A stretch of DNA of 64,000 nt, from the NCBI RefSeq assembly GCF_021233415.1, contig NZ_CP089466.1, positions 124,001 through 188,000 on the forward strand. The letters run 5' to 3'. The position numbers and the translations under genes are program-made. Numbering within the stretch: position 1 is the first letter of the stretch; each line of letters starts with the position of its first letter. The DNA is from Halobacterium litoreum (lineage in GTDB: Archaea > Halobacteriota > Halobacteria > Halobacteriales > Halobacteriaceae). Shown piece after piece: positions 1 to 64,000 of this stretch. A model generated the notes under the pieces. It saw nothing but the letters and a program-made list of their open reading frames with translations. It was not told where the DNA came from and did not search any database.

Positions 1-728
1 GGTCGCGGGTGCCCATCGACGCCGTCAAGCGCGTCGTCGTCAGGCAGGCCCAGGACCTCGAGTCGATGTACTACACGCTCAAGCAGGTGATGAACGACCC
101 CGAGACGCGGGGCACGATTCTGGTCCCACTCGGGATTCTGCTGCTCATCTACCCGCTGGCGGTGCTCGCGGACTTCTTCGGGCTGCCGGGCGCGGTGCTG
201 GGCGTGTCCTCCGCAGCGGTCGGACTGTACGCGCTGTTCCGCGGGCTCGGCCTCGAACGCGTCGTCGACGAGACCGTCGAGCGCGTGCGCTCCAGTCTCT
301 ACACGGGCCGCGTGACGCTCATCACGTACGTCGTCGCCGCCGCGCTGCTCGTCATCGGCGGCGTCGAGGGCGTCACCGAACTCCAGGCGGTGCGGGACGC
401 GACCGACGGCGCGCTCGCGCCGTCGACAGTCGTCGCGGCGCTCATCTTCGGCGCCGTCCGGTGGTTCGCCGCCGCCGGCCTCACGACGAGTCTCGGACAG
501 GTGACCGACGAGTATCTCGCCGACCGGTTCCGGTGGCGGTACCTGAACGCGCCGTTCTACGTGCTCTCCATCGCCGCCGTGCTCCACACGCTCTCGGGGT
601 TCTTCCTCGACTACGTGACGCTCACCGAACTCGCGGCGGTGCTGACAGTCGGGACGCTGGTGAGCGTGCTGTCGACGCTGACGTTCGCCGTCGTCGAGTC
701 CTACCGCGGGCAGGCGGAGGCCGCCTAG
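1..728 (+). CDS. DUF373 family integral membrane protein, C-terminal part
   Basis: The frame is open to the left edge, so the start is probably outside the window; the GTG at position 9 is internal by family comparison. The first visible residues (a VVRQAQDLESMYYTLKQ stretch) match the junction between the soluble N-terminal half and the membrane half of haloarchaeal DUF373 proteins. About six hydrophobic segments follow, the first near codons 35-57 and the last just before the stop. The function of DUF373 is unknown. The gene is convergent with the polyprenyl synthase and overlaps its end by 4 nt. The family call is from memory of the motif, not from a search. Confidence 0.75.
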   Translation, partial: SRVPIDAVKRVVVRQAQDLESMYYTLKQVMNDPETRGTILVPLGILLLIYPLAVLADFFGLPGAVLGVSSAAVGLYALFRGLGLERVVDETVERVRSSLYTGRVTLITYVVAAALLVIGGVEGVTELQAVRDATDGALAPSTVVAALIFGAVRWFAAAGLTTSLGQVTDEYLADRFRWRYLNAPFYVLSIAAVLHTLSGFFLDYVTLTELAAVLTVGTLVSVLSTLTFAVVESYRGQAEAA

Positions 729-1624
729 CGCTCCCGCGAGACGACGAACTCCGCGAGATATTCGAGGTAGTCCCGGGCCTCGCCCTCTGGGAGATTCAGG
801 CTGTCCAGCGCTTCCAGCGCCCGGTCTGACTCCGCGACCGCGAGGTCGTTCAGTTCCTCGGGCGACTGGTCGGTGACGCGCACGATGCTCGGGCGGTCCA
901 TCTCCTCGTCGATGCCCGCCGGCTTCCCCAACGCCTCGCTGTCCGCGGTGGCGTCCAGCACGTCGTCCCGAATCTGGAACGCGACGCCGACGCGCTCGGC
1001 GTACTCGCCGAGCGTCTCCACGGTGCGGCCGTCGGCGTCCGCCGCGACCGCGCCGAGCTCGGCGGCCGCGCGGAACAGCGCGCCCGTCTTCCGGCGCGCC
1101 AACTCCATGTACTCCGCTTCGGTCTCGGGGCGGTCGACCAACTCGATGGCCTCGCCCTCCCCGAGGTCGACGAGCGCGTCGGTGACACACTCCATCGCCC
1201 GCGGTTCCCGCGAGAACAGCGCGAACGCCTCGCCGAGCAGGCCGTTCGAGGCGACGATGGCGGGCCCGTAGTCGAACTCCGCCCACGCCGACGGCGTCCC
1301 CCGACGCACCTCCGACTGGTCGATGATGTCGTCGACGACGAGGGAGGCGTTGTGTACGAGTTCGACGCCGACCGCGAAGTCGAGGGCGTCCTCACCATCC
1401 TCGGAGAGTGCCACCTGCTGGCGGGCCGTGGACGCCGCCGGCGTCTCCCAGACGTCGCCGCCGGCGGCCTCGCAGACGAGGACGGTGAGCGTCGGCCGCA
1501 CGCGCTTCCCGCCCGCGAGCACGACGTGTTCGAGTTCCTCGCCGAGTTCCGCGGGCTCGACCGCGCCGACGGTCTCCGCGATGCGGTCCTCGATTGCGGC
1601 GCGACGCGCCTCCACGTACTCCAT
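725..1624 (-). CDS. Polyprenyl (geranylgeranyl/farnesyl-type) diphosphate synthase
   Basis: Trans-prenyltransferase of 299 residues that condenses isopentenyl diphosphate with allylic diphosphates, supplying chains for archaeol lipids, carotenoids or menaquinone. Both aspartate-rich motifs are intact: DDIID at residues 98-102 and DDVLD at 220-224. The substrate-binding GGKRVRP motif is at residues 38-44. An acidic insert of about 20 residues lies between the GGKRVRP region and the first Asp motif. Haloarchaea usually carry several paralogues; this one is shorter than the roughly 350-residue IdsA type, so its product chain length cannot be assigned. It is convergent with the DUF373 gene. The ATG start at 1624 gives a normal N-terminus. 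Confidence 0.88.
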   Translation of the reverse strand: MEYVEARRAAIEDRIAETVGAVEPAELGEELEHVVLAGGKRVRPTLTVLVCEAAGGDVWETPAASTARQQVALSEDGEDALDFAVGVELVHNASLVVDDIIDQSEVRRGTPSAWAEFDYGPAIVASNGLLGEAFALFSREPRAMECVTDALVDLGEGEAIELVDRPETEAEYMELARRKTGALFRAAAELGAVAADADGRTVETLGEYAERVGVAFQIRDDVLDATADSEALGKPAGIDEEMDRPSIVRVTDQSPEELNDLAVAESDRALEALDSLNLPEGEARDYLEYLAEFVVSRER

Positions 1625-1712
1625 TACCCCCGACTCGGGGATTCGCGTGGATATATGTGACGGGACTCCGCGGCGAGGGGCGCCGCCGGCCCGCCAGCGC
1701 GCCGTTCTCGGG

Positions 1713-2279
1713 TCAGAACTCCGTGACCTTCGACTGGACGCGCCCGTCGTCCACGTCGCTCGCGCGGGACTCCCCGAGCAGGTCCGCGAGTTCGTCCCGG
1801 CTCACGTCGTCGCTCTCGTAGAGGAACGCGATTTCCGTCAGCGACAGCGACTCGCCGTCTTCGACTTTCTCGCGGAGGTGGTCGGCGTCGAGCGCGTGGA
1901 ACGTCACGTCGTAGTCGACGGCCGCCGCGCGGTCGTTGGCGGCCTCGGCGAGGTTCACGCCCTCGCGGAGCACCGTCTCGAAGTCGAGGTCCGTGTGCTC
2001 CAGCCCCGAGTAGAGGAAGGCGAGGTGGGAGACGAACGCGTCGAAGGCCTCGGTGCCGTCGCTCTCGCTCGCGCGCTTCCCGAACACCAACTCGGCGTCC
2101 CGGTCTTCGAGGTGTTCGACGAGCACCTCGAAGTCGAGCAGCGCGTCGTAGACGCGGTCTCTGATGCGAGCGCGGGCGTTCCGCTCGGACTGTACGCTTC
2201 CCAGTTCTCGGTCGCCGCGGAGAAACGCGCGGTCGGCCTCGGTGAGCACGCCGCGGTCCCGCTTGTCCGAATCAGACAT
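1713..2279 (-). CDS. Hypothetical haloarchaeal protein
   Basis: Predicted soluble, acidic protein of 188 residues starting MSDSDKRDRGVLT. It has no membrane segment, signal peptide or cysteine. The first part (a GVLTEADRAFLRG motif near residues 10-22, then RARIRDRVYDALLDFEVL) looks like a motif I have seen in other uncharacterised haloarchaeal proteins. The C-terminal half carries a helical segment resembling a small helix-turn-helix fold (LTEIAFLYESDDVSRDELADLL), but this is only an impression. It is transcribed toward the polyprenyl synthase and divergently from the PCNA-like gene. No function can be assigned. Confidence 0.7.
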   Translation of the reverse strand: MSDSDKRDRGVLTEADRAFLRGDRELGSVQSERNARARIRDRVYDALLDFEVLVEHLEDRDAELVFGKRASESDGTEAFDAFVSHLAFLYSGLEHTDLDFETVLREGVNLAEAANDRAAAVDYDVTFHALDADHLREKVEDGESLSLTEIAFLYESDDVSRDELADLLGESRASDVDDGRVQSKVTEF

Positions 2280-2398
2280 AATCGCTTTCGAGTTACGTAA
2301 AACGGAACATGGATATAAAAATAACTTAAACTGAATTATCTACTGCGTCTCGTGTCTGATTACCTGAACAACGCTTAAGGAGCGGTCGGAACTGTCCG

Positions 2399-2453
2399 GT
2401 GACACGCGCCGCCCCGCCGCGGCGCTCGCTCGCGCTCGCGGCGGCCGCGTCAC
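2399..2453 (+). promoter_or_regulatory. Hairpin leader of the PCNA-like gene, with upstream TATA
   Basis: A TATA-like element (gcttaagg, about 2373-2380) places the likely transcript start near 2400. From there GTGAC (2399-2403) pairs with GTCAC (2449-2453). Inside this, GCG/CGC and CCGCC/GGCGG arms extend the helix to roughly 13 or more base pairs with small bulges. The hairpin ends 5 nt before the ATG at 2459, so nearly the whole predicted 5' leader is structured. Many haloarchaeal mRNAs are leaderless, which makes this leader unusual. The transcript start is inferred. Confidence 0.45.
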
Positions 2454-2458
2454 CACCC

Positions 2459-3259
2459 ATGACAGAGACGACCCACCCCGCGACCGACGCCCAGTCACCG
2501 ACCGACCCCGCGTTCGACGCCATCGCCGACAGCGACACGCTCGCCACCGCCCTGGACGCGCTCGCCGTGCTCGTCGACGAGTGCGTCGTGCGCGTCGAAC
2601 CCGACGGCCTCGCCGTCGACGCGATGGACCCCGCCACCGTCGGCATGGTCTCGCTCTCGCTCGGCGCCGACGCCTTCGACGCCTACGACGCCCCCGACGC
2701 CGGCCTCCGCCTCGGCATCCCCCTCGACCGCCTCCGGGACGTGGTCGGTATCGCCGACGCCGGCCAACCGGTCCGCCTCGCGTTCGACGCCGAAAGCCGG
2801 ATGCTCCACGTGCGCGTCGGCGAACTCGCGTACACGCTCGCCTGCATCGACCCCGACGCCGTCCGCTCCCCGCCGGACCGCATCGACCTCGCGGAACAGT
2901 ACACCGCCTCGGCCACCCTCGACGGCGCCGGGTTCGCGCGCGCCGTCGACGCCGCCGACATGGTCGCCGACCACCTCGCGCTCGGCACCGACGCCGACGC
3001 CCTCTACGTCCGCGCCGACGGCGACACCGACTCGGTCGAAGTCGACTTCCCCGGCGAGGACTGCGCCGCCATCGACCCCGGCCCCGCCCACTCGCTGTTC
3101 TCCCTCCAGTACCTCGCGTCCGTCGCCGACGCGCTCCCGTCCGACCGCGACGTCGACCTCCGATTCGGCGAGGAAGCGCCCATCGAGGCCGGTTTCGACA
3201 TCGCGGAGGGCGACGGCCACGTCACGTTCGTCGTCTCCCCGAGAATGACGGTGAATTAG
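2459..3259 (+). CDS. pcn: DNA polymerase sliding clamp (PCNA), divergent
   Basis: Sliding clamp that rings DNA and tethers polymerase, ligase, Fen1 and other PIP-box proteins. The 266-residue product (ATG at 2459) aligns by eye with haloarchaeal PCNA through the VLVDEC, DPATVGMVSLSL, YTLACIDPD, AADMVADHLALG, HSLFSLQYL and GHVTFVVSPR motifs. It carries about 16 extra N-terminal residues (TETTHPATDAQSPTDP). The usual N-terminal FKAIVSA strand appears as AFDAIADS, and the end is SPRMTVN rather than the APRIQS-type terminus typical of haloarchaeal PCNA. It could be the genome's only clamp or a diverged second paralogue; the window cannot tell. The longer frame from 2399 lies inside the leader hairpin, so the 2459 start is preferred. 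Confidence 0.85.
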   Translation: MTETTHPATDAQSPTDPAFDAIADSDTLATALDALAVLVDECVVRVEPDGLAVDAMDPATVGMVSLSLGADAFDAYDAPDAGLRLGIPLDRLRDVVGIADAGQPVRLAFDAESRMLHVRVGELAYTLACIDPDAVRSPPDRIDLAEQYTASATLDGAGFARAVDAADMVADHLALGTDADALYVRADGDTDSVEVDFPGEDCAAIDPGPAHSLFSLQYLASVADALPSDRDVDLRFGEEAPIEAGFDIAEGDGHVTFVVSPRMTVN

Positions 3260-3299
3260 CGATTCGCGTGACCGTCTCGTAGCCGTCGCTGTTCGGCGC

Positions 3300-3343
3300 G
3301 AAAAACAAAAATCGAATCTGCGAACCGCGGCCTGCGGCCGCGG
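3300..3343 (-). terminator. Hairpin plus T-run terminator after etfA
   Basis: Read on the minus strand, a perfect 8-bp GC stem (CCGCGGCC, 3325-3332, pairing with GGCCGCGG, 3336-3343, loop of 3) is followed 13 nt later by a T-rich run (TTTTTGTTTTT, the complement of 3301-3311). It lies 12 nt past the etfA stop. Archaeal termination relies mainly on T-runs, so the run is the stronger part of the signal. On the plus strand the same DNA follows the PCNA stop. Confidence 0.5.
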
Positions 3344-3354
3344 ACGTTACCGGT

Positions 3355-4323
3355 TTAGACGCTCGGGGGTTCGCCGCCGAACTCCTCGATGAGCGCGGGC
3401 ACCACGTCGAACAGGTCGCCGACGACGCCGTAGTCCGCGATGTCGAAGATGGGCGCGTTCGGGTCCGTGTTCACCGCGATGATGGTGTCCGCGCCCTTCA
3501 TCCCGGCGACGTGCTGGACCGCGCCCGAGATACCGATGGCGAGGTAGACGTCCGGCGTCACCTGTTTGCCGGACTGGCCGACCTGCCGGTTCTTCGGGAG
3601 CCAGCCGTTGTCGACGATGGGTCGCGACGAGGAGAGCGTCGCGCCCGTCGCCTCGACGAGCGCCTCGACGAGTTCGAGGTTCTCCTCTTCCTCGATGCCG
3701 CGACCGATGGACACGAGGAAGTTCGCCTCGCTGATGTCGACGTCGCCGCCGCCGACCTCCTCGAAGCCCTTCACGGTGGAGCCGACTGCGTCCTCGTCGA
3801 CGTCGAAGTCGAACGCCGAGACGTCGGCGTCGCCGACGCCTTCGGCGGCCGGCCACTCGCCGCTGCGCACGGACGCCACGAACGGGCCCTCGGTGACCTC
3901 GACGGTCGTCTCGACCTTCGACCCGTACATCTCGCGGGTGACTTCGAGCGTGCCGTCGTAGTCCAGACCGACCGCGTCAGAAGCGTACGAGCGCCCGAGT
4001 CGCGTCGCCACGGCGGGCGCGTAGTCGAGGCCGTTCACGCTGTTCGGGACGAGCAGGAACTCCGCGCCGAGGTCCTCGGTGAGCGCGGTGACGGCCTGCG
4101 CGTACACGTCGTGGTTGAACTCCTCGCCGTACTCGACGGTGTGAATCTGGTCGACGCCCTCGCGGTTCAGGTCGTCCGCGAACTCCTCGACGTTCCCGGA
4201 GATGACGGCCGCGTGCAGGTCGGTGCCGACGGCGTCCGCGAGTTCGCGGCCCGCGGTCAGCAACTCGAAGGACACGTCCCGCAGGTCGCCGCGCCGGTGG
4301 TCGGCGATCGTGAGAACCGTCAT
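3355..4323 (-). CDS. etfA: Electron transfer flavoprotein, alpha subunit
   Basis: FAD-binding subunit of the heterodimeric electron carrier between acyl-CoA and related dehydrogenases and the quinone pool. The 322-residue length is normal. The C-terminal FAD domain is clear: GQSGKQVTPDVYLAIGISGA (near residues 240-260), then QHVAGMKGADTIIAVNTDP and a FDIADYGVVGDL tail. The N-terminal part is the nucleotide-binding-like ETF fold. The gene follows etfB with an ATGA 4-nt overlap, so the two are translationally coupled. No fixC/fixX partner lies beside them. It converges on the PCNA-like gene. Confidence 0.95.
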   Translation of the reverse strand: MTVLTIADHRRGDLRDVSFELLTAGRELADAVGTDLHAAVISGNVEEFADDLNREGVDQIHTVEYGEEFNHDVYAQAVTALTEDLGAEFLLVPNSVNGLDYAPAVATRLGRSYASDAVGLDYDGTLEVTREMYGSKVETTVEVTEGPFVASVRSGEWPAAEGVGDADVSAFDFDVDEDAVGSTVKGFEEVGGGDVDISEANFLVSIGRGIEEEENLELVEALVEATGATLSSSRPIVDNGWLPKNRQVGQSGKQVTPDVYLAIGISGAVQHVAGMKGADTIIAVNTDPNAPIFDIADYGVVGDLFDVVPALIEEFGGEPPSV

Positions 4324-5120
4324 TCGCCGACCACCCCCTTCTCGCGGAGCACGTCAGCCAACTTCGACGCCTGCTCGTCGGCGTCGCCGTCGAGGAACTG
4401 CGCGTCGCTTTCGGTCTCCGGCTCGTACATCGCGGTCACGTCCAGACTGGACTCGACGACCGACGCGTCGAGCCCGAGGTCGTCGAGGCTCTGGGGCTTG
4501 ATTTCCTTCGACTGGGCCTGCCGGATACCGCGCAGGCTCGCGTACCGCGGCTCGTTGATACCCGTCTGGATGGTGAGCACCGCCGGGAGGTCGACGTCGG
4601 TGAGTTCCTCGACGCCGCCCTCCAGTTCGCGGCGCACGGACGCGACGCCCTCGTCGAGCACCTTCTCGGTGTCGAGCGCGTTCACGACCGCCGCCCACTG
4701 GAAGCCGATTTCCTCGGCGAGCGCGACGCCCGTCGCGCCGAAGGAGTCGTCGTTGGCCTGCACGCCCGACAGCACGAGGTCGGGGTCCTCGGCTTCCACG
4801 ACCGCGCCGAGCAGTTCGGCCTTCGTCTCCACGTCGAGCAGTTCGACGTCCTCGATGGCGTCGTCCCACACGCGGACCGCGCGGTCCGCGCCCTTCGCGA
4901 GCGCCATCCGAATCGTCTCGTCGGCGCGCTCCGGGCCGATGGTGACCGCGACGACTTCCACGTCGTCGCCGGCCTCGGCCAACTGGACGCCCTCCTCGAC
5001 GGCGTAGTCGTCCCACTCGTTGAGGTCGTAGTCGAGATACGTCTCCTCGATTTCGGTTCCGGAAATCTCGAAGTCGTCCTCGACGGTGGCCACCTCCTTG
5101 ACGGTGACGAGAACCTTCAT
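4320..5120 (-). CDS. etfB: Electron transfer flavoprotein, beta subunit
   Basis: Partner of EtfA, carrying the AMP or second-FAD site at the subunit interface. The ATG at 5120 gives MKVLVTVKEV, the usual ETF-beta N-terminus; a GTG one codon upstream is possible but less likely. Signature elements are visible: the VVAVTIGPERADETIRMALAKGADRA region near residues 55-80, VLSGVQANDDSFGATGVALA, and a C-terminal half with TIQTGINEPRYASLRGI, all usual for ETF-beta. Length is 266 residues. It is the first gene of an etfBA pair, with its own promoter around 5143-5158. Confidence 0.95.
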   Translation of the reverse strand: MKVLVTVKEVATVEDDFEISGTEIEETYLDYDLNEWDDYAVEEGVQLAEAGDDVEVVAVTIGPERADETIRMALAKGADRAVRVWDDAIEDVELLDVETKAELLGAVVEAEDPDLVLSGVQANDDSFGATGVALAEEIGFQWAAVVNALDTEKVLDEGVASVRRELEGGVEELTDVDLPAVLTIQTGINEPRYASLRGIRQAQSKEIKPQSLDDLGLDASVVESSLDVTAMYEPETESDAQFLDGDADEQASKLADVLREKGVVGE

Positions 5121-5142
5121 CACTCCGTGAATCGCGTGCGCC

Positions 5143-5158
5143 GGAGGTAAACGTTTTC
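5143..5158 (-). promoter_or_regulatory. Core promoter of etfBA, identical 16-mer to the atpD promoter
   Basis: Read on the minus strand this is GAAAACGTTTACCTCC, with a TATA-like GTTTAC about 34 nt before the etfB ATG. The same 16 bases occur upstream of atpD (18763-18778) at a similar distance. Identity beyond the TATA core may reflect a shared BRE/TATA promoter class. Confidence 0.45.
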
Positions 5159-5186
5159 GGAACCGCTGGAGCGACGCGCGGAGTTT

Positions 5187-6308
5187 CTACTCGTCGCCGA
5201 CGCCCTCGCCCGGCAGCGAGATGAGGTTCTCGCGCCCGATGCGGAGCTTCTCGATGCGACCCTCGTCGTCCATCGAGGACAGCAGTTGCGAGACCTTCGC
5301 CGTCGACCACCGCGTCTCCTCCACGATCTTCGACTGCTTCATCCGGCCGTCGTGCTCGCGCAACAACCGCTCGACGCGCTCCTCGTCGCTCAACAACTCG
5401 GGGTCGACGCCGCCCCCGCCGTCGCCAGAGTCCGCGTCGCTCGGCCCGTCGGCGGTCGCGCTACCGGCCGCGCCGGCGTCGGCAGTCGCCACACTCCCGT
5501 CGGTCGCCGCCTGTCCGTCACCGCCCGCCGACTCGTCGCTCCCGTCGCGCTCGAACCACGCGTCGGACCCGTTCCGGGCGTACATCCACGCGAACACGCC
5601 ACCGACCACGAGCGCCAGACCGCCCAGTCCGACGACCAACAACACGCCCGCACCGACGCCGCCCGGTCCGCTCCCGGACGCCGACTCGGTGAACACCAGC
5701 GTCGGGTCGTCCTCCTCGAACGCCTGCGGACCACGCCACTGATACGCGCCGTCGGTCACGCTCGTGTCCGGGCTGATGGTGTTCTGCTCGTACCCCTCGG
5801 GCGGCCGCACCGTGAGCGTCTGTCCCGCCTTCAGGTCGCCGAACCACGACCCGGAGAAGCCGTCGACGGTCAGCGTCTCGTTTGTCACCTGCGAGAAGTT
5901 CGTCCACGTGAACCGCAGTGAGAGCACGCCCGTGGAGTTGTTCGCGCTCTCGACGGTCGTCGCCGTGTACTCCTCGTTTCGAATCGCCATCTCCCGGCCG
6001 ACCTCGTCGCTCACGTCCGGCGCGACGGCGCGGAACACGTCGATCGAGAAGCCGCTGTTCCGGTCGCCGGACTTGAACTCGCGCGCGAGGTCGTCGAACG
6101 CCGCCGTGTCGTTCTCGTCCTCCAGCGCGTACCGCGCGGACACGTTCCAGTGTGCGTCCCCGTCCGGCTGGAGTTCCACCGTGATGTGGACGCCCTCCTT
6201 CTCGAGTGCGTCCTGTGTCGACTGCGCCGTGCTATCGGTGGCTCCGACGGCTCCAGCCAGCGGCGCGACGACAAGACAGACGGCGACGAGGAGGGCGGCC
6301 TGCCGCAT
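5187..6308 (-). CDS. Secreted-domain/one-TM protein with C-terminal winged helix (membrane-anchored regulator)
   Basis: Starting at the ATG at 6308 gives a 373-residue protein with a signal peptide (MRQAALLVAVCLVVAPLAGA). An extracellular domain of about 200 residues follows, with several NST/NFS-type sequons and aromatic-rich strands, then one transmembrane segment (VLLVVGLGGLALVVGGVFAW, near residues 230-250). After a long Gly/Ala/Asp/Ser linker comes a cytoplasmic winged helix (VERLLREHDGRMKQSKIVEE, then STAKVSQLLSSMDDEGRI) near the C-terminus. This layout is common in haloarchaea and suggests a sensor that binds DNA from the membrane, but neither ligand nor target is known. A TATA-like element (about 6335-6345) lies about 30 nt before the start. 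It is divergent from the secreted protein at 6419. Confidence 0.78.
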   Translation of the reverse strand: MRQAALLVAVCLVVAPLAGAVGATDSTAQSTQDALEKEGVHITVELQPDGDAHWNVSARYALEDENDTAAFDDLAREFKSGDRNSGFSIDVFRAVAPDVSDEVGREMAIRNEEYTATTVESANNSTGVLSLRFTWTNFSQVTNETLTVDGFSGSWFGDLKAGQTLTVRPPEGYEQNTISPDTSVTDGAYQWRGPQAFEEDDPTLVFTESASGSGPGGVGAGVLLVVGLGGLALVVGGVFAWMYARNGSDAWFERDGSDESAGGDGQAATDGSVATADAGAAGSATADGPSDADSGDGGGGVDPELLSDEERVERLLREHDGRMKQSKIVEETRWSTAKVSQLLSSMDDEGRIEKLRIGRENLISLPGEGVGDE

Positions 6309-6418
6309 ACATCCTTCCGTCCAGCCCGCTCGGGCAAAGTATTTTCCATCCACACACGTTCTCGCGGCGCGGGCGAATCTCCGCATCGTTTTTTACGCGG
6401 CCCCCCGAAGCACGCTCC

Positions 6419-7621
6419 ATGTCTCGCGCCCGCCCCGCGCTCGCTGTCCTCCTCCTCACCGTCGCCACGGTGGCCGTCGGCCTCGCAGCCGGCGGCGCGG
6501 TTACGGCGCCCGTTCAACCCGCGGACGACCCCGTCGTCGGCACCAGTGAGAACACGTCTCGGGTCCTCCTGCTGACGCGGGCAGACGCGGCGCAGTTCGA
6601 CACCGCCACACCGACAGTCACGAACGCCCTCGAAGCCGGCCACGCCAACCTCGACACGTCCTTCCAGCGACACCGCATCGAGGCGCGCCTCGACGCGGCC
6701 GACACGCCCGAAGCACGCGGTGAAATCCTGGAGAACGCGACAGACGACGTCGCCCGACGCGTGGCGCAACTCCGCGAGCAGGAACGTGACGCCCGCGCCG
6801 AATTCGCGAACGGACAACTCACCGCTCGACAGTACCTCGTGACGCTCGGCACGCTCCACGCCGAAGCCGAGACGCTCGAAACCTACCTCGGACGTCCGTC
6901 GAGCGAAGGGACGCTGTACACGTACGCCCGACCCGGCGGCGGCACGCGGTCCCGAATCAGCCGGCTGCGAGCCCAACTCGCGACCCTCCAGGGACCGGTC
7001 CGCGAACAACTCGCTGGCGTCGTCGTCGGCGACCGTCCCGCGACGCGCGTCCACGTCTCGGTCGGAAACGGCGTGATGCTGTCGACGCTCCGCGGGTCCC
7101 AGTACGTCCGGGAGTCGTTCCGACCGGACAACCTCGACGAGGACGTCACGAGTCAGGTGCCGCCCACTCGCGACATCGTCACGTCCCACTACCCGTGGGT
7201 CTGGAACAACTCGGGCGGCCCGTCCACGACGCTCCTCGAAGGGTACGCGTTCCAGTGGAGCGCCGACCACAATCAGGGTCGTGTCGTGGCGTTCGTCGAC
7301 ATGACGACCGAGCAGGTGTACGTCGAACGCCAGTGGAAGTCGCTCCTGCAGGTCGACGCCCCGTACGAGGCGCGGTCGTCCGCGGATAACACGACGCTGC
7401 TCGTCTCCCGGACGTACGCCGGCGGCCCGGTCCAGATTCGCGTCGAGAACGCGTCCGGCGCGCCGGTCGACGCGACAGTCGCGTTGAACGGGACGGGTGT
7501 CGGACGCACCGGCGAGGACGGCCAACTGTGGACGCTCAGCCCCGCCAGCGAGTACCCCGTCTCCGTCACTCACGACGGCACATCGCTCGACGTGAACGTG
7601 ACGGCGCGCCCCGCGCCCTGA
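6419..7621 (+). CDS. Secreted haloarchaeal protein of unknown function
   Basis: Protein of 400 residues with a signal peptide or N-terminal anchor (SRARPALAVLLLTVATVAVG). The region near residues 60-160 is largely helical and charged (FDTATPTVTNALEAG, then LREQERDARAEFANGQL) and probably forms a coiled coil. A beta-rich C-terminal half ends in an Ig-like or carboxypeptidase-regulatory-like segment (VQIRVENASGAPVDATVALN, then GTGVGRTGEDGQLWTL). It resembles uncharacterised haloarchaeal exported proteins. A TATA-like tttttacg (6389-6396) lies about 25 nt before the ATG, so the mRNA may be nearly leaderless. It is divergent from the membrane winged-helix gene and 43 nt upstream of the pilin-like gene, which hints at a shared cell-surface role. 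Confidence 0.72.
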   Translation: MSRARPALAVLLLTVATVAVGLAAGGAVTAPVQPADDPVVGTSENTSRVLLLTRADAAQFDTATPTVTNALEAGHANLDTSFQRHRIEARLDAADTPEARGEILENATDDVARRVAQLREQERDARAEFANGQLTARQYLVTLGTLHAEAETLETYLGRPSSEGTLYTYARPGGGTRSRISRLRAQLATLQGPVREQLAGVVVGDRPATRVHVSVGNGVMLSTLRGSQYVRESFRPDNLDEDVTSQVPPTRDIVTSHYPWVWNNSGGPSTTLLEGYAFQWSADHNQGRVVAFVDMTTEQVYVERQWKSLLQVDAPYEARSSADNTTLLVSRTYAGGPVQIRVENASGAPVDATVALNGTGVGRTGEDGQLWTLSPASEYPVSVTHDGTSLDVNVTARPAP

Positions 7622-7664
7622 CCGTCGCGAAGGTTCTTCACCGAAGCCGCGGCCACCACGCGAC

Positions 7665-8132
7665 GTGGCCCGTGGGTACGCACCAGTCGCGGTCGTCCTC
7701 CTGCTCGCAGTCACCGTCGTCGCCGCGGCGAGCGTGCTTACCATCCTGCCGTCCGTGACGGAGCGCCCGCCAGCCGACCAGCGCGGCGTCGCCGTCGACG
7801 CGACCGCGGACGGCCGCGTGACGCTGACGCTCGTCGCCGGCCCCGAACTGGACGTCCGCGACGTCGACGTGGCGATTTCCGTCGACGGCGCCGCGCTCGA
7901 CCACCAGCCGCCGGTGCCGTTCTTCTCGGCGACGGGGTTCGTGAGCGGGCCGACCGGCCCGTTCAACGTCGCAGACGACCCGACGTGGCGCGTCGGCGAA
8001 TCGGCGAGCGTCCGCATCGCGGGGACGAACGCGCCGACCGTCGAAGCCGGCGACGCCGTCGAAGTGCGACTCGTCGTGCGCGGGACCGTCGTCGCGACTG
8101 CGCGAACGGAGGTAACCGAAGGAACGGCGTGA
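7665..8132 (+). CDS. Type IV pilin N-terminal domain-like small exported protein
   Basis: The 155-residue product starts (GTG) MARGYAPVAVVLLLAVTVVAAASVL. A short basic stretch followed at once by a long hydrophobic helix resembles archaeal class III signal sequences of pilin-like proteins. The rest is beta-rich and acidic with no cysteines. A clean prepilin peptidase site (usually G or A before a charged residue) is not obvious, so this could instead be a simple anchored protein. It follows the secreted protein by 43 nt on the same strand, and the two are probably co-transcribed. Confidence 0.6.
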   Translation: MARGYAPVAVVLLLAVTVVAAASVLTILPSVTERPPADQRGVAVDATADGRVTLTLVAGPELDVRDVDVAISVDGAALDHQPPVPFFSATGFVSGPTGPFNVADDPTWRVGESASVRIAGTNAPTVEAGDAVEVRLVVRGTVVATARTEVTEGTA

Positions 8133-8179
8133 CGCTGACTCGGGCGCGCGGTCGACGGTTCGCAGTGCTCGCCGTCTCT

Positions 8180-8818
8180 TCAGTCCGCACCCTCGCTTCG
8201 CTCGGGGGCTCGGGCCACGCTCACGATGGCCTTCGGACTCCCGGGCTTGGCCTGCTGGACGACGTGCTCGACGTCCTCGAAGCCGGCCTCGTGGAACATC
8301 CGGTCGGCCTCCTCGGCGTCGTAGAACAGCATGATGGCGTCCGCGAGCTTCTGGAACACCGTCGACTCGGGGTAGTCCGGACCGACGACGAGCACCGTCC
8401 CGCCGGGTTTCACGACGCGGCGCATCTCTCGGAGGCCCTCCACGGGGTTCGGCCAGTACTCGATGGAGCCCGAGGACCACACCGCGTCGAAACTCCCGTC
8501 CTTGAACGGGAGGCGTTCGGCGTCCCCGAAGTGAAACTGCACGGGGTCGTGTTTCCCGAACTTCGCCCACGCCTTCTCCAGTTGGTGGGGGCTCTGGTCG
8601 AGGCCGTAGACGTTATCGGTGTGCTGGAGCAGCCCCTCGGTGCCGAAGCCGGTGCCACAGCCGACGTCGAGGACGCGGTCGTCGGCGTCCACGTCCAGCA
8701 TTTCGAGGGCTTCCGCGCGCATCTCCTCGGTCCAGACGAACGTGTTGACGCGGTCGTACACCTTCGAGAGGTACTTGTAGAACGTTCGGGCCCGCGCCTT
8801 GTTCTCGAGGACTCCCAT
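8180..8818 (-). CDS. SAM-dependent methyltransferase, VTE3 (MPBQ/MSBQ)-like, probable quinone methylation
   Basis: Class I methyltransferase of 212 residues. SAM motif I is VLDVGCGTGFG (residues 49-59). The stretches GLDQSPHQLEKA (72-83) and SGSIEYWPNPVEGLRE with GGTVLVVGPDYP are also visible; from memory these match the plant plastid 2-methyl-6-phytylbenzoquinol methyltransferase VTE3, reported to have archaeal relatives. A role in methylating the menaquinone ring is an inference. The ATG at 8818 follows a TATA-like tataatgcc (about 8843-8851) by about 26 nt, so a leaderless mRNA is likely. The gene is divergent from the ATP synthase operon. A longer upstream frame on this strand would run through atpH and is not credible. 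Confidence 0.82.
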   Translation of the reverse strand: MGVLENKARARTFYKYLSKVYDRVNTFVWTEEMRAEALEMLDVDADDRVLDVGCGTGFGTEGLLQHTDNVYGLDQSPHQLEKAWAKFGKHDPVQFHFGDAERLPFKDGSFDAVWSSGSIEYWPNPVEGLREMRRVVKPGGTVLVVGPDYPESTVFQKLADAIMLFYDAEEADRMFHEAGFEDVEHVVQQAKPGSPKAIVSVARAPERSEGAD

Positions 8819-8827
8819 TGACCGAAT

Positions 8828-8866
8828 TTGCGCCCGAATCGGCATTATACCTTGCGTTGCGCCCGA
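8828..8866. promoter_or_regulatory. Direct repeat TTGCGCCCGA x2 flanking the methyltransferase TATA box
   Basis: The 10-mer TTGCGCCCGA occurs at 8828-8837 and again at 8857-8866, 29 bp apart, one on each side of the minus-strand TATA-like element. The intergenic region also holds the atpH TATA (catatagg, about 8881-8888). A repeat pair bracketing a core promoter is the geometry expected of an operator, but no regulator is identified. Confidence 0.35.
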
Positions 8867-8920
8867 GGACTTCGCAACTACCATATAGGCTGTGTTCCAA
8901 GATTCGCCCGGTAAGAGCGT

Positions 8921-9253
8921 ATGCCAAGGCCAGAGGTTCTCGACGAAATCAAATCGGCAGAATCGGACGCCGACGACATCGTGGCCGAGGCCGAGGAGGA
9001 CCGCGAACAGCGGCTCTCCGAGGCCCGGACGCGAGCCGATGAAATCCGTGCCGAAGCGGAGGAGGAGGCTCGCGAACTGAAAGACGAACGGCTCGAAGAA
9101 GCACGCGACGACATCGAATCCGAGCGCGAACGCATCCTCGAGGAGGGCGAGGCGGAACGCGAGGAACTCGCCTCGCAGGCCGAGTCCAACGAGGACGACG
9201 CCGTCGAGTTCGCGCTCGAACAGTTCAAGGAGGCGGTACATGCTCAGACCTGA
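8921..9253 (+). CDS. ahaH: A-type ATP synthase subunit H (peripheral stalk)
   Basis: Small coiled-coil subunit that pairs with subunit E to form the peripheral stalk of the archaeal ATP synthase. The 110-residue product is almost entirely charged heptad sequence (SEARTRADEIRAEAEEEARE and similar) with no membrane segment, as expected for H/AhaH. It is the first gene of the ATP synthase operon, and its 3' end overlaps the start of atpI by 14 nt. Its promoter is the TATA-like catatagg about 35 nt upstream of the ATG. Confidence 0.88.
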   Translation: MPRPEVLDEIKSAESDADDIVAEAEEDREQRLSEARTRADEIRAEAEEEARELKDERLEEARDDIESERERILEEGEAEREELASQAESNEDDAVEFALEQFKEAVHAQT

Positions 9254-11411
9254 GCGAATGAGCAAGGTCTCGGTGGCGGGCTCCCGGCGCGTGCTGGGGG
9301 ACGTCATCGAGGCGATTCACGACCTCGACTTGGTCCACCTCTCGGACTACGACGGCTCCATCGAGGGCTTCGAGAACGGCGACCCGCTGGAGGGCGCCGA
9401 CGAAGCCTCCGACAAACTCGTCACGGTGCGCTCGCTCAAGTCCACCCTCGGCGTCTCCGAGGAGGACGCGGGCCCGACGCGCATCGTCACCGACGAGGCC
9501 CTGGAGACGGAACTGGAGGAGATTCGCGTCGAGGTCAACGAACTCGACGACCGGCAGAGCGAACTCGAGGACGAACTCCGCGCCATCGAAGAGCGAATCG
9601 ACGCCGCGGAGCCGTTCGCCGACCTCGGCATCGACCTCGACTTGCTGTCGGGCTACGACAGCCTGCAGGTCGAAGTCGGTGAGGGGAACGCCGACGCGAT
9701 TCGGTCCGCGCTCCAGGAGTCGGAGGCCGTCGCGGCCTTCGAACTGTTCACGGGCGACGGGACCGTCGGCGTGTTCGTTCGCCCGCGCGGCGACGACCCC
9801 GCGGCGCTCGACGACGCGCTCGTCGGCGTGGACTTCGCGCGCCTCGAAATCCCCGACGCGGAGGGGAGCCCGGAGTCCTACGTCGAGGAGCTGCGCCACG
9901 AGCGACAGACCCTCGAATCCAAGTTGGAGAACGTCGAGAACGAACTCGAGAACCTCCGACTCGAACACGCCGGCTTCCTCCTCGCGGCCGAGGAGAAACT
10001 CGCCATCGACGTCCAGAAGACGGAAGTGCCACTCCAGTTCGCGACGACCGAACACGCGTTCGTCGCCGAGGGCTGGATTCCGAGCGGCGAGTACTCCACG
10101 TTCGTCGAGCACGTCCAGAACGCGGTCGGCGAGCACGCCGCCGTCGAGGAACTGGAAGTCGCGGACTACGAGCCGTCCGGTCACGGCCACCACGCGCCCG
10201 CCGACGAGGCGAGCGCGGAAGCCGCGACCGACGGCGGGACGTCCGCGGAGTTCGACGAGGACGACAGTCCGCCGGTCATCCAGGACAACCCCGGCCCGGT
10301 GAAGCCGTTCGAGGCGCTCACCGAGGTCATCAACCGGCCGAAGTACACGGAACTCGACCCGAGTATCGTGTTGTTCCTGACGTTCCCCGCGTTCTACGGG
10401 TTCATGATCGGGGACCTCGGGTACGGCATCCTGTACGCCGCGCTCGGCTACTGGCTCTACGCCGGCTTCGAGAGCGAGATGATTTCGAAGCTCGGCGGCG
10501 TCGCGATGTGGGCCGGCGGATTCACGGCCCTCTTCGGCGTCCTGTACGGCGAAATATTCGGCCTCCACCTCGTCACGGAGTACCTGTGGCACGGGGTCGT
10601 CGGCCTCGCAGACGCACCCCTGAAGAAGGGGCTTCACGTCGGCGCGTTCGCCGAACTCTGGCTTGCAGCGAGTCTCCTGTTCGGCGTCGCCCACCTCGCG
10701 GTCGGCTACATGTTCGGGCTCGTCAACGAGTCCCGTTCGCACGGCCTGAAGGCGGCCGTCACCGAGAGCGGCGGTCCGCTCCTGTTGATGGCCGGCGTCG
10801 CCGCGTGGCTGTTCAGCACGCACATGCAGTCCGGCGGCGGTCCGCGCCCCGAGTTGCTGTATCGCGCACTCGAACTCCCGCCGATCGTGGGTATCGTCGG
10901 GCTCGGCCTCGCGCTGGTCGGGCTCGTCCTCGTCACCATCGGCGAAGGCGCCGCCGGGTTCCTCGAGAGCCCGACGTACGCCCTCGTCAACACGGTCTCG
11001 TACACGCGGATTGCGGCCGTCCTGCTCGCGAAGGCGGGCATGGCGTACGTCGTGAACCTCCTCGTGTTCGGGGCCTACGAGGTCCACCTCAAGGAGCCCG
11101 AGACCATCGACTACATGTTCGGGCTGTTCTCGACGACCATCGAACACGAGACCCACTTCATGGTGTTCAGTGGCTCACACGGCTACGAGACACTGTTCCC
11201 CGGTCTCATTCACATGGGCTGGGGTGGCGTCATCGCCGGCGTCATCGTGCTGGTCCTCGGGCACCTATTGGTGCTGGCGCTCGGGGTCACATCCGCCGGC
11301 TTACAGACGCTACGCCTCGAATACGTGGAGTTCTTTAACAAGTTTTATGAGGGCGGTGGAGCGAAGTACAACCCGTTCGGTTACACGCGAAACTACACCA
11401 CTGAGGACTAA
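9240..11411 (+). CDS. atpI: A-type ATP synthase subunit I (a subunit)
   Basis: Membrane stator subunit forming the ion half-channels against the K ring. The 723-residue product has a soluble N-terminal half (about 1-370) with two coiled-coil stretches, then about seven or eight transmembrane segments from FLTFPAFYGFMIGDLGYG onward. It ends in the usual YVEFFNKFYEGGG and PFGYTRNY tail. The start at 9240 (MLRPERMSKVSV) overlaps atpH; an in-frame ATG at 9258 is an alternative. A His/Asp/Glu-rich acidic linker with GHGHHAPADEA precedes the membrane domain. Confidence 0.95.
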   Translation: MLRPERMSKVSVAGSRRVLGDVIEAIHDLDLVHLSDYDGSIEGFENGDPLEGADEASDKLVTVRSLKSTLGVSEEDAGPTRIVTDEALETELEEIRVEVNELDDRQSELEDELRAIEERIDAAEPFADLGIDLDLLSGYDSLQVEVGEGNADAIRSALQESEAVAAFELFTGDGTVGVFVRPRGDDPAALDDALVGVDFARLEIPDAEGSPESYVEELRHERQTLESKLENVENELENLRLEHAGFLLAAEEKLAIDVQKTEVPLQFATTEHAFVAEGWIPSGEYSTFVEHVQNAVGEHAAVEELEVADYEPSGHGHHAPADEASAEAATDGGTSAEFDEDDSPPVIQDNPGPVKPFEALTEVINRPKYTELDPSIVLFLTFPAFYGFMIGDLGYGILYAALGYWLYAGFESEMISKLGGVAMWAGGFTALFGVLYGEIFGLHLVTEYLWHGVVGLADAPLKKGLHVGAFAELWLAASLLFGVAHLAVGYMFGLVNESRSHGLKAAVTESGGPLLLMAGVAAWLFSTHMQSGGGPRPELLYRALELPPIVGIVGLGLALVGLVLVTIGEGAAGFLESPTYALVNTVSYTRIAAVLLAKAGMAYVVNLLVFGAYEVHLKEPETIDYMFGLFSTTIEHETHFMVFSGSHGYETLFPGLIHMGWGGVIAGVIVLVLGHLLVLALGVTSAGLQTLRLEYVEFFNKFYEGGGAKYNPFGYTRNYTTED

Positions 11412-11416
11412 GTAAA

Positions 11417-11689
11417 ATGATTGAGAGTCTCACAGAGTTCGCTACGATCGCAACGCAATCGGCTGGCAGCAGCAGCCCCGCAATCACCCCGAAGTCCGCG
11501 GCAGCGCTCGCCGTCGGTCTCGCCGCACTCGCAGCAGGCTACGCGGAACGCGGTATCGGTAGCGCCGCAGTCGGTGCCATCGCGGAAGACCAGGACCTCT
11601 TCGGTACGGGCCTCATCCTGACGGTCCTCCCGGAGACGCTGGTCATCCTCGCGCTGGTCGTCGTCTTCGTCGTCCCGTCCGCGTTCTGA
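11417..11689 (+). CDS. atpK: A-type ATP synthase subunit K (proteolipid ring)
   Basis: Rotor-ring proteolipid of 90 residues with two transmembrane helices (about 28-50 and 62-86) after a short Ser-rich N-terminus. The ion-binding carboxylate is Glu73 in VLPETLVILAL. The single-hairpin form is a normal length for haloarchaea. It starts 5 nt after atpI and 23 nt before atpE. Confidence 0.93.
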   Translation: MIESLTEFATIATQSAGSSSPAITPKSAAALAVGLAALAAGYAERGIGSAAVGAIAEDQDLFGTGLILTVLPETLVILALVVVFVVPSAF

Positions 11690-11712
11690 AAACCGCCCTT
11701 CTCCCCCCATCA

Positions 11713-12300
11713 ATGAGTCTGGAAACAGTAGTTGAGGACATCCGAGACGAAGCCCGCGAGCGCGCGAAGGAGATTCGCGCAGACGCCGAAGAGCGCGCCG
11801 ACGACCTCGTCGCGGAAGCCGAAGCCGACGCCGAAGCCACCATCGAGGCGGCCGAGGCCGAGGCCGAACGAGAGGTCGAGCGGGAGCGAGAGCAGAAGCT
11901 CTCCAGCGCGAAACTCGAGGCGAAACAGATGCGCCTCGAAGCGCGCCGCGACGCCCTCGAATCCGTCCGCGAGCAGGTCGCCGACCGCATCGCGGCCATC
12001 GACGGCGACGAGCGCGAGGAGCTCACCCGCGAGCTCCTCGACGCCGCCGCCGACGAGTTCGAGAGCGACGCCGACGTCAGCGTGTACGGTCGCGCCGACG
12101 ACGAAGCACTCATCTCGGATATCCTCGACGACTACGACGGCTACGAGTACGCCGGCGAGTACGACTGTCTCGGCGGCGTCGTTGTCGAGAGCGAGACGTC
12201 CAGGGTCCGCGTGAACAACACGTTCGACTCGGTCCTCGAGGACGTCTGGGAGAACAACCTGAAAGCGATCAGCGCCCGACTGTTCGACGAGGAGCAATGA
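11713..12300 (+). CDS. atpE: A-type ATP synthase subunit E (peripheral stalk)
   Basis: Peripheral-stalk subunit of 195 residues. The N-terminal half is a long charged coiled coil that pairs with subunit H. The C-terminal globular part (from about residue 110) contains YDGYEYAGEYDCLGGVVVES and SRVRVNNTFDSVLEDVW, typical of the E subunit head that contacts A/B. It overlaps atpC by an ATGA 4-nt junction. Confidence 0.93.
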   Translation: MSLETVVEDIRDEARERAKEIRADAEERADDLVAEAEADAEATIEAAEAEAEREVEREREQKLSSAKLEAKQMRLEARRDALESVREQVADRIAAIDGDEREELTRELLDAAADEFESDADVSVYGRADDEALISDILDDYDGYEYAGEYDCLGGVVVESETSRVRVNNTFDSVLEDVWENNLKAISARLFDEEQ

Positions 12301-13349
12301 GCGCGTCCGGCACGGCAAACTACGAGTACGTGGTCGCCCGCGTTCGCCACCGCCGCGCCAGCCTGTTCAGCGACGACGAGTACCGCAAGCTCCTCCGCAT
12401 GGGCACCGGCGAAATCGCGCGCTTCATGGAGGAGACGGAGTACGAGGACGCGGTCAACAACCTCGGCTCCCGGTACAGCGGCGTCGACCTCGTGGAGTAC
12501 GCGCTCAACGAGACGCTCGCCGCCGACTTCGACGCGCTGTTGCGCTGGAGCGAGGGCCGGCTCTACGAGCAGGTCGCTCGCTACCTGCGGAAGTTCGACG
12601 CGTGGAACGTCAAGACCGTGCTCCGGGGGCTGTACTCGGAGTCGACGGCCGACGAGATTCGCACCGACCTCATCGACGCCGGCGAACTGGACGAGGAACT
12701 CCTCGACCGGCTCGTCGCCGCCGAGAGCATCGAGCAGGTCGTCGAGTTGCTCGACGACACGATGTTCGGTGCGTACCTCGAACCGGCGTTCGAGGACTAC
12801 GAGCAGACCGGTACGCTCGTCCCCCTCGAGAACGCCGTCGACCGCGCGTACTACGAGAACCTCGTCCCCGACTCCGTCGGGAACAGGGACAGCCCGCAGG
12901 CGCTGTACGCCGAGTTCCTGCACGCGGAAATCGACTTCCGGAACGTCCGGAACGCGCTCCGTCTCGCGCGCTCCGGCGCGGACGTCGACCCCGAGGAGTA
13001 CTTCATCGAGGGCGGCACGCTGTTCTCGGCGTCCGAACTCGCGCAGCTCGTCGGGAACCGCTCGGAGCTCGTCACTCGCATCCGCGAGAGCCGGTACGGC
13101 GACGAGCTGTCGGCGGCGCTGGACGAACTGGAGCGGGCGGACAGCCTCATCGGGTTCGAGCACGCACTCGACCGCGCGCTGCTCGAGTTCTCCGACCACC
13201 TGTCCCACGTCTACCCGCTGTCGGTCTGTCCGGTGCTGGCGTACGTGCTCGCGAAGGAACGCGAAGTGGACAACATCCGTGCCATCGCTCGCGGCCGCGA
13301 GGCCGGCTTGAGCGAGGACGAAATCGAGGAGGAACTCGTCATCCTATGA
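12297..13349 (+). CDS. atpC: A-type ATP synthase subunit C (V-type d homologue)
   Basis: Funnel-shaped subunit linking the central stalk to the K ring; 350 residues and all helical. Family motifs are present, including NYEYVVARVRHRR at the start, VKTVLRGLY near residue 105, and LAYVLAKEREVDNIRAIARG near the C-terminus. It is flanked by ATGA overlaps on both sides (atpE and atpF), indicating coupled translation within the operon. Confidence 0.94.
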   Translation: MSASGTANYEYVVARVRHRRASLFSDDEYRKLLRMGTGEIARFMEETEYEDAVNNLGSRYSGVDLVEYALNETLAADFDALLRWSEGRLYEQVARYLRKFDAWNVKTVLRGLYSESTADEIRTDLIDAGELDEELLDRLVAAESIEQVVELLDDTMFGAYLEPAFEDYEQTGTLVPLENAVDRAYYENLVPDSVGNRDSPQALYAEFLHAEIDFRNVRNALRLARSGADVDPEEYFIEGGTLFSASELAQLVGNRSELVTRIRESRYGDELSAALDELERADSLIGFEHALDRALLEFSDHLSHVYPLSVCPVLAYVLAKEREVDNIRAIARGREAGLSEDEIEEELVIL

Positions 13350-13693
13350 GCCAGGAAATCGCAGTCATCGGTAGCCCGGAGTTCACCACCGGGTTCCGGC
13401 TGGCCGGCGTGCGAAAATTCGAGAACGTCCCCCAGGACGAGAAAGACGAGGACCTCGACGACGCGGTCGAAGCGGTCCTCGGCGACGGCGACGTCGGCAT
13501 CGCGGTGATGCACGACGAGGACCTCGACCACCTCTCGCGGCGCGTCCGCGAACAGGTGGAGACGAGCGTCGAACCGACGTTCGTCACCATTGGCGGCGGC
13601 TCCGCCGGCGGCAGTGGACTCCGCGACCAGATCAAGCGCGCCATCGGTATCGACCTGATGGCCGAGGACGAAGGTGAGAGTGAGAACGAATGA
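13346..13693 (+). CDS. atpF: A-type ATP synthase subunit F (central stalk)
   Basis: Small regulatory subunit at the bottom of the central stalk. The product has 115 residues from the ATG at 13346, starting [20 protein letters not shown], the conserved F-subunit opening, and including [12 protein letters not shown] and an IDLMAEDEG tail. The start overlaps the atpC stop and its own stop overlaps the atpA start (both ATGA), which supports this start over longer frames. Confidence 0.93.
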
Positions 13694-15441
13694 GCCAAGC
13701 AGAAGAAATCACTGACTCCGGCGAAATCGAGAGCGTGAGCGGTCCGGTCGTGACCGCCACGGGCCTCGAAGCCCAGATGAACGACGTCGTCTACGTGGGC
13801 GACGAGGGTCTGATGGGCGAGGTCATCGAAATCGAAGACGACGTAACAACCATCCAGGTGTACGAGGAGACGTCCGGCATCGGGCCGGGCGAACCCGTCG
13901 ACAACACCGGCGAACCCCTGACCGTGGACCTCGGGCCGGGCATGCTGGACTCCATCTACGACGGCGTCCAGCGCCCGCTCGACGTCCTCGAGGACGAGAT
14001 GGGGGCGTTCCTCGACCGCGGTGTCGACGCGCCCGGCATCGACCTCGAGAAGGAGTGGGACTTCGAGCCGTCCGTCGAGGAGGGCGACGAGGTCGAGGCC
14101 GGCGACGTGCTGGGCACGGTCTCCGAGACCGTCAGCATCGAGCACAAGGTCCTCGTCCCGCCGCGCAGCGACGGCGGCGAGGTCGCCGAGGTGAACGCCG
14201 GCGAGCACACGGTCGACGAAGCGGTCGTCGTGCTCGAGTCCGGCGAGGAAATCGCGATGCGACAGGAGTGGCCGGTCCGCCGCGCGCGTCCGACCGAGGA
14301 CAAGCACACGCCGCGGACGCCGCTCGTCACGGGCCAGCGCATTCAGGACGGCCTGTTCCCGCTCGCGAAGGGTGGCACGGCGGCGATTCCGGGTCCGTTC
14401 GGGTCCGGGAAGACCGTCACCCAGCAGCAGCTCGCGAAGTGGTCCGACGCGGACATCGTCGTGTACATCGGTTGCGGCGAGCGCGGGAACGAGATGACGG
14501 AAGTCATCGAGGACTTCCCCGAACTCGAGGACCCGCAGACCGGGAACCCGCTGATGGCGCGGACGTGCCTCATCGCGAACACGTCCAACATGCCCGTCGC
14601 GGCCCGCGAGTCCTGTATCTACACGGGTATCACCATCGCGGAGTACTACCGCGACATGGGGTACGACGTGGCGCTGATGGCCGACTCCACCTCGCGGTGG
14701 GCCGAGGCCATGCGCGAGATTTCCTCCCGACTGGAGGAGATGCCGGGCGAGGAGGGGTACCCCGCGTACCTCGCCGCTCGCCTCGCGCAGTTCTACGAGC
14801 GCGCCGGTCTCTACACCACCCTGAACGACGAAGAGGGGTCGGTGTCCGTGGTCGGTGCGGTCAGCCCGCCGGGCGGCGACTTCTCCGAGCCGGTCACCCA
14901 GAACACGCTGCGCATCGTGAAGACGTTCTGGGCGCTGGACGCGGACCTCGCCGAGCGCCGGCACTTCCCCGCCATCAACTGGGACGAGTCCTACAGCCTG
15001 TACAAGGAACAGCTCGACCCGTGGTGGCGCGAGAACGTCTCCGAGGACTTCCCGGAGGTCCGGCAGTGGGCCGTCGACGTCCTCGACGAGGAGACGGAAC
15101 TCGAAGAGATTGTCCAGCTCGTCGGCAAGGACGCGCTCCCGGAGGACCAGCAGCTGACCCTCGAGGTCGCTCGCTACATCCGGGAGGCGTGGCTCCAGCA
15201 GAACGCGCTCCACGACGTCGACACCAACTGTGAGCCGAAGAAGACGTACAAGATGCTCACGGCCATCAAGACGTTCAACGACGAGGCGTTCGACGCGCTC
15301 GACGCCGGCGTCCCGGTCGAGGAGATTCAGGACGTCGACGCGGCGCCGAAGCTCAACCGGATGGGCGTCCAGGAGGACTGGGACGCGTACATCGAGGAGC
15401 TGAAAGACGACCTGGCCGAGCAACTACGGGACCTCTACTAA
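13690..15441 (+). CDS. atpA: A-type ATP synthase catalytic subunit A
   Basis: Catalytic nucleotide-binding subunit of 583 residues. It has the N-terminal beta barrel, the non-homologous insert typical of V/A-type A subunits (about 110-190), then the P-loop GPFGSGKT at residues 235-242. Further ATPase motifs [19 protein letters not shown] and [17 protein letters not shown] follow. No intein interrupts the P-loop, unlike some archaeal atpA genes. It is coupled to atpF and atpB by overlapping start and stop codons. Confidence 0.97.
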
Positions 15442-16856
15442 TGAAAGAGTACCAGACAATCACCGAAGTCAGCGGTCCGCTGGTGTACGTCGAGATCGAC
15501 GAGCCGGTCGCGTACGACGAGATGGTCGAGGTCGAGACGCCTGACGGCGAAATCAAGCGCGGTCAGGTGCTCGAGTCCAGCGACGAGTTCGTCGCCATCC
15601 AGATCTTCGAGGGCACCGAGGGCATCGGGCAGGACGCCTCGGTGCGGTTCCTCGGCGAGACCCTGAAGATGCCGGTGACCGAGGACCTCCTCGGTCGCGT
15701 GCTCGACGGGTCCGGCAACCCCATCGACGGGGGGCCGGACATCGTGCCCGACGAACGACGCGACATCGTCGGCGAAGCAATCAACCCTCACGCCCGCGAG
15801 TACCCCGAGGAGTTCATCCAGACCGGCGTCTCCGCCATCGACGGGATGAACACGCTGGTGCGCGGCCAGAAGCTGCCGATTTTCTCGGCGTCCGGTCTGC
15901 CCCACAGCGACCTCGCACTCCAGATTGCGCGGCAGGCGTCCGTGCCGGAGGAAGAAGACGAGGGCGAGGAGAGCGAGTTCGCAGTGGTCTTCGGCGCGAT
16001 GGGTATCACCGCCGAGGAAGCCAACGAGTTCATGGAGGACTTCGAGCGCACCGGCGCACTGGAGCGCTCCGTGGTCTTCATGAACCTCGCGGACGACCCC
16101 GCCGTCGAGCGGACGGTCACGCCGCGGATGGCGCTGACCACGGCGGAGTACCTCGCGTTCGACAAGGACTACCACGTCCTCGTCATCCTGACGGACATGA
16201 CGAACTACTGCGAGGCGCTCCGCGAGATCGGCGCGGCTCGCGAGGAGGTGCCGGGTCGGCGTGGCTACCCCGGGTACATGTACACGGACCTGGCGCAGCT
16301 CTACGAGCGCGCCGGCCGCATCGAGGGCCAGGAGGGGTCTGTCACCCAGATTCCCATCCTGACGATGCCGGGCGACGACGACACGCACCCGATTCCGGAC
16401 CTCACCGGGTACATCACCGAGGGCCAGATCATGATGAACCGCGACCTGAACAGCCAGGGCGTCACGCCGCCGGTGAACGTCCTGCCGAGCCTGTCGCGGC
16501 TGATGGACGACGGTATCGGCGAGGGCCTCACGCGCGAGGACCACGGCGACGTCTCCGACCAGCTGTACGCGGCGTACGCGGAAGGTGAGGACCTCCGCGA
16601 CCTCGTGAACATCGTCGGTCGCGAGGCGCTCAGCGAGCGGGACAACCTCTATCTGGACTTCGCGGACCGCTTCGAGGACGAGTTCGTCGACCAGGGCTTC
16701 CACACGGACCGCTCCGTGGAGGAGACCCTCGACCTCGGTTGGGACCTGCTGTCCATCTTCCCGAAGGACGCGCTCAACCGCATCGACGAGGAACTCATCG
16801 AGGAGCACTACGTCGAGGACGACGCCGAGGCCGAGGAAGCCGCGGCGGCGGACTAG
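15441..16856 (+). CDS. atpB: A-type ATP synthase regulatory subunit B
   Basis: Non-catalytic nucleotide-binding subunit of 471 residues. As usual for B subunits it lacks a canonical Walker A; the equivalent position reads [13 protein letters not shown]. Other family blocks are visible: [50 protein letters not shown] and [14 protein letters not shown]. The start shares bases with the atpA stop (TAATG). The acidic tail ends the H-I-K-E-C-F-A-B run; subunit D lies about 2 kb further on, after two carotenoid genes. Confidence 0.97.
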
Positions 16857-17035
16857 CGACAACCGCTCTCTTTCCCGTCGCTCTCGCCGGACAGCGGCCG
16901 CGCCGATTCGCCGCGAGTCCGGCCGCACTCGCCACGCTTTTCGAGGTGCGCGCGCAACCGCCGTGCAGTGACACGACACGCCGCCTGCAGTCGTTCGCTG
17001 GCCGCGGGTGGCAGACCCCGCGCTCGGAGGCGACC

Positions 17036-17749
17036 GTGACCGGTCTCACGTACGCGCAGTTTCTCGTCGTCTTCGTCGCGCCCGTCGTCGCCGCGCTCGC
17101 GGTCGGCCGCGCGCGCCGCCGCGAGTCGCTGGTTCGTACGGGCGGCGTCGGCGTCCTGCTCGTCCTCGCGCTCGCGTACACGACGCCGTGGGACAACTAC
17201 CTCGTCGCGCGCGGCGTCTGGTGGTACGGCGACGGCACCGTGCTCGCGCGCGTCTGGCACGCGCCAATCGAGGAGTACGCGTTTATCGCGCTCCAGACCG
17301 TCGCGACCGGGCTCTGGGTGCAACGGCTCGCCGGAACGCCGGACCCGGAGTTCCTGCCGTCCTTCCGCCACGCTGTAGCCGGTCTGCTCGCGGGCGGCGT
17401 CGTCGGCGTCGTCGGCGTCGCGTTCCTCGCTCGGGACGCGACGTTCTACCTCGGCGCCATCCTCGCGTGGGCGGCGCCCGTGTTCGCGCTCCAGTGGGCC
17501 GTCGGCTGGCGGTACCTGTGGGCGCGCCGTCGCCGGTTCGCGCTCGCCGTCGCCGTGCCGACGCTCTACCTCGCCGGCGTCGACCGAATCGCCATCGCCG
17601 CCGACGTGTGGTCGCTCTCGAACCGGTACACGACGGAAATCGGCGTGCTCGGCCTCCCAGTCGAGGAGGGCGCGTTCTTCCTCGTCACCAACCTCTTCGT
17701 CGCGCAGGGCCTAGTGCTGTACGACTGGGTGGTCGCGAGATGGGGGTAG
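17036..17749 (+). CDS. crtY: Lycopene beta-cyclase, haloarchaeal CrtY
   Basis: Integral membrane lycopene cyclase of the fused CrtYc-CrtYd type, making beta-carotene from lycopene. The 237-residue product has about seven hydrophobic helices and two related halves. The conserved PIEEYAFI motif (near residues 78-85) and the second-half LPVEEGAFF motif (near 208-216) carry the paired glutamates of this family. The GTG at 17036 is chosen because a GGAGG Shine-Dalgarno-like site lies 7-12 nt upstream and upstream sequence is not protein-like. It overlaps blh by 10 nt and sits 180 nt after atpB. Confidence 0.9.
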   Translation: MTGLTYAQFLVVFVAPVVAALAVGRARRRESLVRTGGVGVLLVLALAYTTPWDNYLVARGVWWYGDGTVLARVWHAPIEEYAFIALQTVATGLWVQRLAGTPDPEFLPSFRHAVAGLLAGGVVGVVGVAFLARDATFYLGAILAWAAPVFALQWAVGWRYLWARRRRFALAVAVPTLYLAGVDRIAIAADVWSLSNRYTTEIGVLGLPVEEGAFFLVTNLFVAQGLVLYDWVVARWG

Positions 17750-18747
17750 CCGACGCCCGGCGCGCGCTCGCGACGCCCGCACTCGCCGCCGGCTGGGTTG
17801 GCGTCGCGGTGGCCGCGCTGCCCTCGATTCTCGGCGTCTCGCTGTCGCCGACCGCGCGGTACGCGCCACTCGCCGCGAGCGTCGTCGTCTTCGGCCTCCC
17901 GCACGGCGCCATCGACTGGGTGGCGCTTCCCCGGGCAGTCACCGGGAAATTCACCGCCCGATGGCTCCCCGTGGTCGGCGCGCTCTACCTCCTGTTGGGC
18001 GGCGCGTACGCCGCGGTCTGGTTCCTGTGGCCGGTCCCGGCGGCGCTCGCGTTCGTCGCGCTGACGTGGTTCCACTGGGGGCAGGGCGACATCTACCCCC
18101 TGCGAGCGTTCGCGGGCGCGGACCACCTCGACTCGCGGGGCGTGCGCGCCGGCACGCTCCTCGTGCGCGGCGGCCTCCCGATGCTCGTTCCTCTGCTCGG
18201 CCACCCCGAGACGTACCGCGACGTGGTGGCCGCGTTCGCCGCGCCGTTCGGCGGGCGCGTCGGCGACCTCGCCATCTTCGACTCCGAAGTCCGATTCGCG
18301 CTCGGCGTCGCGTTCGCCGCGCTCACTGTGGGGACGCTCGCGGCGGGCCGACTGGCCGCCGAGAACCGGCGCGCGTGGCGCGTGGACGCCGGCGAGACCC
18401 TCGGCCTGTGGGCGTTCTTCCTCGTCGCTCCGCCCGTGTTCGCGGTGGGCGTCTACTTCTGTCTCTGGCACTCGGTCCGCCACGTCGCGCGCGCCGTCGA
18501 ACTCGACGACCGGTCTCGGCCGGCGCTCGCGCGCGGCGACCTCCTCGGGCCGCTCCGCCGGTTCGCCGTCGAAGCCGCGCCGCTCACGGCGGCCGCGCTC
18601 GCCCTGCTAGGTGGTCTCGCCGTCGTCGTTCCGGACCCGCCGACGACGCTCTCGGGGTGGTCGGGCCTCTACCTCGCGTTCGTCGCGATACTCACGCTCC
18701 CGCACGTCGCGGTGGTGACGTGGATGGACCGCGCGCAGGGCGCGTGA
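17740..18747 (+). CDS. blh: Brp/Blh family beta-carotene 15,15'-dioxygenase (retinal synthesis)
   Basis: Membrane iron enzyme that splits beta-carotene into two retinals for rhodopsins. The 335-residue product has about eight hydrophobic segments. The family histidines are in place: GLPHGAIDW (H55), WFHWGQGD (H112) and WHSVRH (H244, H248), plus LPHV (H322). It starts inside the end of crtY, so the pair makes retinal from lycopene as one unit. No opsin gene lies in the window. Brp and Blh cannot be separated by eye. Confidence 0.9.
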   Translation: MGVADARRALATPALAAGWVGVAVAALPSILGVSLSPTARYAPLAASVVVFGLPHGAIDWVALPRAVTGKFTARWLPVVGALYLLLGGAYAAVWFLWPVPAALAFVALTWFHWGQGDIYPLRAFAGADHLDSRGVRAGTLLVRGGLPMLVPLLGHPETYRDVVAAFAAPFGGRVGDLAIFDSEVRFALGVAFAALTVGTLAAGRLAAENRRAWRVDAGETLGLWAFFLVAPPVFAVGVYFCLWHSVRHVARAVELDDRSRPALARGDLLGPLRRFAVEAAPLTAAALALLGGLAVVVPDPPTTLSGWSGLYLAFVAILTLPHVAVVTWMDRAQGA

Positions 18748-18762
18748 GCGGCGGACGGGACT

Positions 18763-18778
18763 GAAAACGTTTACCTCC
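18763..18778 (+). promoter_or_regulatory. Core promoter of atpD, same 16-mer as upstream of etfBA
   Basis: GAAAACGTTTACCTCC with TATA-like GTTTAC lies about 41 nt before the atpD ATG and 16 nt after the blh stop. It suggests atpD has its own start site despite lying downstream of crtY-blh. Confidence 0.45.
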
Positions 18779-18809
18779 CCGCGGGAATTAGCCCCGTCCA
18801 AGAGACCGC

Positions 18810-19508
18810 ATGGCTCAGGACATCAAGCCGACCCGGAAGAATTTGATGGAGATCGAGGACCGCATCGAACTCTCCGAGCGAGGCCACGACACGCTCGAAC
18901 AGAAGCGAGACGGCCTCATCATGGAGTTCATGGACATCCTCGACCAGGCACAGGACGTCCGCGAGGGCCTCGAATCGGACTACGACACCGCCCAGAAGAA
19001 GATCAACATGGCGCGCGCGATGGAGGGCGACATCGCGGTGCGCGGCGCGGCCGCGGCGCTCGAAGAACACCCCGAAATCACGGTCGAATCCCGGAACATC
19101 ATGGGCGTCGTCGTCCCGCAAATCGAGTCCTCGAAGGTGAAAAAGAGCCTCGACGAGCGCGGCTACGGCATTCTCGGCACGAGCGCGCGCATCGACGAGG
19201 CCGCCGAGGCCTACGAGGAACTGCTCGAATCCATCGTGCTCGCGGCTGAGGTCGAGACGGCGATGAAGAAGATGCTGACGGAAATCGAGACGACCAAGCG
19301 CCGCGTGAACGCCCTGGAGTTCAAACTCCTGCCGGACCTCTACGAGGGCCAGGAGTACATCGAGCAGAAACTCGAAGAGCAGGAACGCGAGGAGATCTTC
19401 CGCATGAAGAAGGTGAAGGCGAAGAAAGAGGAGGAGGAAGACGAGGAAGAAGAGCAGGCGCTCGAAGAGGCCGGCCGCGCGGAGACGCGCACGCCGTCGG
19501 ACGACTGA
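18810..19508 (+). CDS. atpD: A-type ATP synthase subunit D (central shaft)
   Basis: Central rotor shaft subunit of 232 residues, forming a long two-helix coiled coil with the conserved [10 protein letters not shown] and [18 protein letters not shown] blocks near the N-terminus and [10 protein letters not shown] about residue 158. The last 40 residues are an exceptionally acidic tail (a [15 protein letters not shown] run), common in haloarchaeal D subunits. Although a core ATP synthase gene, it is separated from atpB by crtY-blh and has its own TATA-like element. Confidence 0.95.
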
Positions 19509-19546
19509 GCCGGGTCGCCTAAGTCGCCGCCGACGTACGTCGAGCC

Positions 19547-19939
19547 ATGAGTTGTCCGAACTGCGGCGGCGACGAACTCGCTTTTCGCGTTCCCGATTCC
19601 GTCCGCGAGCACCTGCCGGACGACCGCGCGGGCGCGACGCTCTGTGACACGTGTCTCCGCGTCTCCCCGAGCGACAGCGTGCCCGACGACTACCCCGACT
19701 TCTCGACCGTGAGCGACGCGTTCCCCGAGGACGGCGAGACGGGCGCGGTGCTCGCGTGCCTGCTCGCGCTGCTCGACCGCCTCGTCTTGCACCGGGAGGA
19801 CGCGGACGCCGTCGCCGCCATCGCGGAGCGCCGGGGCGTGGACGTGCTGTTGTTCCTCGACCGGCTCGCCGCCGACTCGGGTCTGGACCCCGAACTGGAC
19901 GTGACCCGGCGCCGCGAGCAACTCGAACAGCTCATCTGA
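19547..19939 (+). CDS. Small zinc-ribbon haloarchaeal protein (DUF6276-like)
   Basis: Acidic protein of 130 residues with an N-terminal zinc ribbon: CPNC at residues 3-6 and CDTC near residues 32-35. The remainder is helical and includes LACLLALLDRLVLHREDADA. It resembles an uncharacterised haloarchaeal family that I recall as DUF6276; the family name is tentative. It follows atpD by 38 nt on the same strand and may be co-transcribed. No function is known. Confidence 0.72.
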   Translation: MSCPNCGGDELAFRVPDSVREHLPDDRAGATLCDTCLRVSPSDSVPDDYPDFSTVSDAFPEDGETGAVLACLLALLDRLVLHREDADAVAAIAERRGVDVLLFLDRLAADSGLDPELDVTRRREQLEQLI

Positions 19940-19976
19940 GCCACGCAGTTAACACGCCGGCGTCCGAACGCGACGT

Positions 19977-21533
19977 ATGAACACGGAGTGGGCGGACGCC
20001 GACCGGTTGGCCGACCTTCGCGAGGCGCTCGTCGTCGCGGGGGACCGCGCGAGCGTCGCCGTCGAAGCGCCGTACACGGGCGAGCAGATTGCCTCGATTC
20101 CCGACGGCACCGAGGCCGACGCGGCCGCCGCCTACGAGCGCGCTCGCGACGCGCAAGCCGAGTGGGCCGAGCGCCCGGTCGCGGAGCGCGTCGCCGTCCT
20201 CGACCGGTACGCCGAGCGCGTGCTGGACGCCCGAGACTCGCTTCTGGACCTCGCGCAACTGGAGACCGGGAAGTCCCGCCGTGACGCCGTCGAGGAGGTG
20301 TTGGACGTGGCGGCGACGGCGAGTCACTACGCGAACGTCGCGCCCGACCTCCTCGAAAGCGAGCGCCGCGGCGGCGCGGTCCCCGGCCTGACGAAGACGA
20401 CGGTCCACCGTCACCCGGTGGGCGTCGTCGGCGTCGTCTCGCCGTGGAACTACCCCATCACGCTCGCCGTCTCGGACGCTCTCCCGGCGCTCGCGGCGGG
20501 GAACGCCGTCGTCCTGAAGCCCGCCGAGCAGACCACGCACACCGCGTTGCTCGCGCGCCGCCTGCTCGTGGACGCCGGCCTCCCCCCGGACTTGCTCTGC
20601 GTCGTCCCCGGCGAGGGTGCACGCGCAGGGGCGGCCGTCGTGGACCGCGCCGACTACGTCTGCTTCACGGGGTCGACCGCCGCGGGCCGAGAGGTGGCGG
20701 CGCAGGCGGGGCGGAATCTCGTGGACTGCTCGCTGGAACTCGGCGGGAAGAACCCCCTGCTCGTGCTGGACGACGCCGACCCCGAGGCGGCCGCGGAGGG
20801 TGCGGCCCGCGCGTGCTTCGCGAACGCCGGCCAGCTCTGCGTCAGTACGGAACGCCTCTACGTCCACGACGCCGTCTACGAGGACTTCCGGGACGCGTTC
20901 GTCGGCGAGGTCCGTGACCGCCGACTCGGCGCGGGGTTCGACTACGCGGCCGACGTGGGGTCGCTCCAGTCCGCCGCGCAACTCCGGAAGACGGCCCGGC
21001 ACGTCACCGACGCCGTCGAGCGCGGCGCGTCCGTGCTGGCGGGCGGCCGGGAGCGCTCGGACCTCGGGCCGTACTTCCACGAACCCACGATTCTGGCGGA
21101 CGTGACCCCCGAGATGGCGGTCCACGACGAGGAGACGTTCGGGCCGGTGGTGAGTCTCTACCGGGTCGAAAGCGCGGACGAGGCCGTCGCGCGCGCGAAC
21201 GACTCCGACTACGGCCTGAACGCGTCGGTGTGGACCGAAGACACCGACCGCGGGGAGCGCGTCGCGCGCCGCGTTCAGTGTGGCACCGTCAACGTCAACG
21301 AGGGGTACGTCGCGACGTGGGCGTCGCTCGACGCGCCGATGGGCGGCGTCGGCGACTCCGGCATCGGGCGACGGCACGGCGACGACGGCCTCCTGAAGTA
21401 CACCGAGTCCCAGACCGTCGCGGTCCAGCGCGGCCCCCGCATCGACACCGGGCCGCTCCCGACCGGGCTGTGGGCGCGCGCGATGACGACCGGCACGCGC
21501 CTGCTCTCGAAGCTCCCGGGGTGGGCGCGGTGA
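19977..21533 (+). CDS. NAD(P)-dependent aldehyde dehydrogenase (succinate-semialdehyde dehydrogenase-like)
   Basis: ALDH superfamily enzyme of 518 residues oxidising an aldehyde to its acid. Catalytic residues are intact: Glu254 in LELGGKNP and Cys288 in NAGQLCVS, with VVSPWNYPITL and FTGSTAAGREVA cofactor motifs before them. The sequence type resembles succinate-semialdehyde dehydrogenases, but its coupling to the next gene (stop overlapping the next start) suggests a substrate made or used by that SDR enzyme, possibly a longer-chain aldehyde. The C-terminal 40 residues (after YTESQTVAVQRG) extend past the usual ALDH end. Confidence 0.88.
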   Translation: MNTEWADADRLADLREALVVAGDRASVAVEAPYTGEQIASIPDGTEADAAAAYERARDAQAEWAERPVAERVAVLDRYAERVLDARDSLLDLAQLETGKSRRDAVEEVLDVAATASHYANVAPDLLESERRGGAVPGLTKTTVHRHPVGVVGVVSPWNYPITLAVSDALPALAAGNAVVLKPAEQTTHTALLARRLLVDAGLPPDLLCVVPGEGARAGAAVVDRADYVCFTGSTAAGREVAAQAGRNLVDCSLELGGKNPLLVLDDADPEAAAEGAARACFANAGQLCVSTERLYVHDAVYEDFRDAFVGEVRDRRLGAGFDYAADVGSLQSAAQLRKTARHVTDAVERGASVLAGGRERSDLGPYFHEPTILADVTPEMAVHDEETFGPVVSLYRVESADEAVARANDSDYGLNASVWTEDTDRGERVARRVQCGTVNVNEGYVATWASLDAPMGGVGDSGIGRRHGDDGLLKYTESQTVAVQRGPRIDTGPLPTGLWARAMTTGTRLLSKLPGWAR

Positions 21534-22603
21534 GCGTCTTCCTCACCGGCTTCCCGGGGTTCCTCGGGTCCGCGCTCGTCGAGCGCCTGCTCGACCGAAC
21601 GGAGACGGTTCACTGTCTCGTCCAACCGAAGTACCGGGGCGCGGCCGAGGAGCGCGCCCGCAGTCTGGCCGGTGACGACTGGCGGAACCGAATCGTCCTC
21701 CACGACGGCGACATCACCGACCCCGACCTCGGTCTCGGCGACGAGTACGGCGCGCTCCAGCGGGAAGTCACCGAAGCGTTCCACCTCGCCGCCGTCTACG
21801 ACCTCGCCGTCGACCGCGCGGTCGGCGACGCCGTCAACGTCGACGGCACCGGTCACGTCCTCGACTTCGCCGAGGGCTGTGCCCTCCGACGGTTCCACTA
21901 CGTCAGCACGTGTTACGTGAGCGGCCGCCACGACGGCGTGTTCGGCCCCGACGACCTCGACGTGGGCCAGTCGTTCAACAACCACTACGAGGCGACGAAG
22001 TTCGAAGCCGAAGTCGACGTGCAGGAGCGGATGGGCGAGGAATTGCCGACGACTATCTACCGGCCCGCCATCGCCGTCGGGGACAGCGAGACCGGCGAGA
22101 CCCAGAAGTACGACGGCCCGTACTTCGTGTTGCGCTGGCTCCAGCGGTGCCCGGGAATCGCGCCACTGCCGGCGTTCCCGGGGATGGCCGCGACCGAACT
22201 CAACGTCGTGCCGCGGAACTACGTCGTGGACGCAATCGACCGCCTCAGCGAGCGCGAGAGCGACGACGCGTGCGCAGTCTACCAGCTCTGCGACCCGAAC
22301 CCGCCGACGATTCCCGAACTCACGCGCCTGTTCGCCGAGGCGACCGACACGCGCGTCCTCCCGGTGCCGACGACGCGCGCCCTCGCGAAGCGCGTCCTCG
22401 GTACCGGATTGGGCCGGCGCGTCGCGGGCATCCCGCCGGAGACGCTGGACTACTTCACGCACCCGACGCGGTACGTCGCGCCGAACGCCACCCGCGCGCT
22501 CGCCGGCACGGGCGTCTCCTGTCCGCCCTTCGAGTCCTACGTCGATGCGTTGGTCGCGTACGCCCGCGACCACCCCGGGGTCGGAGACGCGGCGATGACG
22601 TAG
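21530..22603 (+). CDS. Extended SDR / fatty acyl-CoA reductase-like NAD-binding protein
   Basis: Protein of 357 residues with the SDR glycine motif TGFPGFLG near the N-terminus, VNVDGTGHVLDFA (near residue 105), and the active-site Y-x-x-x-K as YEATK near residue 156. The layout and the STCYVSG and TIYRPAIAVGDSETGETQKYD blocks resemble the NAD-binding_4 / male-sterility domain of fatty acyl-CoA reductases and extended epimerases. A GTG at 21530 overlaps the ALDH stop; a GTG three codons upstream is an alternative. Substrate is unknown; coupling with the ALDH suggests linked reduction and oxidation of a carbonyl. Confidence 0.82.
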   Translation: MSVFLTGFPGFLGSALVERLLDRTETVHCLVQPKYRGAAEERARSLAGDDWRNRIVLHDGDITDPDLGLGDEYGALQREVTEAFHLAAVYDLAVDRAVGDAVNVDGTGHVLDFAEGCALRRFHYVSTCYVSGRHDGVFGPDDLDVGQSFNNHYEATKFEAEVDVQERMGEELPTTIYRPAIAVGDSETGETQKYDGPYFVLRWLQRCPGIAPLPAFPGMAATELNVVPRNYVVDAIDRLSERESDDACAVYQLCDPNPPTIPELTRLFAEATDTRVLPVPTTRALAKRVLGTGLGRRVAGIPPETLDYFTHPTRYVAPNATRALAGTGVSCPPFESYVDALVAYARDHPGVGDAAMT

Positions 22604-22644
22604 GCGGCAGTTGCACTTATCCCGTCTCGGCCGTAACCCCCGGT

Positions 22645-23301
22645 GTGGACTCCCCGCACGAGATTCTCGACGTCGCCCCCGACGCGGACGACGAGGCGAT
22701 CGAGCGGGCGTACCGCCGGAAGGTGATGGAGACCCACCCCGACCAGGGCGGCTCCACCGAGGCGTTCCAGTTGGTTCGCGCCGCCTACGACGCCATCGAG
22801 GCCGGCGAAACCGGGGAGTTCGACGAGACCGCTGTGGACACCGACCCCGAGAACGTCGACCGGAAACCGGCGTCCGCCGAGACCACCGTGGAGTACCTGA
22901 ACTACGACGCCATCGAGGACTACGAGTGGACGCTGGACGACGACGACCTCTTCGAGAAGGCCGACACCACCGACCTCGACCCCCTCGACCACGGCGAGTT
23001 CGTCGTGGAGCCCGGCGAGTCGCTGCTGGAAGCCGCGGAGCGCCGCGGGTACGCGTGGCCGTACGCCTGTCGCGGCGGCGCCTGTGCGAACTGCGCCGTC
23101 GCGCTCGTCGACGGCGAACTCTCACAGCCCACCGACCACATCCTCGACGACGACCTCCTCGACCGGGACTTCCGCCTCTCGTGTAACGGCGTCCCGCTCT
23201 CCGGCGAACTGAAGGTCGTCTACAACGTCAAACACCTCCCCGGGCTCGACGAACTCCGCCTGCCGCCGTACCCCTTCGAACTCGCGCACGCCGACGACTG
23301 A
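22645..23301 (+). CDS. J-domain fused to haloarchaeal 2Fe-2S ferredoxin
   Basis: The 218-residue product has two modules. Residues 3-55 are a DnaJ-type J domain with the diagnostic HPD at 31-33 and a following QGGS loop. Residues 80-200 are a plant-type 2Fe-2S ferredoxin with cluster cysteines C142, C147, C150 and C180. It retains the acidic haloarchaeal N-terminal insertion (TVEYLNYDAIEDYEWTLDDD, from about 81). A GTG start at 22645 is needed to include the J helix I. The J domain would recruit DnaK (Hsp70), so a role in Fe-S cluster assembly or electron supply to a chaperone client is conceivable but inferred. It lies between the SDR gene and pirin, all on the plus strand. Confidence 0.88.
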   Translation: MDSPHEILDVAPDADDEAIERAYRRKVMETHPDQGGSTEAFQLVRAAYDAIEAGETGEFDETAVDTDPENVDRKPASAETTVEYLNYDAIEDYEWTLDDDDLFEKADTTDLDPLDHGEFVVEPGESLLEAAERRGYAWPYACRGGACANCAVALVDGELSQPTDHILDDDLLDRDFRLSCNGVPLSGELKVVYNVKHLPGLDELRLPPYPFELAHADD

Positions 23302-23383
23302 CCGGCCGCCGACCACTCCCGCGAAGGCGGTCGGTCTCGCCGCGCGCGGAACCCACTTCTTCGCTCGGCCCGAGTCCTCACGC

Positions 23384-24148
23384 ATGGAGGATTCCGCGTC
23401 GGGCCGAACGAAACCGCGAATCCACGCCCTCGGGCGAACCGACGTCTCTCGGAACCAGGGGAAGTTCCGGACGCACTTCAACTTCCCCGGGCGCGCGCTC
23501 CCGGACCACGGCGACCACGGCTACGGGCCGCTGGCGACGGTCGTCGAGTCGTTCATGGACCCGGGGACGCTGATTCGCATGCACCAGCACCGCGAGGAGG
23601 AAATCATCTCGTGGGTGCCAGCGGGCGTGATGCGCCACGACGACGGCGAGGGCAACGAACTCGTCACCGACCCCGACCACCTGATGGTGATGAACGCGGG
23701 CGAGGGGTTCTGGCACGCCGAGGAGACGCTCGACGACGACCCGCCGCTACGCATGCTCCAGATTTTCGTGCGCCCGCACAGCCTCGGTCTCGAACCCGGC
23801 ATCCAGCACGAGCCGATTCCGGACCCGACGCCGAACGCGTGGCGCCACCTCTTCGGCCCCGAGGGCGGCGACGCGCCGCTGTACGTCCGCAACGAGGTCG
23901 ACTTCTACGACTGCCGCCTCGACGCGGACGCGACGGTCTCGCTCCCCTCGAAACCCGGCCGGGACACCTACCTCTACGTGTTCGACGGCGCCGTCGAACT
24001 CGAAGACACCAGCCTCGGGTACACGGAGAGCGCGCTCGTCACCGGCGACGGCGACGTGTCGGTGACCGCCACCGAGGACTCGACGCTCGTCGCGTTCTCC
24101 ATCGACCCCGACGCGCCCGTCACGCGACAGGGGACCATCGGGCGGTAA
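23384..24148 (+). CDS. Pirin family cupin protein
   Basis: Bicupin of 254 residues. The N-terminal cupin has the metal motif MHQHREEEIISWV (near residues 66-78) and a later GFWHAEE His/Glu motif. The C-terminal half is a second, degenerate cupin (DTYLYVFDGAVEL). The GTDV-type opening and the PNAWRHLFGPEGGDAPL block fit YhhW/pirin relatives, some of which have quercetinase activity. Its physiological substrate is unknown. Its 3' side faces the structured repeat element. Confidence 0.87.
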   Translation: MEDSASGRTKPRIHALGRTDVSRNQGKFRTHFNFPGRALPDHGDHGYGPLATVVESFMDPGTLIRMHQHREEEIISWVPAGVMRHDDGEGNELVTDPDHLMVMNAGEGFWHAEETLDDDPPLRMLQIFVRPHSLGLEPGIQHEPIPDPTPNAWRHLFGPEGGDAPLYVRNEVDFYDCRLDADATVSLPSKPGRDTYLYVFDGAVELEDTSLGYTESALVTGDGDVSVTATEDSTLVAFSIDPDAPVTRQGTIGR

Positions 24149-24170
24149 GCCGCAACCCCGAAAAACACGC

Positions 24171-24327
24171 CGAGCATCCGCGATCGCCACCGGCGCTCGC
24201 GGTTCACAGCGCGCGAAGCGCGCTGGCGGCGAGGACCCCCAACGGGGGTCTGACGCCGCTTTTTCCCCAAGTTTTTGCCGAACGAGAGGCGCGCTCCGCG
24301 CGCCCCTCGTGCAGCGCAAAAAGTGGG
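24171..24327 (-). repeat. Composite structured repeat element, copy 1 (between pirin and prf1)
   Basis: Read from the prf1 stop (minus strand) the order is: ACCCACTTTTTGCGCTGC box; hairpin 3 (ACGAG-a-GGCGCGC with GCGCGCC-c-CTCGT, 24282-24310); a box TCGGCAAAAACTTGGGGAAA continuing AAGCGGC; hairpin 2 (GACCCCC/GGGGGTC, 24234-24250); hairpin 1 (CAGCGCGC/GCGCGCTG, 24207-24225); and an end box GCGGATGCTCG. The same order with different hairpin sequences occurs at 41440-41609. The AAAAA and TTTTT boxes can themselves pair around hairpin 3. The element begins 2 nt after the prf1 stop. Confidence 0.75.
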
Positions 24328-24329
24328 TT

Positions 24330-25580
24330 CTAGACGCCCGTGCCGTACCGCAGGAGACCCGCAAAGCCGCCGAACGCCGTCAGCAGTTGTTCGCCTTTCT
24401 CGAAGTCGGTGGAGATGAAGTGGGTGTCGGTGCCGCGCTGGTCGGCGATGTCCATGAGGTGGTCGATGGCGTCCTCGCGTTCGACGACTTCGGCGTCCTC
24501 GCCGCAGTCGCTACACTCGTGGTCGGGGGTGTCGCTGCGCTGGGAGATGAGTTCGCGTTCTTCGTGCTCGTTGGGGCACTCGTAGGTGACGACGTCCTTC
24601 CGGAGGTCCTCGGAGATGAGCAGCGTTTCGACGGAGCCCATGACGAGGTTCTTGCGCGTCGGCTCGAACCCGTAGGTGGCGAGGTCGCCGCCGTTGAGTT
24701 CCTTGAAGAACTCCTCCATGTCCGCCTTGTCGTCCATCAGGTCGGCTTCCGCGAGCGTGTCCTGTGCGCGGTCGACGAGTTCTTTCAGGCCGGATTCGTC
24801 GGTGTAGGAGACGTCGAACTTCCCGAGGACTTTGTCTTGGAGTTCGTGGTGGAGGTAGTCGCCGTCGAGGAACTCGTCTTTGGTCGGTGAGGGGCCGCCG
24901 ACGAGGATGCCGTCGAGTTCGTGGCGTTTGGCGACGAAGAGGTCGTCTGCCATCTCCGCGATTTCCTGGTAGAAGTTGTCGATGGCTTCGAGGCGGAGGC
25001 GGGCGAATCGCTGTGCGGACTGACCACCTTTCCGCTGTTTGCCGGGGACGAGGCTGGACGCGGACTTGACGGCCTCGATGCGTTTGCCCTTCAGCCAGCC
25101 GACGTTGGCTTCGCGGCGGTCGAGGACGATGAGGCCATACAAGCCCTTGTCCCCGAGCATCTCTTCGAGGGGTTCCGTGAGGAACGCGGAGTCGCAGTGG
25201 TAGCGGAACGACTCGATGGGCTGGGGCGGCGATTCGAGGACTTCGGTGACCATGTCGGTGCGCCCGCCGCCGGAGTCGACCGCGCCGGAGAAGATGACCA
25301 TCCCGTTGTCCGGCGGGAAGGTGTCGTAGTACCGGAGGCGGTCCTTGATGGACGTGAGGGCGTCCTGGACGTTCGTCCGCGTCTGCTTGGACTTGATGTT
25401 CGAGGCTTCGGAGTGTTCCTGGGTGACGTGGGCGACGACGTCCGAGACCTGCTTGTCCGGGGGGATGTAGATGGTGACGAGTTGCGTGCCACTCCCCTCG
25501 TAGTCTTTGAGTTCCTCGATGACTTTCTGGAACTCGTACTTGCGTCGGTCCTCGGACGGTACCTCGTCCTGTTCGCTCAT
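24330..25580 (-). CDS. prf1: Peptide chain release factor aRF-1
   Basis: Archaeal class I release factor that recognises all three stop codons and triggers peptidyl-tRNA hydrolysis. The 416-residue product from the ATG at 25580 has the stop-decoding NIKS motif at 61-64, the catalytic GGQ at 185-187, and a C-terminal domain with the CPNEHE and CSDCGED zinc-like cysteines. The length matches archaeal aRF1. A longer frame to 25802 lacks halophilic character upstream. Its stop codon lies 2 nt from the structured repeat element. It is divergent from the minD-like gene. Confidence 0.96.
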   Translation of the reverse strand: MSEQDEVPSEDRRKYEFQKVIEELKDYEGSGTQLVTIYIPPDKQVSDVVAHVTQEHSEASNIKSKQTRTNVQDALTSIKDRLRYYDTFPPDNGMVIFSGAVDSGGGRTDMVTEVLESPPQPIESFRYHCDSAFLTEPLEEMLGDKGLYGLIVLDRREANVGWLKGKRIEAVKSASSLVPGKQRKGGQSAQRFARLRLEAIDNFYQEIAEMADDLFVAKRHELDGILVGGPSPTKDEFLDGDYLHHELQDKVLGKFDVSYTDESGLKELVDRAQDTLAEADLMDDKADMEEFFKELNGGDLATYGFEPTRKNLVMGSVETLLISEDLRKDVVTYECPNEHEERELISQRSDTPDHECSDCGEDAEVVEREDAIDHLMDIADQRGTDTHFISTDFEKGEQLLTAFGGFAGLLRYGTGV

Positions 25581-25734
25581 TGCGGCGAAATAGCCGGCCA
25601 GCGGGTAAGTAACCTTTGACCTGCTAGACGACCACTCGCGTGGCGTTGCGGGCGCTCTATCGGTGTCTTCCCTGCGTGCGCGCTCGTCGACGCCCGCCAA
25701 ACGCTTTATGTCGCAGTGTGCGTAGGCGTAGGCA

Positions 25735-26592
25735 ATGACAGGGCGCGTGTTCGCCGTCGCTTCTGGGAAGGGCGGCGTCGGCAAGACGACGACCGCGGTC
25801 AACGCCGCGGCGGCGATGGCCGAAGCCGGTCGGTCGGTGGTGCTCGTGGACTACGACTTGGGGATGGCGAACGTGGGGGCCGTCCTCGATGTGGAGCAAG
25901 CCGACGCGACGCTCCACGACGTGCTCGCGGGGGAGGCCGACGCGATGGACGCCGTCGCGGAAGCGCCCGGCGGCTTCGACGTGATGGTTGGCGGCACGGA
26001 CATCGAGGACTTCGGGCGCGCCGACCCGTCGAAACTCCGGGACGTGGCGGGCGAACTCCGCGAGAAGTACGACGTCGTCATCGTCGACACGGGTGGCGGT
26101 CTGAGCCACGACACGACGGTGCCGCTGGGGCTCGCCGACGACACCGTACTGGTGTCGACACCGCAGGTCGCGGCGCTGGAGAACACGGAGAAGACCCTCG
26201 AACTCGTCGAGCGCGTCGGCGGGAGCGTGGCGGGCCTCGTGCTCACGCGGGTCGGCGCGTCGGACGTGAACACCGACGAGGCGGTCGACGCGATGGACGT
26301 GGACGTGCTCGGGACGGTGCCCGAGGACAGCACCGTCGCGGCGAGCGAGGAGGCGGGCGAACCGCTGTTGGAGTACGCGCCCGAGAGCCCCGCCGGCCAG
26401 TCCTACCGGGAACTCGGCTACGAACTGCTCGGGGAGTCCCCGCCCGTGTCGTTCCGGGACGGGGACGGCGAGGAGTCGGCCGCGGCGAACGCGGCGCTCT
26501 CCGAGATGGTCGACGATTCGGGTGACGGCGGCAGCCGGTCGCTGCTCTCGCGCGTGACCGGCGGCTTGCTCGGTTCGAACGGGAACAAATAA
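25735..26592 (+). CDS. minD: MinD/ParA-family P-loop ATPase
   Basis: Deviant-Walker ATPase of 285 residues: GKGGVGKTT at 11-19, with VLVDYDLGMANVG and the Walker B region VVIVDTGGG. Haloarchaea carry several MinD paralogues that position cellular structures such as archaella and chemosensory arrays rather than FtsZ; which one this is cannot be told. The C-terminal tail (SRSLLSRVTGGLLGSNGNK) is a basic/hydrophobic helix that could act as a membrane-targeting sequence, as in MinD. It is divergent from prf1. Confidence 0.88.
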   Translation: MTGRVFAVASGKGGVGKTTTAVNAAAAMAEAGRSVVLVDYDLGMANVGAVLDVEQADATLHDVLAGEADAMDAVAEAPGGFDVMVGGTDIEDFGRADPSKLRDVAGELREKYDVVIVDTGGGLSHDTTVPLGLADDTVLVSTPQVAALENTEKTLELVERVGGSVAGLVLTRVGASDVNTDEAVDAMDVDVLGTVPEDSTVAASEEAGEPLLEYAPESPAGQSYRELGYELLGESPPVSFRDGDGEESAAANAALSEMVDDSGDGGSRSLLSRVTGGLLGSNGNK

Positions 26593-26618
26593 GCGACCGG
26601 CACGTCCGAGTGTGGAAC

Positions 26619-26720
26619 ATGGACACCGACAACTCGATTTCGACCGGCTGGCTGATTTTCTACGTTCTGTTGGCGCTCGGCACCGTCTACGGCGCGCTGG
26701 CGTTCGTCGGCGCCATCTAG
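26619..26720 (+). CDS. Small single-helix membrane protein (33 aa)
   Basis: ATG at 26619, 26 nt after the minD-like gene. The product begins MDTDNSISTGWLIFYVLLAL and continues to a TAG at 26718, giving one transmembrane helix of about 22 residues with a short acidic cytoplasmic lead. The acidic N-terminus and in-operon position support it as a real small protein, possibly linked to the MinD-like ATPase. It ends 1 nt before the convergent argS stop. No homologue is known to me. Confidence 0.5.
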   Translation: MDTDNSISTGWLIFYVLLALGTVYGALAFVGAI

Positions 26721-26721
26721 G

Positions 26722-28470
26722 CTACATCGAGTCGGGCGCTTCGATGCCGAGGACGTCGAGTGCGTTCGCGAGCGTGTGCTGTGACGCCGCGACGAGCGCG
26801 AGGCGCGCTTCCTTGGTGTCGTCGTCCACGTCGTCGGCGAGCACGGGACACGACCGGTAGAAGGCGTTGAACGCGTCCACGAACTCGCGGGCGTACGTCG
26901 CGACCTGGTGGGGTTCGAGGTCGGTCGCGGCCTCCTCGACGACGCCGGGGAACCGCGCGATGGCTTTCAGCAGCGCGCGCTCCTCGTTCGTGTCCAGTTC
27001 GCTGGCGTCGAGCGCGTGGGCCGCGCCGTCGGCTTCGTCCAGAATCCCGCAGGTCCGGGCGTGCGCGTACTGGATGTACGGCGCGCTCTGCCCCTCGAAG
27101 TCGAGCGCGTCGTCCCACTTGAACGTAATCGCCTTCGTCGGCTGTTTCGAGACGATGTCGTAGCGAACAGCGCCGATGCCGACCTGCCGGGCGATGCGGT
27201 CGACGTCCTCCTCTGTGAGGTCGTCGTCGCGGATGCGGTCGTCCAGCCGGGAGCGAACGGCGTCCTCGGCGCGGTCGACGGCTTCGTCGAGCAGGTCGTC
27301 GAGGTCGACGCCGGTGCCGGCGCGCGTGCTCATCTTCCCCTCGGGGAGGTTCACGTACGAGTAGATGAGGTCGTCCAGTTGGCTCACGTCGTTCCCGAGC
27401 AGGTCGAGGGCGGCGCGCAGTTGGCCGGCCTGCAGTTTGTGGTCCTCGCCGAGGACGGTGACGGCGCGGTCGAACTCCGCGAACTTCCACTCGTGGTGCG
27501 CGAGGTCGCGGGTGGTGTAGAGGCTGGTGCCGTCCGAGCGCAGGAAGACGAGTTTCTTCTCGAACTCTTCGAGGTCGAGTTGCCACGCACCCTCTTCGAG
27601 AACCGCGTTGTCCATCGATTTCAGGCGCTCGGCCACGTCGTCGGTCGCGCCGTCGAACATGAACCGCGTCTCCTTGACGAACTGGTCGAACTCCGCGGGC
27701 AGGCGTTCGAGGCACTCACGCATCCCGCCGAGCACCTGGTCGACGACCTCCTCGACGCGCTCGTAGGTCGCCTCGTCGCCCGCCTCTAGGCCCTGCAGAA
27801 TCTCCTGCACCTCGGCCTCGGCGGCCTCGACTTCCTCGGGGTCGCCGTCTTCGAGGACTTCGTTGCCCTTCCGGTAGTAGCGCACGAGGTCGTACTCGAT
27901 GCGGTCGCGCTCCGGCGGTTCGTCGAGGTCGCTCTCGTCGAACGTCTCGTACGCCCACGTGAACACCGCCATCTGGCGGCCGGCGTCGTTCACGTAGTAC
28001 TCGCGGGTGACGTCGTGGCCGGCGTAGTCCATGACGCGCGCGACGGCGTCCCCGAGAATGGGGTTGCGGGCGCGACCGACGTGGACGGGCCCGGTCGGGT
28101 TCGCGCTCGTGTGCTCGACGACGACGGACTCGCCGGTGTCGGGGAGCCGTCCCCAGTCCTCGGTTTGGGCGGCTTCCAGCGTCCCCTCGAAGTAGGCGTC
28201 GCTCGGCGAGAAGTTCACGTACGGGCCCTGCGGGGTGGCGGCCGCGACGTACTCGGCGTCCGAGAGGTCGATTGCGTCGGCGAGTTCGCCGGCGACCTGC
28301 GGCGGCGGCGCGCCCGCTTCGCTCGCGAGGCGGAACGCCGCGCTGGACGCCAACACTGCGGGCACGTCCGCTGGCGGTTCCTCGATGCCGAGGTCCCCGG
28401 TCGGGTAGCCGAGGTCGTCGAGCGCGGCCTCGAGGGCCGCTTCGACTTCCCGGCGGAAGGCGATGAACAT
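26722..28470 (-). CDS. argS: Arginyl-tRNA synthetase
   Basis: Class I aminoacyl-tRNA synthetase charging tRNA-Arg, 582 residues from the ATG at 28470. The Add-1 N-terminal domain is followed by [19 protein letters not shown] (HIGH variant HVGR near residue 128). [10 protein letters not shown] (KMSK variant) and a C-terminal anticodon-binding helical domain ending [20 protein letters not shown] come later. Length and motif order are normal. It is divergent from the FemAB-like gene across a 229-bp region with a perfect palindrome. Confidence 0.96.
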
Positions 28471-28560
28471 ACCCGTGCGGTGGGCGTCGCCGGCAAAAGG
28501 TGTTCTGAATGGGCTACGCGGCGGCGTGTCCGTCGGCCCGCGAACCGACGGTACGCGTCG

Positions 28561-28576
28561 CCTACTCGCGAGTAGG
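28561..28576. promoter_or_regulatory. Perfect 16-bp palindrome between argS and the FemAB-like gene
   Basis: CCTACTCGCGAGTAGG is self-complementary over all 16 bases. It lies about 90 nt upstream of argS and 124 nt upstream of the divergent gene. A second inverted repeat, CGGCCG-ttcca-CGGCCG, follows near 28647. The 229-bp intergenic region holds no gene. An operator role is inferred. Confidence 0.35.
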
Positions 28577-28699
28577 CTGTGAAATACAATGCGGGTCGTC
28601 GGGAAAGTGTACCTTACCGGACGGGTAGTGTAATTCGCAACACGCGGCCGTTCCACGGCCGAACTCCGAGTGCAACTCTCGGCCCGTCAATTCCGACGC

Positions 28700-29758
28700 A
28701 TGGCAGATATCGCCGTCTCAGTCCTCGATTCGATAACCGACGCCGACCCGAACCAGTGGAACAACGTCGTCGAGCAGTCCGCCCTCGGGAGCGTCTTCCA
28801 GCGCCACGAGTGGCTGGCGCTCGCGGAGGCGACGCTGGACCTGGAGCCGAAACACGTCGTCGCGGAGAAGGGCGGGAATCCGGTCGGGGTGTTCCCGAAC
28901 TTCGTCTCGCCCATCTACGTGCCGGGGTGGACGAAGGTGTCGACGTCTCTCCCGGTGCGAGAGTTGGTGTCCGTCGACCCGGGGTTCGGCGGGCCGGTGG
29001 TGACGGGCAGCGAGGACGACTGCTTGGACGCGCTGTTCGACGGCCTGGAGCGAATCTCCGGGTTCGGGACGCTCCACCACACGGTGCGGACGAACGACCT
29101 CGGGTACGTGCGGTACGGCAAGCCGTTCGCGAAGCGCGGCTACCGCCCCGTCAACGTGAACTGTCGGTTCCGCGTCCACCTAGAACGCGACTGGGACGAC
29201 ATCCGCGCGGACATGGACGCCGACCGGCGCCGCGCGCTCCGGCAGATGGACGACCGCGACGTGACCTACCGCGACGTGCCCCTCGAACCCGAACCGCTCC
29301 GGGAGACCTACGAGGCGTACTGCCGGAACATCGAGCGCGCGGGCGGCGAGACGTTCGACTTCGACTTCTTCGAGGGGCTGGTCGACCGACTCGGCGACCG
29401 CGTGAAGGTGTTCGGCGTCGCGGTGGACGGACGGGAGGTCGGACGCTACCTCTACCTCCTGGACGACGAGCAGTCCACCGTCCACTACTACTTCGCCGCC
29501 ATCGGCGACGAGGCGCACTTCGAGGACAACCCCTCCGAACTGCTGCACGCCCACGCCATCCAGTGGGCCCAAGCGCGGGGCTACCGGTACTACGACTTCG
29601 GCGGGACGGGCGCCGACTACCGGGACGGCGTGTTCCGGCACAAGGACGGCTACGGCGGCGAGGCGATTCCGACCTGCCAGTGGCAGAAGGGGCTCTCCCG
29701 GGTCGGGTGGCCGGCGTTCCGGGCGGCGCGCAGTTTCTACCGGAAGACGACGTACTGA
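28700..29758 (+). CDS. FemAB/GNAT-fold acyl or peptidyl transferase-like protein
   Basis: Protein of 352 residues from the ATG at 28700 (MADIAVSVLDS). It shows the duplicated GNAT layout of FemAB-like proteins: an N-terminal half with SVFQRHEWLALAEATL, and a C-terminal half with REVGRYLYLLDDEQSTVHYY, LLHAHAIQWAQARGYRYYDFGGTG and GYGGEAIPTCQW. In bacteria this fold transfers aminoacyl groups to cell-wall precursors; haloarchaea lack peptidoglycan, so the substrate is probably another surface or exported molecule. No signal or membrane segment is seen. Taw1 follows 49 nt downstream. Confidence 0.82.
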   Translation: MADIAVSVLDSITDADPNQWNNVVEQSALGSVFQRHEWLALAEATLDLEPKHVVAEKGGNPVGVFPNFVSPIYVPGWTKVSTSLPVRELVSVDPGFGGPVVTGSEDDCLDALFDGLERISGFGTLHHTVRTNDLGYVRYGKPFAKRGYRPVNVNCRFRVHLERDWDDIRADMDADRRRALRQMDDRDVTYRDVPLEPEPLRETYEAYCRNIERAGGETFDFDFFEGLVDRLGDRVKVFGVAVDGREVGRYLYLLDDEQSTVHYYFAAIGDEAHFEDNPSELLHAHAIQWAQARGYRYYDFGGTGADYRDGVFRHKDGYGGEAIPTCQWQKGLSRVGWPAFRAARSFYRKTTY

Positions 29759-29807
29759 CCGAGCGAAGCGAGTGACGTTTTACGTCTGGACCGTCTGGCG
29801 TTGACCA

Positions 29808-30782
29808 ATGAGCGAGTCCGACGGTCCCAAGCAGGTGAGCGACCCGGACTATCACAGCGAGAACCATACCGCGGCCCAGACCTGCGGGTGGACCGCGAAC
29901 TCCCTGCGCGGCGAGGGGACGTGTTACAAGCACGCGTTCTACGGCATCCGCTCGCACCGGTGCATCCAGATGACGCCGGTCGTGCGGTGTAACGAGCGCT
30001 GCGTGTTCTGCTGGCGGGACCACTCCGGGCACACGTACGAACTCGACGGCGTGGAGTGGGACGACCCGGAGGCCGTGGTGGACGCCTCGATTCGCCTCCA
30101 GAAGCGCCTGCTGTCGGGGTTCGGCGGGAACGACGAGGTCCCCAGAGAGCGCTTCGAGGAGGCGATGGAGCCCCGGCACGTCGCCATCTCGCTGGACGGC
30201 GAACCCACCCTCTACCCCCACCTCCCGGAACTCATCGAGGCGTTCCACGACCGCGGGCTGACGACGTTCCTCGTGTCGAACGGGACGCGCCCCGAGGTGC
30301 TCCGGGAGTGCGACCCGACGCAACTGTACGTCTCGGTTGACGCGCCGGAGCGCGCGACGTTCGACGACGTGGTGGGGGCGACGGAGGACGACGCGTGGGA
30401 GAAACTCGTGGACACGATGGACGTGCTCCACGAGAAAGACAACACGCGAACCGTCCTGCGGACGACGCTCGTGGAGGGCGAGAACATGGCGAATCCGGAC
30501 TGGTACGCGGGCTTCTTCGAGCGCGCCGACCCGGACTTCGTGGAACTGAAAGCCTACATGCACGTCGGGAACTCGCGGGACCGCCTCGACCGGTCGGCGA
30601 TGCCGAGTCCCGAGGCCGTCACCGAGTTCGCCGAGGACGTGCAGGAACATCTCGACTTGCCGGTGTTGAAGACCGACGAGTCGTCGCGAATCGCCCTGTT
30701 GGCCCGCGAGGAGGACACGTGGGTGCCGAAACTCCGACACGACTCGGCGTTCTGGGACGAGGGCTCGACCGCCGCCGACTGA
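29808..30782 (+). CDS. taw1: tRNA 4-demethylwyosine synthase (radical SAM) Taw1
   Basis: Converts 1-methylguanosine at position 37 of tRNA-Phe to the tricyclic 4-demethylwyosine. The 324-residue product carries both iron-sulfur sites: the radical-SAM [10 protein letters not shown] (C61, C65, C68) and the second-cluster C-x12-C-x12-C set at C26, C39 and C52, as described for archaeal TYW1/Taw1. [15 protein letters not shown] and KAYMHVG blocks are typical. Start is ATG at 29808. It lies downstream of the FemAB-like gene and 67 nt upstream of the RbkR/RibK gene. Confidence 0.95.
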
Positions 30783-30849
30783 CGCCCACAGTTTCGAGAC
30801 GCGTTCCACATCCGGTATTCTTATGCGGCGCGCGAGTGAACGAACGGGT

Positions 30850-31554
30850 ATGTCACAAGCCACCGGCGCGGGCGAGGTCGGGTACGACGAACTCGCCGTG
30901 CTGAAACTCCTCGCGCTCGACGGCGCGCTCCGCGGCGAGGTCAAAGTCTCCTGTGGCGACCTCGCCGACCGACTCGACGCCTCCAATCAGACGGCCTCGC
31001 GCCGCCTGCAAGCCCTGGAGGACGCCGCGCTCGTGGAACGCGACCTCGTCAGCGACGGCCAGTGGGTCGCCGCCACCGAGGCCGGCGAGCGAGCGCTCGA
31101 ACGCGAGTACGAGGACTACCGCCGCATCTTCGAGGACCCCGGCGAACTCGACCTCGTCGGCGTCGTCACCTCCGGCATGGGCGAGGGCCGCCACTACATC
31201 AGCCTCCCCGGCTACAACCGCCAGTTCGTCGAGAAACTCGGCTACGACCCCTACCCCGGCACGCTGAACGTCGAACTCGACGGCGAGAGCAAGCGCGCCC
31301 GCGCCGCGATGGACGCGATGGACGGCGTCCCCATCGAGGGCTGGGAGGACGAGGACCGCACCTACGGCTCCGCGACCTGCTACCCGTGTACGGTCGCCGC
31401 CGCCGACGGCGAGTTCTCGCCGGTCCACGTCATCGTCCCCGACCGTACCCACCACGACGAGGACCAGATCGAACTCATCGCGCCCGAGAAACTCCGCGAC
31501 GAACTCGGCCTCCTGGACGACGACGAGGTGACTGTCCGTGTCGAAGAGCAGTAA
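30850..31554 (+). CDS. ribK: CTP-dependent riboflavin kinase with N-terminal winged helix (RbkR type)
   Basis: Bifunctional protein of 234 residues. Residues 10-85 form a winged-helix DNA-binding domain ([20 protein letters not shown]). Residues 95-232 are the archaeal CTP-dependent riboflavin kinase (DUF120) with [20 protein letters not shown], the [14 protein letters not shown] motif and [20 protein letters not shown]. This fusion is the RbkR arrangement, in which the kinase also regulates riboflavin genes. A TATA-like element lies about 30 nt upstream of the ATG. It overlaps ribB by 17 nt, consistent with a riboflavin operon. Confidence 0.93.
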
Positions 31555-32200
31555 CGCCACCGGCGTCGAGCGCGCCGTCGACGCGTTCGCCGACGGCGAC
31601 CCCGTGCTCGTCCACGACGCCGCCGACCGCGAGGGCGAAGTCGACCTGATTTACCCCGCCGAGGCCGTCGCGCCCGACGACGTGGCGCGCCTCCGCAACG
31701 ACGCGGGCGGCCTCGTCTGCGTCGCGCTCGGGTCCGAGGCCGCCGACGCCTTCGACCTCCCGTTCCTCGCCGACGAACTCGACCACCCCGCCGCCGACCA
31801 CGGCCACCTCGGGTACGACGACCGGTCGTCGTTCTCCCTGCCCGTGAACCACCGCGACACCTTCACCGGCATCACGGACGCCGACCGCGCGCTCACCATC
31901 TCCGAACTCGGGCGCGCCGCCGCCGACCCCGACAGCGTGGACTTCGCGGAGACGTTCCGCGCGCCCGGCCACGTCCACGTCCTGCGCGCCGCGCCGTCGC
32001 TCGCCGACCGCCTCGGCCACACCGAACTCGGCGTCGCGCTCGCCGACGAAGCCGGCGTCGCGCCCGCCGCCGTCGTCTGCGAGATGCTCGACGACGAGAC
32101 CGGGGACGCGCGCTCGGTCGCCGACGCGAAGGCGTACGCCGACCGCCACGACCTCGTCTACGTCGAAGGCAGCGAGTTGGTGGCGGCGCTCGCGGAGTGA
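31538..32200 (+). CDS. ribB: 3,4-dihydroxy-2-butanone 4-phosphate synthase
   Basis: Makes the four-carbon precursor of riboflavin from ribulose 5-phosphate. The 220-residue product starts at a GTG inside the end of ribK. The acidic metal/substrate site [15 protein letters not shown] (near residues 30-44) and the later [15 protein letters not shown] motif with its catalytic His/Glu are intact. No GTP cyclohydrolase II (RibA) domain is fused, as is usual in archaea. Confidence 0.95.
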
Positions 32201-32265
32201 CGGCTCCGCCCGCCACCATTTTCAGAGAAATTGATAAGTAGGTTTGGTGACTCGTCCCTCACGTC

Positions 32266-33168
32266 ATGGGGGACGCGTATCCGGACGCAGTCGCGACGTA
32301 CGTCGCCGACCGCGGTTGGGAGGCCGCGACGAGTCGCGTCCGCGAGGACACGGTAGTCGTCACCGGACGCCGCGAGACGGCGGACGGCACCGACACGCTC
32401 CTCGGCGTCGTCGTCACCGGCGACGGCGCCCGAGTCGCCGAACCGCACGTGAAGTACCTGCTCTCGACCGCGAGCGACCGACGGCCCGACGAGGTGTTCG
32501 TGACGGCGCCCGCCGGACTCACGGACGCCGCGTCCGCGCTCGCCGACGAGTACGGCGTCCCGGTCGTCGACCGCGACGACGTCCCGTTCGAGCCGGTCGA
32601 GGCGTCTGCCGCCGATTCGAGCGACGACGCTGCCGGGGACGACGCGACCGCCGGCGCGGGCGGGACGGCCGACGACAGCAGCGACGAGGCCGGCTTCCAG
32701 TGGACCGACGAGAGCGACGGCGAAGCGGACGCGGGCCGCGAGCGAGCGCAGCGCGCGGCGGGCGCTGCCACCGACGTGACCGACCGAGACGCCGAGTGGG
32801 GGCGCCGGGACGCCTTGAAACTCGGCGGCGTCGCGGCGCTCGCGGCGGGCGGCTGGTTCGTCTACGACCGGGTTTTCGACTCCGGCATCGACGGTCCCGC
32901 GGACGTGGTCCGGGCGTTCTACGGTGCCGTCGACGCCGGTAACGTGGCGCGGGCCCGCGAACTGATTCACGAGGACGGCGAGTCCATCGACGCCGCGAAC
33001 ATCCGGGAGACGAGCGTCGAAATCGTCTCTCTGGAGCGCGTGGAGACCGACCGCGCGGACACCGCGAAGTTCCGGATAACGATTCGCGTGAACGGTCGGT
33101 ACACCGAGGAGGCCGTGGTCGACCTACAGAAGAACGAGAACGGCGAGTGGCGGATGCTGGCGGTGTAG
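32266..33168 (+). CDS. Three-part membrane protein: nuclease-fold-like N-terminus, acidic linker, one TM, NTF2-like C-terminus
   Basis: Hypothetical protein of 300 residues. Residues 1-105 look like a small alpha/beta unit with the strand pattern of restriction-endonuclease-like domains (TLLGVVVTGDGARVAEPHVK, then PDEVFVTAPAGLTDAASALA), but a full catalytic D-ExK set is not evident. An Asp/Ser/Ala linker (about 110-170) precedes a single transmembrane segment (LKLGGVAALAAGGWFVYDR, near 190). The C-terminus (PADVVRAFYGAVDAGNVARA onward) resembles an NTF2/SnoaL-like domain on the opposite side of the membrane. TATA-like attgataagt lies about 36 nt before the ATG. Function unknown. Confidence 0.7.
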   Translation: MGDAYPDAVATYVADRGWEAATSRVREDTVVVTGRRETADGTDTLLGVVVTGDGARVAEPHVKYLLSTASDRRPDEVFVTAPAGLTDAASALADEYGVPVVDRDDVPFEPVEASAADSSDDAAGDDATAGAGGTADDSSDEAGFQWTDESDGEADAGRERAQRAAGAATDVTDRDAEWGRRDALKLGGVAALAAGGWFVYDRVFDSGIDGPADVVRAFYGAVDAGNVARARELIHEDGESIDAANIRETSVEIVSLERVETDRADTAKFRITIRVNGRYTEEAVVDLQKNENGEWRMLAV

Positions 33169-33171
33169 CCG

Positions 33172-34626
33172 TCAGTCGTCCGCGACAACTGCCGAGTCGG
33201 CGCTCTGGCGGTCCTGATTGTAGCCGTGGCCGGACAGCGCCATCGCGAACAGCACGAGCGGGGAGAGAATGCCGAAGAAGTAGTACGGCGCCCACCACCA
33301 CGAGATGGCGGCCGACTGGCTGGTGTAGAGGACGCCGGTCATGAAGACGGCGCCGGCGTGCCACGGGAAGAACGGCCCGGTGGGGGTGCCGGCGGCTTCG
33401 ACGGCCCGCGAGAGGTCGCGCTCGTCGAGGCCGTACTCGTCGTAGAGGTTCCGGAGGCTGACGCCGGGGACGACGATGCTCATGTACTGCTGGGCGGAGA
33501 AGGCGTTCGTGGTGACGGCGGCGAGGCCGGTGCCGGCGACGAGCGAGCCGGGCGACCAGACGGCCTCGGTGAGGTGGTGGGCGAGCGTCGGGAGGACGCC
33601 GGTGCGTTCGAGCAGGCCGCCGAGGGCGAGCGCGGCGACGACGACGGCGATGGTCCACGCGGAGCCGGAGACGCCGCCCGTGGTCAGGAGGCCGTTGACG
33701 AGTTCGCTCCCGGTCGCGGGGCTGGTGCCGTTGAGGAAGGCGTTCCACGACGCGGTGAAGGAGACGCCCTGCGCGAGGACGGACGTGAACGCGCCGGCGA
33801 AGACGCCGGCGAGGAGCGCGGGGAGCGCGGGGTAGCCCCGGATTGCGAGGCCGAACGTGACGACCAGCGGCAGGAACACGAGCGGGCCGAGCGCGTACGT
33901 GTCGGCGAGCGGGCCGCTGACGGCGGCGACGTTCGTGGCGCCGCCGTCGACGGCGAGGACGCCGAGGACGGCGTACGCGACGACCGAGAGCCCGAACGCG
34001 ATGGCGGTGCCGAGGCGCATGCCGTTGATGTGGTCGTAGAGGTCGGCGTTGGTGACGGCGGCCGCGAGGTTCGTGGTGTCCGAGAGCGGACTCTGTTTGT
34101 CGCCGGCGTACGCGCCGGAGACGATGGCGCCGGCGGTCATCGCCAGCGGGACGCCGAGGCCGTTGCCGATGCCGACGAACGCGACGCCGAGCGTGCCGAC
34201 GGTGGTCCACGAGGAGCCGATGGCGAACGCGACGATTGCGGAGAGGACGGCGGTGACGGGGAGGAAGGTGGCGGGCGTGAGCGCGCCGAGGCCGTAGTAC
34301 ATCAGGCCGGGGATGGTGCCGGCGCTGGTCCACGTCGCGATGAGGCCGTAGATGACGAACAGGATGAGAATCGCCTGTAAGCCCATGCGGAGGCCGCTGG
34401 CCGCGGCGTCGTACACCGAGTCCCAGTCGTAGCCGAGGCGGTAGCGCGCGAACAGCCCGGCGAACGCGATGCTCCACAGCAGCGGTCCGTGGGGCGCCAG
34501 CCCGAGGTAGCCGGAGCCGACGCCGAGGAAGACGACGACGGCGAGCACCGGCGCGAGCGCTTCCCGCAGACTCGGCCGGTGGGCGTCGTCGATGTCGTCG
34601 TAGGTGAGAGGCGTGAACTCGCTCAT
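33172..34626 (-). CDS. nhaC: NhaC-family Na+/H+ antiporter
   Basis: Secondary transporter of 484 residues with about 12 transmembrane helices, exchanging internal Na+ for external H+. Family motifs are IGSSWTTVGTLGVAF (near residues 135-150) and GAYAGDKQSPLSDTTNLAAA (near 168-187). The N-terminus is cytoplasmic and acidic. It converges, 3 nt apart, with the three-part membrane protein. An AT-rich core (about 34640-34655) lies just upstream of the start. Some NhaC relatives exchange malate/lactate or amino acids, which cannot be excluded. Confidence 0.9.
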   Translation of the reverse strand: MSEFTPLTYDDIDDAHRPSLREALAPVLAVVVFLGVGSGYLGLAPHGPLLWSIAFAGLFARYRLGYDWDSVYDAAASGLRMGLQAILILFVIYGLIATWTSAGTIPGLMYYGLGALTPATFLPVTAVLSAIVAFAIGSSWTTVGTLGVAFVGIGNGLGVPLAMTAGAIVSGAYAGDKQSPLSDTTNLAAAVTNADLYDHINGMRLGTAIAFGLSVVAYAVLGVLAVDGGATNVAAVSGPLADTYALGPLVFLPLVVTFGLAIRGYPALPALLAGVFAGAFTSVLAQGVSFTASWNAFLNGTSPATGSELVNGLLTTGGVSGSAWTIAVVVAALALGGLLERTGVLPTLAHHLTEAVWSPGSLVAGTGLAAVTTNAFSAQQYMSIVVPGVSLRNLYDEYGLDERDLSRAVEAAGTPTGPFFPWHAGAVFMTGVLYTSQSAAISWWWAPYYFFGILSPLVLFAMALSGHGYNQDRQSADSAVVADD

Positions 34627-34735
34627 CGACGCCTGCTAATTCTCTCTAGTAATTAAGCCACTCGGTTAGATTATCGCAGGGAATTTTCGCCGGGTGTTGG
34701 AGATACCGGCGACGCTCGCCAGTTTCGGCGCGCGC

Positions 34736-35158
34736 TCAGCGCAGTTCCGCGTCCAGCGTCTTCTCCACGCCGAGCGCTCGCGACACCGGACAGTTCTCCT
34801 TGGCCTCCTCGGCGAGAGATTGGAACTCCTCGTCGTCGATTCCCTCGACCTCGACGACCGTATCGAGGTGACTGCGCGTAATCGTCCAGCCGTCCTCGCC
34901 CTCTTCGAGGTGGACCGTCGCCTCCGTCTCGACCGAGTCGGGGTCGTAGTCCGCGCGGTCCAACTCCCCGGCCAGCGCCATCGAGAAACAGCCCGCGTGG
35001 GCCGCGCCCAACAGTTCCTCGGGGTTCGTCGCCTCGCCCTCCTCGAACCGCGACCGGAAGTCGTAGGGGCCCTCGAACGCGCCGCTACCGAGTGCCAGAC
35101 TCCCGTCGCCGGACGGGAGCGCGCCGTTCCACGTCGCTCGTGCCGTTCGTTCGACCAT
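34736..35158 (-). CDS. OsmC/Ohr-family peroxidase-like protein
   Basis: Thiol-dependent organic hydroperoxide reductase family, 140 residues from the ATG at 35158 (MVERTARATWNG). The two redox cysteines are present: Cys in PEELLGAAHAGCFSMAL (near residue 57) and Cys in ENCPVSRALG (near residue 122). The order matches OsmC rather than Ohr, but substrates are not fixed. It is divergent from ilvE across 95 bp. Confidence 0.9.
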   Translation of the reverse strand: MVERTARATWNGALPSGDGSLALGSGAFEGPYDFRSRFEEGEATNPEELLGAAHAGCFSMALAGELDRADYDPDSVETEATVHLEEGEDGWTITRSHLDTVVEVEGIDDEEFQSLAEEAKENCPVSRALGVEKTLDAELR

Positions 35159-35253
35159 CGGTGGACACACCGGTTTACTGTTGGCTGTCTAACCACATCG
35201 GTGTTCGGGTCGGACTGGGAAAACTGATTAACCGGGCCCGCATTGCCCCCCAC

Positions 35254-36180
35254 ATGGCTAGCTTCAGCGAGATGGACGTCGACACCATCTGGATGGACGG
35301 CGAATTCCGCGACTGGGAGGACGCCCAAGTCCACGTACTCACTCACGCGCTCCACTACGGCAGCGGCGTCTTCGAGGGCGTCCGCGCGTACGACACCGAC
35401 AACGGCCCCGCCATCTTCCGCTGGGAGGAACACCTCGACCGCCTCTACGAGTCCTGCAAGCCCTACGACCTCGAAATCGAGTACACGCCCGAGGAACTCA
35501 CCGAGGCCACCGAGGAACTCCTCGACCGCCAGGACCTCGCGTCCTGTTACATCCGCCCCATCGCGTACTACGGCTACGAGAGCCTCGGCGTCTCCCCCGG
35601 CGACTGCCCGACCGACGTCACCATCGCCGCGTGGCCGTGGGGCGCCTACCTCGGCGAGGACGCCCTCCAGAACGGCGTCGAAGTGATGGTGTCCTCGTGG
35701 CGCAAGCACGCCTCCAGCCAGATTCCCACGAACGCCAAGACCACCGGCCTCTACGTCAACAGCATGCTCGCCGGCGAGGAAGCCCGCCGCAACGGCTTCA
35801 CCGAGGCCATCGTCCTCAACAAGGAAGGCAACGTCGCGGAAGGCCCCGGCGAGAACATCTTCCTCGTGCGCGACGACGAGATTTACACGCCCGGCCTCTC
35901 CGAGAGCATCCTCGACGGCATCACCCGCGACACCGTCATCACGCTCGCCGAGGAGCGCGGCTACACCGTCCACGACGACGTCTCCATCTCGCGGGGCGAA
36001 CTCCACACCGCCGACGAACTGTTCTTCACCGGCTCCGCCGCCGAAGTCACGCCCATCCGCAAGGTCGACAACGTCGAAATCGGCTCCGGCACCCGCGGCC
36101 CGGTCACCGAGGAACTCCAGTCCGCGTTCTTCGACATGGTGGAAGCCGGCGACCGCGAAGAGTGGTTCCACTACGTCTGA
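35254..36180 (+). CDS. ilvE: Branched-chain amino acid aminotransferase
   Basis: PLP fold-type IV aminotransferase for the last step of Val/Leu/Ile synthesis. The 308-residue product starts at the ATG at 35254 (MASFSEMDVDTIWMDGEF). HALHYGSGVFEGVRAYD, IRPIAYYGYESLGVSPGDCP, the catalytic-lysine region IPTNAKTTGLYVNSML, and NVAEGPGENIFLVRD with GSAAEVTPIRKVD are visible. Length is normal. It is divergent from the OsmC gene. Confidence 0.94.
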   Translation: MASFSEMDVDTIWMDGEFRDWEDAQVHVLTHALHYGSGVFEGVRAYDTDNGPAIFRWEEHLDRLYESCKPYDLEIEYTPEELTEATEELLDRQDLASCYIRPIAYYGYESLGVSPGDCPTDVTIAAWPWGAYLGEDALQNGVEVMVSSWRKHASSQIPTNAKTTGLYVNSMLAGEEARRNGFTEAIVLNKEGNVAEGPGENIFLVRDDEIYTPGLSESILDGITRDTVITLAEERGYTVHDDVSISRGELHTADELFFTGSAAEVTPIRKVDNVEIGSGTRGPVTEELQSAFFDMVEAGDREEWFHYV

Positions 36181-36354
36181 GACGGCGGTCTCGACGCCGG
36201 CTCAGCGCCGGCCGGTAGTTCCGGATTGTTCGCTCTCGCGGTCTGTTCTTCTCTGCCAGTCGCGCCGCGCTCTCGGTGGAAACGCCAGCCGAGACGGCGC
36301 AGAACTGGACAGTGCCGTAAAGGCCATTTACTGGCATGGTTGTGTTCCGTTTGC

Positions 36355-37716
36355 ATGCTACAAGGACTCCCACTAGTACTGCTACTCGTCGCAGCGGTGG
36401 CGTTCATCATCGTCGCCACTGCGAAACTGGATCTGCACGCATTTCTCGCACTTCTCATCGCCGCCTACGTGACCGGGCTCGCCGCGGGACTCGACCCGGC
36501 GCGGGCAGCCACGCTGGTGACAGACGGATTCGGCGGCATCCTCGGCTACATCGGCATCGTCATCATCGCCGGGACGATCATCGGCACCTGTCTCGAACGC
36601 TCCGGCGCCGCGATCGTCATCGCGGAGACGATTCTCGACTACGTCGGCGAAGAGCACACGACGAAAGTGATGGCTATTACGGGGAGTTTCGTCTCCATCC
36701 CGGTGTTCTGTGACTCCGGGTTCGTCATTCTCTCCGGACTGAACCGGTCGCTCGCCGAGCGCTCCGGGCTCTCGCTGTCGACGCTCGCCGTCGCGCTCGC
36801 CGGCGGACTCTACGTCACGCACGTGTTCGTCCCGCCGACGCCCGGTCCCATCGCCGCTGCCGGGATCATCGGCGCGGACATCGGCCTCGTCATGCTCGCG
36901 GGCATCATCGTCAGCGCACCGATCGTCTTCGTCGCCGCAATCTGGGCCGACAGAGTCGCGTCGAACTACCACATCGACCCCAATCCGGAGATGACGATCG
37001 ACGAAATCAAAGACGAGTACGGGACGATGCCGTCGCGCGCCGCGTCGTTCGCTCCGCTGGTCGTCCCGATTGCGCTCATCGCGCTCGGCTCCGTCGCCGC
37101 CTACCCCGAAGCGCAGAACCCCGAAATCATCACCGGGACGCTCCAGCGCTGGCTGCTGTTCCTCGGTGACCCCGCGGTCGCGCTGCTCGTCGGCGCGTTC
37201 GTCGCCTTCGGTATCGTGCCCGACTTCGACAGCAGCGTCACGGACGAGTGGGTCTCCGACGGCATCGAGAACGCCGCAGTCATCCTCGCGGTGACCGGCG
37301 CGGGCGGCGCGTTCGGCGAAGTGCTCGCCGCGCTGCCACTCGAGAGTTTCATCACCGACACGCTGGGCGGCCTCGGAATCGGGCTGTTCGCCGCGTTCGT
37401 CATCGCCGCCGCGATGAAGTCCGCACTCGGCTCCTCGACGGTCGCGATTCTGACCACGGCCAGCCTCGTCGCGCCGCTGCTCGGGTCGCTCGGCCTGAAC
37501 ACCGAACTCGGCCAAGTGTTCGCCGTCCTCGCAATCGGTGCGGGTAGCATGACCGTCAGCCACGCCAACGACTCCTACTTCTGGATCATCACGGAGTTCT
37601 CCGACATGGAGACGGCGACGGCCTACCAGGTCTGGACGCTCGCGACGCTGGTGCTCGGCGTCTCGAGTATCCTCTGGATCGTCGTCCTCCGGAACGCGGC
37701 GGGCCTGGTCTTCTAG
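36355..37716 (+). CDS. GntP-family gluconate/glycerate permease
   Basis: Organic-acid:H+ symporter of 453 residues with 12-14 hydrophobic segments. GntP motifs are clear: SIPVFCDSGFVILSGLNRSLA (near 115-135), YVTHVFVPPTPGPIAAAG (near 155-172) and GAGSMTVSHANDSYFWI (near 400). The next, convergent gene is a glycerate 2-kinase, so D-glycerate is a reasonable substrate, but gluconate cannot be excluded. ATG at 36355 follows a TATA-like ccatttactgg by about 25 nt; upstream in-frame sequence is not membrane-like. Confidence 0.9.
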   Translation: MLQGLPLVLLLVAAVAFIIVATAKLDLHAFLALLIAAYVTGLAAGLDPARAATLVTDGFGGILGYIGIVIIAGTIIGTCLERSGAAIVIAETILDYVGEEHTTKVMAITGSFVSIPVFCDSGFVILSGLNRSLAERSGLSLSTLAVALAGGLYVTHVFVPPTPGPIAAAGIIGADIGLVMLAGIIVSAPIVFVAAIWADRVASNYHIDPNPEMTIDEIKDEYGTMPSRAASFAPLVVPIALIALGSVAAYPEAQNPEIITGTLQRWLLFLGDPAVALLVGAFVAFGIVPDFDSSVTDEWVSDGIENAAVILAVTGAGGAFGEVLAALPLESFITDTLGGLGIGLFAAFVIAAAMKSALGSSTVAILTTASLVAPLLGSLGLNTELGQVFAVLAIGAGSMTVSHANDSYFWIITEFSDMETATAYQVWTLATLVLGVSSILWIVVLRNAAGLVF

Positions 37717-39053
37717 GCGACGACCAGCACCCGCAGGTCGTTCAGATTCGTGCCGGTCGGGCCCGTCAGCACGAGCGCGTCCCGAGATTCGAGGTACGGA
37801 TACACGTCGTTCGCCGCGAGCGCATCCCGTGCCACCTCGGGGTCCTCGACGGTCGTCCCGTCGACCAGTGCGCCCGCCGCGTCGGTCGCACCGTCGATTC
37901 CGTCGGTGTCGACGGCCGCGACCGTGACTTCGACGTCGCTGTCCTCGCCGCTGTCACGGAGACCGAGCGCCGCGCTCGTCGCGAACTCCTGGTTCGGGCC
38001 GCCCGACCCGTCCCCGCGAATCGTCACCGTCGTCTCACCGCCGGACAGCAGTACAGCCGGCGGCGAAACCGGCGTGCCGGTCGCCCGCATTTCCTCCGCG
38101 ACGGCGACGTGTGTCGTCGCCGCTTCGCGGGCCTCACCGCGAACCCGCGAGGAGAGCACGAGCGTCTCGTAGCCGCGCTCGGCCGCCGTCTCCCGCGCCG
38201 CCTCGAGTACGGTCATCCCGTCGGCGACGACGTGGTTCGAGGCGGCCGCGAGCGCCGCGTCGTCCGCGCTCGGCGTCTCGTCGATTTCGCCGGCGGCGCC
38301 GCGCTCGAGGCGGGCCGTGACGGCGTCGGGCGCGTCGATTCCATAGCGACTGAGGACCGCGAGGGCGTCGTCGAACGTCGACTCGTCGGGAGCGACGGGT
38401 CCGCTCGCGATTACGCTCAGGTCGTTCCCGACGACGTCGCTGAGGACGAGGGAGACGACCGTCGCGGGGGCGGCGCGACGAGCCAACTGGCCGCCCTTCA
38501 GCGCAGAGAGGTGTTTACGGACCGCGTTGATTTCGTGGATGTCGGCCCCGCTCGCGAGCAAGGCGTCGGTCGCGTCCTGGAGGTCGGCGAGCGAGACGTC
38601 CCCCGCCGGCGCAGCCATGAGCGCGCTGCCGCCGCCGGTAATCGCCGCGAGGACGAGCGTGTTCTCGTCCGCCGCGTCCGCCGCCGCGAGCAACGCTCGG
38701 GTCCCGTCGACGCCGCGCTCGCTCGGCACCGGATGGTCCCCCTCGCGGACCGTCACGCGCTCCGTGTCCGCGGGGTCGTCCGTGACGACGACGCCGCCGT
38801 CGAGCCTGTCGCCGAGGACCCCCTCGAGCGCGGCGGCGACGTGCGCCGCGGCGTTGCCGCCGCCGAGAACGACCAGTTCCTCGTACTCCCCGAGGTCGTA
38901 GGTCGCGCCGTCGATTCGGAGCGTGTCCCCGTCGAGTGCGACGGCGTCCCGGACCACCGTCCGAGGGTGCCCCGCCTCGATGCCGGCTTCGACGCACGCG
39001 AGTGCGGTTTCGCGCGCCTCGCTCGAGGCGAGGCGGTCGTCGTCCTCGATCAC
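37713..39053 (-). CDS. Glycerate 2-kinase (type II, MOFRL family)
   Basis: Phosphorylates D-glycerate to 2-phosphoglycerate, feeding lower glycolysis. The 446-residue product has the DUF4147 N-terminal part with VVLGGGNAAAHVAAAL and ITGGGSALMAAPAGDVSLAD, plus INAVRKHLSALKGGQLAR. The C-terminal MOFRL domain has LLSGGETTVTIRGDGSGGPN and VAAVDTDGIDGATDAAGALV. It is convergent with the GntP permease; the two stop codons share the palindrome CTAG. An upstream short frame overlaps its start by ATGA. Confidence 0.92.
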   Translation of the reverse strand: MIEDDDRLASSEARETALACVEAGIEAGHPRTVVRDAVALDGDTLRIDGATYDLGEYEELVVLGGGNAAAHVAAALEGVLGDRLDGGVVVTDDPADTERVTVREGDHPVPSERGVDGTRALLAAADAADENTLVLAAITGGGSALMAAPAGDVSLADLQDATDALLASGADIHEINAVRKHLSALKGGQLARRAAPATVVSLVLSDVVGNDLSVIASGPVAPDESTFDDALAVLSRYGIDAPDAVTARLERGAAGEIDETPSADDAALAAASNHVVADGMTVLEAARETAAERGYETLVLSSRVRGEAREAATTHVAVAEEMRATGTPVSPPAVLLSGGETTVTIRGDGSGGPNQEFATSAALGLRDSGEDSDVEVTVAAVDTDGIDGATDAAGALVDGTTVEDPEVARDALAANDVYPYLESRDALVLTGPTGTNLNDLRVLVVA

Positions 39054-39190
39054 GCGTCCGCCCCCACCGAGTCGGGCGTTTCCGTAGCGTCACTGGCGAC
39101 ACTCTGGCCGGAGACAGACACCCGGCCTCGCGTCACTAACCCGGTCGCAATCGAGCCGACAGTTCGGCCGCGGTGCCCTGTCACGTCCAT
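39050..39190 (-). CDS. Candidate 46-aa leader peptide ORF upstream of glycerate kinase
   Basis: On the minus strand a TATA-like TATTACTA (39212-39219) lies about 29 nt before an ATG at 39190. That ATG opens a 46-codon frame (MDVTGHRGRTVGSIATG...) whose stop overlaps the glycerate kinase start by ATGA. Promoter spacing and coupling look real, but the composition is only mildly halophilic and there is no known homologue. It could equally be a plain transcribed leader. The surrounding 270-bp gap (39054-39323) holds no other gene. Confidence 0.3.
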   Translation of the reverse strand: MDVTGHRGRTVGSIATGLVTRGRVSVSGQSVASDATETPDSVGADA

Positions 39191-39323
39191 AGCCGAACTA
39201 TCCGCTGGAACTAGTAATAGGCACGGTCTCGCCGAATCGACACGAGACGTGAGCGGTTTCACAGCGCCCACGGGGGATGCGCGAACGGCGACGAAATCGC
39301 GTACGACACGCGGTGCCGACGCC

Positions 39324-39920
39324 TCACTCGTCGCCGACGTACTCGTCGATGTCGTCCATGTCTGTCTCCTCCTTCCCGAACCCGGCGCTCAACACTCGCG
39401 TGAGCGCGCTCTCCACGCTCTCGTCCTCGTCGACGATGTCCTCGGGTTCGAGTTCGATGACGAACCCGGTGGTGATGTTCGGCGCGGTCGGCATGAACAC
39501 GACCTCGCGGCCGTCGTCGGTCGTCTTCCCGGTCTTGAACGCCGTCATCCGCATCCCCTCCCACGGCTCGATTTTCACCGGCTTCTGGAACTCCTCGGTG
39601 CTACTCGACAGGACGGTCTCGACGGCCATCTTCGAGGCGTTGTAGATGACGCGCAGAATCGGCAGGCGGTTGATGAGGTCGTCGATGAGGCCCTCGACGA
39701 TGCCGCCGACCGCGGTCCGCATCAGGTAGCCCACCGAGAACACCAGCAACACGAACACCAGAAGCGACAGCGCGACCGCGACCGCGGGGTCGTCGATGTT
39801 CGTCGCGAGCAACGCGAACTCCGCGACGAACCCGAACAGCCAGTAGATGACGTACAGCGTGACCAGAATCGGCACGAGCACGACGAGCCCGCTCGCGAAG
39901 TCCCGCTTCCACGAAGTCAT
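39324..39920 (-). CDS. DUF502 family membrane protein
   Basis: Protein of 198 residues from the ATG at 39920 (MTSWKRDFASGLVVLVP) with two transmembrane helices near residues 10-35 and 45-70. A conserved soluble part follows, with RLPILRVIYNASKMAVETVL, a FQKPVKIEPWEGMRMTAF stretch and MPTAPNITTGFVIELE. This is the typical DUF502 layout, whose function is unknown. The acidic C-terminal tail is haloarchaeal. It follows proline dehydrogenase by 47 nt on the same strand. Confidence 0.88.
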   Translation of the reverse strand: MTSWKRDFASGLVVLVPILVTLYVIYWLFGFVAEFALLATNIDDPAVAVALSLLVFVLLVFSVGYLMRTAVGGIVEGLIDDLINRLPILRVIYNASKMAVETVLSSSTEEFQKPVKIEPWEGMRMTAFKTGKTTDDGREVVFMPTAPNITTGFVIELEPEDIVDEDESVESALTRVLSAGFGKEETDMDDIDEYVGDE

Positions 39921-39967
39921 ACGCTCACCCACTGACGCAGAACGTATAGGGATTTCGAGGTCTCGCG

Positions 39968-40807
39968 CTACCGCCCGAGAACCGCCCGCAGCGCGAACAG
40001 CATGTTCTCCTTTCGCTCCATCGCGCGCCGGTAGAAGTACGAGAACCACTTCCCGCCGTAGGGCACGTACTGCCAGACCTCCACGCCCTCCGCCGCGAGG
40101 TTGTACTGCGCGTCGTCGCGCACCCCCATCAGCATCTGGACCTCGTAGTCGGTGCCGTACTCGTCGTGGAGTTCCTCGGCGTACGAAATCATCTCGGGGT
40201 CGTGACTCCCCACCGCCACGCCGTCCTCGAACTCCCGGAACATGTACTCGAGGTAGTCGCGGTACGCCTCGTTCACGCGCTCCTTTTGCTTGTACGCGAT
40301 GTCCTTCGGTTCGTCGTACGCGCCCTTCACGAGGCGGACCTTCCCCGGAAGGTCCGCGAGGCGTTCGAGGTCGTCCTCGGTGCGCTTGAGATTCGCCTGA
40401 ATGCACACGCCGACGCCGCCCCCGTACTCCGTCGTGAGGTCCTCGAACGCGTCCAGCGTGGCGTCCGTCGTCTCGTGGTCCTCCATGTCTATCCACGTGA
40501 ACACGCCGTGCTCGTCGGCGACCTCCACGATGCCTTCGAGGTTCTCGGCGAACACCTCGTCGCCCACGTCCAGCCCGATTTGGGACGGCTTCACCGAGAT
40601 GCAGGCGTCCACACCGCTGTGCCCGATGTCGGCCACGAGGTCGCGGTACGCCTTCGCGTCGTCGTCGGCCGGCGGGCGCTGCTCGTAGTGCTCGCCGAGC
40701 AGATTCAGAATCGCGTTCACGTCCCGGTCGTTCAAGTCCTCGACGTGTTCGAGGGCCTCCGCCGGCGACTCGCCGGCCACGAACCGGCTCGCGATGGGGG
40801 GAATCAT
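39968..40807 (-). CDS. Proline dehydrogenase (PutA/PRODH type)
   Basis: FAD-dependent proline oxidase, first step of proline catabolism to glutamate; electrons go to quinone. The 279-residue (beta-alpha)8 core includes ACISVKPSQIGLD, TWIDMEDHETTDATLDAF, VRLVKGAYDEPKDIAY and VAVGSHDPEMISYAEEL, ending with the PYGGKWFSYFYRRAMERKEN motif that carries the substrate arginines. It is a monofunctional length. No P5C dehydrogenase is adjacent. A perfect palindrome abuts the start codon, suggesting regulation. Confidence 0.94.
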   Translation of the reverse strand: MIPPIASRFVAGESPAEALEHVEDLNDRDVNAILNLLGEHYEQRPPADDDAKAYRDLVADIGHSGVDACISVKPSQIGLDVGDEVFAENLEGIVEVADEHGVFTWIDMEDHETTDATLDAFEDLTTEYGGGVGVCIQANLKRTEDDLERLADLPGKVRLVKGAYDEPKDIAYKQKERVNEAYRDYLEYMFREFEDGVAVGSHDPEMISYAEELHDEYGTDYEVQMLMGVRDDAQYNLAAEGVEVWQYVPYGGKWFSYFYRRAMERKENMLFALRAVLGR

Positions 40808-40822
40808 ACCTCAGACTGAGGT
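40808..40822. promoter_or_regulatory. Palindrome abutting the proline dehydrogenase start codon
   Basis: ACCTCAG-a-CTGAGGT has 7-bp perfect arms (40808-40814 and 40816-40822) and touches the ATG (40805-40807) directly. The minus-strand TATA-like GTTTAAGG (40831-40838) lies just upstream, so the palindrome covers the transcript start. This is the classical place for a repressor. The other side of the intergenic region is the carS promoter (TATA-like cttatttg, about 40862). Confidence 0.45.
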
Positions 40823-40893
40823 GCGACTTCCCTTAAACGACCCGCTCCCGGGAATCCGCGGCTTATTTGCGTCGCCCGCGTGCACCGACGCCC

Positions 40894-41439
40894 ATGAACC
40901 TCGCAGCCACCGTCGCCGTCGCGTTCTGGGCGATGCTCCCCGCGTACGTCCCGAACAACGCCGCGGTGCTCGCCGGCGGCGGCCGCCCCATCGACGGCGG
41001 CCGCACGCTCGGCGGCCGACGCGTCCTCGGCGACGGCAAGACGTGGCGCGGCACGCTCGTCGGCACGCTCGCCGGCGTCGCGCTCGCCGTCGCCCTCAAC
41101 GCCGTCGAACCCGCCGCAAGCGACGCACTCGGCGTCGCGCTCCCCGAGTTCCCGCCCGCCGCCATGGTCGCGCTCGCGTTCGGCGCGATGCTCGGCGACA
41201 TCCTCGCGTCCTTCCTGAAGCGACGGACGGGCCGCGAACGCGGCGCCGCCTTCCCCCTCGTCGACCAACTCGACTTCGTCGTCGTCTCCCTCACGCTCGC
41301 CGCGCTCGCCGCCCCCGCGTGGTTCGGCGACACCTTCACTCTCGACGTCCTCCTCGCCGTCCTCGTCCTCACCCCCGTCCTCCACGTCGCCACCAACGTG
41401 GCTGCGTACCTCCTCGGCCTGAAAAACGAGCCATACTAG
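40894..41439 (+). CDS. carS: CDP-archaeol synthase (CarS)
   Basis: Activates unsaturated archaetidic acid with CTP in membrane lipid synthesis. The 181-residue membrane protein from the ATG at 40894 has about five helices. [16 protein letters not shown] (near residues 48-63), [20 protein letters not shown] and [12 protein letters not shown] are the CarS/CDP-alcohol cytidylyltransferase-like motifs. It is divergent from proline dehydrogenase. Its TAG stop is followed immediately by the second copy of the structured repeat. Confidence 0.92.
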
Positions 41440-41609
41440 CCCACTTTTTGCGCTGCATCGGGGGCGCACAGCGCCCCCGATTCGGCAAAAACTTGGGGAA
41501 AAAGCGGCATCGGACCCCCTATCGGGGGTCCTCGCCGCCTGCGCTCGCTACGCTCGCGCAGTGAACTGCTTCGCTCGGGCTTTTCAAGCCGCTCGCTTGC
41601 GGATGCTCG
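41440..41609 (+). repeat. Composite structured repeat element, copy 2 (immediately after carS stop)
   Basis: In order from the carS stop: CCCACTTTTTGCGCTGC; perfect 11-bp hairpin 3 (ATCGGGGGCGC/GCGCCCCCGAT, 41457-41481); box TCGGCAAAAACTTGGGGAAA continuing AAGCGGC; hairpin 2 (GGACCCCC/GGGGGTCC, 41512-41531); hairpin 1 (CTGCGC/GCGCAG, 41539-41561); end box GCGGATGCTCG (41599-41609). The boxes match copy 1 (24171-24327, opposite strand) nearly base for base while hairpin arms differ but still pair. No coding frame is credible in it. Confidence 0.75.
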
Positions 41610-41660
41610 CGATAGAATCTCACCTTTTACGAGACACGCGGAAAGCCGAAATTCGAGGTC

Positions 41661-42164
41661 TCAGAGTGGTTTCTCGTACACGTAGCCGTCCACGTCGAGC
41701 AGTTCGTCGTGGTGGTCGCCGGCCCGCTCGTAGCCCTTCGCCTCGTAGAACGCGATGGTGTCGTCGTTCTCGGCCATCACCACGAGGTCGAGTGCGTCGT
41801 AGCCGGCGTCGCGGGCCGCGTCCTCGACGCGCGCGAGCAGTCGGCTCCCGACGCCCTCGCCCTGCCGGTCGGGGTGGACGTACAGCGACCCGAGCGTGTA
41901 GCCGTCGTCGCTCGGGACGCCGCTGGCGTACGCGACCACATCGTCGTCCTCGGCGACGAACGTCACGCTGTCGCCGGTACCGAATCGCTCGCGGAGGTCC
42001 TCGGGGTCGTAGTACGTCGCGAGGAACTCCTCGACGGCGTCGGCGCCGACGATATCGGCGTGGGCGTCGTGCCACGCCGCGTCCGCGACGCGGCGGACCG
42101 CCGTCGCGTCGTCCGGCGTCGCTTCGCGCAGTCGCACGCGAAGCGCTTCGCCGGCGTCTGACAT
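41661..42164 (-). CDS. GNAT-family N-acetyltransferase
   Basis: Acetyl-CoA-dependent acyltransferase of 167 residues. The CoA pyrophosphate loop [11 protein letters not shown] (near residues 98-108) follows the strand [11 protein letters not shown], and the C-terminal [19 protein letters not shown] motif is standard for GNAT motif B. The N-terminal [19 protein letters not shown] is the usual first helix. Substrate is unknown. It is divergent from pyrE across 56 bp. Confidence 0.9.
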
Positions 42165-42220
42165 ACCGGTTTCGGCGGCGACCGGACGGTTTTTACTCGC
42201 CCGGCCCGCCCTCTCACCCG

Positions 42221-42745
42221 ATGGCGAACGACGACCTCATCCAGTCCCTCCGCGACGCGGACGCCGTGCAGTACGGCGAGTTCGAACTCTCGCACGGCGG
42301 CACGTCGGACTACTACGTGGACAAGTACCTCTTCGAGACCGACCCCGAGTGCCTGCGCGCAATCGCCGCGGCGTTCGCCGAGCGCATCGACGACGACACG
42401 AAACTGGGCGGCGTCGCGCTCGGCGGCGTCCCGCTCGCCGCGGCGACCGCCGTCGAGGCGGGCGTGCCCTACGTCATCGCGCGCAAGCAAGCCAAGGAGT
42501 ACGGCACCGGGAACCGAATCGAGGGCCGCCTCGACGAGGGCGAGGAGGTCGTCGTCGTGGAGGACATCGCGACGACCGGCCAGTCCGCCGTGGACGCCGT
42601 CGAAGCGCTCCGCGAGGCGGGCGCGGAAGTGAACCGCGCGCTGCTCGTGGTGGACCGCGAGGAGGGCGGGCGCGAACTGCTCGCGGAGCACGGCGTCGAG
42701 ATGGAGGCGCTCGTGACGGCCAGCGACCTGCTGGACGCCGAATAA
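42221..42745 (+). CDS. pyrE: Orotate phosphoribosyltransferase
   Basis: Forms OMP from orotate and PRPP in pyrimidine synthesis; 174 residues from the ATG at 42221. The PRPP-binding motif [21 protein letters not shown] is near residues 108-128. [18 protein letters not shown] near residue 20 matches the N-terminal hood, and the [17 protein letters not shown] flexible loop is present. A second PRTase-fold protein, gfcR, lies 163 nt downstream; the two should not be confused. Confidence 0.93.
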
Positions 42746-42853
42746 CGCTGTTATTCGAGTCAGCGGTCGCTGGCGCTCCCGCGGACGCCGAGTGACGAGG
42801 CCACTCGCGCCGGAGCGCCGTCCCACACCGCGAAGTGCGCGCGTTTGTGATTT

Positions 42854-42896
42854 GTTCCCACGAACGCGGATTCGCGGTATTCAAGTTTGTGGAAAC
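42854..42896. promoter_or_regulatory. Imperfect inverted repeat around the gfcR TATA box
   Basis: GTTCCCACGAAC (42854-42865) and GTTTGTGGAAAC (42885-42896) are complementary at 10 of 12 positions and spaced 31 bp centre to centre, about three helical turns. The TATA-like gtattcaa (about 42877-42884) lies between them. The geometry suggests autoregulation, but the binding protein is inferred. Confidence 0.4.
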
Positions 42897-42908
42897 GTGT
42901 GTATCTGC

Positions 42909-43622
42909 ATGAACCGAGCCGAGAAGGCCACGCTGCAGTTGCAGGCGGTCGCCGTCCTGCGGACGCTCAAGGAGACGCGCACCTACGACGAACTCTCCGC
43001 GGAGACCGGTCTCCCCGCGGGCGACCTGAACCGCTACGTGAACGGCCACGTCCTCCCGAGCGAGGACCGCGCCAGCGAGGTCGTCGGCGACGCCGGCGCC
43101 GACCTCCTGCGCGAGGAACTCACTGACCGCGTGCGCCTCGACGACGAGGGGTACGTCGACAACTCCGAGGTCGTCTTCGACCAGTCGTTCCTCGACTTGG
43201 TGGCGCCGGTCGCCGCCGAGACGTTCGACTTCGACCAGCCCGACGTGGTGCTCACCGCCGCCACCGACGGCATCACGCTCGCCGCGGCGCTCGCCTCCTA
43301 CTACGGCGCCCGGTGTGCGTACGCGAAGAAGTCCAAGGAGACCGCCGTCGAGGAGTTCATCGAGGCCCGCCAGCGCCTCGATTCGGGCATCGAACTGACC
43401 TACTACCTCCCGGCGTCGGCGCTCGACGCGGGCGACACCGTGCTCGTCGTGGACGACCTGATTCGCTCGGGCGAGACTCAGGAACTCCTCCTCGACATCG
43501 CGGCCGCCGCGGACGCCGACGTGACCGGCGTGTTCGCGCTCATCGCGGCCGGCGACGAGGGCGTCGAGCGCGCCCGCGACCTCACCGACGCCCCGGTCGG
43601 CGCGCTCGCGAACCTCGACTGA
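42909..43622 (+). CDS. gfcR: PRTase-fold transcriptional regulator of sugar metabolism GfcR
   Basis: Protein of 237 residues from the ATG at 42909. The N-terminal helix-turn-helix (RTYDELSAETGLPAGDLNRY, near 22-41) is fused to a phosphoribosyltransferase-fold domain with the intact PRPP loop TVLVVDDLIRSGETQELLL near residues 177-195. This layout is that of GfcR (PyrE2-like) of haloarchaea, which activates genes of semi-phosphorylative sugar breakdown and gluconeogenesis in response to metabolites. The symbol rests on domain order. The imperfect inverted repeat around its TATA may be its own operator. Confidence 0.85.
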   Translation: MNRAEKATLQLQAVAVLRTLKETRTYDELSAETGLPAGDLNRYVNGHVLPSEDRASEVVGDAGADLLREELTDRVRLDDEGYVDNSEVVFDQSFLDLVAPVAAETFDFDQPDVVLTAATDGITLAAALASYYGARCAYAKKSKETAVEEFIEARQRLDSGIELTYYLPASALDAGDTVLVVDDLIRSGETQELLLDIAAAADADVTGVFALIAAGDEGVERARDLTDAPVGALANLD

Positions 43623-43697
43623 GACCCACGACCCCCTACTTCTATGCACTGACGTGCAGTTCTCTCCCCGTCGAGAACGTGTTTGCACGCACGAACG

Positions 43698-43752
43698 TCG
43701 AACGTGCATAACAACGCTTAATATTCTCGTCCCGATGTGCTCGAACGTGCAT
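43698..43752 (+). promoter_or_regulatory. Direct repeat TCGAACGTGCAT x2 around the NCS2 permease promoter
   Basis: TCGAACGTGCAT occurs at 43698-43709 and 43741-43752, 43 bp apart. The TATA-like cttaatatt (about 43717-43725) lies between, and the second copy ends 1 nt before the ATG at 43754. Further GCACG/GTGCA half-sites occur at 43646-43652 and 43685-43690. This is consistent with a purine- or sugar-responsive regulator acting at the core promoter; inferred. Confidence 0.4.
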
Positions 43753-43753
43753 C

Positions 43754-45190
43754 ATGGGGCTCGCTGACTACTTCGCACTCGACGAACACGACACGGACGT
43801 CGGGACGGAACTCGTCGCCGGCGTCACCACGTTCCTAACGATGTCTTACATCGTCGTGGTGAATCCGGCCATCCTCTCGAACGCCATCCAGATAGACGGC
43901 GTCAGCGCGAACCGCACCTTCCAGATGATTGCGGTCGTCACGCTCGTCGCCGCCGGGACGGCGACGCTCGTGATGGCGCTGTACGCCAATAGACCGTTCG
44001 CGCAGGCGCCCGGCCTCGGCCTCAACGCCTTCTTCGCGTTCACGGTCGTCCTCGGCCTCGGCATCCCGTGGCAGACGGCGCTCGCCGCCGTCGTCGTGGA
44101 GGGTATCATCTTCATCGTGCTCACCGCCGTCGGCGCCCGCGAGTACATCATCAAACTGTTCCCCGAACCGGTGAAACTCTCCGTCGGCGCCGGTATCGGC
44201 CTCTTCCTCGCCATCATCGGCCTCGAAGAGATGCGGGTCGTCGTCGGCGACCCCGCCACCTTCCTCACGTTCAGTCCGGTGTTCGCCAGCGACCCCGTCG
44301 CCGTCGTTAGCGTCGTCGGCCTGTTCCTCACGCTCGCGCTGTACGCCCGCGACGTGCCCGGCAGCATCGTCGTCGGCATCGTCGCCACCTCCCTGATGGG
44401 GTACGCCGCCAGCGCGATGGGGTACACCGCGTACGCCGCCGAGAAAGCCACCGAACTGTACGGCGTCACGCTCCAGTCGCCGGTGCCGCTCGCGCCCGAC
44501 GCGCCGATTACGTACAACGCCGCGAGTTACGACATCTCGCCGCTGGCCGGCGCGTTCATCACGGGTCTCCAGAACGTCGAGGGCGTGTCCTTCGCGCTCA
44601 TCGTGTTCACGTTCTTCTTCGTGGACTTCTTCGACACCGCGGGCACGCTCGTCGGCGTCGGACAGGCCGGCGGCTTCCTCGACGAGGACGGCAACCTCCC
44701 CGACGTGGACAAGCCGCTGATGGCCGACGCCGTCGGCACCACCGTCGGCGGGATGCTCGGCACCTCCACCGTCACCACGTACATCGAGTCCGCGACGGGC
44801 GTCGAGGAGGGCGGTCGAACCGGTCTCACCGCGCTCGTCGTCGCGGTGTTGTTCTTCGCGAGTCTCGCCGTCGTCCCGCTGGCCGTCGCCGTGCCGACGT
44901 ACGCGAGCCACCTCGTGCTCGTCGTGGTCGGCGTCATCATGCTCTCGAACGTCGCGGAAATCGCGTGGGACGACGTGACGTTCGCGGTGCCCGCCGCGCT
45001 CACCGTGCTCGTGATGCCGTTCACGTTCAGCATCGCGTACGGCCTCGCCGCCGGCATCGTCTCCTACCCGCTCGTGAAGGCCGCCGTCGGCGAAGTCGAC
45101 GACGTCCACGTCGGCCAGTGGGTGCTCGCTGCGCTGTTCGTGCTCTACTTCTACGTCCGCACGAGCGGCGTGCTCTCGGCCGCGGTGTAG
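43754..45190 (+). CDS. NCS2-family (AzgA-like) nucleobase permease
   Basis: Purine or pyrimidine base:cation symporter of 478 residues with about 12-14 helices. AzgA-type motifs: GLADYFALDEHDTDVGTELV and TMSYIVVVNPAIL at the start, APGLGLNAFFAFTVVLG near residue 88, VDFFDTAGTLVGVGQAGG near 295 and STVTTYIESATGVEEGGRTG near 335. The substrate (adenine, guanine, hypoxanthine or uracil) cannot be read from the sequence. It lies 131 nt after gfcR on the same strand with its own TATA. Confidence 0.92.
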   Translation: MGLADYFALDEHDTDVGTELVAGVTTFLTMSYIVVVNPAILSNAIQIDGVSANRTFQMIAVVTLVAAGTATLVMALYANRPFAQAPGLGLNAFFAFTVVLGLGIPWQTALAAVVVEGIIFIVLTAVGAREYIIKLFPEPVKLSVGAGIGLFLAIIGLEEMRVVVGDPATFLTFSPVFASDPVAVVSVVGLFLTLALYARDVPGSIVVGIVATSLMGYAASAMGYTAYAAEKATELYGVTLQSPVPLAPDAPITYNAASYDISPLAGAFITGLQNVEGVSFALIVFTFFFVDFFDTAGTLVGVGQAGGFLDEDGNLPDVDKPLMADAVGTTVGGMLGTSTVTTYIESATGVEEGGRTGLTALVVAVLFFASLAVVPLAVAVPTYASHLVLVVVGVIMLSNVAEIAWDDVTFAVPAALTVLVMPFTFSIAYGLAAGIVSYPLVKAAVGEVDDVHVGQWVLAALFVLYFYVRTSGVLSAAV

Positions 45191-45246
45191 CGGCCGCGCG
45201 CACCGCCACCACGACGTTCTTCACCGGGGCTTCCCAACACCCGGTC

Positions 45247-45492
45247 GTGACTCTCGAACTGTACAAACTCCCCGGCTGTCCGTACTGCGCGAAAGTCGAG
45301 ACGAAACTCGACGAACTCGGCGTCGACTACGTCGAACACGAGGTGCCGAGTTCGCACAGCCAGCGAGACGAAGTGGAGGCAGTCAGCGGTCAGACCGGCG
45401 TTCCCGTCATCGTCGACGAGGAACACGGCGTCGACGGAATGGCCGAGAGCGACGACATCGTGGCGTACCTGGAAGAGACGTACGGCGGGTAG
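45247..45492 (+). CDS. Glutaredoxin-like protein
   Basis: Thioredoxin-fold redox protein of 81 residues from a GTG at 45247. The active site CPYC is at residues 11-14 in LYKLPGCPYCAKVETKL; the cis-proline segment GQTGVPVIVDEEHGVDGM and the C-terminal SDDIVAYLEETYGG complete the fold. Haloarchaea use gamma-glutamylcysteine rather than glutathione, so the reducing partner may differ. Its last 13 codons are part of a 104-bp tandem repeat that continues downstream. Confidence 0.9.
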   Translation: MTLELYKLPGCPYCAKVETKLDELGVDYVEHEVPSSHSQRDEVEAVSGQTGVPVIVDEEHGVDGMAESDDIVAYLEETYGG

Positions 45493-45731
45493 GGTTTTGG
45501 TCCAGGTTTTGCCGGTCGGCGCGCGGTGTGCGCCGGCCGGGAAAAGGTGGGCGACCTGACATCGTGGCGTACCTGGAAGAGACGTACGGCGGGTAGGGTT
45601 TTGGTCCAGGTTTTGCCGGTCGGCGCGCGGTGTGCGCCGGCCGGGAAAAGGTGGGCGACCTGACATCGTGGCGTACCTGGAAGAGACGTACGGCGGGTAG
45701 GGTTTTGGTCCAGGTTTTGCCGGTCGGCGCG
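45454..45731. repeat. 104-bp tandem repeat (2.7 copies) duplicating the glutaredoxin 3' end
   Basis: Units start at 45454, 45558 and 45662 (period exactly 104 bp); the third breaks off at 45731. Each unit begins GACATCGTGGCGTACC, encodes the last residues DIVAYLEETYGG and stop in the first unit, then carries a TTTT-flanked 11-bp hairpin (CCGGTCGGCGC/GCGCCGGCCGG) that could act as terminator, followed by AAAAGGTGGGCGACCT. The period is not a multiple of three and later copies are not in an open frame. The units are identical by eye, so the duplication is recent. This explains most of the 336-bp gap 45493-45828. Confidence 0.9.
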
Positions 45732-45828
45732 TCGTCTCTGGTTCGCGTTCGGCGCGCTGCGTGGCCACTGACCGCCTCGCGTTCCGCAGGTGAAAAAACG
45801 GGGGTCGCGTGGTGGGTCGGTGCTGCCG

Positions 45829-46128
45829 TCAGCGGTCGCGTGCGCACAGCGTGACGCGCCCGTCCTGTGCTACCGTCACCGTGTAGTCGTGGTACGTGAA
45901 CGTGACGCGTAACTGCGTCGGGGGTGCGGGCATCGCTGGTTCCACGAGCGCGTTGAGCGCGTCGGGGTCAACTGCGTCCCCGAGGAGGTCGAGGTCGGTC
46001 GGGTCGCGGCCCGCCGCGGCGGCGACGGTCTCGACGACGGCGGTCGTCGGCGTGGTCTGCGACCAGTCGTACGTCTGACTGATTGGGAGTCGGTGGTCCG
46101 CGGATGCGGTGTCGTGTGCCTCTGACAT
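45829..46128 (-). CDS. HalOD1 output-domain protein
   Basis: Acidic protein of 99 residues from the ATG at 46128 (MSEAHDTASADHRLPISQTY). The core, with VVETVAAAAGRDPTDLDLLG, then VDPDALNALVEPAM and TQLRVTFTYHDYTVTVAQDG, matches the HalOD1 domain, a halobacteria-specific output module often fused to receivers but here stand-alone. Its molecular role is unknown. The frame could start 31 codons earlier, but that part is not acidic. It faces the glutaredoxin repeats; its 213-bp upstream gap holds no gene I can support. Confidence 0.85.
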   Translation of the reverse strand: MSEAHDTASADHRLPISQTYDWSQTTPTTAVVETVAAAAGRDPTDLDLLGDAVDPDALNALVEPAMPAPPTQLRVTFTYHDYTVTVAQDGRVTLCARDR

Positions 46129-46341
46129 GGTTCGGCCGGTGGTACTCGGCATTCTACACCGTCCGTGCGGCAGACTCGCACATATAACTTTCGTGACTAT
46201 TGTGCTGTCGTCTGGTAACAAGCACGAAACAACCGCAAGACTGCGGCGTGAAACGAAACCAAACAGAACGTCTGTTTGTCCAACTGCTTCCGCGAAATCC
46301 CGTCGATAGTCACTCGCGGACGGCAGGCAGCGAGTGCAAAA

Positions 46342-47304
46342 TCAGGCTTCCTGGGGCGACCCGCGCTCCGCGAGCAGGTCCCGGAGGTCCTCGGAGTCCT
46401 CGACCTCTTCGAGTTCCTCGCGCTCCACAATGGCCGTGTCGTCGACGGACTCGCGGCTCGCCTCGTCCACGACGTAGACGGCCCGCGTGCGCGTCACCTC
46501 GCCGAGCGAACTCATGATGCGAGCGCGCTTGACCGCCGCCTCCGTGAACGACGAGTGCCCCGTCAGCAGGCGGTCGGCGCGCGACACGTCCTCCCCGACG
46601 GCCTTGAACGGCGCGCGAACCGTCGGATGCACCTCGAAGCCGACGCGCGCGAGCACCGACAGCACCGGTACGTCCTCGGGTGCCGCCTCCGGGTCCTCCG
46701 GCGTCGGGTCCGCGTCCCGCACCTCCTCGGCGCCGTCCATCACCGACACCGGCGACGTGAGGTCGCCGCCGAACAGTTCCTCGAGCGCCATCGCCACCTC
46801 GATGCTGGCGTTCATCCCGTTCTCGTACTTCGAGACGGTGCGCCGGGAGACGCCGAGTTCGCCCGCGAGCCGGCCGAGACTCCAGTCCTCGTTTTCCCGC
46901 CGGTCCGCGAGCACGTCGCCGTCGATGTTCACGTAGAGGCCGCCCGGCGCCGCGTAGATGAGCGGGGGCACGTCCTCCACGAAGAACTCCATCGCGGTGT
47001 CCGGGCTGAGCACGGGCACGCCGTGCCGGAAGTACACCACGCCCGGCTTCAGTTCCTCGTCGCGAGTGCGGAGGCCGATGACCAGCGGCGTCGCCTGCAG
47101 GTGGGAGCCGAGCCGCCGCATCTCCGCGCCCGTCTCGCCGTCGAACGCGTCGATGTTTCCGAGAATCTTCACGAGGACGACGTCCTCACCGCGGCGCGCG
47201 GCCACGTCGAAGCTCTTCGGCCGCGTCGCACAGCGGTCGCTCACCGAAAAACCCGCGTCCGCCAGCATCGCGGTGACGTTCTCGATGAGTGCCGACCGTG
47301 ACAT
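46342..47304 (-). CDS. Archaeal XRE-type HTH regulator with nuclease-fold-like N-terminus
   Basis: Protein of 320 residues from the ATG at 47304 ([16 protein letters not shown]). The N-terminal 125 residues have the strand/lysine pattern of a restriction-endonuclease-like fold ([20 protein letters not shown]). A cro/C1-type helix-turn-helix follows ([20 protein letters not shown], near 140-160). The C-terminal 130 residues include a [20 protein letters not shown] block. This is a conserved archaeal family of putative transcriptional regulators with unknown targets. Catalysis by the N-terminal domain is not implied. It lies close to tiaS. Confidence 0.8.
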
Positions 47305-47374
47305 AGCCGGACGTAAGCCGTCGGCCACATATATGCGTTGTGCCGGGAGACTGCCGCTGCCTCCGGGTTTCGGG

Positions 47375-48010
47375 CTACTCGCCGCGCTCCTCGTCGTTCT
47401 CGGTCGCCGCGAGGGACGCCAGTTGGACGAGCGCGAACACGACCGCGAGGCCGACGAACGGCGTCCCGAGGTCCCGGGCCGACTCCACCACGAGCCGGAG
47501 TTCTGTTTCCGGGTACTGGAGGAGCGCGCGCCCGGTGGGCAGGTAGACGTCCTGTCCGAGGACGGCGACGTTCACCATCGCGGACCCGACGCCCGCCGTG
47601 AGCACGGCGACGAACACGCGGTGGACCGCCCACGCGAGCACCGCGCCCGCCACCCCGGCGAGGAGCACGACCGCGATTTCCGGGCCGAGCGACGGGTCCG
47701 AGGTGGACACGCCGACCGCGGGCGCGGTCACCGCGACGCCCGCGACGAACCCGGGAATCGCGTGGACGAGCACCCACGCGCTCCACGCCAGTTGCGCGCC
47801 GACTATCCCGCCGACTAGTCCGACGGCCGCCGTCACGACGAGCGCGCCGCCGTCGCCCGCGTTCGAGACGAACTGCGGTGCGAGCGTCGCCCCCGCGAAC
47901 GCGCCGGGCACGAACCCGACGAGCATCACTGCCACCCGTTCGATGTGGACGCCAGCGACCCCCAACAGCAGCCCGCCGACGACCAACCCCGCCTGTACCG
48001 GAACGTCCAT
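47375..48010 (-). CDS. Multi-helix membrane protein, unknown function
   Basis: Protein of 211 residues from the ATG at 48010 with about seven hydrophobic segments rich in Gly, Ala and Val (for example [20 protein letters not shown] and [17 protein letters not shown]). There is one hydrophilic loop ([20 protein letters not shown], near 155-175) and an acidic tail. The repeated glycine-rich helices resemble DUF4203-like proteins, but this is only an impression. It is divergent from tiaS. Confidence 0.72.
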
Positions 48011-48101
48011 AGGTCGGTCCAGACACCCGCCGGACATAACGATTCGGCGTTTCCTCCGCGGACCGGAACGGCGAAACGTCCGGGCGCCCTACCCGTCGGC
48101 G

Positions 48102-49364
48102 ATGACGGTCGTCGCCCTCGACGACACGGACTCCCGCGAGCGCGGGATGTGTACGACGTACGCCGCCCACCTCGTCGCCGAGCGACTGCGCTCCCGGGGC
48201 GCGAACGTCGAGCGCGTCCTGCTCGTCCGCCTCAACCCCGCGGTGGAGTACAAGACCCGGGGGAACGCGGCGCTCGCCGTCCACGCCGACGTCGACCCCG
48301 CCGTCGCCCTCGAAGTCGCCACCGACGTGGTCGGCGAGACCGCCGAGACCGACGACCCTCGGACGAACCCCGGCGTCGTGGTCGCCCACGAGGCCGACGC
48401 GCCGCCCGCCGTCGCGGCGTTCGCGGAGCGCGCGATGCGGGAACTCCTCGACTCCGGCGAGGCCGAGTCGCTCGCCGCCGCCCACGGCTACGACACCGCG
48501 TCGTGGGGCGAGGGCCGCGGCGTCGTCGGTGCGCTCGCCGCCGTCGGCGCGTGGGCGGCGTTCGACGACTGGACGTACGAGCACATCGATTACCGCCACC
48601 CCGACCGCTGGGGGACCGCCCGCGACGTGGACGCCGACAGCGTGTTCGCGGTCGCCGACGCCGCCTACCCCGAGGTCTGGGACACGGTCGACCGCGTGGA
48701 GCGCGAGACGGTCTGCGTCCCGCACACGCCGTGCCCCATCCTCTACGGGATTCGCGGCGACGACGCCGGCGCCGTCTCCGGGGTCGCCGCGGACATCGAC
48801 AGCGAGTCCGTCTACGCGAGCGAACTGTTCGTCACGAATCAGGGCACCGACGCCCACCTCCGGGACGCCGCGCTCGCGGACGTCGCGGACGGCCGCGGCT
48901 ACCGCGTCGACGCCGCCGTCGCGAGCGACCCCGAGACGTACCGAGGCGGCCACGTTTTCGTCGACATCGAAGCCGACGGCGACAGCCTGCGGTGTGCGGC
49001 GTTCGAACCGACCAAGCGCTTCCGCGACCGCGTGCGAGCGCTCCGGCCCGGCGACCGCGTCACGGTCTGTGGCGAGGTGAGCGACGGCACGCTCAAACTG
49101 GAGAAGTTCGCCGTCCGGGAGTTGGTGACGACAGAACGCGTCACGCCGACGTGTCCCGACTGCGGGACGCGGATGGAGAGCGCGGGCGCCGACCAGGGCT
49201 ACCGGTGCCGGGACTGTTCGACGAGCGCGCCCGGCAAGACCGAGCGCGCCCTCGACCGCGACCTCGAAGTCGGCTGGTACGAGGTGCCGCCCTGTGCGCG
49301 CCGCCACGTCGCCCAACCCCTGATTCGCGGCGACTGGGACGCGCCCGTCCACCCGGAACGCTGA
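48102..49364 (+). CDS. tiaS: tRNA(Ile2) 2-agmatinylcytidine synthetase TiaS
   Basis: Modifies C34 of the AUA-reading tRNA-Ile with agmatine. The 420-residue product starts (ATG at 48102) with the family signature VALDDTDSRERGMCTTY. It has the central TCKD-like catalytic region, the VCVPHTPCPILYGIRGDD block, an OB-fold RVRALRPGDRVTVCGEV, and a C-terminal zinc ribbon (CPDCGTRM and CRDC). Length and layout are normal. It is essential in archaea. Confidence 0.95.
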   Translation: MTVVALDDTDSRERGMCTTYAAHLVAERLRSRGANVERVLLVRLNPAVEYKTRGNAALAVHADVDPAVALEVATDVVGETAETDDPRTNPGVVVAHEADAPPAVAAFAERAMRELLDSGEAESLAAAHGYDTASWGEGRGVVGALAAVGAWAAFDDWTYEHIDYRHPDRWGTARDVDADSVFAVADAAYPEVWDTVDRVERETVCVPHTPCPILYGIRGDDAGAVSGVAADIDSESVYASELFVTNQGTDAHLRDAALADVADGRGYRVDAAVASDPETYRGGHVFVDIEADGDSLRCAAFEPTKRFRDRVRALRPGDRVTVCGEVSDGTLKLEKFAVRELVTTERVTPTCPDCGTRMESAGADQGYRCRDCSTSAPGKTERALDRDLEVGWYEVPPCARRHVAQPLIRGDWDAPVHPER

Positions 49365-49446
49365 CCCCACAAGTACGTGTCGGCGCTCTGTGACGCCGTC
49401 GCACTGTCCCGGAACACTTTATGCCGTCGCCGAACGACTCGTAACT

Positions 49447-49665
49447 ATGAAGCCCGGCTGCCGCAGCCGCCCCGACGACCCCGACCCGTCTCAGTCCCCC
49501 GCCGACAGCGACGCCGCCGCCGGGCGCGTCGCCGCGCGAATCGAGGCCGACGACGGCCGCGAGGAGTGTACCCTGTTCCCGGCCGACGCCCCCGCCCACG
49601 AACTCGTCACGACGTGGGTGACGGCCGCCGACGACGCGTTCGTCTCGCTCGACGACTGGCGCTAG
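49447..49665 (+). CDS. Small acidic haloarchaeal protein (DUF7511-like)
   Basis: Protein of 72 residues starting at the ATG at 49447, with no membrane segment. The C-terminal half (ECTLFPADAPAHELVTTWVT and AFVSLDDWR) resembles a small uncharacterised haloarchaeal family I recall as DUF7511; the name is tentative. A TATA-like acactttatg lies about 30 nt upstream. It ends 4 nt into the convergent Nudix gene. Confidence 0.7.
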   Translation: MKPGCRSRPDDPDPSQSPADSDAAAGRVAARIEADDGREECTLFPADAPAHELVTTWVTAADDAFVSLDDWR

Positions 49666-50171
49666 TCCAGCGCGTCGAGGGCCGCCGCGACCCGCCGCTC
49701 GACGTGCGGGCGGAGCGGTCGCTCGCCCAGTTCTCCGACGGCCACCCACTCGACGGCGCTCGCGTCCGACCCCGCCTCGGGTGTTCCCGCGGCGTCCGCC
49801 GCGCGCGCCGCGTACCCCACGGAGACGACGTGCTTCTCGCCGGGCGATTCGAGTTGCGTCGCCTCCAGTAGCGTCAGCGCCGCCGGGTCGACGGTCAGCC
49901 CGGTCTCCTCTTCGAGTTCCCGCGAGGCGCCCTCACGGGGTTCCTCCTCGACTTCGAGGTGGCCGGCCGGAATCGACCAGTCACCGACGCCCGGTTCGGC
50001 CGTGCGCTCCACGAGCAGGACGCGCTCGCCGTCCACTACCGTCACGCCCGCACAGGGCACCGCGTTCCGGAACACCGGGCGCTCGCAGTCCTCACACCAC
50101 TTTCGTTCCCGGCCGTCGAACGCCCAGTCGTCCAGTTTGGAACCGCACTGGTCGCAGTACCGGGGAATCAT
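49662..50171 (-). CDS. Zinc-ribbon Nudix hydrolase
   Basis: Protein of 169 residues starting MIPRYCDQCGSKLDDWAFDG: an N-terminal zinc ribbon (CDQCG and CEDCERP) precedes a Nudix domain. The Nudix box GHLEVEEEPREGASRELEEE-TGL (near 85-107) has the full G-x5-E-x7-R-E-x2-E-E set. The ribbon layout is that of NudC/NADH-pyrophosphatase-like enzymes, but no substrate motif allows a firm call. The start overlaps the end of the threonine synthase-like gene by 4 nt, so the two are coupled. Confidence 0.88.
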   Translation of the reverse strand: MIPRYCDQCGSKLDDWAFDGRERKWCEDCERPVFRNAVPCAGVTVVDGERVLLVERTAEPGVGDWSIPAGHLEVEEEPREGASRELEEETGLTVDPAALTLLEATQLESPGEKHVVSVGYAARAADAAGTPEAGSDASAVEWVAVGELGERPLRPHVERRVAAALDALD

Positions 50172-51238
50172 TTCTTCAGCCCGCTCCCGGTGAGCGCCAC
50201 CGCCACGTCGTCGCCGGCGTCGAGGACGCCGCGCTCGCGGTAGGCTTCGAGGCCCGCCACCGCGACGGCGCTCGTCGGTTCGACGTAGAACCCGCGCTCG
50301 TGGAGCGCGCCGAGCGCGCGCTCGGTTTCGGCCTCGCCGCAGGCGATTGCGTCGCCGTCCGTCGCGTCGATGGCGTCCAGAATCTGGTCGAAGCGCGCGG
50401 GCTCCCGAATCTGGATGCCGTCCGCGACGTCGTTCGTCCCCGCCGCGCTCGCGCCGTGCAGTTCCGCGACGACGGGCGCGACGCCTTCGGCCTGCACGCC
50501 GAGCAGTCGGGGCACCGAGTCCGTCCAGCCCGCCGCCCGGAGTTTCGAGAAGCCGCGGTACGCCCCCAGAAAGAGCGTCCCGTGCCCGAGCGGCAAGACG
50601 ACGGCGTCGGGGACGCTCCAGTCGCGCTGGTACGCGAGTTCGTACGCGAACGTCTCCGTGCCCGCGTAGAACGCCGGATTCCACGCGTGGCTCGCGTACC
50701 ACGCGTCGCCGCCGACTGCTTCGCTGACGCAGGCGTCGGTCACGTCCTGTCGACTCCCCTCGATGCGGACGGGCGTCGCGCCCGCCGCCTCGATGGCGTC
50801 GAGTTTCGACTGCTTCGCGTCGGCGGGCACGTAGATGTCGGCGTCGACGCCGGCGCGCGCCGCGTACTGCGCGATGGCCGCGCCCGCGTTCCCCGACGAG
50901 TCCTCCACGACGCGCTCGACGCCCAACTCGGCCGCCCGCGAGAGCGTGAGCGCCGCGCCGCGGTCCTTGTAACTCCCCGAGGGGAACACGTAGTCGAGTT
51001 TGAACTGGGCGTCCCACTCGGGGGAATCGGCGACGGGCGTCCACCCTTCGCCGAGCGTCACCTCGGGGCCAACTGGGAGAAAGTCGGCGAACGCCCACAG
51101 ACCCTCGCGCGTGTCCACGTCCGGGTCGCTCTCGGGAAGCGACACCGCCGGGAAGTCCAGCGCGTGCCCGCACTCGCAGCGCCACAGCTCGCCGGGACCG
51201 GAATCGTAGGTCGCGCCACACGACCGGCATTCGAGCAT
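50168..51238 (-). CDS. Threonine synthase-like PLP enzyme
   Basis: PLP fold-type II protein of 356 residues, closest to threonine synthases (O-phosphohomoserine to threonine). The N-terminal zinc-ribbon cysteines CRSC and CECG, the PLP lysine in FPSGSYKDRGAALTLSRA, EDSSGNAGAAIAQYAARAG and the GHGTLFLGAYRGF block are present. Haloarchaea often have two or three thrC paralogues, so the exact reaction is uncertain. It is followed by, and coupled to, the Nudix gene. Confidence 0.87.
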   Translation of the reverse strand: MLECRSCGATYDSGPGELWRCECGHALDFPAVSLPESDPDVDTREGLWAFADFLPVGPEVTLGEGWTPVADSPEWDAQFKLDYVFPSGSYKDRGAALTLSRAAELGVERVVEDSSGNAGAAIAQYAARAGVDADIYVPADAKQSKLDAIEAAGATPVRIEGSRQDVTDACVSEAVGGDAWYASHAWNPAFYAGTETFAYELAYQRDWSVPDAVVLPLGHGTLFLGAYRGFSKLRAAGWTDSVPRLLGVQAEGVAPVVAELHGASAAGTNDVADGIQIREPARFDQILDAIDATDGDAIACGEAETERALGALHERGFYVEPTSAVAVAGLEAYRERGVLDAGDDVAVALTGSGLKK

Positions 51239-51286
51239 GTTCGGGGGGAAGACGCCGGGCTACCTGAGCGTGGCGGTGGCGGCGGA

Positions 51287-52243
51287 CTAGAAGGAATCGA
51301 CGTTCGTCCCGACCGAGCAGACGTACTCGCCGGTGGCGACCTGCGGGAGCCGTCGGCTCCGCCAGAAGATGCCGTCGCTGTCCGCGGTGACGGTGGCTTT
51401 CAGCGTGCCGAACACGTCCGTCACCTCGAAGAGCGTGTCGCCCGCCGAGACCTCCTCGCCGAGGTCGGCTTCGAAACTGACGAGACCGCCGACCGGCGAG
51501 CCGTAGCGGTCGAACTCCTTCGCGCGCGTCTGGGATTCCGTCTCCACGTCGCCGTCGAGGAAGCCGTAGTACCGGAGGACGTTGAACACGCCGTCGACGC
51601 CGTACCGAATCGACTCCTCGTCCCAGCCGACACAGCCGCCGAGCTCCGGGTCGATGGTGGGGATGCCGTCGTCCGGGCCGGCGCGCGCGAGTTGGCCGTC
51701 CGGCCCCTTCTGGTCGAGGACGTGGCCCGTCCCGAACACCTTCGCGAGTTCCAGGCACTCCGAGTGCATCCGGTGGTGGCGGCCACACCGCACCCGAACC
51801 TCGTTTATCATCCGGGAGGTCGACCCCTGGTGGAGGTCGAGGATGAGGTCGGCGTCCTCCGCGGCGGAGAACGTCGCGTGTGCGATGCGCTCAGAGGACG
51901 ACCCGTTCGGGTTGCCGGGATACGCCCGGTTCATCTTCGTGTCGTCGATGGGGTTGCGGTGCTCCGCGACCTGGAAGGCGTGGTAGTTCGTGATGCCGAC
52001 GACCCGCACCTCGCCGGCGAGGTCGGCGGGGTCCAACTGCGGGACGAACCGCCGGACGACGCCGACGCCGTTCAGTTCGTCGCCGTCGCTGGCGGCCTGC
52101 ACGTACAGCGTCTTCCCGTCGCGTTCGCCGTTCACGACCGCGACCGGGAGGCCGACCGCGGTGCCGTCCCGGGTCTCGCCGACGGTGAGTCGGCCCGTGT
52201 CGAACTCCCCGGGGTCCGCGGACGCCGTGCCGAGCGTAGTCAT
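51287..52243 (-). CDS. AspA/AstE-family M14-like deacylase homologue with altered first zinc site
   Basis: Succinylglutamate desuccinylase/aspartoacylase-family protein of 318 residues from the ATG at 52243. The LYVQAASDGDELNGVGVV motif (near 47-63) lies where family members have G-x-H-G-x-E. Glu56 is kept, but the His is replaced by Asp53. The partner histidine (H138 in LILDLHQGS) and the MNRAYPGNP substrate motif remain. The C-terminal part includes a barrel-sandwich lobe (VSFEADLGEEVSAGDTLFEV). Active or degenerate status is open. It precedes the threonine synthase-like gene. Confidence 0.82.
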   Translation of the reverse strand: MTTLGTASADPGEFDTGRLTVGETRDGTAVGLPVAVVNGERDGKTLYVQAASDGDELNGVGVVRRFVPQLDPADLAGEVRVVGITNYHAFQVAEHRNPIDDTKMNRAYPGNPNGSSSERIAHATFSAAEDADLILDLHQGSTSRMINEVRVRCGRHHRMHSECLELAKVFGTGHVLDQKGPDGQLARAGPDDGIPTIDPELGGCVGWDEESIRYGVDGVFNVLRYYGFLDGDVETESQTRAKEFDRYGSPVGGLVSFEADLGEEVSAGDTLFEVTDVFGTLKATVTADSDGIFWRSRRLPQVATGEYVCSVGTNVDSF

Positions 52244-52330
52244 CACGTGTAGAATCCGCCGGCCGCGCCTTGAGCGATTCGGTCCCGGAGAACCGACGGG
52301 GCTTTGGCGGGCCCGCCACAACCCTCGGGT

Positions 52331-52585
52331 ATGTCCGAGCGGCCCGGCGTCGACAACTTCATGCGGACACTCGACGTGCGTCGACAGGCCAAACGCGGCT
52401 TCCTCGTGGGGATACTCGCCGCCGCCGCGACGTACTGGTTTTTCGTCGTCGCGTCGGGCGGGTCGGCGTACTCCAGTCTCTACCTGTTCGCGCTCGCGGC
52501 CGTGCTGGCGTTCACGCTCGGTCTGCTCGCGACGCTCGCGTTCACGGTCGGCGCGGCGTACCGCGTCTCGAAATCTCTCGATTGA
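52331..52585 (+). CDS. Small two-helix membrane protein
   Basis: Protein of 84 residues from the ATG at 52331 (MSERPGVDNFMRTLDVRRQA) with two transmembrane helices (about 24-42 and 48-72) and a positively charged first loop. There is no known family that I recognise. It is divergent from the AspA-like gene and 48 nt ahead of the next hypothetical gene. Confidence 0.65.
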   Translation: MSERPGVDNFMRTLDVRRQAKRGFLVGILAAAATYWFFVVASGGSAYSSLYLFALAAVLAFTLGLLATLAFTVGAAYRVSKSLD

Positions 52586-52633
52586 TACTGCCGGGAAAAC
52601 GTTCTTGTAGGGGGAATCGGCTCCGTCCGAGAG

Positions 52634-53230
52634 ATGCCGAAAGACGACTTCCCGGTTCGTCTCGCGGCGGCGATGGACGAGGACGGGGACGGCGGCGACA
52701 GCCTCCCGAAGGCGTCGGCGGTCGTCGCCGGCCTCCTCGCGCCGCTCCGCGGATTCGACAAGTCGACCGGGGGCAGGGAGTTCGAGGCCGAGTCGGCCGA
52801 CCACGCGGAGAACCGGTACGCGTTCACGTGCGAGGTCGGATTCGGCGGACAGCGGTGTATCGCCCGCCTCGCCGTCTACCAGAAACACGGGTACGTGTAC
52901 GCTCGCCACGGCCTCCACCCGACTGACTCCGGCGGCCTGCTCTCCAGAATCCGCGGTCGGTCGAGCAGTTACGACGCGCTGGGCGTCGACCCGGAGTGCG
53001 CGAGTGCGCTCGCCGAGCGCCGCGCGAAAATCGTCGCCGAGGGCGTCGAGGACCGCGTGACGACGACGCGAACCACCGACGACCCGGTCGGCTTCGAACT
53101 CCGGTTCGAGACCGCGGCCACGTCGATGCTGACGGTGACGGGGTTCTCGGACGGCCGCGACTACGTCTCCGTGCCGCTCCCCGACCTCGCGTTGCGGGCG
53201 CTCGTGGCGGAGCGCCGCGCGCTCGACTAG
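52634..53230 (+). CDS. Hypothetical haloarchaeal protein
   Basis: Soluble protein of 198 residues, MPKDDFPVRLAAAMDEDGDG. A central beta-rich part (NRYAFTCEVGFGGQRCIARL) is followed by KHGYVYARHGLHP and a C-terminal segment (MLTVTGFSDGRDYVSVPLPD). It has no membrane helix or catalytic motif I recognise. It overlaps the end of the convergent PhoU-TrkA_C gene by 4 nt. Confidence 0.65.
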   Translation: MPKDDFPVRLAAAMDEDGDGGDSLPKASAVVAGLLAPLRGFDKSTGGREFEAESADHAENRYAFTCEVGFGGQRCIARLAVYQKHGYVYARHGLHPTDSGGLLSRIRGRSSSYDALGVDPECASALAERRAKIVAEGVEDRVTTTRTTDDPVGFELRFETAATSMLTVTGFSDGRDYVSVPLPDLALRALVAERRALD

Positions 53231-54417
53231 CCGGCGAACTCGCGGAGGCGCTCGGCGCCCGCCCGCGTCCCTTTCGCGAGCAACACGTCGCCCGCCCGCA
53301 CCGCGGTCTCGGGGCCGGGCTGGACGACCCACTCGTCGCCGTCCTCGCCCGGCCGCCGCACCGCGATGACGCGCATCCCGGTCGCCGTCTCCACCTGTTC
53401 GTCGCCGAGCGTCGCGCCCGCGAGTCGCGCGCCGTCGGCCACGTCCACGCGAACGATGACCTCGTCGGACTCTTCGACGGCTTCCTGCACGACGACGTGG
53501 GTGTCGAGGCCGCGCAGGACGCCCTCGCTGATTTCCACGGCGGCGTCGCTGATGACCTCGGTGGCGGTCGCGATGTGGACGAGGCCGCGCAGCGAGACGG
53601 GGTCGTCGACGCGGCCCGCGGCGCGGAGCGTCCACGCCTCGAAGCGGGATTTGAGCGCGTCCACCTCGGCTTCGAGCGCGACGACCTCCTCGGCGAGGTC
53701 CGTCGAGTCGAACAGCACGGCGCCGTACGAGAGGTCGACCGCGAGTTCGCTCATGTTCTTCATCGTCACGAGCGAGTCCACCGCGCGTTCGAGGTCCGCG
53801 ACCTCCTGTGCGGGCGGTTCGGGCGGTTCGTAGGCGTCGCCGGTCGCGCCCTCGTAGACGTCCGCGACGCCGGGTTCGGGGCCCCGCAGGAGCAACACGT
53901 CGCCCGCGCGCAGGTCGGTGTCTCGGCCCGGATTCAGAATCCAGTCGCCGCCCCGCCGGATGGCGATGACGCGCACGCCGGTCTCGGTTTCGAGGTTCGC
54001 GTCCGCGAGCGTCGCGCCCGCCCACCGCGAGTCCGGGGCGAGTTCGGCGCGCACCAGCGTCTCGACGGCCTCCGGGAGCGCCGACCGCACCGCGTCCGGT
54101 ACGCCGACCTCTTCGAGGACGACCTTCGCGATGTCGCCCGCCGCGTCGCTTATCTTCTCGGCCGCGCCGACGACGCCGAGGACGGGCGCGAGCGCCTCGG
54201 CGTCCTCGGGGTTGCGCGCCGCCATGAGGAGGCTCATCCGGGCGCGCATCTGGAGGACGTCCATCTGCTCTTCGAGTTCGAGAACCTCCGCGGCCACGTC
54301 CGCGCTGCCGTGGAGGACCGCCGAGTACGACAGGTCGATGAGGAGTTCGGCGGTGTCTTTCATCTCCGCGAGCAGCGCTTTCACGCTCGCCGGCTCGTAC
54401 TCGACGCGGCCGCTCAT
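53227..54417 (-). CDS. Tandem PhoU-TrkA_C regulatory protein
   Basis: Protein of 396 residues built from two repeats of the same pair. Residues about 10-100 are a PhoU-like helical bundle (ELLIDLSYSAVLHGSADVAA) and 115-190 a TrkA_C (RCK-C) beta unit ending in AGDVLLLRGPEPGV. Residues 212-305 repeat the bundle (ELAVDLSYGAVLFDSTDLAE) and 313-392 the TrkA_C (AGDVLLAKGTRAG). No ion-channel pore or TrkA_N domain is present, so it probably regulates a separate channel or antiporter, perhaps by binding a nucleotide. It is divergent from citZ. Confidence 0.88.
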   Translation of the reverse strand: MSGRVEYEPASVKALLAEMKDTAELLIDLSYSAVLHGSADVAAEVLELEEQMDVLQMRARMSLLMAARNPEDAEALAPVLGVVGAAEKISDAAGDIAKVVLEEVGVPDAVRSALPEAVETLVRAELAPDSRWAGATLADANLETETGVRVIAIRRGGDWILNPGRDTDLRAGDVLLLRGPEPGVADVYEGATGDAYEPPEPPAQEVADLERAVDSLVTMKNMSELAVDLSYGAVLFDSTDLAEEVVALEAEVDALKSRFEAWTLRAAGRVDDPVSLRGLVHIATATEVISDAAVEISEGVLRGLDTHVVVQEAVEESDEVIVRVDVADGARLAGATLGDEQVETATGMRVIAVRRPGEDGDEWVVQPGPETAVRAGDVLLAKGTRAGAERLREFAG

Positions 54418-54534
54418 GGCTGGACGTTCGCCCCGGCCCGCGTTAAACGTTCGTGCGCGACAGCCGGAACGGCTTGCCGGATTCGGCGCGCTTGAACCGA
54501 TACCCATTAGGAGCGCCCCCAGCGACGCTAAGCC

Positions 54535-55671
54535 ATGTCCGAGGAACTCAAGAAGGGTCTCGAGGGCGTGCTCGTCGCCGAGTCCGAACTCAGTTACATC
54601 GACGGCGACGAAGGGAAACTGGTCTACCGCGGGTACACCATCGAGGACCTCGCGCGCGACGCGAGCTACGAGGAAGTCCTCTACCTGCTCTGGCACGGCC
54701 GCCTCCCGAATCGCGACGAACTCGCGACGTTCCGCGACGACATGGCGGCCCACCGCGACCTCGACGACGACGTCTACGACCTCGTCGAGGACCTCGCGGC
54801 CGCCGACGAGGACCCGATGGCGGCGCTCCGCACGGCCGTCTCGGAACTCTCGGCGTTCGACGACGACGCCGACGCGGACCCGACCGACCGCGACGCGAAC
54901 CTCCGCAAGGGCAAGCGCATCACCGCGAAGATTCCGACAATCGTCGCGGCGTTCACGCGCCTCCGCGACGGGAACGACGCGGTCGAACCCCGCGAGGATC
55001 TCGACCACGCCGCGAACTTCCTCTACATGCTCAACGACGAGGAGCCCGACGACGTGCTCGCCGACGTCTTCGACCAGGCGCTCGTGCTCCACGCCGACCA
55101 CGGCCTGAACGCGTCGACGTTCTCCTCGATGGTCACGTCCTCGACGCTCGCTGACCTCCACTCCGCGATTACGTCCGCCGTCGGCACGCTCTCCGGGAGC
55201 CTCCACGGCGGCGCGAACGCGAACGTCATGCGCATGCTGAAGGAGGTCGACGACAGCGACATGGACCCCGTCGAGTGGGTCGAGGACGCCCTCGACCGCG
55301 GCGACCGCGTGATGGGCTTCGGCCACCGCGTCTACAACGTCAAGGACCCGCGCGCGAAGATTCTCGGCGAGCAGTCCGAGGACCTCGGCGAGGCCGCCGG
55401 CGACACGAAGTGGTACGAGATGAGCGTCGCCATCGAGAACTACATGGCCGAAGAGAAGGGCCTCGCGCCGAACGTCGACTTCTACTCCGCCTCGACGTAC
55501 TACCAGATGGGCATCCCCGTCGACATCTACACGCCCATCTTCGCGATGTCCCGCGTCGGCGGGTGGATTGCCCACGTCCTCGAACAGTACGAGGACAACC
55601 GCCTCATCCGGCCGCGCGCCCGGTACGTCGGCGAGGAGGACCGCGAGTTCCCGGACTTCGACGAGCGGTAA
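54535..55671 (+). CDS. citZ: Citrate synthase
   Basis: Condenses oxaloacetate and acetyl-CoA to open the TCA cycle. The 378-residue product has family residues in LVLHADHGLNASTFSS, SGSLHGGANANVMRMLKEV and MGFGHRVYNVKDPRAKIL, with the usual YTPIFAMSRVGGWIAHVLEQ near the end. Length is that of archaeal and Gram-positive type I citrate synthases. A 2-methylcitrate synthase cannot be fully excluded by eye. It is divergent from the PhoU-TrkA_C gene across 117 bp. Confidence 0.93.
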   Translation: MSEELKKGLEGVLVAESELSYIDGDEGKLVYRGYTIEDLARDASYEEVLYLLWHGRLPNRDELATFRDDMAAHRDLDDDVYDLVEDLAAADEDPMAALRTAVSELSAFDDDADADPTDRDANLRKGKRITAKIPTIVAAFTRLRDGNDAVEPREDLDHAANFLYMLNDEEPDDVLADVFDQALVLHADHGLNASTFSSMVTSSTLADLHSAITSAVGTLSGSLHGGANANVMRMLKEVDDSDMDPVEWVEDALDRGDRVMGFGHRVYNVKDPRAKILGEQSEDLGEAAGDTKWYEMSVAIENYMAEEKGLAPNVDFYSASTYYQMGIPVDIYTPIFAMSRVGGWIAHVLEQYEDNRLIRPRARYVGEEDREFPDFDER

Positions 55672-55725
55672 CGCTCCGGTAGGCCGCTTCACGCCGATTC
55701 TTCTCGCAGTTCGTTTCGCACTCGG

Positions 55726-57099
55726 TCAGTCGGTGGGCTCCGCGTCGCCGCCGCGTTCGGCCATCATGTCCGCCGCCCGAGTCGCCCAGTCGCCGTAGTG
55801 GAAGCCGGCGGCGACGACGGCGGCCATCCAGACGTTCGCGAGCGCGACGCCCCAGTACGCGCCCGAGACGCCCCAGCCGAGGGTGACGCCGGCGACGTAG
55901 GAGAAGCCGAGCAGGAACCCGAACATCCCCGTCGCCCGGGCGACGAGGGGGACGCGGGTCTCGCTGGCGCCCTGTAGCGCGCCCGACAGCGCGACGAACG
56001 CGACGAGGAACGGCGCGCTCAGGCCGTACGCGCGGGCGAACCACGTTCCGTACCGGAGCGTCTCGGGGTCGTCGGCGAGCAGGGCGACGAGCGGGCGCGC
56101 GAAGTACGCGAGCGCGACGCCGATGGTGCCGACAGTGACGAGACCGAGGGCGGCGACCGCCCAGCCGTCGTAGCGCGCGCGCTTCGGGTCGCCCTCGCCG
56201 AGGGCCTGTCCGACGACGACGTTCGCGGCGACGCTGTAACCGCGGGAGAGCGGGCCCGTGACCTGCTGGTAGGCGCGCCGACCGATCTGGAAGGCGGCGT
56301 TGACGTTCGTGCCGAACGTCAGGAGGAGCGCGTTGAACGGGAACTCCGCGAGCGCGGAGGTCATCCCCTCGGCGATTTTCGGGGTGCTGACGACGAACAA
56401 CTGCTTGGTGATGACCGCCGACTCGGGGCGCGCGAACCCGGCGGCGGTGTAGCCCGACGCGATGGCGAGACAGAGCACGACGGCGGTGAAGACGTTCGCA
56501 CCGGCGGTGGCGGCGCCGACGCCGACGACGCCCAGTTCTGGGAGGCCGAAGTAGCCGAGGCCGAGGCCGACACTCCCGACGATGTTCCCGACGTTCGAGA
56601 CGGCGTTGACGTACATCGGGGTGCGGGTGTCGCCCGTGCCTTGGAGGGAGCGCGCCGCGATGAGGGAAACGTGGCGCGCGGGCGCCGTGAGCAGGACGAC
56701 GGCGAGGTAGGTGCCGCCGAGTTCGACGACGTTCGGGTCGGCGCCGAGCAGGCGGATGGCGGCCGGGCCGAACAGCGCGCCGAACGCGGCGAACGGGATG
56801 CCGGCGAGCGCGCCGAGCGCGATGGCCTGCGTGACGGCTTCGTCGCGGGTGGCGGCCGCCCCCCTGCCGGTGTCCTGACTTGAGAGGCTGATGGCGCCGC
56901 CGCCGAGGCCGAGGCCGACGCGCAGCGGGAATCGGGCGTAGAGGTCGGCGAGACCGACGGCGACGACGGCGGCGGGCGAGATGGCGGCGGTGACGACCAC
57001 GTCGACGGTGCGCATCAGCGTGCGGAGCGTCTGCTCGGCCATCACCGGCCACGCGAGCGCGAACACGCGCTTCCACACCGTCCGCAGTCGCGAGTACAC
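55726..57099 (-). CDS. MATE-family efflux transporter
   Basis: Multidrug/toxin exporter of 457 residues with 12 predicted helices, a GTG start and two related halves. WPVMAEQTLRTLMRTVDVVV at the start, ARSLQGTGDTRTPMYVNAVS (near 150) and SGALQGASETRVPLVARATG (near 375) are the duplicated MATE loops. Haloarchaea typically carry several; the substrate is unknown. The intergenic region to ilvA (207 bp) holds an AGTGAAAGTGAAAC motif and a TATA-like gttttatt. Confidence 0.9.
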   Translation of the reverse strand: MYSRLRTVWKRVFALAWPVMAEQTLRTLMRTVDVVVTAAISPAAVVAVGLADLYARFPLRVGLGLGGGAISLSSQDTGRGAAATRDEAVTQAIALGALAGIPFAAFGALFGPAAIRLLGADPNVVELGGTYLAVVLLTAPARHVSLIAARSLQGTGDTRTPMYVNAVSNVGNIVGSVGLGLGYFGLPELGVVGVGAATAGANVFTAVVLCLAIASGYTAAGFARPESAVITKQLFVVSTPKIAEGMTSALAEFPFNALLLTFGTNVNAAFQIGRRAYQQVTGPLSRGYSVAANVVVGQALGEGDPKRARYDGWAVAALGLVTVGTIGVALAYFARPLVALLADDPETLRYGTWFARAYGLSAPFLVAFVALSGALQGASETRVPLVARATGMFGFLLGFSYVAGVTLGWGVSGAYWGVALANVWMAAVVAAGFHYGDWATRAADMMAERGGDAEPTD

Positions 57100-57306
57100 A
57101 GCGGACCGTCGCGGGCGGGTGGAAAGTGCGTGTCGGTCGCGGTAGTCCGTCCGACCGCGGGACGGCGTCCAGTTTCACTTTCACTTCGCTTTGGTCGGTT
57201 TTATTGCAATCGCGGTCCTCGTCACGACCGTCACACGCTTTTCCCCGGTTCCTTGCGGTCGGTCGCATCACCAACCGTTAACAGTAGTTCCGCCGTAGCC
57301 TCGCGT

Positions 57307-58536
57307 ATGCTCGAATACGACGACGTGCTGGCGGCCCGCGACCGCGTCGCGGACGTCGCTCGACACACACCGCTGGACTACTCGCACACGTTCTCGGACA
57401 TGACCGGCGCGGACGTCCACCTGAAACTGGAGTGCTTCCAGCGCACGGGGTCGTTCAAGATTCGGGGCGCGAGCAACCGCATCCGCACGCTCTCCGACGA
57501 GGAGCAGGCCGCTGGCGTCGTCACCGCCTCCGCCGGCAACCACGCGCAGGGCGTCGCGCTCGCCGCCAGTCGGTCGGGCGTCGACTCGAAGGTCGTGATG
57601 CCCGAGACCGCGCCCATCTCGAAGATAAAGGCGACCAAGAGTTACGGCGCGGAGGTCGTCTTGGAGGGCGCTGACTACGACGAGGCCCAGGCCCACGCCC
57701 ACGAACTCGAGGAAGCGGAGGGGCGGACGTACGTCCACGCGTTCGACGACGAGTACATCATGGCCGGACAGGGAACGCTCGGCGTCGAAATCACCGAGGA
57801 CCTCCCGGACCTCGACACCGTCGTCGTCCCCATCGGCGGCGGCGGCCTCATCTCCGGCATCGCCACCGCGGTCAAGGCCCACAACCCCGACGCGCGCGTC
57901 GTCGGCGTGCAGGCCGAGGGCGCGTCGACGGTCGCTCGCTCCCTCCAGAAGGGCCACCCCGAGGGCGTCGACTCCGTGGACACCATCGCGGACGGCATCG
58001 CCGTGCGGAAGGTCGGCGAGCGGACGTTCCCCGTGATTCGGGAGCGCGTCGACGAAGTCGTCACCGTCTCCGACGACGAAATCGCGACCGCGCTCGTGTT
58101 GATGCTCGAACGCGGGAAGACGCTCGTCGAGGGCGCGGGCGCGACGCCGCTGGCCGCCGTCCTCGAAGAGAAGTTCGACTACGAGGACGACGAGACCATC
58201 GTCCCCGCGCTCTGCGGCGGGAACATCGACCTGAACCTCCTCTCGACGGTCATCATGCGCGGGCTCGTCGACCAGGGCCGGTACGTGAAGATTCGCACCG
58301 TCCTCAAGGACCGCCCCGGGTCGCTCAACGACCTGCTCGACATCGTCGCCGAGGAGCGCGCGAACATCTACGCCATCCAGCACGACCGCACCAACCGCGA
58401 CATCGCGATGAACGCGACCGAGGTCGAACTCGACCTCGAAACCCGCGGCCCCGAGCACGTCGACGGCCTCCTCGACCGCATCCGCGACGAGGGCTTCGAC
58501 GTGACCGTGCTGAACGGGCCGCGCCCGCAGGCCTGA
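57307..58536 (+). CDS. ilvA: Threonine ammonia-lyase (biosynthetic, ACT-type)
   Basis: Converts threonine to 2-oxobutanoate for isoleucine synthesis. The 409-residue product from the ATG at 57307 has the PLP lysine in QRTGSFKIRGASNRI (near 50), TASAGNHAQGVALAAS, and the glycine loop VVVPIGGGGLISGIATAV. A C-terminal ACT-like domain (VKIRTVLKDRPGSLNDLLDI) starts near residue 328. The ACT domain suggests allosteric control. RidA follows 45 nt downstream. Confidence 0.93.
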   Translation: MLEYDDVLAARDRVADVARHTPLDYSHTFSDMTGADVHLKLECFQRTGSFKIRGASNRIRTLSDEEQAAGVVTASAGNHAQGVALAASRSGVDSKVVMPETAPISKIKATKSYGAEVVLEGADYDEAQAHAHELEEAEGRTYVHAFDDEYIMAGQGTLGVEITEDLPDLDTVVVPIGGGGLISGIATAVKAHNPDARVVGVQAEGASTVARSLQKGHPEGVDSVDTIADGIAVRKVGERTFPVIRERVDEVVTVSDDEIATALVLMLERGKTLVEGAGATPLAAVLEEKFDYEDDETIVPALCGGNIDLNLLSTVIMRGLVDQGRYVKIRTVLKDRPGSLNDLLDIVAEERANIYAIQHDRTNRDIAMNATEVELDLETRGPEHVDGLLDRIRDEGFDVTVLNGPRPQA

Positions 58537-58581
58537 CCCGGACGCCGTGGGTTTAAGGCGGACGACTGCGACCCCATCTGT

Positions 58582-58965
58582 ATGAAACGCATCATCGAGA
58601 CCCCCGACGCTCCCGCGGCGGTCGGCGCGTACAGCCAAGCGACCACGGACGGCGACATCGTCTTCACCGCCGGACAGATTCCGATGACGCCGGACGGCGA
58701 CCTCCTCGACGACGAGGAAATCGCGGTCCAGACACGACAGAGCCTCGAGAACGTCAAAGCCATCCTCGAAGAGGAGGGCCTGAACATGCAGGACGTCCTG
58801 AAGGTCTCGGTGTTCATGGACGACATCCAGGACTTCGACGAGATGAACGACGCCTACAAGGAGTACTTCCAGGACAATCCGCCCGCGCGCTCCGCGGTCG
58901 AGGTCGCGAACCTCCCGAAGGGCGTCGGCATCGAAATCGAAGCCATCGCCGCCCAGCGCGACTGA
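58582..58965 (+). CDS. ridA: RidA family enamine/imine deaminase
   Basis: Hydrolyses reactive 2-aminoacrylate-type enamines released by PLP enzymes such as threonine ammonia-lyase. The 127-residue product starts KRIIETPDAPAAVGAYSQA, and the family arginine sits in NPPARSAVEVANLPKGVGIE. It lies directly downstream of ilvA, the usual functional pairing. It ends 5 nt before a small membrane protein. Confidence 0.93.
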   Translation: MKRIIETPDAPAAVGAYSQATTDGDIVFTAGQIPMTPDGDLLDDEEIAVQTRQSLENVKAILEEEGLNMQDVLKVSVFMDDIQDFDEMNDAYKEYFQDNPPARSAVEVANLPKGVGIEIEAIAAQRD

Positions 58966-58970
58966 CGGCG

Positions 58971-59159
58971 ATGGACGCGCGCACGAAAGCCAGCCTCCTC
59001 TGGGGCGTCATCGGCGCGCTCGCCTTCCTCGTGCTCGCGCAGGCGTACCTGTTCGCCGCCGGCGAAACGGTCGGCTTCGAACCCACCGTGGGCATCGCCG
59101 TCGTCGTCGCCGTCGCCGCCACGGTCACGGCGTACGTCTTCGACGGCTACCTCCACTGA
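58971..59159 (+). CDS. Small two-helix membrane protein (62 aa)
   Basis: ATG at 58971; the product has two transmembrane helices (ASLLWGVIGALAFLVLAQAY and VGIAVVVAVAATVTAYVF) separated by a short acidic loop. It resembles small haloarchaeal membrane proteins without known function. It starts 5 nt after ridA and is probably co-transcribed. Confidence 0.7.
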   Translation: MDARTKASLLWGVIGALAFLVLAQAYLFAAGETVGFEPTVGIAVVVAVAATVTAYVFDGYLH

Positions 59160-59173
59160 CGCGAAAAGAAGGG

Positions 59174-59179
59174 TTTAAA
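59174..59179 (+). promoter_or_regulatory. TATA box of tRNA-Ser(GGA)
   Basis: TTTAAA lies 27-32 nt before the first base of the tRNA, the expected archaeal TATA distance. Confidence 0.6.
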
Positions 59180-59205
59180 CGCCCGACCCCGGTACGGTAG
59201 ACTGG

Positions 59206-59287
59206 GCCGGGATGGCCGAATGGCAAAGCGCACGCCTGGAAAGCGTGTCCCCTTACGGGGTTCAGGGTTCAAATCCCTGTCCCGGCG
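59206..59287 (+). tRNA. tRNA-Ser(GGA)
   Basis: An 82-nt class II tRNA without intron. Acceptor GCCGGGA pairs with TCCCGGC, discriminator G. The D arm is GGCCGAATGGCAAAGC. Anticodon stem CACGC/GCGTG encloses CTGGAAA with anticodon GGA, reading UCC/UCU. A long variable arm pairs CCCC with GGGG, and the T arm is CAGGGTTCAAATCCCTG. The long variable arm and the anticodon both identify serine. CCA is not encoded. Confidence 0.97.
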
Positions 59288-59601
59288 TCTTCTTCCGATA
59301 CCGCGTCCGAAGCGGCGCGTCTCGTCGCGCCGCGTGACGCGAAGTGTGTAGTCGCCGCAGGGGTTCGAACCACGGCAGACCGAGCGGTGCGAGGTTGCGA
59401 CGCAACCTCGGAAAGACGAACGGTGAAACCGTGAGTCAGCGAGGTCTGGCATCGGGTTCAAATTCCGGCGCGGCGAAGCCGCGCCGACCCTCGCGAACGC
59501 GGATGCCACTATCAGTGGTAACTATAGCCGGTCGCAGTAGAACCCGTTAGCCACGGCGTTCGACCGTTAACACACCCATAAGACGGAGTAGCCGACGCAT
59601 A
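59288..59601. other. Gene-poor region with three hairpins and two T-arm-like boxes
   Basis: About 314 bp with no credible gene. It holds CGAGGTTGCG-a-CGCAACCTCG (near 59388-59410), ACGGT-gaa-ACCGT (near 59421-59433) and GGCGCGGC-gaa-GCCGCGCC (near 59468-59486). On either side are T-arm-like boxes: GGGTTCGAACC near 59360 (a T arm if read on the minus strand) and GGGTTCAAAT near 59454 on the plus strand, the latter sharing 10 bases with the tRNA-Ser T arm. No complete tRNA can be folded. Confidence 0.5.
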
Positions 59602-59631
59602 GTGAAGGTGGCGCGGTGGCCGTCGTTGGGT

Positions 59632-59934
59632 ATGGCGACGTGCGAGGAGAATCCGGCGGAGACGCTGTCGAGTTTGGGGATGTTGGAGCGTCTGCGCTTC
59701 GAGGTGGCGGACGAACAGTTCGAGGGGTACTCGCATCGGAAGCGCGTGGAGGACGACCGGCTGTGGGTGGTCGTGCGAACGCGGGAGGACCGGGTGTTCC
59801 GCATCGAGACGCAGTGGGCGAACGGCTGGCTGGCGCCGCTGGTCGACGAGTACGACGGCGGCGAGGATTCGGTGGAGCCGGTGGGGACGCTCTCGTCGGT
59901 TGAGGCGCTCGGGTACGCGTCGGGCGGCGCGTAG
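59632..59934 (+). CDS. Hypothetical acidic protein
   Basis: Protein of 100 residues from the ATG at 59632 (MATCEENPAETLSSLGMLER); a GTG at 59602 in the same frame is possible. The protein is acidic, with a central strand pattern (DRLWVVVRTREDRVFRIETQ) and no membrane segment or known motif. Halophilic composition makes it more credible than the opposite-strand frames. It lies between the hairpin region and the thermosome promoter. Confidence 0.6.
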   Translation: MATCEENPAETLSSLGMLERLRFEVADEQFEGYSHRKRVEDDRLWVVVRTREDRVFRIETQWANGWLAPLVDEYDGGEDSVEPVGTLSSVEALGYASGGA

Positions 59935-60106
59935 CCGGGCCGCCGGCCGGGCGTGCCACTCACTCACAGACTTAAAGCCCGCCATCTACCCGGCGAACCT
60001 TGTGACTACTTATCACACTATTCGGGTGTTTCAGGACCGCTCGGTGATGTTCGTACGGGGTTGCTGTCCACGACCGGCGTGGCTCCCGGACTGGATTGGC
60101 CAAACA

Positions 60107-60114
60107 TTTATATA
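60107..60114 (+). promoter_or_regulatory. TATA box of the thermosome gene
   Basis: TTTATATA, an excellent archaeal TATA, lies about 29-36 nt before the ATG at 60143, predicting a transcript start a few bases upstream of the ATG. A second, weaker AT-rich element (acttatcac, near 60006) is further upstream. Haloarchaeal thermosome genes are usually heat-inducible. Confidence 0.75.
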
Positions 60115-60142
60115 GAAGCACATTCAATCTATCCGGTACACC

Positions 60143-61810
60143 ATGGCTCAGCAACAGCGAATGCAGGGACAGCCGATGATCATCATGGGCGACGACGCAC
60201 AGCGCGTCAAGGACAAGGACGCCCAGGAACACAACATCTCCGCCGCCCGCGCGGTCGCCGACGCCGTACGCTCCACGCTCGGCCCGAAGGGCATGGACAA
60301 GATGCTCGTCTCCTCGATGGGCGACGTCACCGTCACCAACGACGGCGTCACCATCCTCCAGGAGATGGACATCGACAACCCCACCGCGGAGATGATCGTC
60401 GAAGTCGCCGAGACCCAGGAAGACGAGGCCGGCGACGGCACGACGACGGCTGTCGCCATCGCGGGTGAACTCCTCAAGAACGCCGAGGAACTCCTCGAGC
60501 GCGACATCCACCCGACGGCCATCATCAAGGGCTACAACCTCGCCGCCGAACAGGCCCGCGAGGAAGTCGACAACATCGCCATCGACGTCGACCCCGACGA
60601 CGAGGACCTCATTCGCTCCGTCGCCGAGACCTCCATGACGGGCAAGGGCGCGGAACTCGACAAGGAACTGCTCTCCGGCATCATCTACGACGCCATCAAG
60701 CAGGTCTCCGTCGAGACCGAGGACGGCGAGGTCGTCGTCGACGCCGCCAACATCAACATCGAGACCCAGACAGGCCGCTCCTCCAGCGAGAGCGACCTCC
60801 TGCGCGGCGCCGCCATCAGCAAGGACCCGGTCCACGACGAGATGCCGACCGCGGTCGACGACGCGAAGATTCTCCTCCTCAACGAGGCCGTCGAAGTCGA
60901 GGAGGCGGAAGCCGACACCTCGGTCAACATCGAGAGCCCCGACCAGCTCCAGTCCTTCCTCGACCAGGAGGAGAAACAGCTCAAGGAGAAGGTCCAGCAG
61001 ATCGTCGACACCGGCGCGAACGTCGTCTTCTGCCAGAAGGGCATCGACGACATGGCCCAGCACTACCTCGCGAAGGAGGGCATCCTCGCGGTCCGCCGCA
61101 CGAAGAAGTCCGACATCGAGTTCCTGACGAACGTCCTCGACGCGTCCGTCGTCACGGACCTCGACGCCGCGACCGAGGCCGACGTCGCGTCCGGCTCCGT
61201 CACGCGCGACGACGAGGACGAACTGTTCTACGTCGAGGGCGCCAGCGAGAAGGCCCACGGCGTCACCATCCTCCTGCGCGGCTCCACCGACCACGTCGTC
61301 GACGAACTCGAGCGCGGCGTCACTGACGCCCTCGACGTGTCCGCGCAGACGCTCTCGGACGGCCGCGTCCTCCCCGGCGGCGGCGCCATCGAGGTCGAAC
61401 TCGCGGACCGCCTCCGCACCTTCGCGGACTCCGTCTCCGGCCGCGAGCAGCTCGCCGTCGAGGCGTTCGCGGACTCCGTCGAACTCGTCCCGCGCGTCCT
61501 CGCGGAGAACGCGGGCCTCGACTCCATCGACACGCTCGTCGACCTGCGCTCCGCACACGAGTCCGGCGAGGAACGCACCGGCCTGAACGTCCTCTCCGGC
61601 GAACTCGAGGACACCTTCGAAGCCGGCGTCGTCGAGCCCGCTCACGCCAAGGAGCAGGCCGTCACGAGCGCCAGCGAGGCCGCGAACCTCGTCCTCAAAA
61701 TCGACGACATCATCTCCGCGGGCGACCTGTCCACGGACAAGGGCGACGACGAAGGCGGTGCCGGCGGCATGGGCGGCGGTATGGGCGGCGGCATGGGCGG
61801 CATGATGTAA
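60143..61810 (+). CDS. thsA: Thermosome (group II chaperonin) subunit
   Basis: ATP-driven chaperonin of the cytosol, 555 residues. It has the [20 protein letters not shown] and [18 protein letters not shown] nucleotide-binding blocks, a central apical domain, and [20 protein letters not shown] near residue 410. The C-terminal Gly/Met-rich tail ([15 protein letters not shown]) is characteristic of haloarchaeal thermosomes. Paralogues (alpha, beta, gamma) exist in this group; the exact one is not determined. Confidence 0.96.
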
Positions 61811-61916
61811 AATCGGTCCAGAAGCCACCCACTTCCACTCCGTCTCGCACCGCTCGCTGACCGGCCGACGTTTTCTTTCGACGCAGACCGCGTAGCGACG
61901 GCGTTCGATGCGGTAG

Positions 61917-62045
61917 TGTGCTCGCTCTTCGACCCGGGGCGCGGCCCGCGAGGACGTTCGCCGACTGAGCGAGCGCGCGGACGGCGACCTCGTCGACTAC
62001 ACGACGAACAGGTTCCAGCGCGACGGGCTGTCAGTGGCGTACTGA
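61917..62045 (+). pseudogene. Possible gene remnant, 42 codons without start
   Basis: A frame from just after TAG (61914-61916) to TGA (62043-62045) reads protein-like and charged (REDVRRLSERADGDLVDYTT-NRFQRDGL) but has no ATG, GTG or TTG at its start. It could be the decayed 3' end of a lost gene. It lies in the 254-bp gap between thsA and lrp, which otherwise holds nothing I can support. Confidence 0.25.
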
Positions 62046-62064
62046 CGCTCGCGCCGCGGGAGCG

Positions 62065-62526
62065 TCACTCGTCGCCGGCGTCGAGTTCGAACTGCTCGTT
62101 CTCGGCGGCGGCGTTGAGGACGACGCTCGTGGAGGACTCCTTGATGTCGGCGTCCGATAGCAGTTCCTTGATGAGCGCGTTCATGTCGTCGGTGTCGGTG
62201 AACTTCCCGACGGCGACCACGTCGTAGTCGCCGGTGACCTCGTACACCGAGACCATCTGTTTGTGGCCGCGGAGGCGGTCGGTGATGTCGGGGAGGGCGC
62301 CGCCCTCGACTTTGAGTTGGAGGATGGCGGTGACGTCGTAGCCGAGTTCGTCGTAGTTCACGACGGGCGTGTACCCCTCGATGACGCCCTGGTCTTCGAG
62401 CGTCTGGAGGTGATTCGAGACGGTGGTGACCGAGACGTCGAGGTCGTCGGCGAGGCTACGGAGGCTGGCGCGACCGTCGCCGAGCAGTTCGTTCACGAGG
62501 CGGACGTCGAGGTGCTCGTAGGTCAT
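62065..62526 (-). CDS. lrp: Lrp/AsnC-family transcriptional regulator
   Basis: Protein of 153 residues from the ATG at 62526 ([20 protein letters not shown]). The N-terminal helix-turn-helix ([20 protein letters not shown]) precedes a RAM ligand domain with [35 protein letters not shown] and an acidic tail. It is divergent from glnA across 124 bp, and haloarchaeal Lrp in this position has been linked to control of glutamine synthetase. A TATA-like ctatatc lies about 25 nt upstream. Confidence 0.93.
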
Positions 62527-62634
62527 ACACTCCGCTACCGACTCCACGATATAGAAGTTTACGAATGTCCAATTCTACCGCGGACAGGGATACTTACCCC
62601 AAGCGATACTGCTTTATTGGTGGCTGTAGTCGTA

Positions 62635-62650
62635 CTCTCTGTCCAGAGAG
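62635..62650. promoter_or_regulatory. Perfect palindrome abutting the glnA start codon
   Basis: CTCTCTG-tc-CAGAGAG has 7-bp perfect arms and ends on the base before the ATG (62651). The glnA TATA-like tgctttatt (about 62609-62617) is just upstream, so the palindrome spans the predicted transcript start and leader. The divergent Lrp is the obvious candidate binder, but this is inferred. Confidence 0.5.
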
Positions 62651-64000
62651 ATGACGAACGGAAACCCAGAACTCACCGAACGCGAGCAGGACGTACTCGA
62701 GGAAATCGAGGCCCAGAACATCGACTTCCTCCGCCTCCAGTTCACGGACATCCTCGGCACCGTGAAGAACGTCTCCATCCCCGCCCACCAAGCGGAGAAG
62801 GCGTTCACGGAGGGCATCTACTTCGACGGCTCCTCCATCGAGGGGTTCGTCCGGATTCAGGAGTCCGACATGCGCCTCGACCCCGACCCCGAGACGTTCG
62901 CCGTGCTCCCGTGGCGCGACAACGGCGAGGGCGGGAGCGCCCGCCTCATCTGTGACGTCGTCGACCGCGAGGGCCGCGCGTTCGCCGGCGGCCCCCGGCA
63001 GGTCCTGAAGAACGTCCTCTCGCGCGCCGAGGACATGGGCTACACCGTGAGCATCGGCCCGGAACCCGAGTTCTTCCTGTTCGAGAAAGACGACGACGGG
63101 AAGGCCACGACCGTCCCCCACGACACGGGCGGCTACTTCGACCTCGCGCCGAAGGACCTCGCGTCGGACATCCGCCGCGAAATCATCTTCACGCTCGAGA
63201 AGATGGGCTTCGAAATCGAAGCCAGCCACCACGAGGTCGCCGACGGCCAACACGAGATCAACTTCAAGTACGACGACGCGCTCACCGCCGCGGACAACAT
63301 CGCGACGTTCCGCGCCGTCGTGCGCGCTGTCGCCGAGCAGAACGACGTCCACGCGACGTTCATGCCCAAGCCCATCGGCGAAATCAACGGGTCGGGCATG
63401 CACAGCCACATCTCGCTGTTCGACGAGGACGGCAACAACGCGTTCGCCGACGACGACGACGAGTTCAACCTCTCCGAGACGGCCTACGCGTTCATGGGCG
63501 GCGTGCTCGACCACGCGCCCGCCTTTACCGCCGTCACGAACCCGACGGTGAACTCCTACAAGCGCCTCGTCCCCGGCTACGAGGCCCCCGTCTACATCGC
63601 GTGGAGCGACGTGAACCGCTCCGCGCTCATCCGCGTCCCGGACGCCGCGGGCGTCTCCGCGCGCTTCGAGATTCGGTCGCCGGACCCGTCGTGTAACCCC
63701 TACCTCGCGCTCGCCGCGGTCATCGCGTCGGGCCTCGACGGCATGGAGAACGGCGCCGACCCGGGCGACGCGGTCCGCGAGGACATCTACGAGTTCGACG
63801 AGGAGAAACGCGACGAGTACGGCATCACCACGCTCCCCGGCAACCTCGGGCAGGCTGTCACGGCGCTCGAAGACGACGAGGTCGTCGCCGAGGCGCTCGG
63901 CCCGCACGTCACCGAGAAGTTCGTGGAAGCGAAACGCGAGGAGTTCGCGGAGTACAAGGCCTCGGTCTCCGGCTGGGAGAAAGACCGCTACCTCGAGACG
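62651..64000 (+). CDS. glnA: Glutamine synthetase type I (3' end outside window)
   Basis: ATP-dependent ammonia assimilation into glutamine. 450 codons are visible and the frame is open at the right edge; the last residues (YLET) indicate that only a few codons are missing. GSI motifs are intact: [54 protein letters not shown], and the [20 protein letters not shown] region with NRSALIRVP. No adenylylation-type region is seen (NLYDLPPE is absent), fitting archaeal GSI-alpha. It is divergent from lrp with a palindrome at its start. Confidence 0.96.

Follow-up and report, generated by a model that had tools for sequence, protein, structure and literature searches.

A palindromic repeat family anchored at gene 3' ends in Halobacteriales as a candidate bidirectional transcription terminator

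How archaeal transcripts end, and how convergent genes are separated in dense genomes, is partly understood. In Haloferax, T stretches have been described as an intergenic termination motif and hairpins have been reported upstream of some 3' ends, and U-tracts end haloarchaeal transcripts (PMC7237163). The archaeal termination factor aCPSF1/FttA needs at least two U4 tracts to bind efficiently, and in Methanococcus the two-U4 arrangement is the one best bound (PMC8716108). Dispersed palindromes are also on record, as the extragenic REP/BIME sequences of bacteria, which often lie right behind stop codons and form head-to-head pairs and subfamilies with alternative complementary stems (PMC3733652, PMC12306157), and as the transposase-free, palindromic PATEs and SMRs of the haloarchaeon Haloquadratum, which include core-deleted forms (PMC3119063). 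A further arrangement is found in Neisseria and Pasteurellaceae, where a dispersed repeat, the uptake signal, serves in termination at gene ends as an inverted pair (PMC1852404). The element described here has likenesses to all of these systems, and differs from each.

The window, that is, the whole stretch of DNA that was analysed, comprises 64,000 nucleotides (C1:124001-188000) of the 2.71-Mb, two-contig genome of Halobacterium litoreum. A sequence-only reading had pointed to two copies of a structured repeat on opposite strands, with shared boxes and hairpins, and all of these were found in place. The cores score 99 and 114 bits (copies 1 and 2) with a covariance model built from 11 own-genome copies (R1), ruling out a chance match, and 98 and 105 bits with a second model built from 106 copies (R2). 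When the copies are aligned, the boxes AGCATCCGC, TTCAC, GGCGGCGAGGACCCCC, GCCGCTTTTTCCCCAAGTTTTTGCCGAA and TGCAGCGCAAAAAGTGGG are common to both. The hairpins (hp) and host genes are arranged as follows.

24173-24327, plus strand: copy 1, full element, with AGCAT box, hp0, TTCA box, hp1, hp2, double T-tract, and hp3 within an outer stem
24178-24202, plus strand: hp0 of copy 1, CCGCGA...TCGCGG between the AGCAT and TTCA boxes (RNAfold and sequence)
24207-24225, plus strand: hp1 of copy 1, CAGCGCGC GAA GCGCGCTG
24226-24259, plus strand: hp2 of copy 1, GCGGCG A GGACCCCC ... GGGGGTC TGA CGCCGC, with TTTTT directly after
24260-24276, plus strand: double T-tract of copy 1, TTTTT CCCCAAG TTTTT, with a 12-nt period
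24272-24322, plus strand: outer stem of copy 1 around hp3, TTTTTGC (24272-24278) with GCAAAAA (24316-24322)
24330-24332, minus strand: aRF1 stop codon TAG, 2 nt past the GTGGG end of copy 1
24333-25580, minus strand: host gene of copy 1, peptide chain release factor aRF1 (TIGR03676)
41440-41607, minus strand: copy 2, full element
41540-41560, minus strand: hp1 of copy 2
41504-41538, minus strand: hp2 of copy 2
41485-41503, minus strand: double T-tract of copy 2
41452-41484, minus strand: hp3 of copy 2
41440-41451, minus strand: A-tract end of copy 2
40867-41439, plus strand: host gene of copy 2, CDP-archaeol synthase CarS (NF003114)
41437-41439, plus strand: CarS stop codon TAG, touching the end of copy 2

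The sequence-only reading needs amendment in three respects, apart from a third site described below: the TTTTTG and CAAAAA boxes pair mutually, forming the outer stem around hp3; a fourth hairpin, hp0, adjoins the GCATCC box; and both window copies abut a stop codon. Along the element strand the order is AGCAT - hp0 - TTCAC - hp1 - hp2 - TTTTT-CCSCAAG-TTTTTGC - CGA - hp3 - GCAGC - GCAAAAA-GTGSG, followed by the stop codon of the opposite-strand gene, and pairing of the outer stem extends outward past a G.G mismatch, itself conserved (157/176), to CSC/GSG. The 12-nt period of the double T-tract (TTTT-N8-TTTT) is present in 157 of the 161 copies that have both tracts. Two further box classes exist, GGCCGAGCTTTTGC...GCAAAAGGTC and AGCGTAGCTTTTGC...GCAAAAGGTA. 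Tandem GA/GA mismatches were seen in many hp0, hp1 and alternative hp2 hairpins (for instance at window positions 41540-41560), a type of palindrome (GC-GA-GC...GC-GA-GC) that recurs in these genomes.

That the two copies belong to a dispersed family had been proposed from the sequence, and the R1 and R2 scans bear this out on a larger scale: the covariance-model search that had been called for returned tens of copies, with covariation in the hairpins. With R1, approximately 23 distinct copies are found in the own genome (antisense echoes of the same places left out), approximately 1% of genes carry an element, and 11 other genomes of the genus have 6-35 matches each. Overall, the element is present in 12 of 13 Halobacterium genomes, G006 alone giving no R1 match. 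The string GCAAAAAGTG occurs 23 times in the own genome, 22 of them inside model-detected elements. Occurrence in other haloarchaea had also been anticipated, and R2 matches were obtained in 157 of the 243 Halobacteriales genomes sampled, representing 51 of 77 genera, where per-genome counts in the large scans are lower bounds (16-17 candidates scored per genome) and E-values are rough (short calibration); the named scan included the Halobacterium congeners H. bonnevillei, sp. CBA1126 and sp. KA-4. In a phylum scan of 247 genomes, 26 had matches, every one in Halobacteriales, and the approximately 200 genomes outside the order gave none, which doubles as a specificity control, with the qualification that their G+C may differ. 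Nothing in Rfam scored above the gathering threshold except tRNA and SRP RNA, and a known RNA family is rejected on this ground. Just as the sequence-only reading knew of no description, none turned up in Rfam or among the open-access papers that were searched, the subscription literature being outside that scope, and the family is apparently undescribed so far.

The strongest clue to the element, missed by the earlier reading, is its anchoring at gene 3' ends. An opposite-strand stop codon lies 3-10 nt past the A-run, approximately 0-7 nt past GTG, in 124 of 150 classified genus-level copies (a small number of them from named records outside the genus), where genes other than named proteins were called with a codon-score script trained on the window. 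The same anchoring is seen in 15 of the 20 distant copies that come from other genera. All three stop codons are used, with 80 TAA, 62 TAG and 17 TGA among the 159 copies that have one at the anchor. The host families are mostly core genes, such as those for aRF1, CarS, SurE, methionine adenosyltransferase and Top6A, and 29 of 45 recur in two or more genomes; from the sequences, we take DnaJ, thermosome and others to be further hosts.

The anchor is not specific to translation. In the own genome, a core lies behind the SRP RNA gene (an Rfam match), and is recognisable there in at least seven Halobacterium genomes, while another element adjoins a 3' fragment of tRNA-Leu (L087, C1:331641-331923); two more distant copies presumably end at tRNA and SRP RNA 3' ends, as we read their sequences. 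As a general rule, a purely translation-coupled element is rejected, given the cores behind SRP RNA and tRNA. At L087 an intact tRNA-Leu lies approximately 120 nt beyond the fragment, and the two together resemble an attachment site duplicated by an element that integrated there. With respect to gene orientation, 84 of 144 copies lie between convergent genes versus 24 of 55 gene ends in the window, a weak enrichment (p 0.08); with 84 convergent and 60 tandem copies, weakly above the window baseline, an exclusive spacer of convergent genes is rejected. Head-to-head pairs of elements are found at the nusA/rpsL junction of several Halobacterium genomes (L104, L186, L244, L254, L235), one element lying behind the nusA stop codon and the other before the rpsL start, ahead of the likely promoter.

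The history of the family is best seen at aRF1, where the element is recognisable in nine Halobacterium genomes, in G012 as a reduced form resembling an internal-deletion remnant, and is missing from the locus in G003, G005 and G006 and from 25 loci of other genera. The simplest reading is gain within the genus, by which the T-tract end would have been placed directly behind the native aRF1 stop codon. That the element supplies the stop codon is not favoured, as element-less aRF1 orthologs align to the same last residue. The neighbours on the far side of the aRF1 element vary among genomes. Downstream of carS in G003 (L158) is a partial element, with hp0, hp1 and the TTCAC and GCATCC boxes retained and the T-tract/hp3 core lost.

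The element probably spreads by mobility or copying. One alternative is a REP- or PATE-like miniature mobile element that inserts or survives behind stop codons, with any effect on termination as a by-product. Such an element would account for dispersed homologous copies with a fixed order of boxes, and for the gain inside Halobacterium together with the element-less loci and the G012 remnant, and there is precedent in bacterial REPs, often found near stop codons (PMC12306157), and in haloarchaeal PATEs, with near-terminal palindromes and core deletions (PMC3119063). However, no Y1 transposase (PF01797) was found in the own genome, which also leads us to reject a RAYT/IS200 system, and only one of eight Y1 loci from other genomes has a significant element nearby. 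Moreover, copies are kept at orthologous genes across species and, among the matches listed, are absent from plasmid contigs, those of G002, G004 and G008 all being on the largest replicon. Presence and absence at aRF1 were seen, the pre-insertion-like sites have no common target, and a DNA transposase is not expected to read three types of stop codon. We consider this alternative unlikely. A BLAST search of plasmid and phage collections gave no match, the element being too divergent for that search.

As to the hairpins, the claim that pairing is kept despite sequence change holds: among 105 distinct genus copies, two-sided changes are seen in 27 of 31 pairs versus 8-14 in slid controls, and 95.7% of cells are paired versus 47-57% in controls, in alignments fitted to the model and thus biased toward the structure. 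Copies from other genera behave alike. The outer stem reaches beyond the model and covaries; of 99 copies in the CCSCAAGT class, 58 have G-C and 38 have C-G at the S base and the base that follows GTG, and the covariation includes bases beside the stop codon (Fisher p 3e-24, copies not independent). What the data do not support is covariation as proof of selection on RNA structure. In hp3, G.U is as rare as A.C, with 1498 Watson-Crick pairs, 6 G.U and 3 A.C of about 1513, versus 11 G.U and 0 A.C in 360 pairs of tRNA stems from the same genome; the share of wobble pairs is 0.4% in the element versus 3.1% in the tRNAs (Fisher p 5e-5 for G.U). As an indicator of the RNA strand, the balance of G.U and A.C leans to neither side in hp2 and hp3, and in hp1 A.C outnumbers G.U by 17 to 5, but in loosely defined stems.

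The hairpins are thus without the wobble signature of RNA selection, which argues for either DNA-level selection or joint rewriting of the arms. Arm-to-arm copying in quasi-palindromes by template switching is a known type of mutation (PMC3820800), and either this or DNA-level palindromes fit better than slow compensatory change in RNA. Since the arms may be rewritten together, the argument from covariation to selection is weaker than it appears; even so, that copies are retained at orthologous sites speaks for a function. Within-genome concerted evolution of hp3 is rejected, as exact sharing is rare everywhere, being seen in 3 of 1195 pairs from the same genome and in 1 of 169 pairs of orthologs.

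These data bear on two further alternatives. A structured RNA at mRNA 3' ends, acting in stability, ribosome stalling or processing, would be in keeping with the stable predicted folds, with the two-sided changes, and with the analogy of E. coli REPs less than 15 nt from stop codons (PMC12306157), but is improbable given the pair counts in hp3, the SRP RNA and tRNA hosts, which ribosome-linked roles do not cover, and a U-tract ahead of hp3 that would often exclude hp3 from the RNA. The near-perfect Watson-Crick palindromes, the 12-bp phased A/T tracts, the outer-stem covariation up to the stop codon, and the G.G mismatch and internal loop, which give the folded strand polarity, would all suit a DNA structure or protein-binding site (a cruciform, a single-stranded hairpin, a nucleoid or recombinase site) without a major part in termination. 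Alone, such a site leaves the anchoring at stop codons and RNA 3' ends unexplained, as well as the invariant T4 runs on both strands, and we regard it as highly improbable.

The T-tracts, their spacing and the position at gene ends hardly change, and the hairpins vary freely yet stay paired. Because of this constancy, and of the published work on U-tract termination and aCPSF1, we favour, with moderate confidence, the reading of the element as a bidirectional transcription terminator or gene-boundary element, a proposal drawn from comparison of sequences. A tract of T4 or longer lies immediately behind the host gene (CACTTTTTGC on the host strand, where 3' ends would be expected); within 60 nt after the stop codon, such a tract is found for 6 of 54 window genes, two of these being the elements. 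Two U4 tracts are present on the element strand alone, the host strand having one. Outside model-defined elements the N8 spacing is still the commonest, with 19 sites versus at most 6 at any other spacing. Between convergent genes at 3259-3355 of the window, a double T-tract (ATTCGATTTTTGTTTTTCGCG, minus strand) occurs without a palindromic element, and is perhaps an ordinary terminator.

In the terminator reading, the transcript of the host gene would meet a single U4-5 tract right after the stop codon or RNA 3' end, whereas a transcript from the opposite side would, in most full copies, meet hp2 and then two U4-5 tracts exactly 12 nt apart. With hp3 between the converging stop zones, neither transcript need include it, and hp3 may act in DNA, by pausing the polymerase or binding a protein, or may serve as a backup. 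We infer that termination occurs at the element, that FttA may participate, and that hp3 would work as DNA.

A third site in the window, missed by the earlier reading, consists of a minimal core at 45495-45549, repeated at 45599-45653 and partly at 45703-45731.

45247-45492, plus strand: glutaredoxin-like gene upstream of the minimal core, with weak family hits that fall short of the curated cut-offs
45495-45549, plus strand: minimal core, TTTT-GGTCCAGG-TTTT-hp3-AAAA-GGTG (R2 26.2 bits, E 4e-4)
45599-45653, plus strand: second, identical minimal core, inside the 104-nt tandem repeat
45454-45731, plus strand: 104-nt tandem repeat, 2.7 copies with 100% matches, of the gene's last codons and the core

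Here, the core begins 2 nt after the stop codon of the gene and on the same strand, such that the double T-tract lies in sense behind the gene, as expected for a terminator. The third repeat unit is incomplete (45703-45731), and the repeat suggests that a gene end and its putative terminator were recently duplicated in tandem.

Several points count against the terminator reading. In copies with hp2, the element strand carries a G+C-rich hairpin with a T-tract directly behind it, but on the host strand the T-tract comes first and the hairpin second, the reverse of the order in bacterial intrinsic terminators. A plain terminator needs no approximately 160 nt, four hairpins, AGCAT and TTCAC boxes or conserved G.G mismatch. 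Finally, only approximately 1% of genes have an element, and the convergent enrichment is weak. A more far-reaching version, which we put forward tentatively and think unlikely, is a haloarchaea-wide boundary device, in which a DNA-perfect palindrome outside both transcripts, between opposed U-tracts, would stop polymerases from both sides via template structure or a bound factor, termination being set by DNA shape and U-tract rather than by an RNA hairpin.

Compared with the systems described above, the element shares with archaeal U-tract terminators the T4-5 tracts at gene 3' ends and the two U4 tracts on one strand (PMC8716108, PMC7237163), and differs in its fixed 12-nt double tract, the palindrome between opposed T-tracts, the boxes, the mismatch, and its organisation as a dispersed family. 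Unlike REP/BIME sequences, it is approximately 160 nt long with four hairpins and nearly no G.T pairs, has approximately 20-35 detected copies, and is order-wide, often at orthologous genes within a genus, with no RAYT. Nor does it have the REP tag (GTAG/CGTC on a palindrome of 20-40 bp); the consensus box is N1-A-G-N2-TTTT, and GTAG is confined to the AGCGTAGC subclass. By the tag and RAYT tests the element is no REP, although its lifestyle is REP-like. The insertions of PATEs, which derive from IS605-type transposons, are strain-specific (PMC3119063), whereas the element is stop-anchored, vertically retained, and present in a genome without Y1. In contrast to uptake-signal terminators, it is without a known uptake signal, and its hairpin arms vary while the flanks are conserved.

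Most genes of this high-G+C window lack a T-tract downstream of the stop codon. An order-wide gene-end element offers dozens of natural test cases per genome, ortholog pairs with and without it, and a covariance model for annotation. It would also give REP/BIME elements an archaeal counterpart, one that persists at orthologous genes although no Y1 transposase is recognisable.
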